Shown in pieces: positions 1 to 64,000 of a DNA stretch of 64,000 nt. The translations under genes were made by a program, and so were the position numbers. The notes beneath the pieces were generated by a model that was given only the letters and a program-made list of their open reading frames with translations, was not told the origin of the DNA and made no database searches. Numbering within the stretch: the first letter of the stretch is position 1; each line of letters opens with the position of its first letter. The DNA comes from Klebsiella pneumoniae (GTDB lineage: Bacteria; Pseudomonadota; Gammaproteobacteria; Steroidobacterales; Steroidobacteraceae), in the NCBI GenBank assembly GCA_945873095.1, contig CAMCBU010000006.1, positions 1 through 64,000 on the forward strand, read 5' to 3'.

Positions 1-133
1 TCGGCGGTATCTTTCTGTTGCACTTTCCGTGGGCTCGCGCCCCCCAGGCGTTACCTGGCACCGTGTCCGAAGGAGCCCGGACTTTCCTCCCCATTTCTTG
101 CGAAATGCAGCGATCACCTGGCCGACTCCGGTG
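1..133 (-). ncRNA. rnpB: RNase P RNA (class A), 5' part, truncated by window edge
   Basis: Reverse complement reads GGGGAGGAAAGTCCGGGCTCC...GGTGCCAGGTAACGCCTGGGGGG...GTGCAACAGAAAGATACCGCCGA, the conserved RNase P RNA core; exact 5' end approximate. Confidence 0.95.
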
Positions 134-236
134 GGCACGATACGCGCCTATACCGATCACGACAACGAGTGGCTCGCGGATCGCGATGACGCAACACCCA
201 CCCCCAACACGCCGACCGCGCCCAGACAGCCGACGG

Positions 237-1172
237 TCAACGCCGTGCGGCCGCGAGCCGCACCGCGGCCTCGTAGGCTGTTTCGCGAGTGCAGCCGGTC
301 AAGTTCACCGCCAGCGCCGCGGCCTTGGAAGCCGGTAAATGGGCGAGCGCCGCTGCAACGACCCGCTCGATCTCGGCCGCATCGACCGTCTCGCCCGCCG
401 GCGCCTCGAGTGCGCCGGCTACCACCAGGGTGATTTCGCCGCGCTGCCAGTCCGGCTCGCGTGCCGATCGCTCGGCCAAGCTCGCCAACGTGCCGCGATA
501 GACGCTCTCGTAAATCTTGGTCAGTTCGCGCGTGACGGCCGCCTCGCGCTCGGGCCCGAAGACGAGCGCCATGTCGGCGAGCGTCTCGCTGATTCGATGC
601 GGCGCTTCGAAAAACACCATCGCCCGCGCCTCGCGGACGAGAGTCGACAAGCGCGTGCGTCGCTCCCCGCCTCGCGCAGGCAAAAAACCCTCGAAGCAAA
701 ATCGCTCCGCGGGAATCGCGGCCACCGACAAAGCCGCAGCGATCGCGGTGGGGCCGGGAATAGCGCGCACCGTAATCCCCGCGGCCGCGGCGCGACGCAC
801 CAAATCGAAGCCCGGGTCGGAGAGCAGTGGGGTGCCTGCATCACTCACGATGGCAATCACCGCACCCTCCTGCAAACGCCGGATCAACTCGTCGCCGCGA
901 GCCCGCTCGTTGTGGGTGTGCAGCGAGACCATCGGCTTTTGCAGCCCGAGCGCCGAGAGGAGCGCGCCGGTACGTCGCGTATCCTCGACCGCGAGCAGGT
1001 CGGCACCCGCGAGACTGTCGCGCGCGCGCGGCGACAGATCCGCGAGATTGCCGATCGGTGTGGCGATGATCTCGAGCCGACCAACCGATACCGTCGCGTT
1101 CGACCCTGTCGTCGCACTGCTTGCCTCGCCCACTATAATCACCCCCGACTCTGCGTCATCCGCGCCGACCAC
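237..1172 (-). CDS. rsmI: 16S rRNA (cytidine-2'-O)-methyltransferase RsmI; start uncertain, may be shorter (GRLEIIATPIGNLADLSPRA)
   Basis: Motifs ATPIGNLADLSPRA, EDTRRTGALLS, SDAGTPLLSDPG, IPGPTA. Confidence 0.95.
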   Translation of the reverse strand: MVGADDAESGVIIVGEASSATTGSNATVSVGRLEIIATPIGNLADLSPRARDSLAGADLLAVEDTRRTGALLSALGLQKPMVSLHTHNERARGDELIRRLQEGAVIAIVSDAGTPLLSDPGFDLVRRAAAAGITVRAIPGPTAIAAALSVAAIPAERFCFEGFLPARGGERRTRLSTLVREARAMVFFEAPHRISETLADMALVFGPEREAAVTRELTKIYESVYRGTLASLAERSAREPDWQRGEITLVVAGALEAPAGETVDAAEIERVVAAALAHLPASKAAALAVNLTGCTRETAYEAAVRLAAARR

Positions 1173-1219
1173 CGAGGCGCCGTCCGCATCCTGCCCCTGC
1201 CCTGCACGGTATTCAACGC

Positions 1220-3187
1220 ATGATTTGCTCTCGCGCCCCGATTAGCCTGCCCGCCTTGCTACTGTGCCTACTCGCCGCGATAGCCTTGGCTGCCTGCGGC
1301 CCAGTCGAGCGCGCACCTAGCGCGAGCGCCGAGCGGGCCGCCGCCTTGGCAGAGCGCGGTGAGCACGCGGCGGCCGCAAGCGAGTACGAGTTGCTGGCGA
1401 CGAGCGCCCTCGGCGGCAGCGCCAACACTTGGCGCTTGTCGGCGATCGAACAATGGCTGCTCGCCGATCGGATCGAGCCCGCTGCACAGGGTCTCGCGCT
1501 CCTCGCTGCGCCGCTCGAAGCGCCGCTCGAGGTCAGTCAGTCGTTCGAGCGCGATCGCCTGACCGTGCTATTACTTTGGCGTCGCGATGGCGCGATGAGT
1601 GCGTGGCAGAACCTCGCGGCGCTCAGCGCACCGGAGGTCGCAACCCAGGCTGCGGCACGCGCGCGTTTTTTCGAACTCCGTCAACGTCTCGCGCTGGCTA
1701 ACGCCTTACCCGTCGAGGCCGTGCGCAGCGCGCTAGAGCGCGAGAGACTCACCGGCGATCCGCTGGCCGCCGCCGCTGTGCGTGCGGTCTTGTTGGCAGA
1801 CCTTCGCGCCGCGGTCGACACCGGTTTGCGTATCGATCCGAGACTCGGGGGTCGCGATGCGTTGGTACGCGGCTGGCTCGAAGCGGCAAGCCTCGCCGCA
1901 CGCGCCGCGCGAGTGCCGGCGAGCGGCAATGCGGCTATCACGGCAGCCTGGCAGCGCCGCTACCCGAATCATCCGGCCCGCACGGCGCTCATCGCAACCC
2001 ACCTCGAGGCCACACAACCGATGGCACCCGCTGCGATGCCGACGGATGCGCCTCGCGATGGCGCCTCCGGCCGTGTCGCGGCCGAGAGCACGCGCTTGGA
2101 CTCGGCACACATCGCCGTCTTTTTGCCGCTGTCGGGTCGCCTCGCCGCCGCCGGACGCGAAGTCCGCGACGGCTTGATCGCCGCGCACTTCGCACATGGC
2201 GCCGAGGCCCTTGCCCTGCGTTTCTACGACACCGCAACGGCGACGGACGCGGCGACGATGCAAGCGCTCCTCGCGCGAGCTCGCACAGCGGGCGCACGAT
2301 TTCTGATCGGCCCGCTCGGCCGCGACGAAGTGGCCATGGCAGCGAGCCTGCCGAATTCTTTGCCGCAGCTGTTGCTCAACACGCTGCCCGCGCCTGCGAC
2401 GGACGCGCCGGCAACCACCCCACCCGATGCGACCTCTCTCTGGCAGTACGCTTTGCTGCCCGAAGAAGAGGCCAAGCTCGCCGCAGCACGCGCACTCGCG
2501 CTCAACCAGCGCCGGGCCATCATCCTGCTACCGACGGGCGATTGGGCAGCCCGTGTCGGCGCCGCCTTCCGTTCGACTTTCGAAGCGGGCGGCGGACGCG
2601 TGCTCGCGCAGGAATCACTCGCAGACGACAGCTCTGCGGCCATCGAAAAGGCCATGCGGCTCGAGCAGAGCCGCGCGCGTCACCGTCGCCTGCAAGCCAT
2701 CCTCGACGAAACGTTGGTGTTCCAGCCGCGCCGACGCGGCGATGTCGACTTGCTCTTCGCACCGGGTACCGCACAGCAAATTCGGCAGCTGCGACCGCAA
2801 CTGAAATTCCACGGCGCGGCCGATATCCCGACCTATGCCACGGCCGATGCCTGGGATGGCAACCGATCGTCTGAACTCGAAGGGCTGCTGTTCGCCGATA
2901 TGCCTTGGATGTTGTCGCCGGCGACGGGTGCCGCGTCACAACTTGCGATGCAACTCGAGAGCGCCGGTGACGAACCGCGTCGTCATGGGCGACTGTTCGC
3001 GTTCGGCCATGACGCTTGGCTGTTGCAGGCCGCGATACAACAGCGCCTCGCGACGGGCACCACGGCATCGTCGCTACGCATCGACGGCGCGACGGGCATC
3101 TTGTCGATCGGCGCCGATGGCATCATCCAACGCGAGTTGACGCTCGCACATATTGACGCCGGTGTGGCAGCCGCCGTCACCCCCTGA
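1220..3187 (+). CDS. lpoA: Penicillin-binding protein activator LpoA family lipoprotein
   Basis: Lipobox-like LAACG at N-terminus, periplasmic-binding-like C-terminal domain (IAVFLPLSGRLAAAGREVRDG), position between rsmI and yraN. Confidence 0.85.
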   Translation: MICSRAPISLPALLLCLLAAIALAACGPVERAPSASAERAAALAERGEHAAAASEYELLATSALGGSANTWRLSAIEQWLLADRIEPAAQGLALLAAPLEAPLEVSQSFERDRLTVLLLWRRDGAMSAWQNLAALSAPEVATQAAARARFFELRQRLALANALPVEAVRSALERERLTGDPLAAAAVRAVLLADLRAAVDTGLRIDPRLGGRDALVRGWLEAASLAARAARVPASGNAAITAAWQRRYPNHPARTALIATHLEATQPMAPAAMPTDAPRDGASGRVAAESTRLDSAHIAVFLPLSGRLAAAGREVRDGLIAAHFAHGAEALALRFYDTATATDAATMQALLARARTAGARFLIGPLGRDEVAMAASLPNSLPQLLLNTLPAPATDAPATTPPDATSLWQYALLPEEEAKLAAARALALNQRRAIILLPTGDWAARVGAAFRSTFEAGGGRVLAQESLADDSSAAIEKAMRLEQSRARHRRLQAILDETLVFQPRRRGDVDLLFAPGTAQQIRQLRPQLKFHGAADIPTYATADAWDGNRSSELEGLLFADMPWMLSPATGAASQLAMQLESAGDEPRRHGRLFAFGHDAWLLQAAIQQRLATGTTASSLRIDGATGILSIGADGIIQRELTLAHIDAGVAAAVTP

Positions 3188-3548
3188 TCGAGCGGCGATC
3201 GGCCGTCTCGCCGAGCAGCGTGCGGCAGCGCTGCTCGAATCGAAGGGTGCGACCATCCTGCTGCGCAATTTCCGCGCCCGCTGCGGCGAACTCGATCTGG
3301 TCGCACTGTACGCGGGCGCCGTACTGGTCGTGGAAGTACGCCGCCGCCAGCGACACGAATGGGGCGGCGCCGCGGCGAGCGTCGATGCCCGCAAACGCCA
3401 GCGCATCGTGCGCACGACCCGCCGCCTATTGCAGTGCCACCCCGAACTGAACCGGCGACCGCTGCGCTTCGACGTGATCGTGTGCGACGGCGAGAGCGGC
3501 GATGACCTTCGCTGGATACGCCACGCGTTCGATGCGTCCGAACGGTGA
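3153..3548 (+). CDS. yraN: UPF0102 family protein YraN
   Basis: GRLAEQRAAALLESKGATILLRNFRARCGELDLVAL; lpoA-yraN synteny. Confidence 0.9.
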   Translation: MTPVWQPPSPPDRAAIGRLAEQRAAALLESKGATILLRNFRARCGELDLVALYAGAVLVVEVRRRQRHEWGGAAASVDARKRQRIVRTTRRLLQCHPELNRRPLRFDVIVCDGESGDDLRWIRHAFDASER

Positions 3549-3554
3549 GAGCGC

Positions 3555-4004
3555 TTACTTGACGACTTTCAGGGACGGCCGGCGGGGCGTCGGTGGGGTC
3601 GGCGGCAGCGGCGGATCCTGCGTCGGACCCTCGGCCGAGCCCGCGCTGATGGTCGCGGAATCGCCGAGTGTCGGTAGCCCGTCGCTCTCGGGCGGAAACA
3701 CCAAACCCTCGCCCGTCTCGCGCGCATAGATCGAGTGCACCGCGAGCATCGGGATTCGCAAGGAGCGAGGCACGCCACCGAAGCGCGCCTGGAAGACGAT
3801 CCAATCGTTGGAGATATCGAGGTTGCGCGTCGCGTCGTAGCCGACGTTCAGCACGATACGTCCTTCGCGGACGAATTCTTTGGGGACATCGACGCCGGTG
3901 ACTCCGGCGTCGACCAACACGTGCGGCGTGAGGCCACTATCGGTCATCCACTGGTGCATCGCACGAAGCAGATAAGGCCGACGTGAAACCCGCGCGCCGG
4001 TCAC
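3555..4004 (-). CDS. sspB: ClpXP protease specificity-enhancing factor SspB
   Basis: RPYLLRAMHQWMTDSGLTPHVLVDA...IVLNVGYDATRNLDISNDWIVFQARFGG. Confidence 0.9.
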   Translation of the reverse strand: MTGARVSRRPYLLRAMHQWMTDSGLTPHVLVDAGVTGVDVPKEFVREGRIVLNVGYDATRNLDISNDWIVFQARFGGVPRSLRIPMLAVHSIYARETGEGLVFPPESDGLPTLGDSATISAGSAEGPTQDPPLPPTPPTPRRPSLKVVK

Positions 4005-4008
4005 AGCG

Positions 4009-4761
4009 TTATTTCACGTCCTTCCAGTATTCCTTCTTGAGGAGATACGCGAAGCCCGTGAACACCAACAAGAACAGGATCACCCAGACGCCAAGCGACT
4101 GACGCTGCGCTTTGACGGGCTCTCCGGCGTAGTCGAGGAAGTTCACGGTGTCGCGTACGAATCCATCGTAGGCCTCGGGCGACAACTGCCCGGGCTCGAG
4201 GACTTCGAAGCTCTCCCAGTGAGGATGCTCGCCCTCGCTGAACTTGGCTGACTGCACGCCTTGCAGCGACGACAGCACATGCGGCATTGCGGTACCCGGC
4301 AGCGCCAGGTTGTTCGTACCGTTGGCGGATTTCGGGTCGGCGTAGAACGTCTTCAAAAACTGGTAGACGTAGTCCGTGCCCTTGGAGCGGGTGATCAGCG
4401 ACAGATCGGGCGGCGCCTTGCCGAACCACGCCTCGCCGTCAGCCGGCGCGAGCGCGGTCGTGATGTAGTCGTTGCGCTTGGAGCCCGGCAACAACAGTTT
4501 CGACTCGAGTTGCTCGTCGGGGATCTTGAGATCCGCCGACAGGCGCGAATAGCGCAGGTATTTGACCGAGTGACAGCCGGCGCAGTAGCCCATGAAGTTG
4601 GCCGCACCCCGTTGCAGCGAGGCGATATTGCTCACGTCGTTGCCGGCCGTCCACTGTGTCCAAGCGCCGCTCGGACCACTTGCGGCTTGTGCCGACGAGC
4701 CGAAGGCCAGCGTAAGGGCCACAGCCGCCGTGAAGATGGAATGACGCATCGCCTTAACCAT
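4009..4761 (-). CDS. petC: Cytochrome c1
   Basis: Heme motif CAGCH, C-terminal membrane anchor, next to petB. Confidence 0.95.
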   Translation of the reverse strand: MVKAMRHSIFTAAVALTLAFGSSAQAASGPSGAWTQWTAGNDVSNIASLQRGAANFMGYCAGCHSVKYLRYSRLSADLKIPDEQLESKLLLPGSKRNDYITTALAPADGEAWFGKAPPDLSLITRSKGTDYVYQFLKTFYADPKSANGTNNLALPGTAMPHVLSSLQGVQSAKFSEGEHPHWESFEVLEPGQLSPEAYDGFVRDTVNFLDYAGEPVKAQRQSLGVWVILFLLVFTGFAYLLKKEYWKDVK

Positions 4762-6001
4762 GGTACGTGACCCTCTCAGGAGCAGGCTTCGTCTTTTCTA
4801 TCCGGGTGTACCACGGCATCAGGATGAAGAAGGCGAAATAGATGGCCGTGAAAACACGCGCCAAGATGACGTAGAGATCGCTCGCAGGCGCCAGACCGAG
4901 ATAGCTCAGCGCGATGAACGCGATCACGAACAGCGTCAGCGCGATCTTCGACAAGATGCCCTTGTAGCGTATCGACTTGACCGGCGAGCGATCGAGCCAC
5001 GGCAGGAAGAACAACACCACGATGGCCAGCAGCATGAGCAGGGCGCCCATCTGCTGATCGGGCACGGCGCGCAACATGGCGTAGAACGCCGTGAAGTACC
5101 ACACCGGGGCGATGTGCTCAGGCGTCGACAAGGCGTTGGCCGCCTCGAAGTTCGGTTTCTCGAGGAAGAGTCCGCCGAAAGTCGGCACGAAGAACATCAC
5201 GCCGCAGAAGAAGATCAAGAACACGCCTACGCCGACCAGATCCTTGATCGTGTAGTACGGGTGGAACGGGATGCCATCGATCGGCTTTCCGTCGGCACCG
5301 AGTTTGGCCTTGATCTCGATACCATCCGGATTGTTCGACCCCGTCTGACGCAGCGCCACGAGGTGCATGAGGATCAGGAAGGCGATCGCGAACGGCACTG
5401 CGATCACGTGCAGTGCGAAGAAGCGATTGAGGGTGGAATCGGCGATGCCATAGTCGCCACGGATCCACTCGACGATCGCCGGACCGACCACCGGGATCGT
5501 GCCGAACAAGTTCACGATCACCTGCGCACCCCAATAGGACATGTTGCCCCAAGGCAGCACGTAACCCATGAAGGCCTCGGCCATCAGCGCGAGGTACAGC
5601 AGCATGCCGAGAATCCACAGCAACTCGCGCGGCGCCCGATATGAGCCGTAGATCATGGCGCGGAACATGTGCAGGTAGACCATGATGAAGAAGAAGGACG
5701 CACCGGTGGAGTGCATGTAGCGGATGAGCCAACCCCACTCCACTTCGCGCATGATGTATTCGACGGAGTCGAACGCCATCAACTCGCTCGGCTTGTAGTG
5801 CATCGTCAAGAAGATTCCCGAGAGAATCTGAATGACGAACACCAACAGCGCCAGCGATCCGAAGAAGTACCAAATATTGAAGTTTTTCGGCGCGAGGTAA
5901 CCGGTGAGCTGCGAGGCGACGAATTCGTCGACCGGCAGTCGCTTGTTCAACCAAACGCGGAAGCCACCCTTGTCGGTGGCGTTGTCAGGCGAGGCGGCCA
6001 T
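4754..6001 (-). CDS. petB: Cytochrome b of the bc1 complex
   Basis: NIWYFFGSLA, GYVLPWGNMSYWGAQVI, long hydrophobic helices. Confidence 0.97.
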   Translation of the reverse strand: MAASPDNATDKGGFRVWLNKRLPVDEFVASQLTGYLAPKNFNIWYFFGSLALLVFVIQILSGIFLTMHYKPSELMAFDSVEYIMREVEWGWLIRYMHSTGASFFFIMVYLHMFRAMIYGSYRAPRELLWILGMLLYLALMAEAFMGYVLPWGNMSYWGAQVIVNLFGTIPVVGPAIVEWIRGDYGIADSTLNRFFALHVIAVPFAIAFLILMHLVALRQTGSNNPDGIEIKAKLGADGKPIDGIPFHPYYTIKDLVGVGVFLIFFCGVMFFVPTFGGLFLEKPNFEAANALSTPEHIAPVWYFTAFYAMLRAVPDQQMGALLMLLAIVVLFFLPWLDRSPVKSIRYKGILSKIALTLFVIAFIALSYLGLAPASDLYVILARVFTAIYFAFFILMPWYTRIEKTKPAPERVTYHG

Positions 6002-6618
6002 CAGGCGGCTCCTTGGGTGGCGTCAATGCCGATCACGAGCGTCGAGTCGGACGTGAAGCTGTGCGGCGGAATACCGAGATTGGCGGAGGCTGGCGAGCCG
6101 TTGAAGACGCGCCCGGCCAAATCGAAACGCGAACCATGGCAGGGGCAGAAAAATCCGCCCGGCCAATCGGCGCCCATCTCGGGGTCAGCCTGTGTGAAAT
6201 ATTGTTTGGGCAAGCAGCCGAGGTGCGTACACGCCGCGTAGACGACCAGCACCTCGGGTTTGAGCGAGCGCTGGGCGTTTTTGGTGTAGTCCGGCTGCGT
6301 CGATGCCTCGGACGATGGGTCCTTGAGGTTGGCGCCGAGGCCCTCGAGCTTCGCCACCGCTTCCGGCGTGCGACGCACGACGTAGATCGGTTGCTTGCGC
6401 CAGCTCTGCGTGACCATCTGCCCTGGCTCGAGTTTCGAGAGGTCGATCTCGAGCGGTGCACCGAGTGCGCGCGCACGCTCGGAGGGTTTCCAAGAGGCAA
6501 TGAAGGGCACCAAGGTAAACGCGGCGCCCACGGCACCGGTGGCTACGGTTGCGGCGGTGAGGAAATTACGTCGACTCAGGTCGACCTCTTCGCCAGCTTT
6601 CATCGGTTCGTCGCTCAT
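6001..6618 (-). CDS. petA: Ubiquinol-cytochrome c reductase Rieske iron-sulfur subunit
   Basis: Tat-like SRRNFLTAAT; Rieske motifs CTHLGC and CPCHGS. Confidence 0.97.
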   Translation of the reverse strand: MSDEPMKAGEEVDLSRRNFLTAATVATGAVGAAFTLVPFIASWKPSERARALGAPLEIDLSKLEPGQMVTQSWRKQPIYVVRRTPEAVAKLEGLGANLKDPSSEASTQPDYTKNAQRSLKPEVLVVYAACTHLGCLPKQYFTQADPEMGADWPGGFFCPCHGSRFDLAGRVFNGSPASANLGIPPHSFTSDSTLVIGIDATQGAA

Positions 6619-6750
6619 CGCACAGCCTCTCTGCGCCTACCCGACAAAACGGGCGCGCTGCTATTCCGTTGACGTAGAAGCACGGCATTATACAGCCGCA
6701 GTATCGTCCCGTTCCATCTCGGACTGTCATCTCGATCCTGCCGGAGGCTC

Positions 6751-7965
6751 ATGGGCAAGATATCCCGCGCTGTCGTCTTCCTAGCTGGCGCCCTCGTCGG
6801 CGCGCTGGCGCTCGGCTTCGTCGCGATTGCCGTGCGCCACGATGCGCTGAGCCTGCTCGATCTGCGTGCGCCGGCAGAACGGCCCGCGGCGACCGTGACG
6901 ACACCCGTTGCGGGTCTGGATGACACCGGCGTTGCGTCGAGCCCGAGCGACGCTGGGGTCCCGGAGTCGGCGCAGGCTGGTGGGGCGAGCTATTCGGCCG
7001 CCGTGAGGTTGGCAGCGCCCGCCGTGGCGAATATCTACGTGGCCCGGGTGGTTGCCGAGCGGGTGCCGTACAACTTTCTGCAAGATCCTTTTGGCGAGTT
7101 TTCGCCGCGCTATCGGCGCCGAGTCGAACAGTCCCTAGGCTCCGGCGTCATCGTCGATCCATCCGGCCAGATCGTGACCAACCACCACGTCATCGCCGAT
7201 GCCGATCAGATCCAGGTCCAGCTAGCCGATGGTCGAGTGGCCGAGGCCACCGTCGTCGGTCGCGACCCGGATACCGACCTCGCGCTGCTGCGCATCGACT
7301 TGCCGGATCTACCGAGCATTCGTTTAGGTCGATCCGATGCGCTGGCAGTGGGCGATATCGTGCTAGCCATCGGCAATCCGATCGGTCTGTCGCAGACCGT
7401 CACGCAGGGCATCGTGAGCGCAACGGGTCGGGCCCAGCTCGGCCTCGCGACATACGAGAATTTCATCCAAACCGATGCGCCAATCAACGTCGGCAACTCC
7501 GGGGGTGCTCTCATCAACAGTCGTGGCGAACTCGTCGGCATCAACACCGCCGTGATCGCCAAGACCCTCGGCGTTGAAGGCATCGGTTTTGCGATACCCG
7601 TGAATCTCGTGCGTGGCGTGATCGACGAGATCAACACCCGCGGCCGCGTGGTGCGCGGCTGGATCGGTATCGCGACCGGCACGGTCGATGAGGCCCGGGC
7701 GAAATCTTTGGGCCTGCCCGCAGCGGGCGTGGTGATCGTCCGGATGACGAGCAACAGTCCCGCTCAGCGCGCGGGACTGCGGCCGGGTGATCTCATCTTG
7801 TCGATCGACGGCAAGTCACCCAAAGACTCGCGCGAGGTGCTGCTGCGCATCGCCGACACCACGCCCGGCGAAGCGCTGAAAATCGAGTGGCAACGCGGCG
7901 CCGAGAAGGGTGCGACCGACGTGATCGTCGACGAAGCGCCGCAGCAAGTGCGCGGCCGCAACTGA
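6751..7965 (+). CDS. Do-like trypsin-type periplasmic serine protease with one PDZ domain (DegS/DegQ-like)
   Basis: GSGVIVDPSGQIVTNHHVI, TDAPINVGNSGGALIN, C-terminal PDZ SPAQRAGLRPGDLILSIDG. Confidence 0.9.
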   Translation: MGKISRAVVFLAGALVGALALGFVAIAVRHDALSLLDLRAPAERPAATVTTPVAGLDDTGVASSPSDAGVPESAQAGGASYSAAVRLAAPAVANIYVARVVAERVPYNFLQDPFGEFSPRYRRRVEQSLGSGVIVDPSGQIVTNHHVIADADQIQVQLADGRVAEATVVGRDPDTDLALLRIDLPDLPSIRLGRSDALAVGDIVLAIGNPIGLSQTVTQGIVSATGRAQLGLATYENFIQTDAPINVGNSGGALINSRGELVGINTAVIAKTLGVEGIGFAIPVNLVRGVIDEINTRGRVVRGWIGIATGTVDEARAKSLGLPAAGVVIVRMTSNSPAQRAGLRPGDLILSIDGKSPKDSREVLLRIADTTPGEALKIEWQRGAEKGATDVIVDEAPQQVRGRN

Positions 7966-7980
7966 GTTTGCGCGCTGCGC

Positions 7981-9500
<1,520 letters not shown>

Positions 9501-9520
9501 GAGCGGTATGATGCCATCCC

Positions 9521-10510
9521 ATGAGTCACTCTGCGCACCGCAACGACGCTGAACTGGTTGCCGCCGGCAAGCGCGCGCTCGCCACCGAGATTCGCGGGCT
9601 ACAGGAGCTCGACCACCGCATCGACGCCAGTTTTGCGGCCGCCTGTCGGGTCTGTCTCGATTGTCAGGGGCGATTGGTGGTCACCGGCATGGGCAAGTCC
9701 GGCCACATCGCGAGCAAGATCGCCGCCACGCTCGCGAGCACCGGCAGCCCCGCCTTCTTCTTGCATCCGGCCGAAGCGAGTCATGGCGACATGGGCATGA
9801 TCACCCGCCACGACGTGCTGATCGCCTTATCGAATTCGGGTGAAACCCCGGAAGTGATCACCCTGATCCCTGCGATCGCGCGACTCGGTGTGCCGCTGAT
9901 CGCCCTCACCGGTAACCCGCAAGCCACTCTCGCCCGCAGCGCCACCGTGCATCTCGATGTCAGCGTGCCGGCGGAGGCCTGCCCACTGAATCTCGCACCG
10001 ACCGCGAGCACGACCGCGACACTCGCCATGGGCGATGCGCTCGCCGTCGCGTTGCTCGAGGCACGCGGCTTCACGGCCGAAGATTTCGCGCGCTCGCATC
10101 CGGGTGGTGCACTCGGTCGTCGGCTGCTCACCCGAGTCGAGGATGTGATGCGGACCGGCGATGGCATACCGAAGGTCGCCGCTGATCTGACGCTCGCGCG
10201 GGGCCTCCTCGAGATGTCCCGCATCGGCATGGGCATGGCCGTGGTCGTCGACGACGCGCAACGCGCCATCGGCGTGTACACCGATGGCGATTTGCGTCGC
10301 ACACTCGATCGACGGCTCGATCTGCACACCTCGACGATGCGCGAAGTCATGACCCATCCTTGCAAAACGATCGGCCCGCGCGAACTCGCTGCCGAAGCCT
10401 TGCTCGTGATGGAGAAACATCGAATCACCGGCTTGCCGGTGGTGGACGCCAACGGCAGCCTCGTCGGCGCACTCAACATTCACGACTTGTGGCGCAGCGG
10501 GGTCGTGTGA
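9521..10510 (+). CDS. kdsD: Arabinose-5-phosphate isomerase KdsD (SIS + CBS domains)
   Basis: GRLVVTGMGKSGHIASKIAATLASTGSPAFFLHPAEASHGDMGM; C-terminal CBS pair. Confidence 0.95.
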   Translation: MSHSAHRNDAELVAAGKRALATEIRGLQELDHRIDASFAAACRVCLDCQGRLVVTGMGKSGHIASKIAATLASTGSPAFFLHPAEASHGDMGMITRHDVLIALSNSGETPEVITLIPAIARLGVPLIALTGNPQATLARSATVHLDVSVPAEACPLNLAPTASTTATLAMGDALAVALLEARGFTAEDFARSHPGGALGRRLLTRVEDVMRTGDGIPKVAADLTLARGLLEMSRIGMGMAVVVDDAQRAIGVYTDGDLRRTLDRRLDLHTSTMREVMTHPCKTIGPRELAAEALLVMEKHRITGLPVVDANGSLVGALNIHDLWRSGVV

Positions 10511-11055
10511 AGCGCGCAGCGAGATTGGCGGTATATTCTTTGACGATGGGCTGGCTCGCTCTGGCAACGCTCACCGGCTGCACGCGTCGCGACGCGAACG
10601 ATCGCGCGCAGTTCGAATCCGCTGATATCGGCTACTCTGCCTCGGGCATCGAGTTGATTCAAACGGATGCCGAGGGTCGCACTCGTTATCAACTCACCGC
10701 GAGTGAACTTGCGCAAGATCCGCGCTCGCGGGCGATGCGTCTCGCATCCGTCGATCTGCGGATGCAGACCGACGATCACGCCTGGCAGGCTACCGCCCGC
10801 ACCGCGACCCTCTCAGCCGATGCGCGCAAGCTCGCCTTGCGCGACCGAGTACGACTCGAGTCCTCGGGGCAGCCCGCAGTGCGTTTACGCACCGACGCGC
10901 TGGATTACGACCTCTTGACCCGCCGCGCCCGCAGCCCGGGCTCCGCTCGCATCAATTTTGCGGCCGGCGAACTGACGGCCGATCGGATCGACATCGATCT
11001 TGAGCGACAGCGTATTTCTTTGGAAAGCAGCGTACATGGCCGCTTTGCGCGCTAG
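10507..11055 (+). CDS. lptC: LPS export ABC transporter periplasmic protein LptC (GTG start, overlaps kdsD stop)
   Basis: N-terminal hydrophobic segment, LptC-like domain, between kdsD and lptA. Confidence 0.85.
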   Translation: MKRAARLAVYSLTMGWLALATLTGCTRRDANDRAQFESADIGYSASGIELIQTDAEGRTRYQLTASELAQDPRSRAMRLASVDLRMQTDDHAWQATARTATLSADARKLALRDRVRLESSGQPAVRLRTDALDYDLLTRRARSPGSARINFAAGELTADRIDIDLERQRISLESSVHGRFAR

Positions 11056-11656
11056 CGCCCTGCTGATCAGCGGTTATCTGCTCTGCGTCGCGCCGCTCGC
11101 TTGGACGCAAAGCCCGGTGACTCCAGCCGCCCTGATCGTGCTCGATGCCGCCTCCTCGGAGCTGGACTATCGAACCAACACACTGCTCTTCCAAGATCTG
11201 CTCATCACGCAAGGCTCGACTCGCGTCAAAGCCGCTCGAGCGCGCTCGAGCGGCCTCGACTTCGCGGCCTCGAGTTGGACCTTGAGTGGCGGCGTGCAGC
11301 TTGAACTCGATGGTGGCGTCTTGAGCTCGGCCGATGCCACGGTGATCTTTCGTGACAACCGAGTGCTATCGGCGACGATCCGCGGCGAAAACACCGCCTT
11401 CGAGCAGCGACTGCGCAACGGCAATCGCGCCTCGGGCAAGGCGCGAGAAATTCTCTACGACGCAGCGACCGCGACCGTCATCTTGCAGGGTGACGCATTG
11501 CTGAGCGATGGTCGCAACGACATCCGCGGCGAAAAGCTCGTGTACGACCTGGCCGCTGAGCGTGTCAGCGCGGGCAATACGGCCTCGGGTGATCGGGTGC
11601 GCATCACCATCCGGCCGCCCGCGGACGCGAACCCCTCGGTGAGACCGCCGCGATGA
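11036..11656 (+). CDS. lptA: Lipopolysaccharide transport periplasmic protein LptA
   Basis: OstA-like domain ([39 protein letters not shown]), synteny. Confidence 0.9.
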
Positions 11657-12378
11657 GTCGTCTGCATGCGGAACATCTGGCAAAAGCCTACGGCGTAAGA
11701 CCCATCGTGCGGGATCTCTCACTCGAAGTCGGCGCCGGCGACATCGTCGGTCTACTCGGACCGAACGGCGCCGGTAAAACGACGGCGTTCTACATGATCG
11801 TGGGTCTCGTCGCGGCGGACGCGGGTCGAATCCGCATTGACGATCGCGATCTCACCCACGAACCGATGCATCGGCGCGCCGCAGCCGGTATCGGCTACCT
11901 GCCGCAAGAGGCCTCGGTCTTTCGCAAGCTCAGCGTCATCGACAATGTCCGTGCGATTCTGGAGACACGCCACGATCTCGATCGAGCGAGTCGCGCTGCA
12001 CGCCTCGAGCAGATACTCGCAGACCTGCGCATCACCCACGTACGCGACACTCGCGGAGCGGCGCTCTCGGGTGGTGAGCGTCGTCGCGTCGAGATCGCCC
12101 GGGCGCTCGCCGCCGAGCCGCGATTTTTGCTGCTCGACGAACCGTTCGCGGGCGTCGATCCGATCTCGGTGCTCGATATCCAGCGCATCATCCGCGAGCT
12201 CGCCGCGCGCGGCATCGGCATTCTGATCACCGATCACAACGTCCGCGAAACACTCGGTGTCTGCGATCGCTCCTGCATCATCGCCGACGGCACCGTCATC
12301 GCTGCCGGACCGGCGGCAGAAATCCTTGCCAATCCCCGAGTGCGTGAGGTGTACTTGGGCGACACCTTCCGCCTCTAA
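11653..12378 (+). CDS. lptB: LPS export ABC transporter ATP-binding protein LptB
   Basis: Walker [10 protein letters not shown], signature [15 protein letters not shown], Walker [14 protein letters not shown]. Confidence 0.97.
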
Positions 12379-12402
12379 TTCTCGGTAAGGGGCGTAACGG
12401 CG

Positions 12403-13842
12403 ATGCTCAAACAGTCCCTGCAACTCAAGCTGGGTCAGTCTCTGACCATGACGCCGCAATTGCAGCAGGCGATTCGCCTGCTGCAGATGCCGACACTCGA
12501 GTTGCAGGCGCACATCAATGAAATGCTCGAGACCAACGTCATGCTCGAGCAAGAGGAGCCCGAGGACGAGGTCGAGCTCACCGCCAACTTCACCGTCTCC
12601 GAACCGACCGAATCCATCGAGACGACCGAACCGGTCGAGGTCGAGGTTGTCGATCAACCCTGGGCTGATCAAGCGGGCACCGGCAGTGATGGCGCGCGCG
12701 CCGAAGACGATGAGGACCGAGCCCGTGAGTTCGCTGACGAGCGCGAGCAAAGCTTGCGCGACCACCTGCTTGGACAACTCGAGCTCGCGCGGCTCTCCGA
12801 TACCGATCTAACCGTTGCAACCACCATCGTCGATACACTGAACGACGACGGTTATCTCACCGAAACACTCGCCGACATCGCTGCGACGCTGCGCCCCGAT
12901 CTCGAGTGGGACGAGGAGGAGATCGAGCGCGTGCTGATGCTCGTGCAGACGCTCGATCCGATCGGCGTGGCGGCGCGCAATCTTGCCGAGTGCCTCTCGT
13001 TGCAATTGGCCCAGCTGGCTGCGGACACACCCGGCCTCCCGCTCGCACGACGGATCGCCGAGCGACATCTCGATCTACTCGCCCTGCGCGATCACGGACC
13101 CTTGCGCCGGGCCATCGAGAGCATGCAGGGCGCGGACGAGGAGCTGCTCGAAGTTGCGATCGCGCTGGTGCGTAGTTGTCATCCGCGACCCGGCGCCATC
13201 GTCAGCTCGACGCGTGCGGAGTACGTCGTGCCCGACGTCTTCGTACGTCGTACGAGTCGCGGTTGGACGGTGGAACTCGCACCCGGCACCCTGCCGCGTA
13301 TCCGCGTCAACCAGAGCTACGCTGGCATGCTGGGGCGCGGCGGCGCCCACACCATGCTACGCACGCAATTGCAGGAGGCGCGCTGGTTGCTCAAGAGCCT
13401 CGAGATCCGCAACGACACGCTACTCAAGGTCGCGCGCGCCATCGTCGAGCGGCAAACGGAATTCTTGGCGCAGGGCGAGGAGCACATGCGCCCGATGATC
13501 CTCAAGGACATCGCCTCGGCGATCGAGATGCACGAATCGACGATCTCGCGCGTCACGTCCGGTAAATACATGCACACCTCTCGCGGCGTCTTCGAGTTGC
13601 GGTATTTCTTCTCGAGCCAAGTCGAGGGCGACGATGGCCAGGGAACATCGTCCACGGCGATACGGGCGAAAATCCGCAAACTGATCCGCGACGAGGACCC
13701 GGCGCAACCGCTCTCCGACAATCGTCTGGCCGAATTGCTCTCGAATGAGGGAATACCGGTGGCGCGAAGAACCGTGGCGAAGTACCGTGAGAGCCTCGGT
13801 ATCGCCTCGTCTGCCGACCGCAAACGGGGCGGAGCACGCTAA
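12403..13842 (+). CDS. rpoN: RNA polymerase sigma-54 factor RpoN
   Basis: N-terminal LKQSLQLKLGQSLTMTPQLQQAIRLLQ; RpoN box VARRTVAKYRESLGI. Confidence 0.98.
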   Translation: MLKQSLQLKLGQSLTMTPQLQQAIRLLQMPTLELQAHINEMLETNVMLEQEEPEDEVELTANFTVSEPTESIETTEPVEVEVVDQPWADQAGTGSDGARAEDDEDRAREFADEREQSLRDHLLGQLELARLSDTDLTVATTIVDTLNDDGYLTETLADIAATLRPDLEWDEEEIERVLMLVQTLDPIGVAARNLAECLSLQLAQLAADTPGLPLARRIAERHLDLLALRDHGPLRRAIESMQGADEELLEVAIALVRSCHPRPGAIVSSTRAEYVVPDVFVRRTSRGWTVELAPGTLPRIRVNQSYAGMLGRGGAHTMLRTQLQEARWLLKSLEIRNDTLLKVARAIVERQTEFLAQGEEHMRPMILKDIASAIEMHESTISRVTSGKYMHTSRGVFELRYFFSSQVEGDDGQGTSSTAIRAKIRKLIRDEDPAQPLSDNRLAELLSNEGIPVARRTVAKYRESLGIASSADRKRGGAR

Positions 13843-13868
13843 TCTCGGACCCAAACGAGGAGACGATC

Positions 13869-14186
13869 ATGCAAATTTCCGTCACTGGTCATCACGTGGA
13901 AGTCACCGACGCCCTGCGCGAGTACATCCACAAGAAAATGGATCGTATCGTCCGGCACTTCGATCAACTGATGGATGTGCACTACGTGATCTCGGTCGAG
14001 AAATTGCGGCACAAGGCCGAGGCGACGCTGAAGGTTCGCGGCGGCGACCTCCACGCCGACGCCGAAGACGCCAATATGTACGCCGCCATCGACGCGCTTG
14101 CCGACAAGCTCGACCGGCTGGTCAAGAAGCGCAAGGAAAAAATCACGGATCATCATGCCGAGGAAGGCCGCCGCGCGCGGCAGTGA
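13869..14186 (+). CDS. hpf: Ribosome hibernation-promoting factor, short HPF
   Basis: MQISVTGHHVEVTDALREYIHKKM; after rpoN. Confidence 0.95.
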   Translation: MQISVTGHHVEVTDALREYIHKKMDRIVRHFDQLMDVHYVISVEKLRHKAEATLKVRGGDLHADAEDANMYAAIDALADKLDRLVKKRKEKITDHHAEEGRRARQ

Positions 14187-14189
14187 AGC

Positions 14190-15077
14190 ATGCCGCAGGC
14201 GACCCGCATCATCCTCGTGAGCGGCCTCTCGGGGGCCGGCAAGAGCGTCGTGCTGCACGCCCTCGAGGACCTCGGTTATTACTGCGTCGACAACCTGCCC
14301 ACCTCGATACTCGAGTCCTTCGTCGGACACGCGCTGCGTGCCGGCGATAACGAGGCTTATCAGCATTTGGCTATCGGTATCGATGCGCGCGACTCGGATA
14401 TCGGGCTGAGCGATATCGGTGACACCATCTCGCAGCTGCGTCGCAGTGGTTTGCGTTGCGAGTTGCTCGCTGTGCTCGCAACGGATGCAGAGTTGCTGCG
14501 TCGCTACGGCGAAACCAAGCGTCGTCATCCGCTCGCCAGAGTGGGACGTAGTCTGCAGGAGGCGATCGCAGCCGAGCGCGAACTACTCGACCCGTTGATC
14601 CAATCAGCCGATCTCGTTATCGATACCACCCACATGGGCGTGCACGACCTGCGTGAGGTGGTCGGTCAAAGAATCGATCGACGACGCGCTTCGCAGCTAT
14701 CGGTCACACTCGTGTCGTTCGGCTTCAAGCACGGTGTGCCGGGCGACTGCGATTTCGTCTTCGATGCCCGCACTCTGCCGAACCCCTACTGGAACATCGC
14801 CTTGCGACCGTTCAGCGGGCTCGATCCCGAGATCATCCGGTTTCTCGATGCGCAGCCGGCGGTGACGGCCTTCCTCGATGATCTCGAGCGCTATGTCAGC
14901 GCGCGCATCGATGAGCATCAGGCGGCAAACCGTCGGTATCTGACCATCGGCATCGGTTGCACCGGCGGACAGCACCGCTCGGTCTATCTGCTCGAGCGGC
15001 TACGCGAACGACTCGTGACGCGGCTGCCGGGGCTCGCCGTCCGGCATGCCTCGCTCTCGCAGGCGAAGCGAACATGA
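14190..15077 (+). CDS. rapZ: RNase adapter protein RapZ
   Basis: IILVSGLSGAGKSVVLHALEDLGYYCVDNLP; FGFKHGVPGDCDFVFDARTLPNPYW; GCTGGQHRSVY. Confidence 0.97.
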   Translation: MPQATRIILVSGLSGAGKSVVLHALEDLGYYCVDNLPTSILESFVGHALRAGDNEAYQHLAIGIDARDSDIGLSDIGDTISQLRRSGLRCELLAVLATDAELLRRYGETKRRHPLARVGRSLQEAIAAERELLDPLIQSADLVIDTTHMGVHDLREVVGQRIDRRRASQLSVTLVSFGFKHGVPGDCDFVFDARTLPNPYWNIALRPFSGLDPEIIRFLDAQPAVTAFLDDLERYVSARIDEHQAANRRYLTIGIGCTGGQHRSVYLLERLRERLVTRLPGLAVRHASLSQAKRT

Positions 15078-16423
15078 GCGATCCCTCGCGCAAGGAATTG
15101 CAGCTCGAAGCGTTACGAGCCGCGCTCGATGGTGGGGCGCTGCGCCCCGCGCAGCGGATGCTCACGGGTTTGCATCCCGCTGAGATCGCGCTGCTGCTCG
15201 AATCGGTCCCACCCCGCCAGCGCGAGCTGGTGTGGAACATGGTCGATCCGGAGCTCGAGGGCGATGTGCTGCTCGAGCTCAGCGAGGGTGTCCGACAAGA
15301 GCTCATCGAGGAGATGGACACCGAAGAGCTGGTCGCGGCAGCCGAGGGCATGGAGGTCGACGATCTCGCCGATCTCGTGCGCGAACTGCCCGAGACCGTC
15401 ACCATGCAGGTGTTGCGATCGATGGATCAACGCGATCGCGAGCGTCTTCGCAACGTGCTTTCTTGGCCCGAGGACAGCGCCGGCGGTCTGATGAACACCG
15501 ACACGGTGAGCGTGCGTCCGGACGTCTCCCTCGAGGTGGTGCTGCGCTATCTACGCATGCGCGGCGAGTTACCGTCGCGCACCGATAGTCTCTTCGTCGT
15601 CGATCGCGACGATCGCTATCTCGGCACGATCTCGCTCACTCGCATCATCACAGGCGATCCGCAGGACACCGTCGGCGACAGCCTCGATACCGAGGCCCCG
15701 CGCATCGAACCGGAAATGCCTGCCCACGATGTCGCACAACTCTTCCAGGAGCGCGATCTCGTCTCGGCCGCCGTGGTCGACACGAGCGGCAGCTTGCTCG
15801 GTCGTATCACCATCGACGACGTCGTCGACGTCATCCGCGAAGAAGCCGCCCACGAAGTCATGTCGATGGCGGGCCTCAAAGACGAGGAAGACCTCTTCGC
15901 CGGGATCGTACCCTCGACCCGTCGTCGCCTGCTCTGGCTCGGGATCAATCTGCTCACCGCCTTCTTGGCAGCTGCGGTCGTCAAGAATTTCGAAGCCACC
16001 ATCGAGAAAGTGGCGGCGCTCGCCGCCTTGTTGCCCATCGTCGCTTCGATGGGCGGTATCGCGGGCACGCAGACCGTGACGCTACTGATCCGCGGCTTGG
16101 CGCTGGGTCAGGTGCAGTGGTCAAACGCCCGCTGGCTGTTGTTCAAAGAAATTGCGGTCGGTGGACTGAACGGTCTGATCTGGGCCGCCGTCGTCGGCGC
16201 CGTCACCGTGGTGTGGTTCGGCACTTGGCAGATCGCCGGCATCATCGCGGCCGCCATGCTCATCAATCTGCTGGCAGCCGCCGCAGTCGGCGTATTGGTG
16301 CCCCTCGCGTTACGCCGACTCGACATCGACCCCGCTCTATCCGCGGGCGTCATTCTCACGACCTTCACCGACTGCATCGGCTTTGCGACCTTGCTCGGGC
16401 TCGGTGCGATCTTCCTGACTTGA
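15074..16423 (+). CDS. mgtE: Magnesium transporter MgtE (ATG at 15074 overlaps rapZ stop)
   Basis: MgtE N domain, CBS pair, C-terminal membrane domain (SMGGIAGTQTVTLLIRGLALGQV). Confidence 0.95.
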   Translation: MSDPSRKELQLEALRAALDGGALRPAQRMLTGLHPAEIALLLESVPPRQRELVWNMVDPELEGDVLLELSEGVRQELIEEMDTEELVAAAEGMEVDDLADLVRELPETVTMQVLRSMDQRDRERLRNVLSWPEDSAGGLMNTDTVSVRPDVSLEVVLRYLRMRGELPSRTDSLFVVDRDDRYLGTISLTRIITGDPQDTVGDSLDTEAPRIEPEMPAHDVAQLFQERDLVSAAVVDTSGSLLGRITIDDVVDVIREEAAHEVMSMAGLKDEEDLFAGIVPSTRRRLLWLGINLLTAFLAAAVVKNFEATIEKVAALAALLPIVASMGGIAGTQTVTLLIRGLALGQVQWSNARWLLFKEIAVGGLNGLIWAAVVGAVTVVWFGTWQIAGIIAAAMLINLLAAAAVGVLVPLALRRLDIDPALSAGVILTTFTDCIGFATLLGLGAIFLT

Positions 16424-16447
16424 GTGGCGATCGATAAGCGCCAGAAT

Positions 16448-17317
16448 TCAGCGCGCGGCGACCAATCGACCCGTTTGGTAATCGCGTACCGCCTGTTCGA
16501 TTTCCTCGCGGGTGTTCATCACGAAAGGTCCGTGCTGCACGACGGGCTCACCGAGTGGTTTGGCCGAGAGCACCAGAAAACGACTCCCGTCTCGCGCTGC
16601 CGCAACCTGCAATCGCTCACCCTCGCCCAGAATACCGCCTTGACGCGCGCGTAACGCCGTTGCGCCGGTACCGACCTCGAGGGTGCCTTCGAAGACATAG
16701 AGATACGTGTGATGACCCGACGGTAGTCGCGCATCAAATAGAGCGCCGGGAGGCAGAGTGACATCCCAAAATTCCGGCGCCGTGCTCATGCCGGTGATGG
16801 GGCCATCGAGGATCACGTCGCCCCGCTGCCACCGACCCGCGATGACTTTGATCCGAAACCCGTCTGGCGTCTCGTGCACGGGAATCTCGCTCGCCTCGAG
16901 ATCGCGATACTCGGCCGGACACATCTTTTCTTTGGCAGGCAGATTGATCCACAGCTGGAAGCCGCGCATCAGCCCGCTCTCCTGCTGCGGCATCTCGGAG
17001 TGGATGATGCCGCGCCCAGCGGTCATCCACTGCACACCGCCCGCTTTCAAGTGACCACGATTGCCGAGGTGATCCTCGTGCAACATGTGCCCTGCGAGCA
17101 TATAGGTGACCGTCTGGAAACCGCGATGCGGATGCGCCGGAAAGCCGGCGATGTATTCGTTCGGTCGATCGCTTCCGAACTCATCGAGCATCAAGAACGG
17201 ATCGAGCCGCGCGAACGGCGACTGCCCGAGGCTGCGATACAGCGAGACACCGGCACCATCCGAGGTGCGCAGTGCCTCGATGACGCGTTGCAAGGGTTTG
17301 ATCGAGCCGGACATCAA
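16448..17317 (-). CDS. Pirin family protein
   Basis: FLMLDEFGSD...PAHPHRGFQTVTYML...QWMTAGRGIIHSEMP. Confidence 0.93.
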   Translation of the reverse strand: MMSGSIKPLQRVIEALRTSDGAGVSLYRSLGQSPFARLDPFLMLDEFGSDRPNEYIAGFPAHPHRGFQTVTYMLAGHMLHEDHLGNRGHLKAGGVQWMTAGRGIIHSEMPQQESGLMRGFQLWINLPAKEKMCPAEYRDLEASEIPVHETPDGFRIKVIAGRWQRGDVILDGPITGMSTAPEFWDVTLPPGALFDARLPSGHHTYLYVFEGTLEVGTGATALRARQGGILGEGERLQVAAARDGSRFLVLSAKPLGEPVVQHGPFVMNTREEIEQAVRDYQTGRLVAAR

Positions 17318-17346
17318 GCGACCTCGTTACCGACCCCGATCGCGAC

Positions 17347-17382
17347 GGATATGGGAACGGACATGGGAACGGACATGGAAAA
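17347..17382. repeat. 12-bp direct repeat, three units (GGATATGGGAAC GGACATGGGAAC GGACATGGAAAA)
   Basis: Read directly from sequence between the divergent pirin and ndh genes. Confidence 0.9.
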
Positions 17383-17527
17383 GACAGCGCATCGCGCCTA
17401 TTAAAAATCACTCTCTCCCGATAGGGAAGCGCAAAACAGCCACTCGAAAGACATCACGGCGTCATCGCCGCTCCGGTAACATCCCGCGGCTAATGCTTTT
17501 GCTGCGCGGCTATTCGGACAGGTCAGG

Positions 17528-18850
17528 ATGACCCAAAACAAAAAGATTCCCCGTATCGTCGTCGTCGGCGGTGGCGCGGGCGGCCTCGAACTCGTCACTC
17601 GCCTCGGCGATAAACTCGGTCGCCGCGGTCGTGCCGACATCACGCTGATCGAACGCGGACGCACCCACTTCTGGAAGCCACATCTGCACGAGTTGGCTGC
17701 GGGCACCGTCGATCTCGACGTGCACGAGCTCGACTACCTCGCCCAGTCCCACTGGCACGGGTTCCGTTACCGCTACGGCGAGATGGTCGGGCTCGACCGC
17801 GACGTCAAACAAGTGCTGGTCGGCCCCGTCCACGATGAGAACGGCGATGAAATCGTGCCGGCCCGACGTATCGATTACGACGTTCTGGTGCTGGCGGTCG
17901 GCAGCAGCATCAATGATTTCGGCACACCGGGCGTGGTCGAACATGCCATCGCACTCGAGAGCACGCAGCAAGCCGATCGATTCCATCGCCGGCTCGTGAA
18001 TGCGTTTCTGCGCGCCCACTCACAGACGGCGCCGCTGCGCCCTGAGCAATTGAACGTGGCGATCGTTGGCGCTGGTGCGACTGGCGTGGAACTGGCAGCC
18101 GAACTGCACAACGCGACCCGTGAGCTCGTCTCCTTCAGTCTCGATAACATCGACCCGGACAAGCACATCCGCTTGCACTTGATCGAAGCGTCGCCGCGGA
18201 TCTTGCCGGCGTTGCCCGAGCGAATCTCGGCAGCGGCCCACAGCATGCTCGGCAAATTGGATGTGGAGGTACACACGAACGCACGCGTCGCCGAAGTGCT
18301 CCCCAAGGCCGTGCGCCTCGCCGACGGCAACATCATCGCGGCCGAAATGGTGGTTTGGGCAGCCGGTGTGAAAGCCGCGCCGTTCCTGCGCGATCTGGGC
18401 GTGACGGTCAATGCGCTCAACCAAATCGTCGTCGATGCCACGCTGCGCTCGCGCGACGATCCCGCCGTGTTCGCCATCGGCGATTGTGCGGCGGTGCAAT
18501 GGGCCGCTCACCCCGGCCGCAACGTGCCCCCGCGAGCGCAGGCCGCGCATCAGCAGGCGTCATACCTCATCAAATGGCTGCCGCGCATACTCGCAGGGCG
18601 CGAGCCGCGCCCTTGGCGCTATCGAGATTTCGGCTCGCTGGTATCGCTCGGTGAATACACGACCGTCGGTAACCTCATGGGGAATTTCGTCGGCGGCAAC
18701 ATCTGGCTGGAGGGACTCTTCGCCCGCTGGATGTATCTGTCGCTGTACAAGATGCACGAGTTCGCCTTGCACGGCTTCTGGAAGACGACGCTCAGTACGC
18801 TCGGCCGCCTGATCGCCGCGCAAACCGAGCCGCGCGTGAAACTGCACTGA
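17528..18850 (+). CDS. ndh: Type II NADH dehydrogenase / FAD-dependent oxidoreductase
   Basis: RIVVVGGGAGGLELVTRLGDKLG; VAIVGAGATGVELAAEL; VFAIGDCA. Confidence 0.9.
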   Translation: MTQNKKIPRIVVVGGGAGGLELVTRLGDKLGRRGRADITLIERGRTHFWKPHLHELAAGTVDLDVHELDYLAQSHWHGFRYRYGEMVGLDRDVKQVLVGPVHDENGDEIVPARRIDYDVLVLAVGSSINDFGTPGVVEHAIALESTQQADRFHRRLVNAFLRAHSQTAPLRPEQLNVAIVGAGATGVELAAELHNATRELVSFSLDNIDPDKHIRLHLIEASPRILPALPERISAAAHSMLGKLDVEVHTNARVAEVLPKAVRLADGNIIAAEMVVWAAGVKAAPFLRDLGVTVNALNQIVVDATLRSRDDPAVFAIGDCAAVQWAAHPGRNVPPRAQAAHQQASYLIKWLPRILAGREPRPWRYRDFGSLVSLGEYTTVGNLMGNFVGGNIWLEGLFARWMYLSLYKMHEFALHGFWKTTLSTLGRLIAAQTEPRVKLH

Positions 18851-18864
18851 AACTCGGCACCGGG

Positions 18865-19899
18865 CTATTCGGCAGGGACCATCGCCGCGAGCAACTCGCC
18901 GAGGTCGTAGTAGTGGAAGGTGCGATCCGTGGACATCGCGACCAACAATCCGCCGGGAAAACCCGGTAGCGACTGCGGCGTGAGATCGATGCCGTCGGTT
19001 TCGAGTGCTGCGTAACGGATACGCCCGAGCAGTCGAGCCGTGGCCTCCAAAGAAAACACCCGCAGCGCACCGGCTTGTTGATCCGACACGAACAGCAACG
19101 AGGGCTTGCCGGGACGATGCATGACCGCGCTGCCCTCGTGATCGCGCGCAAAGCCCGTCAGACCGAACTGCGCCACCTCATCCTCGGCATCTTCGGCGCT
19201 GGGGTCCGCCAGATACTGACGAATGCCGAACGTCTCGTCGCTCGCAAAGACGTGTCCGCCAACGGCGTCAACGGACAAGGCTTCGATTTCCTTAACTCCG
19301 CTCCATTGACCGAACGCGCGGGAGAAAACGCCACGTAAAGTACCCGTACCGTCGTCGACCAAGCGGTACTGATGCAGGTAACCATCGCGAGGCGCAAATC
19401 GATCGGAACGACTCACGATGGCAAAAGTGGCGCCGTCACTCGCTCGCGTATAGGCCGCAACGCCCATGACATCACGGGCCCGCTCACCGACGAAGACCGG
19501 GATGCCGCCTGCATCGACAGGCGCGAAATCCGGCAGACGATATGCCCGCAAACGGTGCGCGAAACGCTCGGCGACCAGCGCCACATCGACACGTCGACCC
19601 GCCAGCACGACTCCGCGTGCGATGTCGACATTGTTGGGACGCGCCAGACCACGCACGACCAGCGCCGATCGGATCCGACCGTCGAGGCCGAATACGTACA
19701 GCGCACCGTCGATATCCTTATCGGTGCCCAGGATCAGGCTCTGCGCCGGATCGTCGGGGTGAATCCAGATCGCCGGATCGTCGGTGTCGTGTCGTACCGG
19801 TTCGGTGACGATGCGAGGTTGCACCACGCGCTCGGCCGCCGTCAAAGGAGTGGCGATGAGCGACAGCAGCAGAAACCACAAATTCGATTGCACGCGCAT
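18865..19899 (-). CDS. Beta-propeller 3-phytase family protein with signal peptide
   Basis: DTDDPAIWIHPDDPAQSLILGTDKDIDGALYVFGLDGR; ARPNNVDI; FASDETFGIRQYL. Confidence 0.9.
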   Translation of the reverse strand: MRVQSNLWFLLLSLIATPLTAAERVVQPRIVTEPVRHDTDDPAIWIHPDDPAQSLILGTDKDIDGALYVFGLDGRIRSALVVRGLARPNNVDIARGVVLAGRRVDVALVAERFAHRLRAYRLPDFAPVDAGGIPVFVGERARDVMGVAAYTRASDGATFAIVSRSDRFAPRDGYLHQYRLVDDGTGTLRGVFSRAFGQWSGVKEIEALSVDAVGGHVFASDETFGIRQYLADPSAEDAEDEVAQFGLTGFARDHEGSAVMHRPGKPSLLFVSDQQAGALRVFSLEATARLLGRIRYAALETDGIDLTPQSLPGFPGGLLVAMSTDRTFHYYDLGELLAAMVPAE

Positions 19900-19921
19900 A
19901 GGTGGTTAGTTTAACGAGGGG

Positions 19922-21247
19922 TCAGGGAATCTGCAGCTCGTGAGCCGCCAACCTCACCGGCTCCCAGACGCTGCGACCTTGCACGTCGCGCAGGTTCAGC
20001 ACCAAACCGCCGCTCGCATCAAACTCCAGCAGGCCGAAATTGCTGCCACCGTCGTAAGGCGGTCGCAGTCGCGCTTCGGCCTGCAGATCGTCGTTCGCGG
20101 ATCGGGTCGGCTGTGCGAGCGGCGAGCTCACGAGCTCGGTTAGATCGTAGCCCCCCTTGGCTCGTCGTGGCACGACATTGAGCTCACCGCGATGCACATC
20201 GCCCGACAGCAGCACCACGCCACTGATACGCTCGTCACGGATGAAATCGAAAATCTCATCGCGCTCGTGTCGATAAGCGCCCCAGCTCTCATCGAACTTC
20301 TCGCCACCGCGGGTCGCCCAGCCGCCTCCGGCGAGCAGCAATTTGTAGGTCGCATCGCTCTCGCGTAGCGCTTGTTTGAGCCAAGCTTTTTGCACCGCAC
20401 CGAGCTGTGTCTTTGCAGGCCCATCGGGTTGATCGCTCGGATCGCGATAACTGCGTCCATCGAGACAGAAGCACTCCACTTGAGCGATCCGCTTGCGGAA
20501 AAAAACGCCGGGCGCCTCAGGTAAACCATAGGCCGGGTTAGCCCAATACTTTTTGAAGCTGGCAAGGCCTAGCTCACGCACGGGCGAGTTTCGATCGCCG
20601 TTGTTGAGACCGTAGTCGTGATCGTCCCAGATCGCCCACTGCGGCACGCTGTGTAGCATCGCCTGGGCACTCGGTACGCTGCGCTGCAACTGGTATTCGT
20701 ATTCGAAAGCCATGGGGGCGAGACTGTCGATGTAGACGTGATCGCCAAGCCAAAAAAATCCATCCGGTTGTGCCGCTGCGATCGCCTCGAAGATCGGCTG
20801 ACGCCCATCGAGGATTCGACGCGCACACGAGCCGAACGCCAAGCGCAGCGGCGCATTGCCACGCGGCAGGGTGCGGAACACGCGCGGTGTGCGCGCATAA
20901 CGATCGGGCTTGCCGTCTAGCAAAACTCGATAGGCGTACGCGGTTGCGGGCGAGAGCCCCTGCAAGGGGATGCGGACGATGTAGTCCTGATCGGGCCGGG
21001 CCTCGATGGCGATGCTGCGAGCAGCGCCCTTCAACGTGGGATCGGTGGAATACTCGATCTCGATCCGATGCGCATCCGAGGCGCGCATCCATAGCACCGT
21101 GCTATCTGATGCGGTGTCACCGATCATCGGCCCTTGCAGGATGCGCGGATAGGTCTGCGCGCGCAGCAAATCCAACCAGCCGGCACCGGTTGCTGCCGCT
21201 AAAAGCGCAAGCGCACGGCGACGTGTCCAGTTTTTCACGAGCGACAT
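19922..21247 (-). CDS. phoD: Alkaline phosphatase D (PhoD) family protein, Tat-like signal
   Basis: Start MSLVKNWTRRRALALLAA (twin Arg); LRLAFGSCARR, WLGDHVYID, WAIWDDHDYGLNNGD. Confidence 0.92.
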   Translation of the reverse strand: MSLVKNWTRRRALALLAAATGAGWLDLLRAQTYPRILQGPMIGDTASDSTVLWMRASDAHRIEIEYSTDPTLKGAARSIAIEARPDQDYIVRIPLQGLSPATAYAYRVLLDGKPDRYARTPRVFRTLPRGNAPLRLAFGSCARRILDGRQPIFEAIAAAQPDGFFWLGDHVYIDSLAPMAFEYEYQLQRSVPSAQAMLHSVPQWAIWDDHDYGLNNGDRNSPVRELGLASFKKYWANPAYGLPEAPGVFFRKRIAQVECFCLDGRSYRDPSDQPDGPAKTQLGAVQKAWLKQALRESDATYKLLLAGGGWATRGGEKFDESWGAYRHERDEIFDFIRDERISGVVLLSGDVHRGELNVVPRRAKGGYDLTELVSSPLAQPTRSANDDLQAEARLRPPYDGGSNFGLLEFDASGGLVLNLRDVQGRSVWEPVRLAAHELQIP

Positions 21248-21750
21248 CAGCTCACCCGCTCGAGATCTTCGAAAGTCATCGAGTACGCATGCTGCGAATC
21301 TGCCGGATAGCTCTCCGACGACACCACCTGCCACGCGTTGGGATCGAGCGGCGAGAAGTGGGTGTCGCCGTGCACGGTTGCGTGCACGCGCGTGCGCAAG
21401 ATCCGCCCGGCCAGCGGCAGCGCGAGCCGATAGATCTCAGCGCCACCGATGATCATCACCTCCGGTACCTCGCCTGCCGCTTGCAACGCCGCGTCGAGGG
21501 TGGGAACCACCGTCACGGCCGCATCTTGTACCGATGATGCGCCTTGCCGCGTCAGCACGATGTTATGTCGCTGCGGCAAAGGGCGCCCGATGGATTCGAA
21601 GGTCTTGCGGCCCATGATCACGGGTTTGCCCAGAGTCGCCGCTTTGAAACGCCGCAAATCCTCGGGCAAACGCCAGGGCAGCTGACCATCGACACCGATG
21701 ACACCGGCATCGGTCATCGCAACGATCAAAGTCACGCGTGGCCTTGCCAT
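21247..21750 (-). CDS. folA: Dihydrofolate reductase
   Basis: Start MARPRVTLIVAMTDAGVIGVDGQLPWRLPEDLRRFK; GKPVIMGRKTFESIGRPLP. Confidence 0.96.
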   Translation of the reverse strand: MARPRVTLIVAMTDAGVIGVDGQLPWRLPEDLRRFKAATLGKPVIMGRKTFESIGRPLPQRHNIVLTRQGASSVQDAAVTVVPTLDAALQAAGEVPEVMIIGGAEIYRLALPLAGRILRTRVHATVHGDTHFSPLDPNAWQVVSSESYPADSQHAYSMTFEDLERVS

Positions 21751-21767
21751 GGGATCGGCGCCGAGAC

Positions 21768-22352
21768 TCAAGGTCGTCTGACGACGCGTTTGGTTTTCTT
21801 TGCGGAAACCTTTTGCTTGGCGTTCTTTGTCTTGGTTTTTTTCTTTTGGGTTTTTTTCTTGTTGGCTTTTTTCTTTTGGGCCGGTCGCTTGGCAGGCCAC
21901 AGCATCGTCCCGCGGCACTTGGGCGAGCCACAGCGACAGGCATAGATCTCATCGACATTCGGCGGATCGTTCTTGTCGCGACCGATCTCGTAGTCGTAGC
22001 CGAGCTCCTCGCCCTTGGCGATATCGCGTACCGCATCGATGAACACGCGACGCTCGGCGATCGCCGACTCGCAGTTACCGTCGCAGGAATGGTTGATGTA
22101 CCGCGCTGCGTTGCCCTTGCGACCGCCATCGATCACCGTCTTTCGATCGACGATGAACAGGAAGGTGTGGTTATCGTTCGGGTCGTGATCGGCGTAGCGC
22201 TCGTCGGCTTCCCGGTGTGAGATGCGCTCCCCGATGTACTCGACGATGCGGGTACCCTTCGGGATCCGCTTGGCGGCGAAGATGCCCTTGCCGTGAATCT
22301 TGGAATTGCGGACCTGAATCCATGGACTGGTTCGCATCAGGGGTATCGCCAC
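21768..22352 (-). CDS. SET domain-containing protein (putative protein-lysine methyltransferase) with lysine-rich C-terminal tail
   Basis: SET motifs GKGIFAAKRIPKGTRIVEYIGE, RYINHSCDGNCE, GEELGYDY; post-SET-like CRCGSPKCRG; tail AKRPAQKKKANKKKTQKKKTKTKNAKQKVSAKKTKRVVRRP (17 Lys in 41 residues). Confidence 0.93.
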   Translation of the reverse strand: MAIPLMRTSPWIQVRNSKIHGKGIFAAKRIPKGTRIVEYIGERISHREADERYADHDPNDNHTFLFIVDRKTVIDGGRKGNAARYINHSCDGNCESAIAERRVFIDAVRDIAKGEELGYDYEIGRDKNDPPNVDEIYACRCGSPKCRGTMLWPAKRPAQKKKANKKKTQKKKTKTKNAKQKVSAKKTKRVVRRP

Positions 22353-22382
22353 GCAGTATCTCCCGGAACAATGAGTCGGATG

Positions 22383-23177
22383 TCAAACGGCCACCGGCGC
22401 CTTGATCGCCGGGTGAAATTGGTAGTTTCGAAACTCGAAATCGTCGAACACATAATCGAACAGCGTCGGCGGCCGGCGGCCGATGACGAGCTGCGGCAGC
22501 GACAGCGGCGCGCGCGATAATTGCAGGTCCGCTTGCTCGAGATGATTCGAATAAAGGTGGCAATCGCCGCCCGTCCAGACGAAGTCGCCAACCTGCAGAT
22601 CGACTTGCTGTGCCACCATGTGCGTCAGCAACGCATACGAGGCAATGTTGAACGGCACGCCGAGAAAGATGTCGGCACTGCGCTGATACAGCTGGCACGA
22701 CAAGCGTCCGTCGGCCACATAGAACTGAAAGAACGCATGGCACGGCATCAAGGCCATGTCCGCCAAGGCGCCGACGTTCCACGCGCTCACGATGATTCGG
22801 CGTGAATCGGGTTGCTCACGCAACTGCCGTAGCACCTCGCTGATCTGATCGATCGAGCCGCCGCTCGGCGTCGGCCATGAACGCCACTGCTTGCCATAGA
22901 CGGGTCCGAGTTCACCCTGCTCGTCGGCCCACTCATCCCAGATCGTCACGCCATGCTCGCGCAGATAACGCGTGTTGGTTTCCCCTTTAAGGAACCACAA
23001 CAGCTCATGCACGATGGACTTCAGATGGATCTTCTTGGTGGTAACCAGCGGAAAACCGCCACCGAGATCGAAGCGCATCTGATAACCGAACACGGAGAGC
23101 GTGCCGGTCCCGGTCCGATCGGTCTTGCGCGCGCCGTGCTCGCGCACGTGACGCATGAAATCCAGATATTGCTGCAT
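22383..23177 (-). CDS. thyA: Thymidylate synthase
   Basis: Start [52 protein letters not shown]. Confidence 0.98.
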
Positions 23178-23181
23178 GGGC

Positions 23182-23979
23182 TTACGCCGTGATCCTGTTA
23201 CCCGAAGGCAGATCACGCCGATACGCCAACAACAGCAGAACCACACCGGCGAGCAACATCGGCAAAGTGAGCACGTGACCCATGGTGAGCCAACCACCCG
23301 CGAGATACCCGATATGGGCATCCGGCAGACGCCAGAACTCGACGATCAAACGTCCCGACGCATACATGATCAGGAAGAGTCCGGAGGGTGCCCACTGCGG
23401 ACGCGGCTTCGAGGTGAACCACCACAGCACCGCCGCGAGCAACGCCCCTTCGAGCAGTGCCTCGTAAAGCTGGGTTGGATGGCGAGCCACGCCATCGACC
23501 AGCATGGCCCAAGGCACATCGCCCGGCCGACCCCAGAGCTCGCCGTTGATGAAGTTGCCAACGCGCACGGCAAGGATGCCGATACCCGGTAGCGCTGCCG
23601 CAAAATCGAAGACGTCGGCGACGCGCCGACCGCGCCGTTTTGCAAACAAGGCGAGCGCGACCAGCACGCCGATGAGTCCGCCGTGGAAAGACATGCCGCC
23701 TTCCCAGACCCGCAACAAATACAGCGGGTCTTGCAGCCAGAACTCCATGCCGTAGAAAAGGGTGTAACCGATTCGACCGCCCACGATGACGCCGAGCATC
23801 GCGAAGAACAAAAAGTCGTCGACATCGACGACCTTCCAAGTCGAGCCAGGCTGTGCAGCGCGACGCCGCGCCAGCCACCACGCCACGGCGAAAGCGACGA
23901 GGTAGGTCAGGCCGTACCATCGGACCTTGAGCGGGCCTAGCTCGAGTGCAACAGGATCAAAGCCGGGATAGACGAGCAT
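23182..23979 (-). CDS. lgt: Prolipoprotein diacylglyceryl transferase
   Basis: [34 protein letters not shown]. Confidence 0.97.
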
Positions 23980-23994
23980 GCCGTGATTCTACCC

Positions 23995-25230
23995 TCAGCT
24001 ACGTGTCACACGGCAGAAGAAAGCCTTCAGGTAGCGTGTCTCCGGAATCGCCGGATGCACCGGATGATCGGGCGATTGCATACCCTGGTAGACGATTTGG
24101 ACTGAACGATCCACATGCCTCGCCGCGGACTGAATCGCCGTTTGCAACGAGTCGATCGCCAGGTGGTAAGAGCACGAACAGCTGATCAGCAAACCCTCGT
24201 CGGCGAGCACCCGCAGCGCGAGTTGGTTCAACTTTCGGTAAGCCGCTTCGCCTTGAGGAATGTCTTTGCGCCGTTTAATGAACGCCGGTGGATCGACGAT
24301 CACCACGTCATAGCGCTCACCGGCCTCGGCGAGCTGTGAGAGCACCTCGAATGCGTCGCCGCGATGGGCGAAGAATTGGTGGTCGAAGAATGCGGCGGAC
24401 TCAGCCGGGTACGCTTGCCTCGCCACATTCGCTTGCGCGCGCTCGAGCGCCGATGCCGACGCATCCACACAGTCGATCCGACTCGCCCCGAGCGTAGCGG
24501 TAGTCGCGGCCCAACCGCCCGCGTAGCAGCAGACATCGAGAACTCGCGCACCCGCCTTCATGAACCGAGCCAGCTGGCTGCGATTGAAGGCTTGATCGTA
24601 AAACCAACCGGTTTTCTGGCCGCCCCCCAGTTCCGTCTCGAAGACGACCTGACCGCCATCGGCAGCCGATTCGACCACCTCCACCCGCTCCGGCGGTTCA
24701 CCCCACGCGGCATGGACCTCTTCGGGCAAACCTTCGAGTGCTCGCGCGCCACCGTCGTTCTTCCACAGCAGCACGCGCGGCTTCAGCACGCGGCGTACGG
24801 CCTCTTCGATGATCTGCTGCTGCAAGCTCATGCCGGCGGTGGTCAACTGACCCACCACGACGTCGTCGAAACGATCGAGTACGAGCCCGGGCAATCCGTC
24901 CGATTCGCCGTAAACCCAGCGATAGTGCGGTGAACGAAAGAGACGCTCACGCCAGCTCAAGGCACGGCGCAACTTCGCCGCGAACCAAGCAACATCGATG
25001 GTCTCGTCCTGACGCGAGAGCAGACGCGCGGCGATCAGCGTGGATGGATTGAGATAAGCCGTGCCGAGCGCCTGACCGCGCTGATCCTGCACGGTCACCA
25101 ACTGTCCCGACTCGAAGCTCGTCAGCGGTGTTTGGCTGGTATCGATCTCGTTGCTGAAGATCCAGAGATGCCCAGCGCGCAGTCGGCGCTCCTCGCCACG
25201 GCGCAGGCGCAATAACGGTCTGGAACTCAA
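23995..25230 (-). CDS. rlmI: Class I SAM-dependent rRNA (cytosine) methyltransferase, RlmI-like
   Basis: PUA-like N-terminus RLRRGEERRLRAGHLWIFSNEID; VLDVCCYAGGWAA; DVVIVDPPAF. Confidence 0.9.
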   Translation of the reverse strand: MSSRPLLRLRRGEERRLRAGHLWIFSNEIDTSQTPLTSFESGQLVTVQDQRGQALGTAYLNPSTLIAARLLSRQDETIDVAWFAAKLRRALSWRERLFRSPHYRWVYGESDGLPGLVLDRFDDVVVGQLTTAGMSLQQQIIEEAVRRVLKPRVLLWKNDGGARALEGLPEEVHAAWGEPPERVEVVESAADGGQVVFETELGGGQKTGWFYDQAFNRSQLARFMKAGARVLDVCCYAGGWAATTATLGASRIDCVDASASALERAQANVARQAYPAESAAFFDHQFFAHRGDAFEVLSQLAEAGERYDVVIVDPPAFIKRRKDIPQGEAAYRKLNQLALRVLADEGLLISCSCSYHLAIDSLQTAIQSAARHVDRSVQIVYQGMQSPDHPVHPAIPETRYLKAFFCRVTRS

Positions 25231-25264
25231 GGGATACTCCGCGCGATCGGCAATCGAGCCGATG

Positions 25265-25507
25265 TTACCGGATCGGCAGACCCTTCAGGGCACGCTCACG
25301 CCGCGCGTTCATCTGCGCATGCAGCTCCTTCATGACGTCCGAGCCGGTGGTGACGAACAAAAACGGCAACAGCCCGTGCAGGATGCAGGCGATGCCCGCC
25401 AACAACATTCGGCAACCGAAGGACGTGGCCTGCAGCAGGTGACCAAAGTAGCTCTCACCGATACTGGCGGGATGGGCGGTGAAAAGGCGGGACCACATGC
25501 GCTTCAA
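25265..25507 (-). CDS. Small conserved membrane protein (DUF6356-like)
   Basis: MKRMWSRLFTAHPASIGESYFGHLLQATSFGCRMLLAGIACILHGLLPFLF. Confidence 0.7.
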   Translation of the reverse strand: MKRMWSRLFTAHPASIGESYFGHLLQATSFGCRMLLAGIACILHGLLPFLFVTTGSDVMKELHAQMNARRERALKGLPIR

Positions 25508-25609
25508 GATAATCGGCCAGCGGCGAGATAGGGTTGCGAAAATCGAATTCCATTGGCTCTTGCGAGCAATTTTGTTTCTTAAAATTTAATTTTTATGTAA
25601 ATTCGTCTC

Positions 25610-26077
25610 ATGGACAAACTCGATAAGCGAATTTTAGACTTGCTGCAGAAGGATGCCGATCTGACCGCAGCCGATATCGCCGAACGAGTCGGCCTCTCAA
25701 AGGCCCCCTGTTGGCGTCGCATCCAGCGCCTACGCGAACGCGGCATCATCAAACGCACGGTGGCACTGCTCGACGCGCGGGCGCTCAATGTCGGGACGAC
25801 GGTGTTCGTGACCATCAAGGCGCCGAGTCACAGCGCAGGTTGGTTCGACAAGTTCGCCAAGGTGATTCGCGAGCTCCCCGAGGTCACCGAGTTGCATCGC
25901 ATGAGTGGTGATGTGGACTATCTGCTGCGGGTGGTCGTGCCGGACATCGACGGCTACGATGTCGTCTACAAGAAACTCATCGGTGCACTCGAGATGCTCG
26001 ATGTCAGCGCAAGCTTCTCGCTCGAGACCATCAAGTCGACGACGGCTCTGCCCCTGCATTACGCCAAAGCAGACTGA
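25610..26077 (+). CDS. Lrp/AsnC family transcriptional regulator
   Basis: LDKRILDLLQKDADLTAADIAERVGLSKAPCWRRIQRLRERGII. Confidence 0.95.
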   Translation: MDKLDKRILDLLQKDADLTAADIAERVGLSKAPCWRRIQRLRERGIIKRTVALLDARALNVGTTVFVTIKAPSHSAGWFDKFAKVIRELPEVTELHRMSGDVDYLLRVVVPDIDGYDVVYKKLIGALEMLDVSASFSLETIKSTTALPLHYAKAD

Positions 26078-26501
26078 GCCTTCGGCAGAGCGCCGCCTTC
26101 AGCGTCTCGAACACGAGCGGATCGAATGCGGGTGCGGCGGCCCAGTCGTACGCCCACGGATGCGCTACATCCAGCGGAGCCTTTTCGTCGGCGTAACGCG
26201 GCACGAGATGCACATGCAGCGCGGGTTCCAGATTGCCGAACATCGCGTAGTTGATCCGCAGCGCACCCGTCTCGGCGAGCAGGGCATCGCCGAATGCCGC
26301 CATATCCGCCAAGAACTGCGCTCGGCCTGGCGCATCGACCGCGTTCAGATGCGGCACAACAGGATCGGGCAACAGCAAGCAATAACCACGCAGGAACTGA
26401 CGCTCCCCGAAAACAGCCCAACCTGAGGGCAGGCGCGCGATCAGCGTCGGATCGCGCCCCTCGCGCAGCGCCGCGACACGCCGATGGATGGCCGTGCTCA
26501 T
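26031..26501 (-). CDS. HIT-like family protein
   Basis: LLLPDPVV...FGNLEPALHVHLVPRYADE (HIT HxHxxP-like). Confidence 0.8.
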   Translation of the reverse strand: MSTAIHRRVAALREGRDPTLIARLPSGWAVFGERQFLRGYCLLLPDPVVPHLNAVDAPGRAQFLADMAAFGDALLAETGALRINYAMFGNLEPALHVHLVPRYADEKAPLDVAHPWAYDWAAAPAFDPLVFETLKAALCRRLSLLWRNAGAEPSST

Positions 26502-26507
26502 GTCATG

Positions 26508-27104
26508 TCACTCCGGATCGAGCCCCAAAGCGCGCAGTGTACCGGTGGTCAACGCGGGGTCGCGATGGACGAACGCCTGCCAGCCACGCGCACAGGCGGC
26601 ATCCACGTTCTCGGCGCGATCGTCGATGAAGACCGTCTGCTCGGGCGACAAGCCGAACCGTCGCTCAGCCTCGAGGTAGATCCTCGGATCAGGCTTCATG
26701 ACGCCGGCCAAGTCGGAACGCAGCACATCGAGGGCGTAACGATGCAAACCTACGACCTGCTCAAGATGGGCCCAGTGCAGATCGCCCACGTTGGTCAACA
26801 GAAAAATTCGGTGACGCCGGCGCAACCGCTCGGCGAGTCGCAACATCGAGGGATCCGGTCGCAGCATGTCGACCCAGGCGGCCTCGAGTGCCGGTGCCGC
26901 AATCGGCTGCGGTGCCAACGCCGCCACCTGCTGCAGAAGTTGGGCTCCGCCCAATCGACCGGTTTCATGCGCGGTGAGATCGATGCGGCCGGTGACGTCT
27001 TCCAAAGTTCGAACCGACGCGCCGTGCTCGCGCAGCAAATCGAGTAGACGCTCAGGCTGCAGTGCGACGAGAACTCGACCGATGTCGAAAACTACATCGA
27101 CCAT
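26508..27104 (-). CDS. HAD family hydrolase
   Basis: VVFDIGRVL, LLTNVGD, MKPDPRIYLEAERRFGLSPEQTVFIDDRAENVDAA. Confidence 0.9.
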   Translation of the reverse strand: MVDVVFDIGRVLVALQPERLLDLLREHGASVRTLEDVTGRIDLTAHETGRLGGAQLLQQVAALAPQPIAAPALEAAWVDMLRPDPSMLRLAERLRRRHRIFLLTNVGDLHWAHLEQVVGLHRYALDVLRSDLAGVMKPDPRIYLEAERRFGLSPEQTVFIDDRAENVDAACARGWQAFVHRDPALTTGTLRALGLDPE

Positions 27105-27802
27105 GCGCGCAACTCACCCGCTCGAGCGGGGCCCGATCCGTACTCGCTAGGCACCATCGCCACCGCGAACGGGACCGCATCGATCGCCGTGCAGTGGGTA
27201 AAATCCTCCAGCGGCGCCCAGTCAGCCGCCGGATCAAAGAATTTCTCCGCAGCGGGCGCTGCGCGCAAACGCGCCACCCAATCACTCGTATCGAATCGCT
27301 CGCCCCGCAAGCCCGCGAGCAAAGCGTCGCGACACAGATCATCTTCGATGCATCGCTCGCGCGCTTCGTGGCCCATCGCGACGATGGTCACCTCCTTCGG
27401 CTGCAACGCACGCACCGCCGCGATCGTCGCCGATAGATTGACGAGCGCTCCGGTAAAAACCTGATCGGCGACGAGGAAGGCGGCGGTCAGGCCTTGCGTA
27501 CCCGCATGGGTCGTGTGAATGAGCGTTCGAGCATGCAAATTTTCACGCAATACTTCGGTCGGCGAGTTTCCGCAATCGAAACCGGGCAGTTTGCGCGCAT
27601 GCCGTTCGCCAATCAGCAAAGCCCGCGGGTCTGCCGCCTTCATCGCCCGAGCGAGCTCAATCTCGGCCACCGGCACGACGCGCTCGGCGCCCGCCGCGAG
27701 CGCATGGGCGATCAACGAACAGGCACGAAACACATCGATGACGATGGCAACCCCTTGCGCCGAAGCGGCGCCCGCCACGAAGTCGCTCGAGTGCAGCCGC
27801 AT
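27092..27802 (-). CDS. 2-phosphosulfolactate phosphatase (ComB) family protein
   Basis: VAIVIDVFRACSLIAHALAAGAERVVPVAE; GERHARKLPGFDCGNSPTE; HTTHAGTQGL; CxEDDLC-like CIEDDLCRDAL. Confidence 0.85.
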   Translation of the reverse strand: MRLHSSDFVAGAASAQGVAIVIDVFRACSLIAHALAAGAERVVPVAEIELARAMKAADPRALLIGERHARKLPGFDCGNSPTEVLRENLHARTLIHTTHAGTQGLTAAFLVADQVFTGALVNLSATIAAVRALQPKEVTIVAMGHEARERCIEDDLCRDALLAGLRGERFDTSDWVARLRAAPAAEKFFDPAADWAPLEDFTHCTAIDAVPFAVAMVPSEYGSGPARAGELRAWSM

Positions 27803-28960
27803 CTAGCGCTCGATCGTAAGCACGCTGCCGCGATCGTGACGATTCGAGTTCACCGACACCACCGTGGCCTTCGGAAAGAAATTGAACTCCGAGGCGCTCG
27901 CCCAGGTGTAGGCACCCATCGCACGTCCGACGATCAGATCGCCGGGCTCGAGTTCGGGCAGCAGGATGTTCTCGGAGATCACATCGATGCTGTCGCAGGT
28001 CGGACCCGCCAAGACCGAAGGGTGACGCTTGCCGCGCTTGAGCGTCTCGATCGGATAGCGCGCGTGGTCGAACAGTTGCCCACTGTAGGAACCGTACAGA
28101 CCATCGTCGAGGTAATACCACCAAAGCCCCTCGCGTTCGGCACGCCCCATCACCGACGCCACGCCGATCGCCGCGGGACCTGCGATGTAGCGCCCCGGCT
28201 CAGCGATGATGCGTACGCGCTTGGGCAACTTCGACAACGCAGCGCGGATCGGCGCGCAGAACTCGTGGATGATCGGTGCGCGCTGCGAATAGTCGATCGG
28301 GAAGCCCCCGCCGATATCGAGCGTATCGCAAGGTCCGAGTTTCTCCCGACGTGCCACCGCAAGCAGCCGAGCGCAGGCGTCGATCGCTTCGACGTGCTTC
28401 GAGGGATCGGCGGCTTGCGAGCCCACATGGAAAGACAAACCGCGCACGATGAGCCCCAAGTCGTGCGCCTTGCGAGCGAGCGCCAAGAGATTCTCGGGAT
28501 CGCAACCAAACTTACGCGAGAGATCGCACACGGCACCGGGACTGCGGAACGACACCCGCAGCAACACTTCGGCCTCATCGGCATAAGGGACGAACTTGCG
28601 CAATTCGTCCGGATTGTCGGCGACGAATACTTTGACGCCGCGCGCCAACGCCGCGCGGATGTCGATATCGCGCTTGATCGGATGCGTATGGATGCAGAGC
28701 TTTGGGTCGGCACCGAGCTTCGCGACGAGCTCCACTTCGCCGCTCGTCGCCAAATCCAAAAATCCACCCTCGGCAAGCACCGTTTGCACGACCGCCGGAT
28801 GTGGTAGCGGTTTCAGCGCATAGTGCAGATCGACGCCGGGCAGCGCACGCTGCAGGCCGCGGTACTGCTGCCGGATCCGCTCGCAATCGATGATCAGGAG
28901 CGGCGAGCCGAACTCGCGCACCAGACGTCGAATCTCTCGCGGCACAAAAGGGTCAATCAT
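27803..28960 (-). CDS. PLP-dependent ornithine/diaminopimelate/lysine decarboxylase, fold type III
   Basis: YALKPLPHPAVV, SFHVGSQAADP, LDIGGGFPIDY, GPTCDSIDVI, MGAYTWASASEFNFF. Confidence 0.93.
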   Translation of the reverse strand: MIDPFVPREIRRLVREFGSPLLIIDCERIRQQYRGLQRALPGVDLHYALKPLPHPAVVQTVLAEGGFLDLATSGEVELVAKLGADPKLCIHTHPIKRDIDIRAALARGVKVFVADNPDELRKFVPYADEAEVLLRVSFRSPGAVCDLSRKFGCDPENLLALARKAHDLGLIVRGLSFHVGSQAADPSKHVEAIDACARLLAVARREKLGPCDTLDIGGGFPIDYSQRAPIIHEFCAPIRAALSKLPKRVRIIAEPGRYIAGPAAIGVASVMGRAEREGLWWYYLDDGLYGSYSGQLFDHARYPIETLKRGKRHPSVLAGPTCDSIDVISENILLPELEPGDLIVGRAMGAYTWASASEFNFFPKATVVSVNSNRHDRGSVLTIER

Positions 28961-28995
28961 GATGTTGGAGTACCTAAAACGCAGTGGATAAGAAT

Positions 28996-30006
28996 TCAGC
29001 GTGCCGCAGCACGGCTCAGTCGATCCCGCACGGCATCCCACTCGGGACCCGTCGGAACCTGCTCGATGAGGATACGCGCGGCGTTTTCTTTGTCGAGCGA
29101 GCGCAAGTTGGCGTACAGATCGTGGGCGTAAGCGACCGATGACGCGGGCGCTTGCAGCCAACGGCGCACAGGCAGCGACATCGCGCCGCAAGCCGATGCC
29201 GGGCGCGTCTCCGCTCTACGACGTGCGAGCACGGCAACGGCTTCACCGGATGCACTGCAGGACTCGATCCGAGCATCGAGCGCCTCGACCGCCACGAGCT
29301 CGACCGGCGTCTGCGGTGCGTAGTGCTGCGGCGTGGAGCCCGGCACGCGCGGCGCAGTGGCCGACGAACCAAGCGCGAGCGGACCGATCAGCGCTTCGAG
29401 CCGCTCGCGGCCAATGATCCCGGGTCGCAGGATGCGCGGCGGCGTCTCGAGCAGCGAGAGAATTGTCGATTCGACACCCACTTCGCAGTCACCGCCCTCG
29501 AGAATCATCACGCCCTCGGGAAACTCTTCACGCACATGCAGGGCACAGGTCGGTGACACACGACCGTAGCGGTTAGCCGATGGCGCTGCGATGCCACTAC
29601 CGAAAGCACGCAGCAAGCGCTGCGCAACCGGATGACTCGGCACACGCACGGCGATGCTGGCCTGCCCGCCGGTCAAGACGGGCGAAACCTCGGCAGCGCG
29701 CGGTAACACCAACGTGAGTGGTCCCGGCCAAAACCGTTGCGCAAGCTGCTCCACTTGCTTCGCCGTGGGCGCGGGCAACTTAGCCACCCAACGTGACAGC
29801 GGCGCGCCATCGGCCAAATGCAAAATCAACGGATGATCGGTGGGACGACCCTTGGCCGCATAGATGCGTGACAACGCGGCCGAATTACCAGCATCCGCGC
29901 CGAGCCCGTAGACGGTCTCGGTGGGAAACGCGACGAGCTCTCCTGCCCGCAGCGCCTTCACGGCCGCAGCGATGTCGGCATCGCTGGCTTCGATCGGAGC
30001 GTTCAT
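28996..30006 (-). CDS. L-threonylcarbamoyladenylate synthase, long form with Sua5 domain
   Basis: AFPTETVYGLGADAGN; KGRPTDHPLILHLAD; C-terminal Sua5 region APRVPGSTPQHYAPQTPVEL. Confidence 0.93.
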   Translation of the reverse strand: MNAPIEASDADIAAAVKALRAGELVAFPTETVYGLGADAGNSAALSRIYAAKGRPTDHPLILHLADGAPLSRWVAKLPAPTAKQVEQLAQRFWPGPLTLVLPRAAEVSPVLTGGQASIAVRVPSHPVAQRLLRAFGSGIAAPSANRYGRVSPTCALHVREEFPEGVMILEGGDCEVGVESTILSLLETPPRILRPGIIGRERLEALIGPLALGSSATAPRVPGSTPQHYAPQTPVELVAVEALDARIESCSASGEAVAVLARRRAETRPASACGAMSLPVRRWLQAPASSVAYAHDLYANLRSLDKENAARILIEQVPTGPEWDAVRDRLSRAAAR

Positions 30007-30015
30007 CGCGAGATT

Positions 30016-31068
30016 TTACCCGAGGGCTGTCTCGGGCGCGGCAAACTCACGGGCGAGTTCGATGATGCTCTTCGGCGCTGACCCTTCGGCTTTATTGTTG
30101 ACGATGATCGTCACGTCGCGCCCGGCGGCGAGCGCGCGCCGTGCCAGCCCAACGATGTGTTGCCGCGCAGTGGGATCGGGATCAATCAACTGATCGAAGG
30201 GTGCGTAAGCGGCCTTGGCCGCCTCGTAACTGCGACCCGGCGCCAACAACCAACGGAGGACGAGTGGTCCGCTGGTGCTCGAGGCCTGCTCTGTGCTGCT
30301 CTCGCCCTGCGCGTCGACAGAGGGCATGCGCGGATGCTGCGCGTAGCCATGCACGGCACCCGCGGCGCGCAACATCTGCTGATAATCCGCACCGAGCATC
30401 TCGGGATCACGCCACTCGATGGCGTAGTTCACACCAACGGGCAGTGCGCGCAAAAAATCGTGGAGCCGCTGCAGCAATTCGCGGCGATAACCGAGTACAC
30501 GGGACCCGAGCGGCGAGAACTGGAACAACACGACGCCGAGCGTTTCGCCGAGCGCGCGTCGGGCCGGATCGATCACATGCCGAATCGCATGGTCCACATC
30601 GAGAAAAACATCGGGCACGTCCTCGAGATAGACCGGCCGGCGCGCCGACTTCGGCAGCATCAACGCGGCATGCGCCTTCAACAAAAAACGAAAATCGGTA
30701 CTGACCGCTTTGCGCATACGCGCCAAGGTGTCGGCATCGAGCGGTCGGTAGTAGCTTCGATCCACACCGACCGATCGCAACAAAGGATGAGCGGCGTAGG
30801 CGGAAAGTCCCGATCGGGCGAGCGTCGACTCGGCGTATTCGTCCGCGTAGACGAGACCATGCCAACCCGAGAAAGACCAAGTCGATGTTCCCATCCGCAA
30901 GCGAGCGGGCAGTTGCGCAGCCAGCGAGGCGTATTCGAGGGCCGCGGCTGCCACGGCCACTCGCGAGGACTGCGCGACACGACGAGGTGTGCCGCGACCC
31001 GCCGCAGGCGCCAACGGTTCGCCGAAAAGATCTAATCCGGCGGGCTCTGGGACCGCGGGATCAGACAT
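30016..31068 (-). CDS. DUF72 domain-containing protein
   Basis: RMGTSTWSFSGWHGLVYADEY; YAIEWRDPEML; IIVNNKAEGSAPKSIIELA. Confidence 0.88.
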   Translation of the reverse strand: MSDPAVPEPAGLDLFGEPLAPAAGRGTPRRVAQSSRVAVAAAALEYASLAAQLPARLRMGTSTWSFSGWHGLVYADEYAESTLARSGLSAYAAHPLLRSVGVDRSYYRPLDADTLARMRKAVSTDFRFLLKAHAALMLPKSARRPVYLEDVPDVFLDVDHAIRHVIDPARRALGETLGVVLFQFSPLGSRVLGYRRELLQRLHDFLRALPVGVNYAIEWRDPEMLGADYQQMLRAAGAVHGYAQHPRMPSVDAQGESSTEQASSTSGPLVLRWLLAPGRSYEAAKAAYAPFDQLIDPDPTARQHIVGLARRALAAGRDVTIIVNNKAEGSAPKSIIELAREFAAPETALG

Positions 31069-31070
31069 CG

Positions 31071-32009
31071 TCAAAGAGTCAACGACGCACCGAAGGCCGT
31101 GCGATAGCGTGTCGCGAACTCCTCGCGAGAGAAACGATGGTTCTGCGTGCCATGCTGAGTGATCTTGAGCGAGCCCATCAGCGAGGCGATGCGTCCGGTC
31201 GTCTCCCAATCGAGCCCACGCTGCAAGCCGAACAGCAAGCCACCCCGATAGGCATCGCCACAACCGGTCGGGTCGGCGATCTTCTCTGGTGCCACCGCGG
31301 GGATCTCGATCATTTCGCCATCGGCGTGGATCTGCGAACCGGCCGCACCGCGGGTGACGATCAGCGCGGCCACCTTCGCCGCGATCTCCTCAAGCGACCA
31401 ACCGGTGCGCTCGACGAGCAGACTCGCCTCGTAATCATTGACCGCGACCCAACGCGACTGCCCGATGAGCGTGCGCAGGTCGTCGGGGCCGAGCAGCGTC
31501 ATGGCCTGCCCGGGATCAAAGATGAAGGGGATGCCGGCCGCCGCAAATTGCGCGGCATGCTCGCGCATGCCGAGATGACTCTCGGGCGCCACGATACCGA
31601 GGTCGATGCCGGCGTTCTTGGGGACCTTGTTGACGTGCGCATGATTCATGGCGCCCGGGTGAAAGGCTGTGATCTGGTTGTTGTCGGCGTCCGTCGTGAT
31701 GTAAGCCTGCGCGGTGTATTCATCCTCGAGCTGTCGGATGTGATCGAGCGCGAGACCGCAGTTCTGCATCCAAGCACGATACGGACCGAAATCCGTTCCG
31801 ACCGTCGCCATCACCTTGCCCTCACCGCCCAAGAGCTTGAGGTTGTAGGCGATGTTACCGGCGCAACCACCGAAGTTACGTCGTAACCCCGGCACGAGGA
31901 AAGCCACGTTCAACATGTGGATACGATCGGCGAGGATGTGATCTTTGAAGTGACCCTCGAAGACCATGACGGTGTCGTAGGCTACCGAACCACAGATGAG
32001 TGCCGTCAT
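31071..32009 (-). CDS. PfkB-family carbohydrate kinase (adenosine kinase-like)
   Basis: MTALICGSVAYDTVMVFEGHF; FGGCAGNIAYNLKLLGG; DPTGCGDAYRGGLLFGL. Confidence 0.9.
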   Translation of the reverse strand: MTALICGSVAYDTVMVFEGHFKDHILADRIHMLNVAFLVPGLRRNFGGCAGNIAYNLKLLGGEGKVMATVGTDFGPYRAWMQNCGLALDHIRQLEDEYTAQAYITTDADNNQITAFHPGAMNHAHVNKVPKNAGIDLGIVAPESHLGMREHAAQFAAAGIPFIFDPGQAMTLLGPDDLRTLIGQSRWVAVNDYEASLLVERTGWSLEEIAAKVAALIVTRGAAGSQIHADGEMIEIPAVAPEKIADPTGCGDAYRGGLLFGLQRGLDWETTGRIASLMGSLKITQHGTQNHRFSREEFATRYRTAFGASLTL

Positions 32010-32037
32010 GTCGAGTCTCCGTCCCGCTCTACGGGCA

Positions 32038-32421
32038 TCAATAATCGAATAGCACCAGTGCCCACACGACTGCGAGCAGGGCAAATGACGTGAACACCGC
32101 GGCCGAACCGATATCTTTGGCGAGACCCGAGAGGGCATGGCGCTCGAGACCGATGCGATCCACCGTCGCTTCGACTGCGCTGTTGAGCAGCTCGACGATC
32201 AGCACGATGAAGATCGGTCCGACCAACAGCGCCCGTTCGACGCCGTTCTCTCCAAGCCACAGCCCGAGCGGAAAGAGCATCACGCAGAGCGCGAGCTCCT
32301 GCCGAAAGGCGGCCTCTTCGCGGTACGCACCGACGAACCCCTTCCAGCTGTTGCCAAACGCGCGCAACAGTCGGATCAGGCCCGTCGGCTTCAGTCGATC
32401 GGTCGGTGTCGAGTTATTCAC
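32038..32421 (-). CDS. dgkA: Diacylglycerol kinase
   Basis: [52 protein letters not shown]. Confidence 0.95.
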
Positions 32422-33905
32422 GCGGCAGAGTTTACCGACTTCCAAGTCAGATCTAGCTGTTTTGCAGCGCGAACGTCATCCAACCTTCGGACCGGCATGG
32501 TGTGCGGTGCCGTCTTCAGCGTGCTCGCATCGGCTTGCGCCTCGGCCAAGATGCTCGCCATCGCCGCGACGAAGCCATCGAGTGTTTCGCGGCTCTCGGT
32601 CTCGGTGGGCTCGATGAGCAAACACTCGGGTACGAGCAAGGGGAAGTAGGTGGTCGGCGCGTGGAAGCCGTAATCGAGCAGTCGCTTGGCGATATCCATC
32701 GCCGTGACGTTCAACTCCTTCGCTTGCCGCTTCATGGTCACGATGAACTCGTGGCTCGCGCGTCGCTCGGGGTAGGCCAGATCGAAACCCACCTGCCGCA
32801 ACCGCGCCATGACGTAGTTGGCGTTGAGCGTGGCGTACTCGCCGACACGACTCATGCCCTCACGACCCAACATGCGCATGTAGATGTAGGCACGCAACAA
32901 GACACCGGCATTACCCATGAAGGCCGACAACCGACCGATCGACTGCGGGCGATCCGCTTCGGAGAGCCAGCGGTACTGATCGCCCTCGCGTCCCACGATC
33001 GGCACCGGCAGGAAAGGCTCGAGTCGCGCGCTGACACCCACGGCACCGGCACCCGGTCCACCGCCACCGTGCGGCGTGGAGAAGGTCTTGTGCAAGTTCA
33101 TGTGGATGACATCGAAGCCCATGTCGCCCGGGCGAACCTTGCCGAGGATCGCATTCAGATTCGCGCCATCGTAGTAGAGCAAACCGCCGGCACCGTGCAC
33201 CAGCTTCGCCACTTGTTCGATCTTGCGCTCGAACACACCGAGCGTCGACGGATTGGTGAGCATGATGCCTGCGGTGTTGGGGCCCACGGCCTTCGCGAGC
33301 GCATCGAGATCGACGTCGCCCTGGGCATCGACCGGAATTTCTTTGACGATGCAGCCGCACATGGTCGCCGTCGCAGGATTCGTACCGTGCGCTGCCTCGG
33401 GCACGATGATCTCGTTACGGGCCAGATCACCGCGCGCGCGATGATAAGCGCGGATCATCGCCACACCCGCAAATTCGCCGTGCGCGCCGGCCATCGGGTT
33501 GAGCGATACCGCCTTCATACCGGTGACTTCCTTGAGCATTTCCTGCAACTCGAACATGCAGGAGAGGAAGCCTTGGCCTTGCGAATCCGGCGCGAGCGGA
33601 TGGCGCGCGAGGAACTCGGGGAGCATGGCGTATTGATTACAGGCCTTCGGGTTGTACTTCATCGTGCACGAACCGAGCGGGTAGAAATTCGTGTCGATGG
33701 AGAAGTTCAACTGCGAGAGTCGCGTGAAGTGACGCACGGCATCGAGCTCACTCACCTCCGGCAGCATCGGTGCCACGCGACGACGCAGCGCCGAGGGAAT
33801 CTTATCGGCGGCAGAGGCCACATCTGCACCCGGCGGCTGCTGCGCGTGGGCACTGCGACCCGCCCGTGAATATTCGAAAATCGATTTTTCGAGGATCTGG
33901 TTCAT
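32418..33905 (-). CDS. gcvPB: Glycine dehydrogenase (decarboxylating) subunit 2
   Basis: Start [68 protein letters not shown]. Confidence 0.97.
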
Positions 33906-33918
33906 GGCTTCGTTCTCC

Positions 33919-35292
33919 TTAAGCCGCACGCACCTTTTGCACGGCAGCGCCGAGCGCTGCGGCATAGCGGGCGAGATCGCCCGCCGTCTTGGTTTCGGTT
34001 GCACACACGAGTAGCGCCGAACCCAACTCCGGATAATCCCCGGAGAGATCGAAGCCGCCCAAGATGCCCTGGGTCTCGAGCTCACGCAGCACCGCTGAGG
34101 CCGGTCGATCGAGCAACAAAACCGCCTCGTGGAAACGCGGCCCCTTGAAGGCAGCACGTACCCCCTTCACTTGGGTGAGCGCCTCGACGAGTTCGTCACT
34201 GCGCTGCATCGAGGCGGCTGCGACTTTCGACAGACCCTGCGGTCCGATCAAGGTCATGTAGATCGTTGCCGCGGTCATCAGCAGGCCCTGATTGGTGCAG
34301 ATATTGGAAGTCGCCTTACCACGACGGATGTGCTGCTCGCGGGCCTGCAAGGTCAGCGTATAACCCGGCTTGCCATCGAGATCGACGGTGCGACCCACGA
34401 TACGGCCCGGCATCGAGCGCACATATTCCATGCGCGTCGTCATGAAGCCGAAGTACGGGCCACCCGACGAGAGCGGAACGCCGAGCGGTTGACCTTCACC
34501 GACACAAATATCGGCGCCGGTCTTGCCCCACTCCCCCGGCGGCTTCAACAACGCGAGCGAAGTCGGATTGACGACCGCGATGACGAGCATGCCCTGCTCG
34601 TGCGCCCAATCGGTCAACGCATCGACGTCCTCGAGTTGACCAAAGAAATTGGGTTGCTGGATGACCAGAGCCGCGATGTCTTCGCCCGCATAGGCGGCGA
34701 GTGCCGCGCGGTCGATGCAGCCGTCCTCGCGACGGTAAGCCACCGTCTCGAAACGCAGGCCTTGGTTGCCCGCGGTGCTGATCGCCACCCGCCGGTAGTT
34801 CGGATGTACCGTCTGCGGCACGAGTACCCGCAAGCTCTTGGACTTGCGATGGGCGCGCACGGCCATCAGCGCCGCCTCTGCCACGGCTGAGCCGCCGTCG
34901 TAAAGCGAGGCGTTCGAGACCTCCATGCCCGTGAGACTCGAAATCATCGTCTGGTATTCGTAGATCAACTGCAGCGTGCCCTGGCTCGCTTCGGCCTGGT
35001 AGGGCGTGTAAGCACTGTAGAACTCACCGCGCGTGGTGATCGTCCAGACGGCCGATGGGATGTGATGCTCGTAGGCACCGGCACCCAAGAACGACAACGG
35101 TCGACCGTCGAGTCGCGCGCGCTCGCTCATCAGTCGACCGATCTCCATCTCCGAGAGACCTTCGGGGATACCATCGAGACCTTGGATGCGCAGGCTTGCC
35201 GGAATCTCATCGAACAGCGCATCGATCGACGGCGCGCCGATGGTCACGAGCATCTCGCGTACATCCTGCTCCGTGTGCGGAATGAACGGCAT
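33919..35292 (-). CDS. gcvPA: Glycine dehydrogenase (decarboxylating) subunit 1
   Basis: [49 protein letters not shown]. Confidence 0.97.
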
Positions 35293-35294
35293 GA

Positions 35295-35690
35295 TCAGCC
35301 CCCCTCGGCGGCCAGCACGGCCGAATAGGCGCTAGCGTCGAGCAGCGCATCGACGCCCGAGACGGCGGCCGGTTGCACGCGATAGAGCCAACCCTTGCCG
35401 TAGCAGTCTTCGTTGATGAGCTCCGGGCTGCCCGACAAAGACTCGTTGACCTCGACCACCGTGCCGGCCACCGGCGAGTAGACATCGCTCGCCGCCTTGA
35501 CCGACTCGACGACGGCGCAAGCGCCACCGATGGCGAGCGCCGTGCCGACTGGTGGCACATCGACGAACACGAGATCGCCGAGCGCGTGCTGCGCGTGATC
35601 GGTGATACCGACTTCGATGCGGCCATCCGGCAGCGAGCGGGCCCATTCGTGGGATTTGGCGTAGCGCAGATCGGCGAGAACTTGGCTCAT
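35295..35690 (-). CDS. gcvH: Glycine cleavage system H protein
   Basis: [38 protein letters not shown]; lipoylation region [15 protein letters not shown]. Confidence 0.97.
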
Positions 35691-35701
35691 GGGGATACTC
35701 C

Positions 35702-36802
35702 TCAAAGGCTGATGAGAGCGCGTCCGTGACGAACGAAAGGCAACTTCACGACCCGGGCGGCGAGCAACTTGCCGCGGATGTCGACTTGTACGGTCTCGCC
35801 GGTGGCACGCGGCACACGGGCGAAGGCGACGGAGCGCTCGAGCGTCGGCGCGAAGGTGCCGCTCGTCACCTCGCCTTCGCCCACGCCGGGCACCACCACC
35901 TTTTGATGCGAACGCAACACGCCGCGATCCTCGAGCAGCAAGCCGACGAGTTTCAGCGGCGAACCACCGGACTGGCGGATGGCCTCGAGCGCTGCACGCC
36001 CGACGAAATCACGCTCGGGGGGCTCGAAGGCGACGGTCCAAGCGAGACCCGACTCGAGCGGATGGCGAGTCTCGTCCATGTCGTTGCCATAGAGATTCAT
36101 GCCCGCCTCGAGACGCAACGTGTCGCGCGCGCCGAGACCGCAGCTCGCGACACCGGCCGCGTTGAGCGCTCGCCACACGGACTCGGCCTCGGCGGCGGGA
36201 ATCACGACTTCGAAACCATCTTCACCGGTGTAGCCGGTGCGCGCGACGAACCACGCACCGCATTCGGTGCCAAAGAAAGGCTCGAGCAACAGCGCGCGCG
36301 CGCGATCCTCGGGCTCTAGCAACTCCGCCACCGCCGCACGCGCCTTCGGACCTTGTACGGCAATCATGGCAAGGTCCGTACGCTCGAGGATCTCGATGTC
36401 GAGACCCCAATCGGCCGCACACCGACGCATCCAGGCGAGGTCGTGATCCCGCGTACCCGCATTGACGACGATTCGGAAATGACTCTCGGTCAAAAAATAG
36501 ATGATCAGATCGTCGATCACACCGCCCGTGGCGTTGAGCATGCAGCTGTAGAGCGCTTTGCCCGCGATGCGCAATTTACCGACATCGTTCGCCACGAGGC
36601 GCAGCAGAAAGGCACGCGTGGCAGCCCCACGCAGATCGACGACACACATATGGGAGACATCGAACATGCCGGCATCGCGCCGCACATGATGATGCTCCTC
36701 GATTTGCGAGCCGTAGTTGACTGGCATATCCCAGCCGCCGAAGTCGACCATGCGCGCGCCTTGCGCGACATGCAGATCGTATAGCGGTGTCTTGCGTCCC
36801 AT
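35702..36802 (-). CDS. gcvT: Glycine cleavage system aminomethyltransferase T
   Basis: Start [37 protein letters not shown]. Confidence 0.97.
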
Positions 36803-36834
36803 GCTCTGCGCCCTCCCCGAGCCGACCGGCCCAG

Positions 36835-36874
36835 GCCCAAAAAACCTAGGCCAAAAAACCGAGGCCAAAAAAAA
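36835..36874. repeat. Short A6-tract repeats AAAAAACCTAGGCC / AAAAAACCGAGGCC / AAAAAAAAG
   Basis: Read directly; ~14-nt units downstream of the riboswitch terminator. Confidence 0.85.
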
Positions 36875-36904
36875 GAGCGGCGGAGGCCTATCGACCTCCG
36901 CCGC
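36867..36904 (-). terminator. Rho-independent terminator between riboswitch and gcvT (likely expression platform)
   Basis: Minus strand: perfect 10-bp stem GCGGCGGAGG/CCTCCGCCGC, 8-nt loop, then a U-rich tract (A8 on + strand). Confidence 0.85.
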
Positions 36905-37100
36905 CCCTCTGTCCTTGAACCTGAGAGATCGGGTACTTGCCGTACCGCTCCCCTTCGGTGGGCTCCCGGTGGGGAGCCGCTCTCCAGAATTCGCCTGCGA
37001 CCTGCCGTTCTTTTGCCTGAGCGTTTCCGGGCGGAAACTTGCGCCTTCGGCGTCCGAAGCCGCCCTAACGGGGCGCTCGAATCTCTCCGGCGAGGTCTGA
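36903..37100 (-). promoter_or_regulatory. Tandem glycine riboswitch (two gcvT-element aptamers)
   Basis: Minus strand: CCGGAGAGATTCGAGCG...CTCAGGCAAAAGAACGGCAGG...CTGGAGAGCGG...ATCTCTCAGGTTCAAGGACAGAGGGG directly upstream of gcvT. Confidence 0.95.
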
Positions 37101-37187
37101 TAACGCGAACGGGCGTAATCATAGCAGCCCGCACGATCGCGCGGCGTCTGACTTACACTGTCCATACGTCCTGACAGGAGCCCCCCG

Positions 37188-38968
37188 ATGCCGTCCAACT
37201 TGCGGTCCCGACTCTCGACCCTGAAGTTACTTCCGGTCGTCGCCTTGAGTCTGCTCACGATGCCTATGGGTATGACAGCCGAGCCCGCCTCGCCGTCCCT
37301 GTCGGCTTTGTTCGAGCGCACTTGGGAGGCGGAACTCGCGGCCGATCCGCAAAGCGCGACCTATCTCGGCGACACCCGTTACAACGACCGCTGGACCGAC
37401 CTGTCGATCGCCGCGATCGAGCAGCGGGTAGCCGCGGATCGCGCCACCCTCGAGTCACTCAAAGCGATTCCGCGGGACACCCTCACACCCGCCGAGCAGC
37501 TCGATTACGATCTTTTCGAACGCGAGTACCGGCAGCGCCTGGCCACCGCACCGTTCAAGCCGTGGCTTTATCGCATCGATCATCAAGGCGGCATCCAGAC
37601 GCTGTCGGAAATCACCGAGCTGCTGCCCTTCCAGTCGGTCAAGGACTACGAAGATTGGATTGCGCGCCTCAACGGGATCGGCACGCTCATCGATCAACAC
37701 ATCGCGCTGCTCGATCTCGCCGTTCGCGAGGGGCGCACGCAACCGCGCGTGATCATGCAAAGAATTCCGGCACAGCTCGCCTTGCAAAACGTGTCCAAGC
37801 CCGAGGACAGCCCGTTCTATGCGCCTTTCGGTCGCTTCCCAGACCATCTCGATCCCGCTAGCCGGGCACGCCTGAAGGCCGCCGGTCTGCGCGCCATCGA
37901 GACCGTCGTGCTGCCCGCCTATCGGCGTTTCACGACGGCATTCGAGCAACGCTACCTACCGGCCACACGTGACAGCGTCGGCATCTCGGCGACCCCCGCG
38001 GGTGCCGATTTCTACCGCGAACGCATCGCCTATCACACCACGAGCAGCGCGCTGACCGCGGAGGAAATTCACGCCATCGGCCTGTCCGAAGTTGCACGGA
38101 TTCGCAGCGAGATGCTCGCGATCAAAGATCGCGTCGGCTTCAAAGGTAGCTTGCAAGAGTTTTTCGTCTTCCTGCGTACCGACCCACAGTTCTATCACCC
38201 GACACCGGAAGCCTTGTTCGAGGCCTATCAAGCCGTCTCGAAGCGGATCGACCCTGGTCTCGTCAGACTCTTTGGCAAACTGCCACGCACTCCCTATGGT
38301 GTGCGCGCGATCCCTCGCACCAGCGCGCCGAACACCACCACCGCCTATTACCAGCCGCCGGCAGCCGATGGCACGCGACCGGGCTTTTACTACGTCAATC
38401 TGTATCGCCCCGAGGTGCGTCCCAAATACGAAATGGAAGTCTTGTCGGTGCACGAGGCGGTACCAGGACATCACTTGCAGATTGCGCTCGCCATGGAACA
38501 GGCGTCGATGCCGCAGTTCCGTCGTAACGCCGGCTACACGGCCTACGTCGAAGGCTGGGCGCTCTACTCCGAGAGCCTCGGGGAAGAGCTCGGTCTCTAC
38601 CAAGACCCTTACTCGAAGTTCGGGCAATTGACCTATGACATGTGGCGTGCCGTACGACTCGTGGTTGACACTGGGCTGCATTCGAAAGGCTGGAGTCGCG
38701 AACAGGCGATCGAGTTTTTCAAGAACAACGCGGCCAAGACCGAAGCCGACATCATCAATGAAATCGATCGCTACATCGCCTGGCCGGGCCAGGCACTGGC
38801 CTACAAAATTGGACAGCTGCGCATCCAGTCGCTGCGGCGCGAAGCTGAGCGGCAGCTTGGTGATCGTTTCGACATCCGCGCCTTTCATGATGTGGTGCTC
38901 GAGACCGGGGCCGTGCCACTCGATGTCATGGAGGGTAAAGTGCGCGCTTGGATAACGAGGCAGGCACG

Positions 38969-38972
<4 letters not shown>
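37188..38972 (+). CDS. DUF885 domain-containing protein with signal peptide
   Basis: [24 protein letters not shown] (HExxxGHH-like), [23 protein letters not shown]. Confidence 0.92.
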
Positions 38973-40188
<1,216 letters not shown>

Positions 40189-40192
<4 letters not shown>

Positions 40193-40542
40193 GTCGTGAC
40201 GAGTCGCAAAAAAATTCCTTGGCCGCCAAGAGATGCCTGCCCTGTGAAGGTGGCGTTCCGGCGCTCAGTCGCCCCGAGTGTGAGCGCCTGCTTGCACAAC
40301 TCGCATCGGATTGGCGTCTGTCGCCCGATGGTACGGAGCTGCAACGCGAGCTCGTGTTCAAGGATTTCTTTCGCACCATGAGCTTCGTCAACGCGCTGGC
40401 CCATGTCGCCAATGCCGAAGATCATCATCCGGATCTCGCCATCGGCTACAACTATTGCCGCATCCGCTACACCACCCATGCGATTGGTGGGCTATCGGAA
40501 AACGATTTCATCTGCGCCGCCAAAATCGACGCGCTAGGCTGA
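40189..40542 (+). CDS. phhB: 4a-hydroxytetrahydrobiopterin dehydratase
   Basis: [57 protein letters not shown]. Confidence 0.93.
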
Positions 40543-40578
40543 CCGCCTGCGATCGCCCTGTATCGACGCCAACCTCGG

Positions 40579-41844
40579 CTAGGCGCTGCGCCTCGCAAAG
40601 CGCGGCAGTTCACCCTCGAGCCCGAGCGCTCGCAGCGCAAACGGTCGACGTAGCGTTGCATTGCGTCCAATCAGACTCATCCCGCGCTCGGCCAGCGCAC
40701 CGATCGCCCCGCCGCCAAACGCGAGGTAGCGGTTGATGCCATCCAACGCGAAACTCATCAGTTCATTCTCACTCTTGCGCCAACGCTCGTAGCGGCGTAA
40801 CGCAAGACTGGCACCCGGTGATTCACCGCGCGCGATCGCCCACTCGATCACCTCGGCCAAACTCGCTGCGTCGAGCAAACCGAGATTCACGCCCTGCCCC
40901 GCCAAGGGGTGGATGATGTGCGCCGCATCGCCGATCAAGGCGCAGCGCTCGCGCGTGTAGCGCTCGGCATTGACGCGACGCAGCGGAAAGCTGCGACGCT
41001 CGCTAGCGAGTCGCAAGTCACCGAGCACGCGATCACTCGCTTCGGTCACGGCTCGATTGAATTCATCGTCACTCGCGGCCAGCAAGCCCTCCGCTTTCGC
41101 GCGCGGCAACGACCACACCAACGAACACTCGCAGGTGGCCAGTGGCAGCAAAGCGAGCGTTCCATCACCCAGAAATCGCTGCCACGCCGTGTTTTCATGC
41201 GGAGCCTCGCACGCGAGATTGGCGACGATCGCCAGCTGCCCGTAATCCTGCGACTCGATACCGAGTCCGGCCATGCGGCGCACCATCGAACGCGCGCCAT
41301 CTGCACCGATGACCAAGCGAGTCGTTACCGATTCAGTCGCCGTCCGGAGCGCCACGGCATCGGGCAAAAAATTCAACCGCTGCACGGACTCTTCCCGCAG
41401 CACACCGCCTGCCGCCTCGAACGCAGCGAGTGCGGCGCGCTGCAAAGCGCCGTTACCGACGATGTACCCGAGATTGGGTTCGGCCAGCTCCGCCGCCTCG
41501 AAACGCAAACTGCCGTCACCGCGCGGCGGAGCGCTCGCGGGCCAGACGTGCATGCGCTCGTAGGCCGACAACGCCCGAGGTTGCGCGGCTAGTGCCGACC
41601 AGACACCGGCATGCTGCAAGATGCGCTCGCTCGCTCGCGAGATCGCGAACACGCGCAGATCCGCGAGGTCCTGCGCGGGTGGCGTCGGCCACTCGCGCGA
41701 AGGAACGTCGCGCTCGAGCAGCAAAACGCGGCCGGCACGACAAAGCCCGGCGCGCAGCAGCAGCGCACCTTGCGCCGCACCGACGGGACCGCCGCCCACG
41801 ATGGCGACATCGAAATCCGTCTCGCCAGCGATGCCCGCACTCAC
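40579..41844 (-). CDS. ubiI: UbiH/UbiF/VisC family FAD-dependent ubiquinone hydroxylase (UbiI-like), GTG start overlapping upstream stop
   Basis: DFDVAIVGGGPVGAAQGALL; ALIGDAAHIIHPLAGQGVNLGLLDAASL. Confidence 0.85.
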   Translation of the reverse strand: MSAGIAGETDFDVAIVGGGPVGAAQGALLLRAGLCRAGRVLLLERDVPSREWPTPPAQDLADLRVFAISRASERILQHAGVWSALAAQPRALSAYERMHVWPASAPPRGDGSLRFEAAELAEPNLGYIVGNGALQRAALAAFEAAGGVLREESVQRLNFLPDAVALRTATESVTTRLVIGADGARSMVRRMAGLGIESQDYGQLAIVANLACEAPHENTAWQRFLGDGTLALLPLATCECSLVWSLPRAKAEGLLAASDDEFNRAVTEASDRVLGDLRLASERRSFPLRRVNAERYTRERCALIGDAAHIIHPLAGQGVNLGLLDAASLAEVIEWAIARGESPGASLALRRYERWRKSENELMSFALDGINRYLAFGGGAIGALAERGMSLIGRNATLRRPFALRALGLEGELPRFARRSA

Positions 41845-43100
41845 AGCGGCAAGCCGCGCGCGAGGCGCGGGGTACGACCCGCGAACCCCCAACTCAAGCG
41901 CGACATCGCCTGTTTCGCTGTGGGCGACAGATCGAACAACCATAAACCGACATCACGCATCAAAGGCACACCGGGACGCTGATCGCCGAAGAGTTTCACG
42001 AGTCGATCGGTGAAGTCGATGATGCCGTCGCGATCGGCGCTGCGTCGCCGCGCGAACTCGGCGAGCAGTGTTGCCGAGCCCACATCGACACCGCACCCAT
42101 CGCGCCTCGCATCGGTCAGCGCACCCATCAATATCTCAGCGAGCGTCACCGCATCGCGCAGACCCAAATTGAAGCCTTGACCGGCGACCGGGTGCAACGC
42201 TTGCGCGGCGTTACCGATGAGCACGCAGCGATCGGCCGTGACCGCAGCCGAACGGGTCAAGCGCAGCGGGTACGCCTGCCGCCGACCGACGCGCAGCAAA
42301 CGACCGATACGCCAACCGAAGGCCGACTGCAGGCGCGCGAGGTAATCGGCATCCGAGAGGGCGAGAACTTCCTCGGCCGCACTCGGCGACAACGTCCACA
42401 CGATCCCATAGTGCCCATCGTACAAGGGCAATACCGCGAACGGCCCCGACGGCGTGAAACGCTCGTACGCCGTGCCATCGGCAGGTCTCGAGCTGGCGAC
42501 GTGCGCCACGATCGCGACCTGCTGATAATCCTCGACGTTCGCCTCAAGCCGAGCCGCGCTGCGGACCAAAGAATTCGCCCCATCGGCCGCCACCACGAGT
42601 CGCGCCCGCAGTGGCCGCTCGCTAGGCTCGGTGTGAAGTACGACTCCCTCGTCGTCAAAGGCCACCGCGGTACAGCGGGCCGGCATGCGGCGCTCGAGAC
42701 TCGCCTGCTCCGCGAGTGCCGCAGTCAAAACGCGCCCCATCGCGCGATTGGTGATGACGTATCCAAACGCGTCGATGTCGTGCTCGCGCGAATCGAGTCG
42801 GGCGAAACCGGCACGACCTGCATCCGAGACGTGGATTTCCCGAATCGGCGCGGCCTCGGTGGCCATCGCAGACCAGACACCGAGTGACTCGAACACCCGT
42901 CGTGTGCCATTGCCGAGTGCGGTGGTCCGATCATCGAAACTCGGTTGGGCGGTGGCATCGGGTGCCACGCCCTCGATCAGCGCGATGCGCAAATCGGTCG
43001 GCCGCAGCGCGAGTGCCAAACTCGCACCGACGAGCCCACCGCCCACGATCGCCAGATCGACCTCGAGGTGCTCGCTCACTGCATGATCCTCACGCCGCAC
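41841..43100 (-). CDS. ubiH: 2-octaprenyl-6-methoxyphenyl hydroxylase, UbiH-like
   Basis: VDLAIVGGGLVGASLALAL; CVLIGNAAQALHPVAGQGFNLGLRDAVTLAE. Confidence 0.87.
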   Translation of the reverse strand: MRREDHAVSEHLEVDLAIVGGGLVGASLALALRPTDLRIALIEGVAPDATAQPSFDDRTTALGNGTRRVFESLGVWSAMATEAAPIREIHVSDAGRAGFARLDSREHDIDAFGYVITNRAMGRVLTAALAEQASLERRMPARCTAVAFDDEGVVLHTEPSERPLRARLVVAADGANSLVRSAARLEANVEDYQQVAIVAHVASSRPADGTAYERFTPSGPFAVLPLYDGHYGIVWTLSPSAAEEVLALSDADYLARLQSAFGWRIGRLLRVGRRQAYPLRLTRSAAVTADRCVLIGNAAQALHPVAGQGFNLGLRDAVTLAEILMGALTDARRDGCGVDVGSATLLAEFARRRSADRDGIIDFTDRLVKLFGDQRPGVPLMRDVGLWLFDLSPTAKQAMSRLSWGFAGRTPRLARGLPL

Positions 43101-43103
43101 TCA

Positions 43104-44462
43104 TCACGCTGCACTCATCAGGGCTTCGATCTCCGCGACAGCCTTGGGCACGCTCGCGGTGAGCACCTCGGGCTCATCCGCCGTGACGAGCACATCATCT
43201 TCGATGCGGATACCCAGGCCGCGAAATTCCGGCGGTACGCCGCGGGTCCCGGGCGCGACATAAAGCCCAGGCTCAATCGTCAGCACCATGCCAGGTTCGA
43301 GCAGGCGCCAAGCATCGCCGATTTTGTAATCGCCTACGTCGTGCACGTCCATGCCGAGCCAGTGCCCGGTTCGATGCATATAAAACCGCCGATACTCCTG
43401 CGACTTGATCAACGCAGGGAGACGACCCTTGAGCAGACCCAGTTTCACCATGCCGGCGGTCAACACCTCGACGGCGACCTCGTGCGGGCGGTTCCAGTCG
43501 TTACCGACGCGCACCGCGTCGATCGCCGCGAGGTTCGCCTCGAGCACCACCTCGTAAGCGGCGCGCTGGGCATCCGTGTAGCGCCCGTTCACTGGAAAGG
43601 TGCGCGTGATGTCGGAAGCGTAAGTCTGATATTCGCAACCCGCATCGATCAGCAACAGCTCGCCATCGTTCAAGACGGACTCGTTTTCGCGGTAGTGCAG
43701 GATGCAAGCATTGGCGCCACCGCCCACGATGGGCAGGTAGGAGAGATCCGCGCGCCATCTCGCAAACTCGTGGCGCAGTTCGGCCTCGAGCTCGTACTCG
43801 TAACAGCCGGGCCGACAAAACCGCATGGCGCGCACATGCGCAGCGGCGGCGATCCGCGCCGCCTCTCGCATGCGTTCGATTTCGCCACGGCTCTTGAAGA
43901 GTCGCATCTCGTTGAGCACGTGTTCGAGCGCCACCATCTCATGCGGCGCATGACGCCCTTGCTTGGCCTCGGCACGCAGACGATTCACCCAACCGACGAC
44001 CCGCTGGTCGAACTCGCGATCGTGCCCCACCGAGTAGTAGAGCTTGGCTCGATCCTCGAGCAAGCCCGGGAGAATCTCGTCGATGTCGCTGATGGGGAAA
44101 GCATCTGCGGCGCCGTATTCGCGCCGCGCACCGACTGGGCCTGCGCGCCGCCCGTCCCACGTTTCGCGCGCCGGATCTCGATCGCGCACGAACAGGAGAT
44201 AGTCCCCCTGCGGACGGCCCGGTATCAACACTGCCACCGACTCGGGCTCATCGAAGCCCGTCAGGTAGTGGAAATAACTGTCCTGACGGTAAGCGAATTC
44301 GACATCGTTGTTGCGCATCGGCACGGGTGCCGCCGCGACGATCGCGATGGCGTCGCGACCCATCGTCTTCATGAACTGACGGCGACGGCGTGCGAACTCG
44401 TCCCGCCCGAGTGGCGGTAGAGCACCCGTCGGGCCGAGTTTAGTGGAGCGAGACCGGACCAT
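43104..44462 (-). CDS. pepP: Xaa-Pro aminopeptidase
   Basis: GRDEFARRRRQFMKTMG; LLLIDAGCEYQTYASDITRTFPVNGRYT; FYMHRTGHWLGMDVHDVGDY. Confidence 0.95.
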   Translation of the reverse strand: MVRSRSTKLGPTGALPPLGRDEFARRRRQFMKTMGRDAIAIVAAAPVPMRNNDVEFAYRQDSYFHYLTGFDEPESVAVLIPGRPQGDYLLFVRDRDPARETWDGRRAGPVGARREYGAADAFPISDIDEILPGLLEDRAKLYYSVGHDREFDQRVVGWVNRLRAEAKQGRHAPHEMVALEHVLNEMRLFKSRGEIERMREAARIAAAAHVRAMRFCRPGCYEYELEAELRHEFARWRADLSYLPIVGGGANACILHYRENESVLNDGELLLIDAGCEYQTYASDITRTFPVNGRYTDAQRAAYEVVLEANLAAIDAVRVGNDWNRPHEVAVEVLTAGMVKLGLLKGRLPALIKSQEYRRFYMHRTGHWLGMDVHDVGDYKIGDAWRLLEPGMVLTIEPGLYVAPGTRGVPPEFRGLGIRIEDDVLVTADEPEVLTASVPKAVAEIEALMSAA

Positions 44463-45009
44463 CAGGTGCACTGCCTCCGGTGGTCGCATCGCGAAACGGC
44501 GCAAGCTCGTCGAACAACAACTGCACGCCGACCCGCACGAACTCGATGAGCTCCGCGAGCGCCTCTTCGTTGCTATCGGCCGACTCTGCCTCATCGACAC
44601 TCAGCTGCGTGATCGCGGTGAGATCTCGAACCAATTCGCCCACCTCGGGCGAGAGCGCGTCGATGTCGGGTATCGGTGTGGAACCGAGGCCGTACAGGAA
44701 ACCCTGACACCACTCACCCAAGGCCGCTGCGCGCTCAGCGAGCGGGCGGTCATCATCGGGTAGCAGCATGACGAACTCCATCTGTCCGTTACCGAGCACG
44801 TGTCGCGTCCATTCGAAAACCGCATACAGATCGCCTTCGGCGCCACCGGCGACACCTTCGGGGAACACTTCGCGCAGCCAGTCTTGCAGAGCGACGCCGT
44901 TGCTTGCGCAGAGCGTGCCGGTCAACGTGCCGTGTGCTTCGGGCAGATCGGTCAGGGCCCGCGATTCATCGAGTCGGCTCTCGATCGTTCGGTAATCAGG
45001 GTGGCTCAT
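44440..45009 (-). CDS. UPF0149 / YgfB family protein
   Basis: EAHGTLTGTLCASNGV; GEWCQGFLYGLG; EALAELIEFVRVGVQLLFDEL; adjacent to pepP. Confidence 0.9.
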   Translation of the reverse strand: MSHPDYRTIESRLDESRALTDLPEAHGTLTGTLCASNGVALQDWLREVFPEGVAGGAEGDLYAVFEWTRHVLGNGQMEFVMLLPDDDRPLAERAAALGEWCQGFLYGLGSTPIPDIDALSPEVGELVRDLTAITQLSVDEAESADSNEEALAELIEFVRVGVQLLFDELAPFRDATTGGSAPDGPVSLH

Positions 45010-45067
45010 ATTGAGATTATGCCCTCCGCCCGTGGACACCGGTAATCGCAGGCCTATAATTTTGCCT

Positions 45068-45307
45068 ATGCAAGCCACTGCAACCGAAACGGCCGCCGGC
45101 CTCGACGCCGAAATCAAACGCCTCGAGAAACAACTCGACGAGGTGCTCTCGCTGCTCGGTGCTCTGCGCGAGGAAAATCGCGCACTGCGCCAACGGCAGG
45201 ATCACTTGGCCACCGAGCGGGCTAACCTGTTACAGAAAAACGAAGCCGTGCGTACGCGCGTCGAGGCGATGATCGGTCGCCTGAAGACCTTGGAGCACGG
45301 CGCATGA
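45068..45307 (+). CDS. TIGR02449/ZapB-like coiled-coil protein
   Basis: EIKRLEKQLDEVLSLLGALREENRALRQRQDHLATERANLLQKNEAVRTRVEAMIGRLKTLE; immediately before zapA. Confidence 0.85.
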   Translation: MQATATETAAGLDAEIKRLEKQLDEVLSLLGALREENRALRQRQDHLATERANLLQKNEAVRTRVEAMIGRLKTLEHGA

Positions 45308-45627
45308 GCGGCACCGAAAAAGAGTCCGCTCGGGTCAGCGTTCGCATTCTCGAGAAGGAATTTCTCGTCGCCTGCCCGATGGAGGAGCGATCCGCCCTGC
45401 TCGATTCAGCCGAATACCTCAACCAGCGAATGCGCGAGATCCGCGACAGCGGCAAAGTGGTGGGTTACGACCGCATCGCCGTCATCGCGGCTCTGAATCT
45501 CGCCAACGATCTGCTGCGGCTGCAAGCGAAGGAACAACGCAGCGAGACCGAAGCTGCATCCAAGCTACGAGTCATGCGCGAACGGATCGGCACAGCGCTC
45601 GAGCGCGATCGACAACTCGAGCTCTGA
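45304..45627 (+). CDS. zapA: Cell division protein ZapA
   Basis: VSVRILEKEFLVACPMEERSALLDSAEYLNQRMREIRDSG. Confidence 0.93.
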   Translation: MSGTEKESARVSVRILEKEFLVACPMEERSALLDSAEYLNQRMREIRDSGKVVGYDRIAVIAALNLANDLLRLQAKEQRSETEAASKLRVMRERIGTALERDRQLEL

Positions 45628-45639
45628 CGAGCGCGCCTC

Positions 45640-45800
45640 TTTGGTGTACCCTTTCGGCGGCGTCACCTGCCGTGTTCGATAGTGAATCGGGTTACCTCTC
45701 GACCCTAAGTTTGAACGCCCAGGGGCATCAAGGCTTGCTGTCAGCATTGTGCATGTCCGCCTCGAGCGGAAAGCCTTACCTGACGTAGTCCGCCCCACTT
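45640..45800 (+). ncRNA. ssrS: 6S RNA (boundaries approximate)
   Basis: Located between zapA and fau, the conserved gammaproteobacterial position; GTGCATGTCCGCCTCGAGCGGAAAGCCT resembles the conserved 6S 3' segment. Confidence 0.75.
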
Positions 45801-45869
45801 GTTGCTCTGTGTCGAGAGCAACGGTTCACACCGGCACTGGCGGGTGACGTCTGCGATTTTCTCGAGGGA

Positions 45870-46487
45870 GTGTTCGATTTGAGCGACTGCGTGCCGCTCG
45901 CCGCTCGGGCGGCTTTGCGACGGGAACTGCGGCGGCGTCGAGCCTCGCTGTCGCAGTCGGAACGCGCAGCGGCGCACCGCCAAGTCGCACGGCACCTCGC
46001 GAGACTCGGCCGGCTCCGACCGGGCTTGCGTGTCGGCATCTACCTGCCCATCGGCGGTGAGTTCGATACGACGCCACTGCTTGAACTCTTGCGCCGACGC
46101 CGTTGTGTCGCCTACCTCCCTCGCATCACCACCGCGCGCGCGCAGCGGATGACGTTCGCGCGAGTGACGCCGAATCTTCGGCGAAATCGGCACGGTATCC
46201 TCGAGCCGAAGGGGCACACCCACACACCCGCACAAGACCTAGATCTGATCTTGCTGCCCTTGGTGGGATTCGATGCACACGGCCACCGCTTGGGCAGCGG
46301 TGCAGGCTATTACGACCGTGCGCTGTGTTTTCGTCGCCGACGAAGCTACTGGCGCGGGCCCACACTCATCGGCATCGCTTACGAATGCCAACGAGTCGCT
46401 GCACTCGCAGCAAGACCCACCGACATTCCGCTCGATGCGGTCATCACCGAACGTGGAATCGCATTCTTCATCGGAGAAATTACATGA
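45870..46487 (+). CDS. fau: 5-formyltetrahydrofolate cyclo-ligase (start uncertain)
   Basis: RAALRRELRRRRASLSQSERAAA; DLILLPLVGFDAHGHRLGSGAGYYDR. Confidence 0.93.
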   Translation: MFDLSDCVPLAARAALRRELRRRRASLSQSERAAAHRQVARHLARLGRLRPGLRVGIYLPIGGEFDTTPLLELLRRRRCVAYLPRITTARAQRMTFARVTPNLRRNRHGILEPKGHTHTPAQDLDLILLPLVGFDAHGHRLGSGAGYYDRALCFRRRRSYWRGPTLIGIAYECQRVAALAARPTDIPLDAVITERGIAFFIGEIT

Positions 46488-46948
46488 AGTATTGGCTGAT
46501 GAAGTCTGAACCGTCGACATTCAGCATCGACGATCTTGCCAGCGCACCCCGCCGGACGACCTGCTGGGACGGCGTGCGCAACTACCAGGTGCGAAACATG
46601 CTGCGCGACGAGATGGTCGTCGGCGATCTCGCCTTCATGTACCACTCGAGTTGCGACGAGCCGGGCATCGTCGGCGTGATTGAAATCGCGAAGCCGGGTT
46701 ATCCCGATCACACCGCCTTCGATCGCAAGCACGAGCACTACGATGCGGCGTCGCAGCCCGAAGCGCCGCGTTGGTACATGGTCGACGTGCGCTTGAAACA
46801 GCGTTTTTCTCGAGTGATTTCGCTCGATGAGCTGCGTCGTCACGAGTCGAAACAACTGCGCGAGATGTTGCTCTTGAAGCGCGGCAATCGTCTTTCGATC
46901 ACACCCGTCGATGCATCGCACTGGAAGTTCATCCTGTCGCTGCAGTGA
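46484..46948 (+). CDS. EVE domain-containing protein
   Basis: MKYWLMKSEPSTFSIDDLASAPRRTTCWDGVRNYQVRNMLRDEM. Confidence 0.95.
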   Translation: MKYWLMKSEPSTFSIDDLASAPRRTTCWDGVRNYQVRNMLRDEMVVGDLAFMYHSSCDEPGIVGVIEIAKPGYPDHTAFDRKHEHYDAASQPEAPRWYMVDVRLKQRFSRVISLDELRRHESKQLREMLLLKRGNRLSITPVDASHWKFILSLQ

Positions 46949-46962
46949 GCAGCGCTGACCGC

Positions 46963-46992
46963 TTGCTTGTTTTTTGCAATCGCGTGTATATA
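46963..46992 (+). promoter_or_regulatory. Putative sigma70-like promoter of the small basic peptide gene
   Basis: TTGCTT and TATATA separated by 18 nt, 37 nt before the ATG at 47029. Confidence 0.5.
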
Positions 46993-47028
46993 CTCGCTCT
47001 CGGACTAACCCGTAACTGGAGAAATACA

Positions 47029-47097
47029 ATGGCTAAGGCCAAAAAGAAAGCTAAGGCGAAAGCTAAGGCTAAGAAGAAGGTCGCCAAGAAGAAGTAA
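47029..47097 (+). CDS. Lysine/alanine-only 22-residue basic peptide MAKAKKKAKAKAKAKKKVAKKK (histone H1-like composition)
   Basis: ATG preceded by GGAG at 47018-47021 (7-nt spacing), TAA at 47095-47097; promoter-like sequence upstream and strong terminator downstream. Confidence 0.75.
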   Translation: MAKAKKKAKAKAKAKKKVAKKK

Positions 47098-47157
47098 GAC
47101 TCTTCGTGAGTCTCGGCGAGTGGGATGAGAATCGCATTCGCTGTCTTCTGAAAGACA

Positions 47158-47192
47158 AGAAGGTGCCCGCGCAAGCGGGCATCTTCTTTTTT
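47158..47192 (+). terminator. Rho-independent terminator
   Basis: AGAAGGTGCCCGC-GCAA-GCGGGCATCTTCT, about 13-bp stem with one G.T pair, followed by T-rich tract. Confidence 0.92.
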
Positions 47193-47208
47193 GCCCGAGG
47201 AAAATCGC

Positions 47209-47868
47209 ATGAATCACGCTGATAACGGTAAGCAAGCAGCAGCGCTCGCAGCACTGCGCTATCTCGAGGACGGCATGGTGATCGGCGTTGGCACCGGCTC
47301 GACGGTCAATCACTTCATCGATGCGCTTGCGCCCTGGCGTGATCGCCTGAAGGGTGCCGTGTCGAGCTCGGATAGCTCCACCAGCCGTTTGCGTTCGATC
47401 GGTATCGAGGTCGTCGACCTCAACCGGACGGGTGATCTTGAACTCTACGTTGATGGCGCGGACGAGACGGATCGGCATCGTCGACTCATCAAGGGCGGCG
47501 GCGGCGCACTCACCCGCGAGAAAATCGTTGCGGCCGCATCGCGTCGCTTCGTCTGCATCGTCGATGAGAGCAAGGTGGTCGATGTGCTCGGTCGCTTTCC
47601 GCTGCCGGTCGAAGTGATTCCGATGGCACGCTCGTATGTGTCGCGGCAAATGGTGAAGCTCGGTGGGCAACCGCTGTGGCGCGAGAACGTGGTCACCGAC
47701 AACGGCAATCAGATCATCGACGTGCACGGACTGACGATCCTCGATCCGATCGCGCTCGAGAACAGCATCAACGGTATCGCCGGCGTCGTCGCTGTTGGTC
47801 TGTTTGCAAGGCGCGCCGCCGATGTCGTCCTGGTGGGCGGTCCGAGCGGCGTTCGTACCCTCGACTGA
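47209..47868 (+). CDS. rpiA: Ribose-5-phosphate isomerase A (alternative start at 47191)
   Basis: [47 protein letters not shown]. Confidence 0.96.
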
Positions 47869-47894
47869 GCGCAGCGCCAACCCCCGCAACGCAC

Positions 47895-47926
47895 AAGGCC
47901 CGCATCGCTGCGGGCCTTGTCGGTTT
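47895..47926 (+). terminator. Terminator-like hairpin after rpiA, also facing the tRNA
   Basis: AAGGCCCGC-ATCGCT-GCGGGCCTT followed by GTCGGTTTT; T-tract weak. Confidence 0.6.
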
Positions 47927-48000
47927 TGGCTGGGGGACTAGGATTCGAACCTAGGTAAACGGAGTCAGAGTCCGTTGTCCTACCGCTAGACGATCCCCCA
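47927..48000 (-). tRNA. tRNA-Gln, anticodon CTG, CCA encoded
   Basis: Minus strand TGGGGGATCGTCTAGCGGTAGGACAACGGACTCTGACTCCGTTTACCTAGGTTCGAATCCTAGTCCCCCAGCCA folds as cloverleaf. Confidence 0.96.
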
Positions 48001-48039
48001 AAAACGGTGGCCGTGACGGCAGTCCGTGCACCTGCGCGA

Positions 48040-48429
48040 TTAGCGCTTGGAGTACTGCGGTCCGCGACGAGCCTTGCGACGACCGACCTTCTTGCGCTCG
48101 ACTTCGCGAGCATCGCGGGTTACGAAACCCGCTGCACGCAACGGACGACGCAGGGTCTCGTCGAATTCGATCAACGCACGAGTGATGCCCTGACGGATCG
48201 CACCCGCCTGACCGGTGATGCCACCGCCGGCGACGGTGACCTTCACGTCAAAACGCTCGGTCGTCTCGGTCAACTCCAAGGGCTGACGGACGATCATGCG
48301 GCCCGTCTCACGTCCGAAGAACACGTCGATCGGGCGATCGTTGATGGTGATCTTGCCGGAGCCGGGCTTCAAATGAACCCGAGCGGTGGAGGTCTTGCGA
48401 CGGCCGGTGCCGTAATTCGTAGCGGGCAT
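48040..48429 (-). CDS. rpsI: 30S ribosomal protein S9
   Basis: [37 protein letters not shown]...QYSKR. Confidence 0.98.
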
Positions 48430-48442
48430 TCGATAGTTCCTG

Positions 48443-48871
48443 TCAGATGTTCAAAGGCTTCGGCTGTTGCGCCGAGTGCGGATGCTGATCGCCCGCGAAA
48501 ACATGCAGCTTACGATACATGCGACGACCGAGGATGGTCTTCGGCAGCATGCCCTTGATGGCGAACTGCAGCACGCGCTCCGGATGCTCCTTCAAGAGCT
48601 TCTCCAACGCGATCGACTTGATGCCGCCGATGGCGCCGGTGTGGTGGTAGTAGATCTTGTCGGTGAGTTTCGCACCGGTGACCTTCACCTGCTCGGCGTT
48701 GACCACGACGATGTGATCGCCCATGTCGACGTGCGGGCTGTAATCGGCCTTGTGCTTGCCCTTCAGGCGCAGCGCAATCTGCGACGCCAGACGGCCGAGG
48801 GTTTTACCCTTGGCGTCGACGACGAACCAATCACCGCGTACGGTCGCGGGTTTTGCAAATACCGTGCTCAT
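48443..48871 (-). CDS. rplM: 50S ribosomal protein L13
   Basis: [46 protein letters not shown]. Confidence 0.98.
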
Positions 48872-49087
48872 GTTCCAAGCTCTCCGACTGCGGCGGGCGC
48901 CCCGAATGGCGGGGTACCGCAAGTCCCGAAAAAGGCGCGAGAGTGTACGTGACCCGCCCCGGCTTTGCAAAACCCTCCCGACTCGGCCGGCTGGACGACC
49001 CCTCGACCCCCACCTCCGGTGCCGCGCAGCCATTTTGCCCAAGGACCCTAAAGCCGCGCCGCGCCCGGCCGTAACAACCACTGAGAT

Positions 49088-49729
49088 ATGAGCAAACCCA
49101 TGCAACAACCCCTCGACAACCTGCTGATCACCCTCGATCGAGCCCTGCGCTCGGTGCTGGCCTCGCCGGTCGCCGCAAGGCCCATGCCCGGCGCGGATCT
49201 GCCCGAGCCCAGCTTATCGGCGGCGGAGCGACGCGAATCAGCCAAGCTGATGCGGGTCAACCACGCCGGCGAAATCGCAGCCCAGGCGCTCTACCACGGT
49301 CAGGCCGCTTTCGCACAACGCCCGCAAGTGCGGACGATGCTGCTGCAGGCGGCTCGTGAGGAGGCCGATCACCTCGCGTGGTGCGAACAGCGCCTGCGGG
49401 AACTCGGTTCGCGTCCGAGCGTGCTCGGCCCGCTCTGGTACGCCGGCTCGTTCGCTATCGGCGCAGCCGCTGCGGTCGCCGGTGATCGCATCAGTCTCGG
49501 CTTCGTGAGCGAAACCGAAAAACAAGTCGAAGGCCACATCGACAATCATCTGCAGCGCTTGCCGCAGGCCGATACGCGCAGTCGCGCCGTGCTCGAAGTC
49601 ATGCGCGGCGACGAGATCGCCCATGGCGCAGCCGCACGCGACGCCGGCGGGACCGAGTTACCGCCGCCCGCTCGCGATGCGATGCATGCGACGGCCAAGC
49701 TCATGACGAGCACGAGTTATTGGCTTTGA
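49088..49729 (+). CDS. coq7: 2-polyprenyl-3-methyl-6-methoxy-1,4-benzoquinone monooxygenase (Coq7)
   Basis: [44 protein letters not shown]; diiron ferritin-like motifs. Confidence 0.95.
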
Positions 49730-49756
49730 CCGCCCCTTCGTAACGGAGATACCACC

Positions 49757-50563
49757 ATGCTGCCCAACCACAAACCTGCCAACGCGAATCTGGTTCGACC
49801 CGTCTCGAGCACGCCGGGCTTGCGCAGTGCCGTGGTTCCGCAGCGTCCGCTCGGGCCGCCGCCCAAACCCGTCGCCGCCGCACCGAAACCGATCTCGCCG
49901 ATGCAACGGTTCATCGACATCGGCGTGAAGCGACAGGTTGCCTCGCGCACGGTGCTCGTCCGTGGCGGTGAACCGCCTGATGTGCTCTTTCTCGTGGTGT
50001 CTGGCTCGGTCGAAGTGGTGATCGAGGATGACCAAGGCAAGCAGATGGTGCTCGGCTACCTCAGCAAGGGTGAATTCTTTGGCACCATGGTTTCGCTCGG
50101 CACCGAGCCCGGGCGCAGCATGTTCGTCCGCGCCCGCGGTCGCGCCGAAATCGCCGAAATGCGTTACGCGCGCTTCCAGCAATTGGCGGCCGAGCAGCCC
50201 ATGCTCGCACTCGAGCTCGCCTCGCAATTGGCCGAGCGACTCGAGCATGCCACGCGCAAACTGCGCGATCTCGCCTTCGTCGACGTCAGCGGACGCATCG
50301 AGCGCAGCCTGCGCGAACTCTGTGACGAGCCCGACGCGATGACCCATCCCGATGGCATGCAGATTCGTGTCTCCCGACAGGAACTGGCACGACTCGTCGG
50401 TTGCTCGCGAGAGATGGCCGGACGTGTACTGAAATCACTCGAGAACGAGGGGGTCTTGCGCGCAAGCGGCAAGACGGTCGTGCTGCTCGGTTTCAGACCC
50501 GCGAAGCTGAGTCAGCCCGCGGCAACGACGGCCGAGCGCATGTCACGCACGGTCGCCGCGTAA
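49757..50563 (+). CDS. Crp/Fnr family transcriptional regulator, Clp/Vfr-like, with proline-rich N-terminal extension
   Basis: [62 protein letters not shown]. Confidence 0.92.
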
Positions 50564-51186
50564 TCGCGGCTGCCGAAGATCGCGGAGCCCGCGACGAACG
50601 TATCGGCGCCGGCAGCCGCAACAGCGCCGATGTTGTCCGTCTTGATGCCGCCATCGACTTCGAGACGAATCTCACGACCTGTCGCATCGATGCGTTCACG
50701 CACCGCCCGAATCTTCGCGAGAGTCGACGGAATAAACGACTGGCCACCGAAGCCCGGGTTCACCGACATCAACAAAACCAGATCGATGTGCTCGAGCGTG
50801 TGATCGAGCCATGCGAGCGGCGTAGCCGGGTTGAGCACGAGCCCCGGACGACAGCCGGCTTCGCGGATGAGGCCGATGGTGCGATCGACATGCTCGCTCG
50901 CCTCGGGATGGAAGCTGATCCAGTTGGCGCCGGCGCGCGCGAAGTCGCCCACTAATCGATCGACGGGCCGCACCATCAAATGCACATCGATCGGCGCTTG
51001 GATGCCGTGCTGACGCAGCGCTTCGCACACGAGTGGCCCGACCGTGAGGTTGGGGACATAGTGGTTGTCCATCACGTCGAAGTGAATGACATCGGCGCCG
51101 GCTGCGAGCACGGCGTTGACCTCGTCACCCAAGCGCGCGAAGTCCGCCGAGAGTATCGAAGGCGCGATCCACGGTGAGAGCTTCAT
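50512..51186 (-). CDS. rpe: Ribulose-phosphate 3-epimerase
   Basis: [45 protein letters not shown]. Confidence 0.97.
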
Positions 51187-52268
51187 GACTTGATTCCTCG
51201 ATTCTCGCGTATCACGTTCCACGCTTCGATGATCTGCTGGGTGCGCTGCTGCGCGTGCGCCAACATCGACTCCGGCAAACCGTTGGCCTTGAGCTTATCA
51301 GGGTGGTTGCGCGAGAGCTGGCGTCGGTAGGCTTTGGACAGTTCAGCAGGGCCGGCCGAGGCAGGCAAACCCAGCACCTCGTAAGCCTCGGCGAGCGACA
51401 TACGTGCCGCGGTCGCCGGGCGTGCACCACCGCTGCTGCGGGCGCGCTGCTGCTCGGCGCCCCGACGGGTCTTGCGCGCCGAGTCGGCACCGGCCCCCGA
51501 CGACGGGTCGCGTGGCTCGTCCGTCGTTCGGCCCGAGCCCGGTCGATTCCAATCTGCCGCATCACCGCGGTTGCCACGCGCGCGATAGCGAATCCGCAGC
51601 GCCGCCTCGAGATGCGCGAACTCGAGACCCGCCACACCGAGCATCGCGGCCACTTTGGTCAACAACGGTCGCGCCGGACCACGCAAATCCGAACCACCGA
51701 TCGCCGCACGGATTTGAATTTCGAGAAACGTGCCGAGCATATCGGGACGACCCGCACACGCACGCCGCAGCGCCATCACGGCGCGCGAGATGTCGTAGCC
51801 TGACTGCTTGCCGAGATTGAAGCGCTCGATCGCGCGCGCGGTTTGCGTGGCATCGAGCTGGAAATCCTGCATGACGGCGCGTGCCGCGCGGATGTCTTGC
51901 TCCGACACGCGACCGTCGCATTTGGCGACGTGCCCCATGACCTCGAAGGTCGTATCAAAGAATCGCTCACCGACCTGCTGCGGTGCGTCCGCCATCGCAG
52001 CGGACTCTGCTGCACCCTGCTCCTGCGCGAACGGATCGCCGTCTTCGACGTGATGGAACGACTGGGCTCGCGGCTTGGAAGACGGCGCCGTGGGAGCAGA
52101 CGAGGCCGACTGCGAGGGCGGCGTTTTACCGGCGGCGGATCCATCACCCTGACTTCCAGCGACCTTGTCGTCGACGAGATGACCCGCCAACACGCCGAGC
52201 GCGGCACCGACCGGACCACCGACCAGCATGCCGACAGCACCGCCGACGAGTTTCCCGCTCCACTGCAT
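51183..52268 (-). CDS. djlA: DnaJ-like co-chaperone with TerB domain (DjlA-like)
   Basis: Glycine-rich N-terminal membrane segment, TerB region, C-terminal J domain [32 protein letters not shown]. Confidence 0.9.
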
Positions 52269-52324
52269 GCTGCAATACTACCAATCCCCGGCGCAGGGCC
52301 GGCAACTCGACGAGAATCATCCGC

Positions 52325-53224
52325 GTGCAATCGACTCCCTTAGTGCATACCACCCACCTGCGCCACCTGCCGCTGCTGCACCGCGGCAAGGTTCGAGACA
52401 TTTACGACATCGATGCCGGTCATATGCTGATCGTGACGACGGATCGCCTCTCCGCCTTCGACGTCGTGCTGTCAGACCCGATTCCCCACAAAGGCCAGGT
52501 ACTAACGGAGATTTCCGATTTTTGGTTCAAGCGCACGAGCTCGATCGTGCCGAACCAATTGTCCGCTCGTAGCCCCGACGAGTTGCCACTCGATGCCGAC
52601 GAACGCGATCAACTTCGCGGCCGCGCGATCATCGTTCGCAAGCTCAAGGCGCTGCCCCTCGAAGCGGTGGTGCGCGGTTATTTGATCGGTTCCGGCTGGA
52701 AAGACTACAAAGCCACCGGTCATGTCTGCGGAATCAAGCTGCCTGCAGGCCTCGCCTTGGCGGAACGCTTGCCCGCGCCGCTCTTCACACCCGCGAGCAA
52801 AGCGCCCGCTGGCCAGCATGACGAGAACATCCGCTACGAGGACGTCGAGGCTTTGATCGGTGCCCCGATGGCGGCGCAGGTGCGCGAGACGGCGCTCGCG
52901 CTCTATGAATTCGCTGCCCGTCACGCGCGCGATCGCGGGATCATCATCGCCGACACCAAGTTCGAATTCGGTCTCGATGCCCTGGGTCGACTGACGTTGA
53001 TCGACGAAGTCTTAACACCCGATTCGTCGCGCTTCTGGCCAGCCGATACCTACCGAGTCGGCATCAGCCCGCCGTCATTCGACAAGCAGTTCGTACGTGA
53101 TTATCTCGAAACGCTCGATTGGGACAAACGCGCACCGGCACCGAAGCTGCCCGCTGACATCATCGAGAAAACGAGCGAGAAGTATCAGGAAGCGTTGCGC
53201 AGACTCACTCGCCCGCAATCGTAA
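52325..53224 (+). CDS. purC: Phosphoribosylaminoimidazole-succinocarboxamide synthase (probable GTG start)
   Basis: [57 protein letters not shown]. Confidence 0.96.
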
Positions 53225-54551
53225 ATTCGCCGACCCAGATCGAGCCGACGCGCACGCCACCGCGCGCATCGACGTCGCTACCGATTGCCTGTAGGCCTGC
53301 GAAGAGATTTTTGAGATTGCCGGCAATGGTCACCTCGTGCACCGGATAGGCGATCTCGCCGCCTTCGATCCAGAAGCCGGTGGCACCGCGCGAATAGTCG
53401 CCCGTTACCCCATTGACGCCCTGACCCATGAGTTCGGTGACGAGCAAGCCTCGACCCATACGCTGCAGCAAGCTCGCTTGGTCAGCTTGATCGACACTCG
53501 CATCGACCATGAGGTTGTGCAGACCACCCGCGTGACCCGTGCTCACGAGGCCGAGTTTGCGCGCGCTGTAGCTGCCGAGCAGATACCCATCGACGACGCC
53601 ATCGCGAACGAGCTCACGATCAACCGTGCGCACGCCCTCGCTGTCGAAATTGCTGCTGGCAACACCTTTGAGCAGGTGCGGTCGCTCGTGCATCTGCAGC
53701 CACTTTGGGAAGATCCGCTCACCGGCAGCACCGAGTAAAAAGCTCGCCTTGCGATACTGGGCGGAACCTCGGATCGCACCAATGAAATGACCAATGAAAC
53801 CGCGCGCTACCTCCGGCGCCAATATCACCTGTGCCGGACCCGTCGGCAGACGCCGTGCACCGAGTCGCGCGATGGCGCGCCGACCGGCACGACGACCCAC
53901 CAGCTCTGCCGCCTCCAGATCGCGCGGATCGCGCGCCGAGGTGTACCAATAATCGCGCTGCATATCCTCGCCCGACTGGGCGAGCAACACACAGCTCAGC
54001 GAGTGGCTCGTGCCGCAGTCGCCGGAGAGGAACCCGAGCGTGTTGCCATAAACTCGCACCCCACGCTGACTGCTGACCGAGGCACCCTCGGAATTGCTCA
54101 AGCGCGTATCGACCGCGCGACCTGCCGCTTCGCACTCGCGGGCGAGCTCGATGGCCGAGTCGGCGGACAACTCCCACGGGAAATCGAGTTGCAGATCACG
54201 GAATTGCGTCTGCAACAATGCCGGATCGGCTAAGCCCGCGAACTCATCCTCGGCCGTATGCCGCGCGATCGCGCAGGCCTTGGCCACCATGTCCTCGACC
54301 GATTGCGCCGACAAGTCACCCGTGCTCGCCGAACCCTTGCGGTGACCGAAATACACCGTGATACCGAGCGCACGATCGCGTTGATATTCGACCGTCTCGA
54401 CTTCGCCGAGGCGCACCGACACCGAGAGCCCCTGTTGCAGACTCGCATCGGCCTCGGCTTGGGTTACACCGGCTCGACGTGCGGCATCGAGAGCCCGCGA
54501 GACGACGTCTTTGAGTTCGGGAATACGCGATGCGTCGACTTGCTGTGACAT
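53205..54551 (-). CDS. pmbA: Metalloprotease TldE/PmbA family
   Basis: [65 protein letters not shown]. Confidence 0.96.
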
Positions 54552-54568
54552 GAGGCAGAATTGTAGCC

Positions 54569-54922
54569 ATGTCACGCTTCATCAGATACCCATCGCCCAA
54601 TCTGCAGCCCCCCGACTTGCAGAGCCCCGAATTGCAGAGCCCCGAATTGCAGAGCGAGACGCCGCCCGTCGATGAGCGTCCGAGCAAAAGCTCGCGCAAG
54701 CGCGCAGCCCACGCCGCACAGGCCCTGGGCGAGCGATTGATCCAGCTCAAGGAATCGGAATGGGCGAAGTTGCCGCTGCCTGACACGCTGCTCGATGCCC
54801 TGCGTGCTGCCAAGCGCATCAAGGCGCGCGGCGGTTTGGCACGGCAAAAACAGTACATCGGCAAACTGATGCGCGAGCTCGATACGGCGGCCATCGAGGC
54901 GGCCTTGGAGGATCTGGGCTAG
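54569..54922 (+). CDS. yjgA: Ribosome-associated protein YjgA/DarP family
   Basis: RKRAAHAAQALGERLIQLKESEWAKLPLPDTLLDALRAAKRIKARGGLARQKQYIGKLMR. Confidence 0.95.
   Translation: MSRFIRYPSPNLQPPDLQSPELQSPELQSETPPVDERPSKSSRKRAAHAAQALGERLIQLKESEWAKLPLPDTLLDALRAAKRIKARGGLARQKQYIGKLMRELDTAAIEAALEDLG
54610..54654 (+). repeat. 15-bp in-frame tandem repeat, three units (CCCCGAATTGCAGAG), encoding P-[DE]-L-Q-S
   Basis: Units 54610-54624 (one mismatch), 54625-54639, 54640-54654. Confidence 0.95.
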
Positions 54923-54931
54923 AATGCGCCG

Positions 54932-55420
54932 ATGAAGCCTCTCGTCGGCGTCGTCATGGGTTCGCGCTCGGATTGGGAAACGATGCGCGCTGCTACCTCG
55001 ATCCTCGAGCAACTCGGCGTGCCGCACGAAGTGCGCGTCGTTTCAGCGCATCGCACACCCGATCTGTTGTTCGAATACGCCGCAACGGCGGAGTCTCGTG
55101 GCCTCCACGTCATCATTGCGGGTGCGGGCGGCGCGGCTCACCTGCCGGGCATGATCGCCGCCAAGACGACCCTGCCTGTGCTCGGCGTGCCGGTGCAATC
55201 GAAGGCATTAAACGGTCTCGATTCGTTGCTGTCGATCGTACAGATGCCGGCGGGCGTGCCCGTCGCCACCTTCGCCATCGGTAACGCCGGCGCAACCAAC
55301 GCCGCTCTGACGGCAACGGCCATTCTCGCGCGACACGATGCGACGCTCGATGCCGCCTTGAGGGCGTATCGCGCACAGCAAACCGCAGCCGTGCTCGAGC
55401 ATCCCGACCCGCGTTCATGA
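54932..55420 (+). CDS. purE: 5-(carboxyamino)imidazole ribonucleotide mutase
   Basis: [46 protein letters not shown]. Confidence 0.97.
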
Positions 55421-56520
55421 CCATCGGCATCGTCGGCGGCGGTCAGCTCGGTCGGATGCTGGCGCTGGCGGGTTATCCACTCGGCCTCGACTTCCTCTTT
55501 CTCGATCGCAGCAACGACACCCCGGGCGGTCAGGTGGCGCCGTCGCTCGTCGGCGAGTTCACCGACCAACGTTTGCTGCGCACACTCGCCGCGCGCAGCG
55601 ACGTCATCACCTTCGATTGGGAGAACATCTCGGTCGAGAGTCTGCGTGCGCTCGGGCGCAGCGCGAAGATCGCCCCGCCACTGGCCGCACTCGCCGCCTC
55701 GCAAGATCGCATCGCCGAGAAGCGTTTGTTCGAGCGGCTCTCGATACCCACGACGCGCTATGCCGCCGTCGATTCGCGCGCATCTCTCGAGAGGGCACTA
55801 CGTGATGTCGGCTTGCCGGGTGTGTTGAAAACCCGTCGCTTGGGCTACGACGGCAAAGGTCAAGCGGTGGTACCGAACCGCGATGCGGCCTTCGCCGCGT
55901 TGGAGCAGTTGCAAGGCGCCGACTTGATCTACGAAGAATTCGTACCCTTCGATTTCGAAGTGTCGATCATCGGCGCGCGCAGCGCGCGTGGCGAAATCGC
56001 GATCTACCCGCTCAACCGCAACCGTCATCGCGATGGCATCCTGCGTCTGACTCGGGCGCCGTGGGACGCACCTGCCTTACAAAGAAAGGCGGCGAAGCAC
56101 TTGCGATGCATCCTCGAACATTTTCGATATGTCGGCGTGCTCAACGTCGAGTTCTTCGTACGTGGCGGCCGGCTGTATGCCAATGAAACCGCACCCCGCG
56201 TGCACAACTCGGGACACTGGACGATCGAGGGCGCGGCCACGAGTCAGTTCGAGAATCACCTACGCGCGATTTTGGGCTTACCGCTAGGCGCAACAGCGGC
56301 CCGGGCGCATGTGGCGATGATCAACTTGATCGGCACGATGCCGACAAGCGAGGAGGTGCTCGCCACACCCGAGGCCCACTGGCACGACTATGGCAAAGAT
56401 CCGCGGCCGGGCCGCAAGCTCGGGCACGTCACCGTGCTCGCCGCGACTGCGACGCAACGTGATGCGCTCGCGCGGCGATTACTACGCTGCATCGACCCTG
56501 CATCCGCGCGAAATCTTTGA
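55417..56520 (+). CDS. purK: 5-(carboxyamino)imidazole ribonucleotide synthase
   Basis: [69 protein letters not shown]. Confidence 0.97.
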
Positions 56521-56568
56521 TGGATGTTTTGAAAAAACCGTGACGGCAACGACGCTCGTTGCGGGTTG

Positions 56569-58032
56569 TCAGCCCGTGCCCCCGACGGTGATCCCGTCGA
56601 TGCGCAAGGTTGGCTGACCCACACCGACCGGCACACTCTGCCCTTCTTTCCCACAAGTGCCGACGCCATCGTCGAGTTTGAGATCGTTACCGACCATCGC
56701 GACGCGCGTCAGCACATCCGGGCCGTTGCCGATGAGCGTCGCACCTTTGATCGGCGCGCCGATGCGACCGTTCTCGATGAGATAGGCCTCGCTCGCCGAA
56801 AACACGAACTTGCCCGAGGTGATATCCACCTGACCGCCACCGAAATTCACGGCGTAGATACCCTTGTCGACGGAGGCGAGAATCTCACCCGGGTCGTGCG
56901 GGCCGGGACGCATGTAGGTGTTGGTCATACGCGGCAACGTGAGATGGGCGAACGATTCGCGTCGGCCGTTACCGGTCGACCGAGTGCCCATCAAGCGCGC
57001 GTTCAACTTGTCCTGCAAATAGCCTTTGAGGATGCCGTTTTCGATCAAGGTCGTGCAGCGAGTGGGGGTGCCCTCGTCGTCGACATTGAGCGAGCCGCGG
57101 CGCGCAGAGAGCGTGCCGTCGTCCACCACGGTGCAATGCTCCGCAGCGACTCGCTCACCGACGCGATTGCTGAAGGCCGAAGTCCCCTTGCGATTGAAGT
57201 CACCCTCGAGCCCGTGGCCGATGGCCTCGTGCAACAAGATGCCGGGCCAGCCGGCACCGAGCACCACCGTCATGGCCCCCGCGGGTGCCGGCACCGCAGT
57301 GAGATTGACGAGCGCTTGGCGTGCCGCCTCGCGCCCGAGATGCAGCGGGCGATCACCGGCGACGAGCTCAGCCAAAGAATAACGACCACCCATACCGGCA
57401 AAGCCAGTTTCGCGCCGCCCATCCTGCTCGGCGATTACCGACACGTTGAATCGAACGAGCGGACGCACGTCGGCAACCAAGGTGCCGTCGCTATCGGCCA
57501 CCATCACGACATCGAATGACGACGAAACGGAGGCCATGACTTGCTTGATACGCGGATCGATACGCCGCGTTTCGCGATCGACGCGCTCCAACCACTTGAC
57601 CTTCTCGTCATCGGACAAAGATCCGACCGGATCGATCGGGCTATAAAGTTGATGACCCTGCTGACGTCGCAGCACCGGCTGACGCACCTCACTGCCCGAA
57701 GCGGCAATCGCCCGTGCAGCGCGCGCTGCGTCTTCGAGCGCAGCCGGCTGAATTTCGTCGGAGTAGGCAAAGCCGGTTTTTTCGCCCGAGATGGCGCGAA
57801 CCCCAACTCCCTGCTCGATGGCTGCGCTGCCCTCTTTGACGATGCCATCCTCGAGCGACCAGCCCTCATCACGCGAGAACTGGAAGTACAAATCCGCCGC
57901 ATCGACCTGCGATGCACGCACGATACCGAGCGCCCGCTCCAAGTGCGACAACTCGAGACCCGCCGGGTCGAGGATCAGTTGCTTGGCGAGACCGAAAGCA
58001 TCGTCACGAGCGTCATCGAGTTGCATGGTCAT
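56569..58032 (-). CDS. tldD: Metalloprotease TldD
   Basis: [44 protein letters not shown]. Confidence 0.97.
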
Positions 58033-58095
58033 GGTCTTTCTAGAAGCGATAGTTCGTATAGATGGAGATGAAGGAGTGCTAATCAACCGATCGGG

Positions 58096-58920
58096 TTACA
58101 AGCGTCGGTGCGAGAGCACGGGAAACTCCGCGCGCACCTGCGCCTGCGCGTCGAGATCGAATTCTGCCACCACCACACCCTCGCCGCGCGGCAGCCTCGA
58201 CTGTATCGCACCCCAATGATCGATGATCATCGAGTCACCCCAGGTCTCACGCCCATTGGGGTGCAGCCCGGTCTGGCCGGCTGCCACGACGAAAGCCAGA
58301 TTCTCGATCGCACGGGCACGCAGCAGCGTCTCCCAGTGCGCGCGCCCGGTCGGCACCGTGAAGGCCGCCGGCACCACGAACCAGCGTGCGCCGGCCGCAG
58401 CGAGCGAACGAAAGAGTTCCGGAAAACGCAGGTCGTAACACACGGCAAGGCCCAGCGGCCCCGCCGGCGTGTCGAGCACCACCGGCGCGGCGCCCGGCGC
58501 GATACTCGCCGACTCACGATACGTCTCGCCACGCTCAGCCACGTTCACGTCGAACAGGTGCATCTTGTCGTAGCGCGCCACCTGCTTGCCCGACTCGTCA
58601 AACACCAGCACGGCTGCCGCGACTCGCGACTCGCCCGCCAGCTTGATCGGCAAGGTGCCAGCGACCACCCATAAACCACAGTCGCGCGCCGCGTCGGAGA
58701 AGGCTTGCTGCAGAGGACCTGAACCCTCCTGCTCGGCTATGGCGAACTTGTCGGCCTCGCGTCGCCCCATGAGCGCGACGTTCTCGGGCAAGAGCGCGAT
58801 CTTGGCGCCCGCTTGCGCCGCTTGTTCGAGCAGGCGCCGAGCGTTCGCCATGTTCGCAGCCGCATCGTCACCTGAAGTGAGTTGGATCGCAGCCACTTTG
58901 ACCCGCGACGGCGACGTCAT
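58096..58920 (-). CDS. Carbon-nitrogen hydrolase (nitrilase/Nit family)
   Basis: LLPENVALMG, YDKMHLFDV, GLAVCYDLRFPELFR. Confidence 0.92.
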   Translation of the reverse strand: MTSPSRVKVAAIQLTSGDDAAANMANARRLLEQAAQAGAKIALLPENVALMGRREADKFAIAEQEGSGPLQQAFSDAARDCGLWVVAGTLPIKLAGESRVAAAVLVFDESGKQVARYDKMHLFDVNVAERGETYRESASIAPGAAPVVLDTPAGPLGLAVCYDLRFPELFRSLAAAGARWFVVPAAFTVPTGRAHWETLLRARAIENLAFVVAAGQTGLHPNGRETWGDSMIIDHWGAIQSRLPRGEGVVVAEFDLDAQAQVRAEFPVLSHRRL

Positions 58921-60437
58921 ACCAGCACCACGTCGTAACGGTCGACGCCGTAGAGCGCCTCGGCCTGCAAACGGATCGGCCGTTCGGTCTCGGCTTCGAG
59001 TTCGGCGAGTACGGTTGATTCCTCGCCGAGCAAACGCTCGATCACATCTTGGTGGGCCAACACCAGCAACTCGCGACTCCCAAACTGCCGTGCCTGGCGC
59101 AGGATTTCGCGAAAGATATCCTGGCAGACCGTCTCGACCGAGCGAATCGACCCATGCCCCTCACAGCCGGGGCACACCTCACAGAGCAAGTGCTCGAGAC
59201 TCTCGCGCGTGCGCTTACGCGTCATCTCGACCAGACCGAGCGGCGAGATCGGCGCCACCTGCGTCTGGGCGTGATCGCTCGCGAGTGCTTGCTCGAGCGC
59301 TGCGACCACCTGTGAGCGGTGCGACTCATCGCGCATGTCGATGAAGTCGATGATGATGATGCCGCCCAAGTTGCGCAGACGCAGTTGGCGTGCAATCGCA
59401 ACCGACGCTTCGAGGTTGGTACGAAAGATGGTGTCCTCGAGATTACGATGACCGACGAAACCGCCGGTATTCACATCCACGGTCGTCATCGACTCGGTCT
59501 GATCGATGACGAGATAGCCGCCCGACTTCAACGATACTTTTCGCTCGAGTGCGCGATTGATCTCCTCTTCGATGCCATGCAGGTCGAAGATCGGCCGCGG
59601 GCCTGCGTGCCATTCCATCCGCGGTGCATCGGAGGGGATGAAATCGGCGACGAACTGGCGCAGACGCGCGAGCTCCTCCGCATCGTCGACGAGCACGCGC
59701 TCGACGCTGCGCCCAAGCTCATCGCGCAGCATGCGCAACGCCAGCGGCAACTCCTCGTGCACGAGCTCACCGGGCGAGGCTCGCAAGCCACGCTCTCGTA
59801 CATGCAGCCAAAGCCGATCGAGGTAGGCGAGATCGGCGGCGAGTCGCTCGGGCTGCACGCCCTCCGCCGCGGTACGCACGATGTAGCCACCCGCATGCTC
59901 GTCACCGAGCAGCGTCTGCATGACTTCGCGCAATCTTTGACGCTCGCGCTCATCCTCGATCCGCGCTGAGATGCCGATACCGCGACCACGCGGCATGAAC
60001 ACCACGTATCTCGAGGGCAAAGAAATGAAGGTCGTCAACCGCGCGCCCTTGGCACCCATCGGATCCTTGACGATCTGCACGATCAGATCGTCACCCGGAT
60101 TGATCAGTCTACGAATATCGACATCTTCATCACGCGATGCCGCGGTGAGCCCCGCAGGACCACCCGAGGCAGCCGTCGCCGCGACACGCTGCGCATCAAA
60201 ATGCGCCTCGGCGCCCACGATATCGTGGGCATGCAGAAACGCCGTACGGGCGAGACCAGCTTCGACGAATGCCGCCTGCATGCCGGGCAGCACGCGAGTC
60301 ACACGGCCTTTGTAGATATTGCCGACGAGCCCGCGCCGACTCTCGCGTTCGACAAACAGCTCCTGCAGCACGCCACCCTCGAGCAACGCGGCCCTAACCT
60401 CGCGCGGAGCGACATTGATGAGAATTTCGGCGGTCAT
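58917..60437 (-). CDS. rng: Ribonuclease G
   Basis: EILINVAPREVRAALLEGGVLQELFVERESRRGLVGNIYKGRVTRVLPGMQAAFVEAG; VDVNTGGFVGHRNLEDTIFRTN. Confidence 0.96.
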   Translation of the reverse strand: MTAEILINVAPREVRAALLEGGVLQELFVERESRRGLVGNIYKGRVTRVLPGMQAAFVEAGLARTAFLHAHDIVGAEAHFDAQRVAATAASGGPAGLTAASRDEDVDIRRLINPGDDLIVQIVKDPMGAKGARLTTFISLPSRYVVFMPRGRGIGISARIEDERERQRLREVMQTLLGDEHAGGYIVRTAAEGVQPERLAADLAYLDRLWLHVRERGLRASPGELVHEELPLALRMLRDELGRSVERVLVDDAEELARLRQFVADFIPSDAPRMEWHAGPRPIFDLHGIEEEINRALERKVSLKSGGYLVIDQTESMTTVDVNTGGFVGHRNLEDTIFRTNLEASVAIARQLRLRNLGGIIIIDFIDMRDESHRSQVVAALEQALASDHAQTQVAPISPLGLVEMTRKRTRESLEHLLCEVCPGCEGHGSIRSVETVCQDIFREILRQARQFGSRELLVLAHQDVIERLLGEESTVLAELEAETERPIRLQAEALYGVDRYDVVLV

Positions 60438-61012
60438 GCCCCAGCCTGCCATATCGGTACACCGGCGGCGACCAACAAGGCTGCGGTTTCCGCCAGCGGC
60501 AGACCCATGACGCCCGAATAACTGCCGGAGATCGACTCGATGAAGATCGCGCCCAGGCCCTGAATCGCGTAACCACCGGCTTTGTCGCGAGGTTCGCCGC
60601 TAGCCCAATAGGCCGCACGCTCGCTCGCGGTCACCGCACGAAACACGACGCGCGTCACCGACAAACGCACGGCCACGCCCGCGCTCGTCGCGAGCGCGAC
60701 GGCCGAGTACACCGCGTGTTCCCGCGCCGAGAGCCGCTCGAACATCATGCGGTGCTCGCGCTCGTCGGCCGGCTTGCCGAGCGCGAGCCCATCGATCGCC
60801 ACCGTGGTATCGGCACCGAGCACAGGCACCGAATCGCGGCGTGCGCCAAAAATATGAGCTGCCTTTGAGTAGGCCAAGCGCTGTACGTAATCGCCCGGCG
60901 CCTCGTGAGGCAGCGCCGTCTCGTCGATATCCGCAGCCTGCACGACATGCGGCACGCCGATCTGCTGCAGCAATTCGCGACGACGAGGCGAGGCGGAGGC
61001 GAGTATCAACAT
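60434..61012 (-). CDS. maf: Maf family nucleotide pyrophosphatase
   Basis: MLILASASPRRRELLQQIGV; VLGADTTV; GEPRDKAGGYAIQGLGAIFIESISGSYSGVMGLPL. Confidence 0.96.
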   Translation of the reverse strand: MLILASASPRRRELLQQIGVPHVVQAADIDETALPHEAPGDYVQRLAYSKAAHIFGARRDSVPVLGADTTVAIDGLALGKPADEREHRMMFERLSAREHAVYSAVALATSAGVAVRLSVTRVVFRAVTASERAAYWASGEPRDKAGGYAIQGLGAIFIESISGSYSGVMGLPLAETAALLVAAGVPIWQAGA

Positions 61013-61020
61013 TACAACGC

Positions 61021-61491
61021 TCAATCTCGGTGGTAAGGGTGACCGAGCGACAACGACTGCGCGCGGTACAGTTGCTCGGCCAACATCACGCGCGCTAGGC
61101 CGTGCGGCAAGGTCAAACGGGATAGCGACCAACTTTCGGCGGCGCGCGCCCGTACTGCAGGCGCATGACCATCGGGTCCGCCGATCAACAAAGCCAGATC
61201 GGGCGATTCGCCCGCCAGCTGCTGCAGACGTTGCGACCACGCGCGCGACGTGAAGGTTTTACCGACTTCGTCGAGCAAGATCACGCGCTCACGATCGCGC
61301 AAGGCCGCTAGGACTTTCTCCCCCTCACGCAAGGTAGCAGCTTCCGCCTTGCCGGTCGCACTGCGCGCGGCCGCCTCGATCGCGACGAGCTCAACGCGCC
61401 ACGGCGAACGAATACGCTTCAAATATTCGTCCACCGCCGCATCGACCCACGGGGGTTGGCGATGCCCGACAGCGAGGATACGCAGCCGCAC
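61021..61491 (-). CDS. rlmH: 23S rRNA (pseudouridine1915-N3)-methyltransferase RlmH
   Basis: ILLDEVGKTFTSRAW; LLIGGPDGHAPAVRARA; EQLYRAQSLSLGHPYHRD. Confidence 0.96.
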   Translation of the reverse strand: MRLRILAVGHRQPPWVDAAVDEYLKRIRSPWRVELVAIEAAARSATGKAEAATLREGEKVLAALRDRERVILLDEVGKTFTSRAWSQRLQQLAGESPDLALLIGGPDGHAPAVRARAAESWSLSRLTLPHGLARVMLAEQLYRAQSLSLGHPYHRD

Positions 61492-61518
61492 GCCCGTGAT
61501 CCGTCGCGGCGGCGCGGC

Positions 61519-62064
61519 TTAACGGTTGGGTGTCTTGGCCGGCGACTTGCCGCGCGGTTTCACCGTGCGAGCACCATCTCGCTTCGGCGCGCCGCTATTT
61601 CGCTTGGGCGCTGCACCGGCGCGCGGCGATGAGCGCTTCGGCTTGGTTACCGATGCACGCTCGGCAACCTTGGCCGGAGCCGGTTCCCACAATTGCTCGA
61701 GCTGATAGAACTCGCGCGTGCGCGGCAACAAGACGTGCACCATCACGTCCGGCAGATCGACCAACACCCACTCGCCCTGCTCCTCGCCCTCGACACCGAG
61801 CGGTCGATGCCCGGCCGCTTTGACCATCTGCACGACTCGATCGGCAACGGCTCGCAAGTGTCTGTCTGAGGTGCCGCTCGCGATCACCATGTAATCGGTG
61901 ACATCGCTAGAGCCACGCACATCGAGCACTCGCACATCGACCGCTTTCATGTCGGCGAGCGCCGCTTCGACCACCGGCAACACACCCGTCACGCGCGGCC
62001 GGGCTTGCGCCTTGCCCCGTTTTTCGCGGGCGGGAGGACGAGAATTCGGGCGGGTTGTCTTCAT
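61519..62064 (-). CDS. rsfS: Ribosome silencing factor RsfS with basic N- and C-terminal extensions
   Basis: DVRVLDVRGSSDVTDYMVIASGTSDRHLRAVADRV; GVEGEEQGEWVLVDLPDVMVHVLLPRTREFYQLEQLW. Confidence 0.95.
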   Translation of the reverse strand: MKTTRPNSRPPAREKRGKAQARPRVTGVLPVVEAALADMKAVDVRVLDVRGSSDVTDYMVIASGTSDRHLRAVADRVVQMVKAAGHRPLGVEGEEQGEWVLVDLPDVMVHVLLPRTREFYQLEQLWEPAPAKVAERASVTKPKRSSPRAGAAPKRNSGAPKRDGARTVKPRGKSPAKTPNR

Positions 62065-62115
62065 GCGAATGGCAAAGCTCCTCGAAGCGGCGATGAGGTG
62101 AAATCGATCGTGAAA

Positions 62116-62757
62116 TCAGCGACGAGCATAACATCCCGTCTCGAGGATGATCCGCCGCACGGGCTCGGGCACGAGAAAACGCGGATCACCGCCCGAGATG
62201 AGAATCGCGCGCAGTTCACTCGAGGCGATCTCGAGTTGCGTCACGGCGTGCACATACACCCGACCGCTCAGTGCGGTATGCAAGGATGCCACTGAACTGA
62301 CACCCGCACTTGCCACCAACTCCGCCAGCGGACCGGTCGCAGGCAAACTCCAGCCGGGCCGATGCGCGACGACGATATGACAAAGCGACAGTAACTCCGA
62401 GGCACGATGCCACTTGGGCAACCCCAAGAATGCATCCATGCCGAGTATCAAACAGAGCGGATGCTCGGGAAACTCTCCGCGCAACTCTTCGAGTGTGTCG
62501 ATGGTAAAAGTGGTTCGCTCGCGTTCGACTTCGCGATCATCGGCCACGAAACCGCTCTGCCCCTCGATGGCCGCGCGCACCATCGCAAGGCGCATCGCCG
62601 GGCTCGCGAGCGGCGCATCGCGATGCCCCGGGCGGCCACTTGGAATCCATCGAAGCTCCTGCAACTGCAACCGTTGCGACAACTCGAAGCCGGTACGCAG
62701 ATGACCGAAGTGGATGGGGTCGAAAGTACCGCCAAAGATTCCGATCGGTGCTCTCAT
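62116..62757 (-). CDS. nadD: Nicotinate-nucleotide adenylyltransferase
   Basis: IGIFGGTFDPIHFGHLRTGFE; LILGMDAFLGLPKWHRASELL. Confidence 0.96.
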   Translation of the reverse strand: MRAPIGIFGGTFDPIHFGHLRTGFELSQRLQLQELRWIPSGRPGHRDAPLASPAMRLAMVRAAIEGQSGFVADDREVERERTTFTIDTLEELRGEFPEHPLCLILGMDAFLGLPKWHRASELLSLCHIVVAHRPGWSLPATGPLAELVASAGVSSVASLHTALSGRVYVHAVTQLEIASSELRAILISGGDPRFLVPEPVRRIILETGCYARR

Positions 62758-63761
62758 CCGGCACGTATCGGTCGCAGGCCGCAGAATTCGGCACAGAGCA
62801 GCGCAAGCTCGTTCCAAGGATCGCCAGCCAAACGCCCTTTGATCATGCGATCGACCCTCAGCGCACGCGAGCTGAGTCGCGCATAAGGTAATTTCGCAGC
62901 TCGGGGTCGCGCGCGTTCGAGCGCTGCCAACTGACTCGGCGGCAAGCGCGGGCCCGGACGGCACGACGGATCTTCACCGCGACGCAACGACCAAAGATTT
63001 CGCAACTCGCGCGTGATGGACCAGAGCACCAACGTGGCTTCGACACCCTCGCCGCGCAAACCGGCGAGCACTCGCAAAGCACGCGGTGCATCGCCCTGCA
63101 ACACGGCCTCACCCAACGCAAACACATCGTATCGAGCACTCGAAGCAACCGCTTCCAAAATTGCCTGCTCGTCGACGCGCCCGGCGGGTAACAACAAGCG
63201 CAGCTTCTCGATCTCTTGCTGCGCGGCAAGCAAATTACCCTCGACACGCACCGCGAGCAGTGACAGTGCCGCAGGCGTGAGATCGAGACCCGCTTGGCGC
63301 GCCCGCGCCGACAACCATGGCTCGAGTTGTCGCGGCGTGATCTCCCAAATCGGCAACCAAGCACCGCGCGACTCGAGCGCCTTGACCCACGCCGTCGCTT
63401 GAGTCGCCGGATCGAGTCGTGGCGTTATCACGAGTAGCAGCGTGTCCTCGCCCGCCATCTCGATCAAACGCTGCAGGACCGCGCCCCCCTCCTTACCCGC
63501 CTTGCCCGAGAAACGCACTTCGAGAATCTTGCGATCGCCGAAGAGGGACATGGATCCGGCACCGGCTGCGATATCACCCCAATCGGCAACGCGCTCGGGG
63601 AAGTGCACTTCGCGTTCGCTATAGCCTGCCTGTCTCGCGGCAGCCCGCAGGGCGTCGGCTGCCTCGGCAACCAACAGATCTTCATCGCCCGACAACAGGT
63701 ACGCGGGTGCAAGACGGGCCTGGCGAAGGTGGGTCGGAAAGGTGTCGAGACTGAGTTTCAT
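62754..63761 (-). CDS. holA: DNA polymerase III subunit delta
   Basis: APAYLLSGDEDLLVAEAADALR; ARYDVFALGEAVLQGDAPRALRVL. Confidence 0.95.
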   Translation of the reverse strand: MKLSLDTFPTHLRQARLAPAYLLSGDEDLLVAEAADALRAAARQAGYSEREVHFPERVADWGDIAAGAGSMSLFGDRKILEVRFSGKAGKEGGAVLQRLIEMAGEDTLLLVITPRLDPATQATAWVKALESRGAWLPIWEITPRQLEPWLSARARQAGLDLTPAALSLLAVRVEGNLLAAQQEIEKLRLLLPAGRVDEQAILEAVASSARYDVFALGEAVLQGDAPRALRVLAGLRGEGVEATLVLWSITRELRNLWSLRRGEDPSCRPGPRLPPSQLAALERARPRAAKLPYARLSSRALRVDRMIKGRLAGDPWNELALLCAEFCGLRPIRAG

Positions 63762-63800
63762 GGCGAGTTGGGGTGATTATCCGCCCAAGCCACTTACACC

Positions 63801-63840
63801 GATAACGTTATAAAGTAATATGTTACTGAATAACGCTATC
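63801..63840. promoter_or_regulatory. 40-bp imperfect palindrome, candidate Zur-like operator
   Basis: GATAACGTTATAAAGTAATATGTTACTGAATAACGCTATC; half-sites contain GTTA-N5-TAAC/TAAT, 12 nt before the ATG at 63852. Confidence 0.6.
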
Positions 63841-63851
63841 GGAACCCTGCC

Positions 63852-64000
63852 ATGACCCGTCGACACACCCCAAGACTCATCAGGCTAGCCCCGCTCGCCC
63901 TCGGCGCCATGCTCGCGCCCGTGGCCGCGGTTGCGGCCGCGGCGTCGATGGCGGCAGAAACGCTGCAAGAAGTCATCATCACGTCAACGCCGCTGCGCAC
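63852..64000 (+). CDS. TonB-dependent receptor, N-terminal fragment (runs off window)
   Basis: Signal-peptide-like N-terminus then TonB-box-like AAETLQEVIITSTPLRT. Confidence 0.8.
   Translation, partial: MTRRHTPRLIRLAPLALGAMLAPVAAVAAAASMAAETLQEVIITSTPLR

What the first reader, a model, noticed from the sequence alone, without database searches (positions are those of the whole stretch)
46963..47192. Stand-alone gene for a 22-aa Lys/Ala peptide (MAKAKKKAKAKAKAKKKVAKKK)
The sequence shows a complete small transcription unit: TTGCTT-18-TATATA, GGAG seven nt before ATG, 22 codons of only Met/Ala/Lys/Val, TAA, then a strong intrinsic terminator. The composition resembles the Lys/Ala tails of histone H1-like proteins (e.g. 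Bordetella BpH1, chlamydial Hc proteins), but with no other domain. It is below usual ORF-caller length limits and is absent from the supplied ORF track. Inference: an abundant nucleoid-, RNA- or polyanion-binding micropeptide.
Basis: partly seen in the sequence, partly recalled or inferred. Interest (0 to 1): 0.78.

Follow-up and report, generated by a model that had tools for sequence, protein, structure and literature searches.

The report
Histone-H1-like protein shrunk to micropeptide
An unannotated gene for a 22-residue, almost pure lysine/alanine peptide is real: it is kept under protein-level selection throughout one bacterial family and sits exactly where related bacteria carry a 60-200-residue histone-H1-like protein, so it looks like a bacterial 'histone tail' reduced to its bare minimum.

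Summary
A promoter+leader model finds the gene in 141 of 151 Steroidobacteraceae genomes; of the ten misses, one was seen to carry it, two have contigs that begin at or just after it, and seven give no inspectable locus. 160 extracted loci give about 50 peptides of 14-34 aa (one of 61) made of K, A and a few T/S/V/G/P. Differences fall on third codon positions (211 of 284; dN/dS about 0.17), and rpiA lies downstream in 154 of 160. In other families of the order, and in other Gammaproteobacteria, the same promoter and leader drive 58-198 aa Lys-rich, histone-H1-like repeat proteins, often in the same place (fau-EVE-X-rpiA, or convergent with ilvA). The peptide is therefore a miniaturised ortholog of an H1-like protein; shortening probably happened at least twice, with one re-expansion to 61 aa. 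Most likely function: a polycation that binds DNA (or RNA/polyphosphate) electrostatically. Binding, abundance and translation are untested. Attenuator-leader and RNA-only readings are disfavoured.

The parts
46963..46995 (+). promoter: upstream element TTGCTTG...TTT and extended -10 TGTATATACTC (core TATACT 46989-46994)
   Evidence: nearly invariant columns in 50 loci with long and short ORFs; model R1 from it finds Lys-rich ORFs class-wide
46996..47028 (+). transcribed leader CGGACTAACCCGTAACTGGAG with Shine-Dalgarno GGAG 47018-47021
   Evidence: conserved in Steroidobacteraceae; a leader-only pattern retrieves Lys-rich ORFs in 55 of 59 hits
47029..47097 (+). 22-aa Lys/Ala peptide MAKAKKKAKAKAKAKKKVAKKK (69 nt with TAA)
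   Evidence: frame conserved in 160 loci, dN/dS about 0.17
47098..47156 (+). structured 3' UTR: hairpins between stop codon and terminator
   Evidence: equivalent hairpins in 12 same-genus loci despite changed stem sequences; fold z -5.9 for the whole transcript
47157..47193 (+). intrinsic terminator (14-bp stem, GCAA loop, T-run)
   Evidence: terminator-like stem downstream in 155 of 160 family loci
46484..46948 (+). EVE-domain protein, conserved upstream neighbour
   Evidence: Pfam PF01878, E 1e-52; synteny
47209..47868 (+). rpiA, conserved downstream neighbour
   Evidence: Pfam PF06026, E 2e-58; present downstream in 154 of 160 loci

Best explanation
The locus encodes a genuine micropeptide that is the miniaturised ortholog of a Lys-rich, histone-H1-like repeat protein encoded at the fau-EVE-rpiA/ilvA locus of many Gammaproteobacteria. 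SHOWN: the gene, its conserved cis-elements, purifying selection on the Lys/Ala/small-residue sequence, near-universality in Steroidobacteraceae, and common position and common promoter/leader with the long forms. INFERRED: a strong promoter with a structured 3' end yields much peptide; the peptide (+13 from lysines in 22 residues, no acidic residue) is disordered in solution and binds DNA, and possibly RNA or polyphosphate, by charge, screening the backbone and helping to compact or coat the nucleoid, as H1 tails and AlgP/Hc/BpH1 repeats do; what is selected is charge density and the K/A pattern rather than length. RpiA is probably made partly by read-through of the terminator.
For: Frame and composition conserved in 160 loci, 113 distinct ORF DNAs; 211 of 284 nearest-neighbour differences at third codon positions, dN/dS about 0.17, p 5e-49. 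Promoter+leader model hits 141/151 family genomes, 94/96 of good quality; of the ten misses one (G234) was seen to carry the peptide, two (G156, G192) have contigs that begin at or just after the ORF, and seven gave no inspectable rpiA locus. In 15 of 20 non-family order loci the same place holds a long H1-like ORF (94-194 aa where complete) with homologous promoter and leader; class-wide hits of the model start 58-198 aa Lys-rich ORFs. A leader-only pattern with no coding bases retrieves Lys-rich ORFs in 55 of 59 public contigs. The RpiA tree puts short forms in two separate places and a 61-aa form next to the window's genome. Published precedent for DNA/polyphosphate association of such tails: AlgP (PMC9239181).
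Against: No transcript, ribosome or peptide data. A 16-22-mer polycation may bind too weakly at cellular salt to act as a nucleoid protein. Low-complexity sequences cannot be joined by residue-level homology, so orthology rests on synteny and cis-elements. Curated H1-like models do not reach their cut-offs even for the long forms.
Confidence: 0.62

Rival explanations
1. The peptide is a leader peptide: ribosome progress over its Lys codons controls the terminator and so the expression of rpiA (attenuation).
For: Short Lys-rich ORF, then terminator, then rpiA in the same orientation in 154 of 160 loci, with rpiA close behind the terminator.
Against: No conserved anti-terminator pairing between the upstream transcript and the terminator's 5' arm (mean z 0.02 over 21 loci). 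Orthologs are 58-198 codons long; in some lineages the downstream gene is ilvA on the opposite strand (L155, L164, L167, L171, ilvA named by eye from its sequence). RpiA has no special link to lysine.
Confidence: 0.07
2. The conserved product is an RNA (an sRNA or a stable 3' UTR), and the ORF is incidental.
For: Strong fold (z -5.9) and hairpins kept in the genus.
Against: Third-position bias and dN/dS about 0.17 in the ORF; ORF lengths vary in whole codons with stop and composition kept; the sequence between stop and terminator outside the genus changes greatly or is nearly absent; no Rfam family at gathering score.
Confidence: 0.05
3. The peptide is a polycation whose main partner is not DNA but RNA/ribosomes or polyphosphate (granule spacing, condensates).
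For: AlgP, with an H1-like KPAA tail, associates with polyphosphate granules and is required for their even spacing (PMC9239181); charge alone does not choose among polyanions.
Against: No partner gene for polyphosphate or ribosome biology is conserved at the locus apart from neighbours of other function; H1-like proteins of known function mostly bind DNA (background knowledge).
Confidence: 0.24

Closest known systems
AlgP (AlgR3) and PhaF C-terminal H1-like domains, Pseudomonas
   Same: Lys/Ala-rich disordered polycation with short repeats, DNA-binding, gammaproteobacterial
   Different: AlgP has a 124-aa N-terminal helical domain and a 195-aa tail rich in KPAA (PMC9239181); the window peptide has 22 aa, no other domain, no proline, and its own conserved locus and promoter
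BpH1 / NCBIfam NF038053 (histone H1-like DNA-binding protein, Burkholderiales) and chlamydial Hc2 (Pfam PF07382)
   Same: Lys/Ala-rich repeats make up much or all of the protein; length varies by repeat number (Hc2 165-237 aa, PMC2848022)
   Different: long orthologs score only 13-15 bits against a cut-off of 80 (NF038053) and 7.7 against 40 (HC2); here length falls to 14-22 aa, far below any Hc2 variant
Coxiella ScvA and Hq1
   Same: small basic DNA-binding proteins of a gammaproteobacterium, enriched in the small cell variant (PMC4766238); ScvA is about 30 aa (from memory), the nearest size precedent
   Different: ScvA is Gln/Arg/Lys-rich rather than Lys/Ala (from memory) and developmentally regulated; its locus and promoter were not compared here

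Membership tests
EVE-rpiA-linked gammaproteobacterial H1-like repeat gene (defined here by locus and cis-elements) | same genomic position (between fau-EVE and rpiA, or next to convergent ilvA) | tested here: met
EVE-rpiA-linked gammaproteobacterial H1-like repeat gene (defined here by locus and cis-elements) | homologous promoter and leader | tested here: met
   alignment A1; model R1 and the leader-only pattern retrieve both short and long forms
EVE-rpiA-linked gammaproteobacterial H1-like repeat gene (defined here by locus and cis-elements) | Lys-rich product with Ala and small residues, lacking acidic and aromatic residues | tested here: met
Histone H1-like HC2 (PF07382) | profile match above curated cut-off | tested here: not met
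   no match for the 22-aa peptide; best long ortholog 7.7 bits against 40
Burkholderiales H1-like protein (NF038053) | profile match above curated cut-off | tested here: not met
   no match for the peptide; long orthologs 13-15 bits against 80
H1-like nucleoid proteins as a functional class | binds DNA in vitro and in vivo | not testable with these tools
   needs EMSA and ChIP
Attenuation leader peptides | alternative anti-terminator pairing with the terminator arm | tested here: not met
   mean z 0.02 over 21 loci

The most novel reading that the evidence does not exclude
A whole bacterial family has replaced a ~100-200 aa H1-like chromatin protein with a dedicated, near-universal 14-27 aa polycation: perhaps the smallest histone-like protein known, showing that charge alone, with no fold and hardly any length, suffices for the function. 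A second lineage did the same independently.
Probability: 0.35. Interest if true: 0.78.

Novelty: new variant of a known kind. Interest (0 to 1): 0.62.

Why it matters
H1-like tails are usually studied as long repeats; here evolution has run the length-reduction experiment over about 150 genomes, giving a natural series of 14 to about 200 residues from the same promoter and place. That makes 'how short can a functional H1-like tail be?' directly testable.

Tried and rejected
Pfam, NCBIfam, PHROGs, PDB and Rfam: no family. Literature searches for the sequence, for EVE/rpiA with lysine-rich small proteins, and for H1-like proteins of Steroidobacter: nothing. Attenuation: tested, rejected. RNA-only: rejected by codon-position bias. 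Apparent absences in 10 family genomes: checked with rpiA; one carries the peptide, two are cut by contig edges, seven show no inspectable rpiA locus, so no loss could be verified. A search for a second H1-like gene in the window's genome with a 97-aa ortholog found none, but it did not find the 22-aa gene itself either, so it proves little. Structure prediction was not tried: the peptide is below the 30-aa limit and low-complexity models would be uninformative.

Full report
WHAT IS THERE. At 46963-47193 (+) there is a promoter-like TTGCTTG...TGTATATACTC, a leader CGGACTAACCCGTAACTGGAG, an ATG at 47029 seven nucleotides after GGAG, 22 codons MAKAKKKAKAKAKAKKKVAKKK, TAA, further hairpins, and a 14-bp intrinsic terminator with a T-run (fold z -5.9). 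The neighbours are 6S RNA (45661-45850), fau, an EVE-domain gene (46484-46948), then rpiA (47209-47868) (Pfam). The strict consensus scanner does not flag the promoter, but conservation does: in 50 loci TATACT and the CT(T/G)G element are nearly invariant.

IT IS A CONSERVED CODING GENE. A DNA search of 60 relatives found the same locus across the genus and family, and all 30 retrieved loci keep a Lys/Ala frame. A sequence-only model of promoter plus leader hits 141 of 151 family genomes and 94 of 96 of good quality. The family is Steroidobacteraceae: several contigs of the same loci bear that name in the public collection. Of the ten genomes without a hit, G234 carries the peptide at the very edge of a contig, G156's contig begins in the last codon of the ORF and G192's just after it, inside the terminator; the other seven give no complete rpiA locus. 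So absence was not verified in any genome, though seven cannot be judged. From 163 family loci, 160 gave an ORF: 113 distinct DNA sequences, 52 distinct readings of 14-34 aa plus one of 61 aa (counted among the 52), built of K, A and some T, S, V, G, P (H and R rare; a few listed N-terminal extensions such as MEITT- are upstream ATGs). Nearest-neighbour comparisons within length classes give 38/35/211 differences at codon positions 1/2/3, 182 synonymous and 102 non-synonymous, dN/dS about 0.17, binomial p 5e-49. This is a simple count, not a tree-based estimate, and related pairs are not independent, but the direction is unambiguous. A terminator-like stem follows in 155 of 160 loci and rpiA in 154.

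IT IS A SHRUNKEN HISTONE-H1-LIKE PROTEIN. In other families of the order, the gene between EVE and rpiA is a long Lys-rich repeat protein, 94-194 aa where complete (e.g. L038 97 aa, L041 188 aa, L060 159 aa), with a recognisably homologous promoter (TGCTGGAATTT...TATATACTC) and leader (CGGTTAACCCGACACGGAGA). Of 20 such loci, 15 have it, four (L053, L055-L057, one family) have EVE next to rpiA with nothing of the kind between, and one is cut by a contig end. A pattern made of -10 and leader alone, without a single coding base, returned 59 public contigs, 55 of which start a Lys-rich ORF of either the short or the long kind. Class-wide, the model hits 35 of 387 genomes; of the loci inspected, all but one start a Lys-rich ORF, 58-198 aa outside the family. 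In several of these the context is fau-EVE-gene-convergent ilvA (ilvA recognised by eye). Orthology thus rests on position plus cis-elements; residue-level homology cannot be shown for such low-complexity sequences.

DIRECTION OF CHANGE. On an RpiA tree (59 rows, quick method, weak backbone) the short forms fall in two places: Steroidobacteraceae, and a separate lineage (L083, L090: 20 and 24 aa, no EVE seen upstream, branch support 99). The 61-aa form groups with the window's genome (support 94), so it is best read as a re-expansion. Loss of the gene maps to one subclade. Long forms dominate elsewhere, so reduction is the likelier direction, although rooting is not secure.

MECHANISM. With 13 lysines in 22 residues, no acidic or aromatic residue and one valine, the peptide can hardly fold or catalyse; the established chemistry of such sequences is electrostatic binding of polyanions (background knowledge). 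Precedents: AlgP's KPAA tail, which binds DNA and is needed for polyphosphate granule spacing (PMC9239181); Hc2, whose size varies from 165 to 237 aa with Lys-rich repeats (PMC2848022); [quoted passage not shown] I commit to a DNA-coating/compacting role as likeliest, polyphosphate or RNA as the main alternative. Abundance is inferred only.

RIVALS TESTED. Attenuation of rpiA: no conserved anti-terminator pairing (mean z 0.02), orthologs of 58-198 codons, and lineages in which the downstream gene is convergent ilvA. RNA-only function: contradicted by codon-position bias, although the 3' UTR hairpins are kept within the genus and may stabilise the mRNA. rpiA starts so close behind the terminator in the window that read-through from the peptide promoter is likely; this is inference.

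CLASSIFICATION. No Pfam, NCBIfam, PHROGs, PDB or Rfam family covers it; the H1-like models HC2 and NF038053 are approached only by long orthologs and far below cut-off. It works, most likely, like an H1-like protein; it is not a member of those curated families. New variant of a known kind.

Noticed in passing
window 36902-37100 (-): Tandem glycine riboswitch (two aptamers, 55.5 and 39.9 bits, Rfam RF00504).
   Followed up: no
window 1-129 (-): RNase P RNA (class A), cut by the window edge.
   Followed up: no
L021 1567-1752 (also L101): The same gene re-expanded to 61 aa (KAKAKVKT repeats) in a genome whose RpiA groups with the window's.
   Followed up: partly
L053, L055, L056, L057: Members of one related family lack the gene altogether; rpiA then follows EVE directly.
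   Followed up: partly
L083 1532, L090 489 (and L084 7070): 20-24 aa forms in a second lineage, with no EVE gene seen upstream.
   Followed up: partly
L065, L080, L064, L077, L096, L104: The locus in bins labelled Planktophila, Janthinobacterium or Rhodospirillales/Rhodospirillaceae: probably contaminating contigs or mislabelled bins.
   Followed up: no
L155-L178: A promoter CTGGAAATTT...TTGTATATACTC is kept upstream of H1-like genes across distant Gammaproteobacteria, better than the proteins themselves; what regulates it is unknown.
   Followed up: no
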